A DNA stretch of 5,731 nt from assembly GCA_030628225.1 (NCBI GenBank), contig DAOVRJ010000167.1, positions 1-5,731 on the forward strand, written 5' to 3'. Source of the stretch: Candidatus Zixiibacteriota bacterium (GTDB taxonomy: Bacteria; SM23-81). Position 1 is the stretch's first letter. Each line of letters opens with the position of its first letter. Made by a program: the position numbers and the translations under genes. Shown here in pieces: positions 1 through 5,731 of the stretch. Below the pieces are notes generated by a model. It was not told where the DNA came from and did not search any database. It saw only the letters and a program-made list of their open reading frames with translations.

Positions 1-1166
1 CCCACCTCGGCGTAGCTGCTGTTGAGCTGGCTGGTCAACAGGGTGCTTAAGGTACCTCCAGAAAAAGTGTCGTAGATATACACGTCGATATCGGTGGTGA
101 CATCGTTGGTCCAGAATTCGACCCTCTTGAGGGAACAGGCGGAGCTGGACACGAATTTGCACATCCCCCATGCGGTCGTGCTGGGGGAATAACCCCAATT
201 GTTCGTCCAGCCACCCTCGTCATAAAACAGTAAATCCCCGTTGGTGTCGTAGGTCTGCCAATCTTGCATATAGCACGACCACTCCCCGATGCGGGCCGAG
301 CCATAGGCGATGGTGAAGTAGCCACTCTCTGCGCCATAACCGCAAGTGCCTCCCCAACCGGTACCCCAGCTGTTCTTCACGATCCACCCTCCCGACCCCC
401 CCCCGTGGGTTAGCGTGTCATCCCACCCCACGATGCATACCGCGTGATTTGGATCATAGCTGCCCGTGTAGTAGAGGGTAGTGGAGCCATTATAGGTGCC
501 GAAGGTGCTCCGCCAGGTGGGATCGCTGCTGTCGCCGGTGTACAATACGGTATAGACGGGCCCGTACGTTTGGATATAAGTCTTCAGAACCGTGGTGGTG
601 GGCACGCTGGCGCCGCAGATCCGCCTCCAATCCAGCAGGGTCTTTTGATAGGAACAGGACAAGTTGCAGGTCGTATTCCAGGGCACATAGGCATCACACG
701 ACTCCAACACCACGCCCTTTTTGGAAAACCAACTGGCTAACTTCCAATAGTTTCCGCCGCTGCAGCTCATGTTGTACCAGGGGCACTCCTTGGCGTTGTT
801 CTCCGATAAATCGTAGGTCCCCGCTATATCGATCAACAACTTGGACTCGATGTTGGCTATGGCGGCGAAGGCATAACAGGAACCGCAGGTGTCCTGATTT
901 TTCACCGAAGTCACCTTGCCCAGAGAGCGCCAATCGAGCTGGGCCGGCGGTGGCATCAAGTCCTTGAATTTCTCGGGCATCTGTTGGCCGGTGATATGGG
1001 ATTGGTCCACATCATGCGGTATGAAACCCGTTCTTGGAGGAAGCTCCCGCTCCTTAACGGGCGGCTTCGGCGCCTCATGGGGCTCCAGGGCCAGAGCCGT
1101 CATGGCCATGACCGTCACCAGCAGAGCAAGGCTAACGAGCATGATAATTATCGATCTCGCTCTCAT
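1..1166 (-). CDS. Secreted papain-family (C1A) cysteine peptidase with C-terminal lectin-like domain, 3' end outside window
   Basis: This frame is open from the ATG at 1166 to the window edge (388 codons plus 2 bases), so the C-terminus is missing. Residues 1-26 are a signal peptide (basic MRAR, hydrophobic core, cleavage expected after ALA). A short linker or propeptide of about 50 residues follows, and the mature domain appears to start near LDWRS (77-81). The papain catalytic set is complete: oxyanion Gln91, Cys97 in CGSCYAF, His241 in NHAVCIVGWDD and Asn265 in KNSWG. The residue after the catalytic Cys is Tyr, where papain has Trp. No ERFNIN-type inhibitory propeptide is visible. From about 290 a beta-rich stretch (YGSARIGEW, then VEFWTNDVTTDIDVYIYD) resembles the lectin-like domain that follows many prokaryotic C1 peptidases. 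The start is supported by GGGGAGGT at 1179-1172. It probably cleaves proteins outside the cytoplasm; the substrate is unknown. A run of nine G in the coding strand (404-396) encodes Gly255-257. Confidence 0.93.
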   Translation of the reverse strand, partial: MRARSIIIMLVSLALLVTVMAMTALALEPHEAPKPPVKERELPPRTGFIPHDVDQSHITGQQMPEKFKDLMPPPAQLDWRSLGKVTSVKNQDTCGSCYAFAAIANIESKLLIDIAGTYDLSENNAKECPWYNMSCSGGNYWKLASWFSKKGVVLESCDAYVPWNTTCNLSCSYQKTLLDWRRICGASVPTTTVLKTYIQTYGPVYTVLYTGDSSDPTWRSTFGTYNGSTTLYYTGSYDPNHAVCIVGWDDTLTHGGGSGGWIVKNSWGTGWGGTCGYGAESGYFTIAYGSARIGEWSCYMQDWQTYDTNGDLLFYDEGGWTNNWGYSPSTTAWGMCKFVSSSACSLKRVEFWTNDVTTDIDVYIYDTFSGGTLSTLLTSQLNSSYAEV

Positions 1167-1261
1167 CTCCAACCTCCCCGATAGAAGGTGAAAGGTTTTC
1201 CAAACGGCTATATCTGGTATGAAAGCTTCCCCAAATTACAACATGTTTCTATTCTTGTCGA

Positions 1262-1290
1262 AATATGTCCGCAAAATGGCCCTGTGTCAA
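1262..1290 (-). promoter_or_regulatory. Candidate sigma70-like promoter for the C1A peptidase gene
   Basis: On the minus strand a perfect TTGACA lies at 1290-1285. It is followed after 17 bases by CATATT (1267-1262), which matches the -10 consensus at four of six positions. Transcription would begin about 90 bases before the ATG at 1166. An overlapping alternative just downstream is TCGACA with TGTAAT 15 bases later, where both boxes are better balanced but the spacing is short. The choice between them cannot be made from sequence alone. Confidence 0.42.
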
Positions 1291-1373
1291 GAAAAATCTG
1301 AAGGATGTTGATTCGTCAGGAAAAGAAAGGGATTAAGCTTCGAGCTTCGACAAACGAGCTTGGAAATAACATA

Positions 1374-1405
1374 GGATTCAAGGAGTCAAGGGGTCCAGGA
1401 TTCGA
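1374..1405 (+). repeat. Degenerate octamer tandem array, left copy
   Basis: Four back-to-back 8-base units fit the consensus GG[AG][TG]TC[ACG]A. The first unit is GGATTCAA at 1374-1381 and the last is GGATTCGA at 1398-1405; a partial GGGG follows. Every unit keeps GG at positions 1-2, TC at 5-6 and A at 8, while positions 3, 4 and 7 vary. A second array of the same kind lies in the opposite orientation at 1461-1492, so the two could fold into an imperfect 32-bp stem around a 55-base loop. The function is unknown. Confidence 0.8.
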
Positions 1406-1460
1406 GGGGAAAGGCAATTGAAAGCCTGGCAGCCTTACCGGGGTTGTGGTCGGGGGTTCT

Positions 1461-1492
1461 TTGAACCCTGGAATCCTTGAATCCTCGACCCC
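1461..1492 (-). repeat. Degenerate octamer tandem array, right copy, inverted
   Basis: Read on the minus strand from 1492 to 1461, this is four 8-base units of the same consensus as the left array. The first is GGGGTCGA at 1492-1485 and the last is GGGTTCAA at 1468-1461. Aligned antiparallel with the left array, 24 of 32 positions are complementary. The innermost unit also takes part in a perfect local hairpin, GGGTTC (1454-1459), loop TTT, GAACCC (1463-1468). Confidence 0.8.
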
Positions 1493-1690
1493 TTGGGTTG
1501 CAGCCTAAAGGTCAGAGGGTGTTGTGTCTCTGCGGCTATAGACCTCAACTGAGTGCTGCTCGCAAATCGTTCCGCAGAGGGGGTAGCGGAGGACAGCGAG
1601 GCGAGCGGCCGGCTGAACGGGAGAGTGAAGACGGCATCGGCGGCGAAGCCGCCGATAGCGAGCCGGTGCCCGCCATTCTGGAAATAGTGC
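1493..1690. other. GC-rich island with nested inverted repeats, possible structured RNA or dispersed repeat
   Basis: This stretch is clearly richer in G+C than its flanks. It contains a perfect 9-bp hairpin, ATCGGCGGC (1636-1644), loop GAA, GCCGCCGAT (1648-1656). It also has a perfect 8-bp inverted repeat, CTCTGCGG (1528-1535) with CCGCAGAG (1572-1579), enclosing 36 bases. A 5-bp pair, AGGTC (1509-1513) with GACCT (1541-1545), crosses that repeat in a pseudoknot-like order. None of the stems is followed by a T-run, so they are not terminators. It could be a structured RNA, a degenerate mobile element or an interspersed repeat; it matches no RNA family that I recognise. Confidence 0.4.
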
Positions 1691-1693
1691 ATT

Positions 1694-1728
1694 GAAAAAG
1701 GCAAAATGAAAAGTGAAAAATGCAAAAC
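1694..1728 (+). repeat. Degenerate heptamer array 1 (five units, 35 bp)
   Basis: Five consecutive 7-base units of the form G[CA]AAA[AG][TGC] fill this interval, starting with GAAAAAG at 1694-1700 and ending with GCAAAAC at 1722-1728. A further weak unit, GAGAGTC, follows. The same unit recurs in opposite orientation at 1779-1813 and in this orientation at 1963-1997, and each of those arrays is also 35 bp long. AT-rich low complexity alone would not predict the steady 7-base phase. Confidence 0.72.
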
Positions 1729-1778
1729 GAGAGTCAAACCCTCAAGATCCAAGATGAGCACATAGTTTGTACAAGATC

Positions 1779-1813
1779 AATTTGAAATTTTCACTCTGCA
1801 TTTTTCATTTTGC
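1779..1813 (-). repeat. Degenerate heptamer array 2 (five units, 35 bp), inverted
   Basis: On the minus strand from 1813 to 1779 there are five 7-base units, beginning GCAAAAT (1813-1807) then GAAAAAT (1806-1800) and ending TCAAATT (1785-1779). It faces array 1 across a 50-base spacer, so the pair forms an imperfect inverted repeat. The second unit is identical to a unit in each of the other two arrays. Confidence 0.72.
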
Positions 1814-1817
1814 ATTG

Positions 1818-1909
1818 GGGGCCACACCAGAAGGTATACAGGTATCCCTTTTAATTATATTGTTCACTATTACTGAGAGCTCCCGGCGAAAAGATCCCAC
1901 AGTGGCCCC
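1818..1909. repeat. 8-bp perfect inverted repeat GGGGCCAC / GTGGCCCC bounding a 76-base AT-rich segment
   Basis: GGGGCCAC at 1818-1825 and GTGGCCCC at 1902-1909 are exact reverse complements. They enclose 76 bases that include an AT-rich core near 1848-1870 and the short direct repeat GGTAT-ACA-GGTAT. The left arm starts four bases after heptamer array 2. The arms could be the ends of a small non-autonomous element or a hairpin. No target-site duplication is evident. Confidence 0.4.
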
Positions 1910-1962
1910 AGGGCACGCTGGCTGCAGCGAGGGGGAGACTTCCCCCTTCAAAAAGATTCATT

Positions 1963-1997
1963 TCAAATTGCAAAGTGTAAATTTTAAATTGAAAAAT
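1963..1997 (+). repeat. Degenerate heptamer array 3 (five units, 35 bp)
   Basis: Five 7-base units run from TCAAATT (1963-1969) through GCAAAGT and GTAAATT to GAAAAAT (1991-1997). They share phase and length with arrays 1 and 2 and the orientation of array 1. The array ends about 60 bases before the start codon of the C25 peptidase, so it may lie in that gene's promoter or leader region. Confidence 0.68.
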
Positions 1998-2058
1998 GAA
2001 GTGCCAGATGGCATTTTAAATACTTTCCATTTACGTCTTTCAACAAGGAGCCGTTGGT

Positions 2059-4317
2059 ATGAAACATCACCGTTCGACCATTCCCGGCATGCTCATCGTC
2101 ACAGCCCTGCTGGTCACGGTCACATTCTGCCCGCGGCTTGCCCGGGCCGGTCATCTGGACATCACCCTGACGGCTGGTGACTATCGAATCGTCCCCGGAG
2201 AAAATGGATCTCACCGGGTGGAGATGGAGGAGTTCGGCGCCCTGCTCATTCCGGGCAAACCCAGGCTGCCGGCCCGAGTTTTCTCCATCGCCCTGCCGCC
2301 GGGCGCCCGGGTCACATCGGTCACCTTTCAGCCGGAGCCGGCGGTACCCGTCCCCGGCGTCCAGCGCATCGCTCCCGTGCCCCCCACTTTTCCCCTGACA
2401 GAGGACGCCAGCCTGAGGGCGCTGAAGATCTCCCAGTACGAGGAGGCCTACCGGTCATGCTACGGCACCGACCAATCCTTCCCGAAGCAGCCTGCCCTGA
2501 AGGTGGGCCAGGGCGCTTTGCGGCGCTACAATTTCGTGCGCCTGGCCTTCTTTCCCCTGGCCTATCAGCCCCGATCCGGCCGGCTGTGGCACACCCGCCG
2601 GGTTCGGGTGCGAATCGAGTACCAGCCGGCAGACGGCGATCTTGGGCAGCGAGGGCTGTGGCAGGATCTGGCCGCCGAGAAGATGGCCGCCCGGCTGCTG
2701 TTCAATTACGAACAGGCCAAAACCTGGTACCCGCAGGCTGCGAAATCAAAAGCACTGTACGACTACGTGATCATCTCCCCCCCCAACCTGGTCCCTGCCG
2801 TGGCTCCACTGACCGGCTGGAAGCAGACCATTGGTAGGACGGTCAATGTGGTCACCACTGACTGGATCAAGGGCGCCTACTCCGGTGATGACCTGGCCCA
2901 CAAGATCAGGAACTTCCTGCGGGACAAGTATCCCTCTGAGCAGTGGGGCATCGAGGATGTGCTCATCGTCGCCGGCATAGACAGCATTCCCATGCGCACC
3001 TGTCACGTGGATCCCCCCGGCCATACGCATCCCACCCCAACCGATTACTACTATGCCGAGCTGTCTCAGCCGGACAGCCTGTCCTGGGACTCCGACGGGG
3101 ATGGATATTACGGCGAATACCTGGAGGATGAAATCGACTTCGCCCCCGAGGTTTACGTGGGGCGCATTCCGTATAGCGACACCACGAATGTGCGCAAGAT
3201 CTGCCAGAAACTGGTCGATTTCGAGAGAGATACGGGAAGCTGGAAGCAAAGAGCCCTGCTTCTGGGGGCCATGGCCAATTTCGAGAACGAGAACAATACA
3301 GGCTGGCCGCGCACCGACGGGGCGGCCCTCATGGAGGTGATAGCCGATAGCCTTCTCTCCGGGTGGACCTACACCAAGATGTACGAGGAGGCCGGCATCC
3401 ACCCCTCCATCTACCCTCACGATTACGCCCTGACCAACGATAACGTTGTCAACGACTGGAAGGTGGGCCAGTATGCTGTGGTCAACTGGAACGCTCATGG
3501 CAACACGTCTGGCGCCTACCGGAAATACTGGGCCTGGGACGATGGAGACAGCATCCCCGAATACGGCGAGATGAGCTCGCCCGCTTTTTTGCTGATCAAC
3601 GACGTCCGCCAACTGGATGATGATTATTCCTCCATCTGCTTCGCCGCCTCCTGCCTTAACGCCAAGCCAGAGGTCGGCAATTTGGCCAGGTCGCTGCTGG
3701 GCAACGGATCCGCGGGCATCGTGGCCGCCACCCGCACGTCCTGGTACAACTGCGGCTGGGCCCAGCCCGACGATGGCGGGGTGGCCTCCATCGACTACCA
3801 CTTCTTCCGCTATCTGCTCTGCGAGGGTGAAACGGTGGGTCAGGCCATGTACAGTGCCCTGGTCTACTATCACGATTATCTGTTCGAGGCCTACCCGGGA
3901 GATGATATCTGGTCGCCCCAACAGAACATGATGTGCCACAACCTCTACGGAGATCCCTCCCTCATCCGCGAGGGAGTGGACGCCGTCCCTCCGGCCATGG
4001 TAGAGGACCTCGTGGCCGCACTGGCCGATACGGCCATCGTCCTGCAGTGGTCCCCGGTCACCGAGGACATCTACGGCAATGAGGAGATGGTGGCTCACTA
4101 CGTGGTTTACCGCGATGTTACACCGGACTTCACCCCGGCCGCGGAGGACTCCGTCGGGTTGAGCACAGGCACCAGTTTTACAGACAGCGCCTGCGGCACC
4201 GGCGATGTGAGTCTCAACCACTACTATGTGGTCAAAGCCGTGGATGGCCTGGGTCACAAGGGGGCATTCTCGGAAGCGGCGGGAGAGTTCGATAAGTTAT
4301 TGGATGACGGGAGTTAG
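2059..4317 (+). CDS. Secreted gingipain-like (C25 family) cysteine peptidase with C-terminal FN3-like domain
   Basis: The product has 752 residues and looks complete. AAGGAG at 2045-2050, eight bases before the ATG, sets the start. Residues 1-30 form a signal peptide (basic KHHR, hydrophobic core, cleavage expected after LARA). Residues about 31-225 resemble the C25 propeptide, a beta-rich region with the ALLIPGKPRLPARVFSIALP signature. The catalytic domain runs from about 235 (YDYVIISP) to 637. The expected catalytic dyad is His480 (WNAHGNTSG) and Cys532 (FAASCLNAKPE, followed by LARSLL), as in gingipains. DSDGDG at 344-349 looks like a calcium-binding loop just before the EVYVGRIP motif. 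LYGDPS at 629-634 closes the domain. Residues about 641-742 have a fibronectin type III-like pattern. The chain stops soon after, with no recognisable type IX secretion sorting domain, unlike many C25 relatives. Arg/Lys specificity, as in gingipains, cannot be assumed. It is divergent from the C1A peptidase gene. Confidence 0.94.
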   Translation: MKHHRSTIPGMLIVTALLVTVTFCPRLARAGHLDITLTAGDYRIVPGENGSHRVEMEEFGALLIPGKPRLPARVFSIALPPGARVTSVTFQPEPAVPVPGVQRIAPVPPTFPLTEDASLRALKISQYEEAYRSCYGTDQSFPKQPALKVGQGALRRYNFVRLAFFPLAYQPRSGRLWHTRRVRVRIEYQPADGDLGQRGLWQDLAAEKMAARLLFNYEQAKTWYPQAAKSKALYDYVIISPPNLVPAVAPLTGWKQTIGRTVNVVTTDWIKGAYSGDDLAHKIRNFLRDKYPSEQWGIEDVLIVAGIDSIPMRTCHVDPPGHTHPTPTDYYYAELSQPDSLSWDSDGDGYYGEYLEDEIDFAPEVYVGRIPYSDTTNVRKICQKLVDFERDTGSWKQRALLLGAMANFENENNTGWPRTDGAALMEVIADSLLSGWTYTKMYEEAGIHPSIYPHDYALTNDNVVNDWKVGQYAVVNWNAHGNTSGAYRKYWAWDDGDSIPEYGEMSSPAFLLINDVRQLDDDYSSICFAASCLNAKPEVGNLARSLLGNGSAGIVAATRTSWYNCGWAQPDDGGVASIDYHFFRYLLCEGETVGQAMYSALVYYHDYLFEAYPGDDIWSPQQNMMCHNLYGDPSLIREGVDAVPPAMVEDLVAALADTAIVLQWSPVTEDIYGNEEMVAHYVVYRDVTPDFTPAAEDSVGLSTGTSFTDSACGTGDVSLNHYYVVKAVDGLGHKGAFSEAAGEFDKLLDDGS

Positions 4318-4379
4318 ATCTTCGAACAGGGCCGGAAACAGCGCAGTTTTTATAGTATCTCCAACAGCCCAAAAAAGAC

Positions 4380-4408
4380 TTGACAAAAATCGCTATTTAG
4401 GTTAGAAT
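4380..4408 (+). promoter_or_regulatory. Near-consensus sigma70-type promoter
   Basis: A perfect TTGACA at 4380-4385 is followed after 17 bases by TAGAAT at 4403-4408 (five of six consensus positions). The expected transcription start is near 4415, giving a leader of about 145 bases before the ATG at 4561. It shows that the downstream gene has its own transcript, independent of the C25 peptidase gene that ends 62 bases upstream. Confidence 0.75.
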
Positions 4409-4465
4409 GGTATTATAAGGGATTATATAAAGGGGAGAAGTATATCTGATTTTTTTCACGTTCTG

Positions 4466-4490
4466 ACCTTTTTCCTGTTGAAGGAGGTGA
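4466..4490 (+). promoter_or_regulatory. Ten-base perfect Shine-Dalgarno sequence with no start codon, inside the leader
   Basis: AAGGAGGTGA at 4481-4490 is fully complementary to the usual bacterial 16S rRNA 3' tail, a stronger match than the site used by the gene. The next 20 bases contain no ATG, GTG or TTG, and the next ATG is the gene start 71 bases on. A weak hairpin could pair ACCT (4466-4469) with AGGT (4485-4488) and CCT (4474-4476) with AGG (4482-4484), with four bulged T. It may be a ribosome standby site, a transcript stabiliser or a remnant of a lost leader ORF. Confidence 0.4.
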
Positions 4491-4532
4491 GCTGGTCTTC
4501 TAAGCTATTTCGTCTTTTTTCATTAGGTTAAA

Positions 4533-4552
4533 CTTCTTTCTACAGAAAGGAG
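4533..4552 (+). promoter_or_regulatory. Hairpin covering the ribosome binding site of the OB-fold protein gene
   Basis: CTTCTTTC at 4533-4540 can pair with GAAAGGAG at 4545-4552 around the loop TACA. This gives eight pairs including one G-U. The 3' arm contains the Shine-Dalgarno GGAG, which lies eight bases before the ATG at 4561, so the folded form would hide the ribosome binding site. The stem is AU-rich and may be only moderately stable, which would allow control by temperature, a protein or ribosome loading upstream. Confidence 0.45.
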
Positions 4553-4560
4553 ATAGGTAG

Positions 4561-5731
4561 ATGAGCAAGAGAATGTTTGGAGTTCTGGTAGTTGCTCTGT
4601 GCGTCCTGGGTCTGAGCGGCTTTGCCCTGGCGGGCAACGATCTACAAAATCCAGGTTTCGAGACCTGGACAATCCCTGACATCCCAGATAACTGGATGTT
4701 AAACGGCACCGGCGGCCTTGACACCTTGGTATTTGCCGATCAAGAGGATGGCCTTTTTCACAGCGGCCTCTACAGCGTAGCCCTGACCTGTTCCACCAAA
4801 GACACTCGCTGGCTGGAGCAGTCGACCCCGGTGACGCCTGATTCGTGCTATCGGTTCAGCATCTATGGTTGGGACAACGATCTGTACGGCAAGGCCAGCG
4901 TGAACATCCGCTGGTACTATGACGATTCAGACACCAGCTATATCAGCGGCTATTACGGCAGTTACACCTCGGATCTAGCCGCCTGGCAGCTGATGAACAC
5001 CGGAGCCCAGAAAGCGCCGGCGACGGCAGCCTACGCCCACTGTGAGATCCGCGTCTACGAGGACAACTACGACTCTCTCACCTGGACCCACACGACCATG
5101 TATTTCGACGACGCCGTCTTCGACACCATCACCTGCATCACGACATTCGACACCCTGACCATCCCGGAGATACAATACTTCACCATTATGGGAACTGGCA
5201 ACGATTGCTATCCTTCCACGGTGTATGATAGCGTCTTCTTCACATCTGGTATCGTCACCGCCATCAGCACCAACAAGTATTCGGGCACTTACTGGATTCA
5301 GGACGCCGACACCGTTTTGAGCGGAATATACGTCTATGATTTTAAGGACGTTGCACTCGGTGACGAATTGTTTTTCGTTGGACAAGAGGACGAATACTAT
5401 GGCGTGTCGGAGATGAAGAACCTCACCGGAGAATTTCGTAAACTCTCCACGGGGAACCCGCTGCCCGATCCTATCGATATCGTGCCCGGCGATCTGGCCA
5501 AGAGCTATCAGGCCGGCTGCGACGTCGACGTCGAGCCCTACGAGGGTCAGCTGGTCAAGCTGAGCAACGTCATCTGTGTCGTGGCACCCGACGTGAACGA
5601 CCAGTGGTACGTGACCGATTATGCTTACACCGACACCTGCCAGATCGACGATTACGTCTACGATTACCCTCTCACTCCCGCGGTGGGCGACACCTTCCTG
5701 AGCATCACCGGAATCGTCAATTACAGATACA
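4561..5731 (+). CDS. Secreted protein with carbohydrate-binding-like jelly roll and ExeM/YhcR-type OB-fold domain, 3' end outside window
   Basis: The frame is open from the ATG at 4561 to the last base (390 codons plus 1 base), so the C-terminus is missing. The start is supported by AAAGGAG at 4546-4552. Residues 1-24 are a signal peptide ending FALA, with mature GND. Residues about 28-188 begin LQNPGFETW and end MYFDDAVFD, the layout of CBM4/9-like or galactose-binding jelly rolls. Residues about 198-390 (TIPEIQYFTIMGTG, GIVTAIS, YWIQDAD, GIYVYD, YEGQLVKLSNV, SITGIVNYRY) match the OB-fold domain of ExeM and YhcR extracellular nucleases and many multidomain surface proteins. No nuclease catalytic motif is visible; one could lie beyond the window, as could a cell-surface sorting domain. 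Its own promoter and long leader separate it from the upstream peptidase gene. A binding or surface role is the safest reading; nuclease activity is only a possibility. Confidence 0.88.
   Translation, partial: MSKRMFGVLVVALCVLGLSGFALAGNDLQNPGFETWTIPDIPDNWMLNGTGGLDTLVFADQEDGLFHSGLYSVALTCSTKDTRWLEQSTPVTPDSCYRFSIYGWDNDLYGKASVNIRWYYDDSDTSYISGYYGSYTSDLAAWQLMNTGAQKAPATAAYAHCEIRVYEDNYDSLTWTHTTMYFDDAVFDTITCITTFDTLTIPEIQYFTIMGTGNDCYPSTVYDSVFFTSGIVTAISTNKYSGTYWIQDADTVLSGIYVYDFKDVALGDELFFVGQEDEYYGVSEMKNLTGEFRKLSTGNPLPDPIDIVPGDLAKSYQAGCDVDVEPYEGQLVKLSNVICVVAPDVNDQWYVTDYAYTDTCQIDDYVYDYPLTPAVGDTFLSITGIVNYRY

Follow-up and report, generated by a model that had tools for sequence, protein, structure and literature searches.

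The stretch of DNA considered here raises the question of why three short arrays of a degenerate seven-base unit should stand, in alternating orientation, in the intergenic region that separates two divergent genes for secreted proteases. These genes (according to Pfam, those of a C1 papain-family enzyme and of a C25 gingipain-family enzyme with a propeptide) lie within the window, that is, the whole stretch analysed, which comprises 5,731 nucleotides from a Candidatus Zixiibacteriota bacterium. Our answer, which we consider probable though well short of certain, is that a dispersed structured element, which is non-coding, is present in the window as a single long-form copy, arrays 1 and 2 being the arms of its insert and array 3 part of its flank, and that the arrays are passengers, grown by slippage, of an element copied in trans. 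The features of the window are these:

3-1172, - strand: flanking open reading frame, divergent from the next
2059-4317, + strand: flanking open reading frame
4561-5730, + strand: third open reading frame, without a Pfam match
1527-1580, + strand: upstream hairpin, TCTCTGCGG / CCGCAGAGG, read from the sequence
1576-1948, + strand: dispersed structured element, long form, with 5' boundary AGAGGGGGTAGCGG and 3' boundary CTTCCCCCTT, delimited from own-genome copies
1666-1671, + strand: 5' strand GTGCCC of the P5 stem, split by the insert from its partner GGGCAC (1911-1916)
1669-1913, + strand: insert of about 245 bp in the apical loop of hairpin P5, missing from short-form copies
1694-1728, + strand: heptamer array 1, left arm of a convergent pair (TRF, units read directly, inverted repeats)
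1779-1813, - strand: heptamer array 2, right arm, 50 bp from array 1 (TRF, units read directly)
1817-1909, + strand: second inverted repeat of the insert, GGGGGCCAC (1817-1825) / GTGGCCCC (1902-1909), read from the sequence and paired in the fold
1929-1948, + strand: terminal hairpin H6, GAGGGGGAGACTTCCCCCTT, the family's most conserved part (alignments; R2 match 1902-1948)
1963-1997, + strand: heptamer array 3 (TRF), in 3' flank class D1, which is common to a subset of element copies

An earlier note on this DNA focused on the arrays, and the larger covarying structured element around them went unnoticed there. Its description of the arrays themselves is borne out: there are three, each of five phased units, in the order + - +, and the gaps between them are exactly 50 and 149 bp. 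TRF detects period 7 at all three, and the units, read directly, are GAAAAAG, GCAAAAT, GAAAAGT, GAAAAAT and GCAAAAC in array 1; GCAAAAT, GAAAAAT, GCAGAGT, GAAAATT and TCAAATT in array 2; and TCAAATT, GCAAAGT, GTAAATT, TTAAATT and GAAAAAT in array 3. Array 1 pairs with array 2 in the predicted RNA fold, and these two are the arms of a single unit inside the insert; array 3, part of a flanking repeat, forms an independent 3' flank of the element. The suggestion that arrays mark the edges of inserted segments thus holds in so far as arrays 1 and 2 lie within a segment found in long copies only, but the three are not equivalent edges. Elsewhere the same GTGCCC/GGGCAC stem occurs with a short loop and without the insert (L145). 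The upstream hairpin looks, from its sequence, like the H0 hairpin of the element's minimal form with a long loop, and in a sister copy (L047, 894-1083) the R2 match covers the part equivalent to it.

How far such arrays exceed chance was gauged with a five-unit profile built from the window's 15 units (it was thus trained on the window, whose contig lay outside the sample) and applied to contigs C1-C45 of the same genome, 308.5 kb picked by number only, with dinucleotide shuffles of 150-bp blocks as the control. The profile found 16 arrays vs 0.1 in shuffles and no matches scoring 25 to 34, so that the arrays are not a product of chance. Within 15.7 kb of non-ORF DNA from these contigs, 24 segments have period 7 (0 after shuffling), two have period 8 and five period 9; periods 4-6 and 10-12 yielded none. 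The unit classes in C1-C45 are AAAAATG-like (7), CGGAAC-like (5), GAATCTC-like (5), CCAGNATC-like (2) and others such as TAACCCC (5), and the window's unit therefore represents just one of several classes in what is a general heptamer phenomenon of the genome. A further tandem class there has period 9, with GAGAGTTTA-like units (L099, 3550-3601; L108, 3564-3658; L037, 5961-6015). Genome-wide counts derive from searches together with about 770 kb of own contigs, five of them masked; the genome is a draft in 306 contigs, with many element copies at contig ends. In these 770 kb, 89 arrays were delimited (many of them clonal copies; five further calls were masked contigs), having four to nine units, so that the number five, constant in the window, is genome-wide merely the commonest (52 of 89).

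STRR are intergenic heptamer arrays of filamentous cyanobacteria, and the arrays here resemble them in being phased heptamer tandems, in excess over chance and mostly intergenic. One alternative, which strikes us as somewhat unlikely, is that the arrays are STRR-like intergenic slippage repeats whose place inside the element is coincidental. The earlier note had allowed that seven-base periodicity might simply be common in the genome's intergenic DNA; it is indeed common there, with at least five unit classes, which suits this alternative, but it stands in large, discrete excess over shuffled sequence. Similar arrays also occur alone, many of those in the C1-C45 profile search standing apart from the element. 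For heptamer repeats, slippage of the polymerase by seven bases has been proposed (PMC4679880, PMC4692102). Counting against our own reading, arrays are enriched beside the element to a modest degree (22 flanks, where the intergenic rate predicts 12.4). The arrays are new members of a kind already known, because convergent degenerate heptamer arrays have been described in Xanthomonas (PMC4692102). The Xanthomonas and Nostoc repeats, GGGAATC and GGGGA(T/C)T, are heterogeneous heptamers (PMC4692102), and those of Xanthomonas, at well over 100 sites per genome, are likewise degenerate, phased, intergenic seven-base units; unlike them, the unit here, G[AC]AAA[AGT]T, is A-rich and lacks G-quadruplex potential, and a clonal set of the arrays rides inside another dispersed element. 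The TAACTGA repeats of Beggiatoaceae and cyanobacteria (PMC4679880) are also intergenic, patchy across distant taxa and sometimes mixed with other heptamers, but have an exact unit, are mostly direct and lie upstream of genes, whereas here the unit is degenerate and the pairs convergent.

What weighs against coincidence is, first, that arrays 1 and 2 are common to many long copies at different sites, with 83-94% identity, and hence have moved together with the element, and, second, the constancy of the convergent arrangement described below. Searches of the own genome gave 46 matches with window positions 1660-2040 as the query, 58 with 1170-2058 and 41 with a short-form consensus; the element occurs at more than 50 places. 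Long copies match the window throughout, short copies match 1348-1669 and then 1913-1954 with about 10 bases between. Such long and short copies support the earlier proposal of a dispersed genomic repeat family with frequent paired inverted arrangement. The copies have fixed ends, AGAGGGGGTAGCGG on the left and CTTCCCCCT on the right, and flanks that differ and reassort: three upstream classes (hairpin class U1; a GCCATACCC..CACG class; GAGTCTC heptamer arrays) occur with three downstream classes (D1, of array-3 type; D2, CCCAACCCAACCACCCCAAATG..; D3, GGAACGCGG arrays) in most combinations. A related genome, G001, carries sequence resembling the flank of array 3 (81% over 70 bases) but no element, and in this lineage the flank therefore probably predates the element. 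No copy was found to have a clean empty site with target duplication, and Sphingobium plasmid neighbours yielded no informative empty site, so that we infer, rather than observe, spread by transposition; recombination between copies could explain part of it.

Array pairs less than 60 bp apart are, in the 770 kb of own contigs, + then - in 19 of 19 cases, with spacings of 28-57 bp, mostly 50; some twelve of these pairs belong to clonal copies of the long form, and roughly seven unrelated contexts are represented. The - + pairs at 147-149 bp are copies of the window's composite. Alternation of orientation, a feature of the window, is thus not general; what recurs regularly is the convergent pair, as in Xanthomonas, where 70-75 cases of two close heptamer arrays in convergent orientation are on record (PMC4692102). 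A second convergent pair within the window, upstream of the element, has octamer units (AGGATTCA-like) at 1373-1400 and 1458-1485 with a 57-bp spacer, and pieces of it recur elsewhere in the own genome. These pairs suggest a second alternative, namely that the convergent pair is a small MITE-like transposable unit, with heptamer arms as terminal inverted repeats, that was inserted once into the element's loop. Inverted arms are indeed present, and the layout recurs in L064, L093, L055, L043 and L047, in the octamer pair and, with matching unit and a 55-bp spacer between + and - arrays, at many places in a genome of another phylum (G057). Yet the spacers of unrelated pairs have no obvious sequence in common, no target duplication was seen, and the G057 pairs (L326-L333), several of them at contig ends, are in places tandem with a period of about 201 bp, which suggests local duplication; we regard this alternative as unlikely.

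The structure of the host element is best seen in its shorter copies. An alignment of 27 short copies of 128-147 nt (A1) supports seven helices with 43 pairs, in which 96.6% of cells are paired and two-sided change affects 17 pairs and 109 cells; in some copies tandem G-A mismatches replace two pairs. Its covariation score is 0.267, vs 0.110 +/- 0.008 in shuffles (0 of 500), which overstate significance because the copies are related; slid controls, which keep this relatedness, score 0.023-0.070. The z-scores for the folds of single copies range from -3.4 to -5.3. For 34 minimal elements (A2) the covariation score is 0.196 vs 0.108 (0 of 500); minimal copies are 73-108 nt long. By manual count A1 has about 26 G-U cells and about 10 A-C cells, so that the + strand is probably the folded one. 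The helices of this single-strand fold are maintained by compensatory change.

Beyond the own genome, a search of 144 other genomes with model R1 gave weaker matches in two (G020 and G092), which retain the conserved ends and have a reduced interior. R2 placed the family in five of 386 sampled genomes--the own genome, G020 and three of the genus of G092--and found it absent from the nearest relatives, G001-G003 (one genome of the same family and two of the same phylum). We take G092 to be Fibrobacter from repeat sequences common to it and named Fibrobacter records. A pattern for the 3' part matched at least 114 stretches in genome contigs (among the matches listed, mainly of Treponema, other Spirochaetes and Fibrobacter, but also of Bacteroidales, a Nitrospirae MAG, Geomonas and others) and five viral contigs; 16 plasmid records, mostly of sphingomonads, carry the element, as do seven Microviridae, in which its genome position is about the same. 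To judge from these matches, a minimal form of 75-110 nt with matching conserved ends spans unrelated bacteria, plasmids and small phages. Among the Microviridae (bajarodmic viruses), the element of L289 (1967-2040) ends a small gene between the capsid and pilot protein genes.

The covariation in A1, being strand-biased, also invites a third alternative: that the host retains the element as a cis- or trans-acting regulatory RNA or terminator, around which the arrays are products of decay. Consistent with this, the element persists with coordinated change at one orthologous locus across species of the G092 genus; most carry it, its first hairpin switching between two sequence types, and L305, L306 and L312 either lack it or have other repeats in its place. 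The same locus speaks against it, in that an opposite-strand open frame passes through the element in both genomes where it is readable (449 codons in L308, 483 in L309), a frame that presumably corresponds to coaBC. Most copies lack a U-run after the last hairpin, the taxonomic spread is patchy, and the four arrangements relative to neighbouring genes (27 >E>, 20 <E<, 19 <E> and 10 >E<, in other genomes, with simple ORF calling) show no bias, on which ground a cis-regulatory role by gene orientation was rejected. We consider this third alternative improbable. In L294-L313 of the G092 genus the element lies within an apparent coding linker, and in several species of that genus TCTCGTC heptamer arrays lie downstream of it. 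That the arrays are candidate protein-binding sites or a site-specific recombination target, as the keeping of seven-base phase while units drift might suggest, is highly improbable, several unrelated unit sequences behaving alike in one genome, which argues against a single sequence-specific protein.

Most known dispersed hairpin repeats are from Proteobacteria, and many are associated with RAYT transposases. Like the GTAG-tagged, RAYT-linked REPs (PMC3733652), the element is a dispersed, usually intergenic structure of hairpins whose stems show compensatory change and contain G-T pairs, and like them it sometimes lies within genes. The GTAG tag itself marks the foot of the main hairpin on its 5' side (columns 8-11), where it is invariant in 27 of 27 A1 copies, its last G joining the first base pair. 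REPs are single hairpins of 20-40 bp, whereas the element is 75-150 nt long with three or more helices (seven in A1), carries long, invariant runs of G and of C at either end and shows no RAYT link; it is REP-like in behaviour but lacks two defining REP features. No RAYT gene adjoins the element in the own genome (G000), whose Y1 transposases lie next to other palindromes, and Y1 transposase is absent from G092 and G020, so that a RAYT origin is unsupported by gene neighbourhood or presence. Three RAYT-like genes (L127, 561-1331; L128, 1418-2032; L129, 1101-1643) adjoin palindromes of their own, unlike the element, and at L055 (8060-8680) an IS200-like element, which encodes a Y1 transposase and is bounded on both sides by a perfect CCCCCGCTCGTGAGCGGGGG hairpin, lies between heptamer arrays. 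A TnpB partner, and with it a TnpB-linked guide-RNA element, was rejected because PF07282 is absent from all five element-bearing genomes, and reverse transcriptase as the common partner because it is present in two of the five and absent from G000, G020 and G262. None of the three mobility families (Y1, TnpB, reverse transcriptase) occurs in every element-bearing genome.

Other known systems fit no better. BOX, ERIC and the Rickettsia palindromic elements, the last of which also sit in frame within genes, are dispersed repeats of about 100-150 bp with a modular or palindromic build; the present family is set apart from them, by description, in spanning many phyla, plasmids and ssDNA phages. 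Rfam (HEARO/IscB RNA, IS605-orfB RNAs, group II introns, ribozymes), scanned against the window, own contigs, and Fibrobacter and Treponema loci, gave no credible match to the element at gathering or E<=1 thresholds, sub-threshold matches being unrelated; the attC core sites of integrons (RYYYAAC / GTTRRRY) are, by eye, not at the ends of A1 or A2; and literature on the motif sequences, on Treponema/Fibrobacter dispersed repeats and on structured RNA contained nothing relevant. The element is apparently undescribed in the families and papers searched.

Our reading of the window as a long-form copy with passenger arrays would work as follows. The arrays would grow and drift by slippage of seven-base units, would be tolerated in loops and flanks, and would become passengers whenever their host element is copied; the element, by analogy with the REP proposal, may spread as a folded single strand (DNA, or RNA via a further step) acted upon by an enzyme in trans, with recombination between copies adding to its spread. 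More tentatively, and with slightly less than even confidence, we suggest that the family (GGGGG-CGTTGC-GGGGG..CCCCC-GCAGA-GGGGG-TAGCGGAAGAC..variable..GGCTGNAGC-GAGGGGGAGACTTCCCCCT) represents a new, horizontally spreading structured class that passes among phyla, plasmids and ssDNA phages with no known enzyme attached and whose variable loops take inserts, such as heptamer-armed hairpins.

For annotators the element's motif is of use in explaining some spurious short ORFs (..SEGETSP..) and contig breaks. More generally, other repeats can carry heptamer arrays along as cargo, and a larger, strongly covarying element that occurs in Fibrobacter, Treponema, plasmids and microviruses with no attached enzyme would raise the question of how it spreads.
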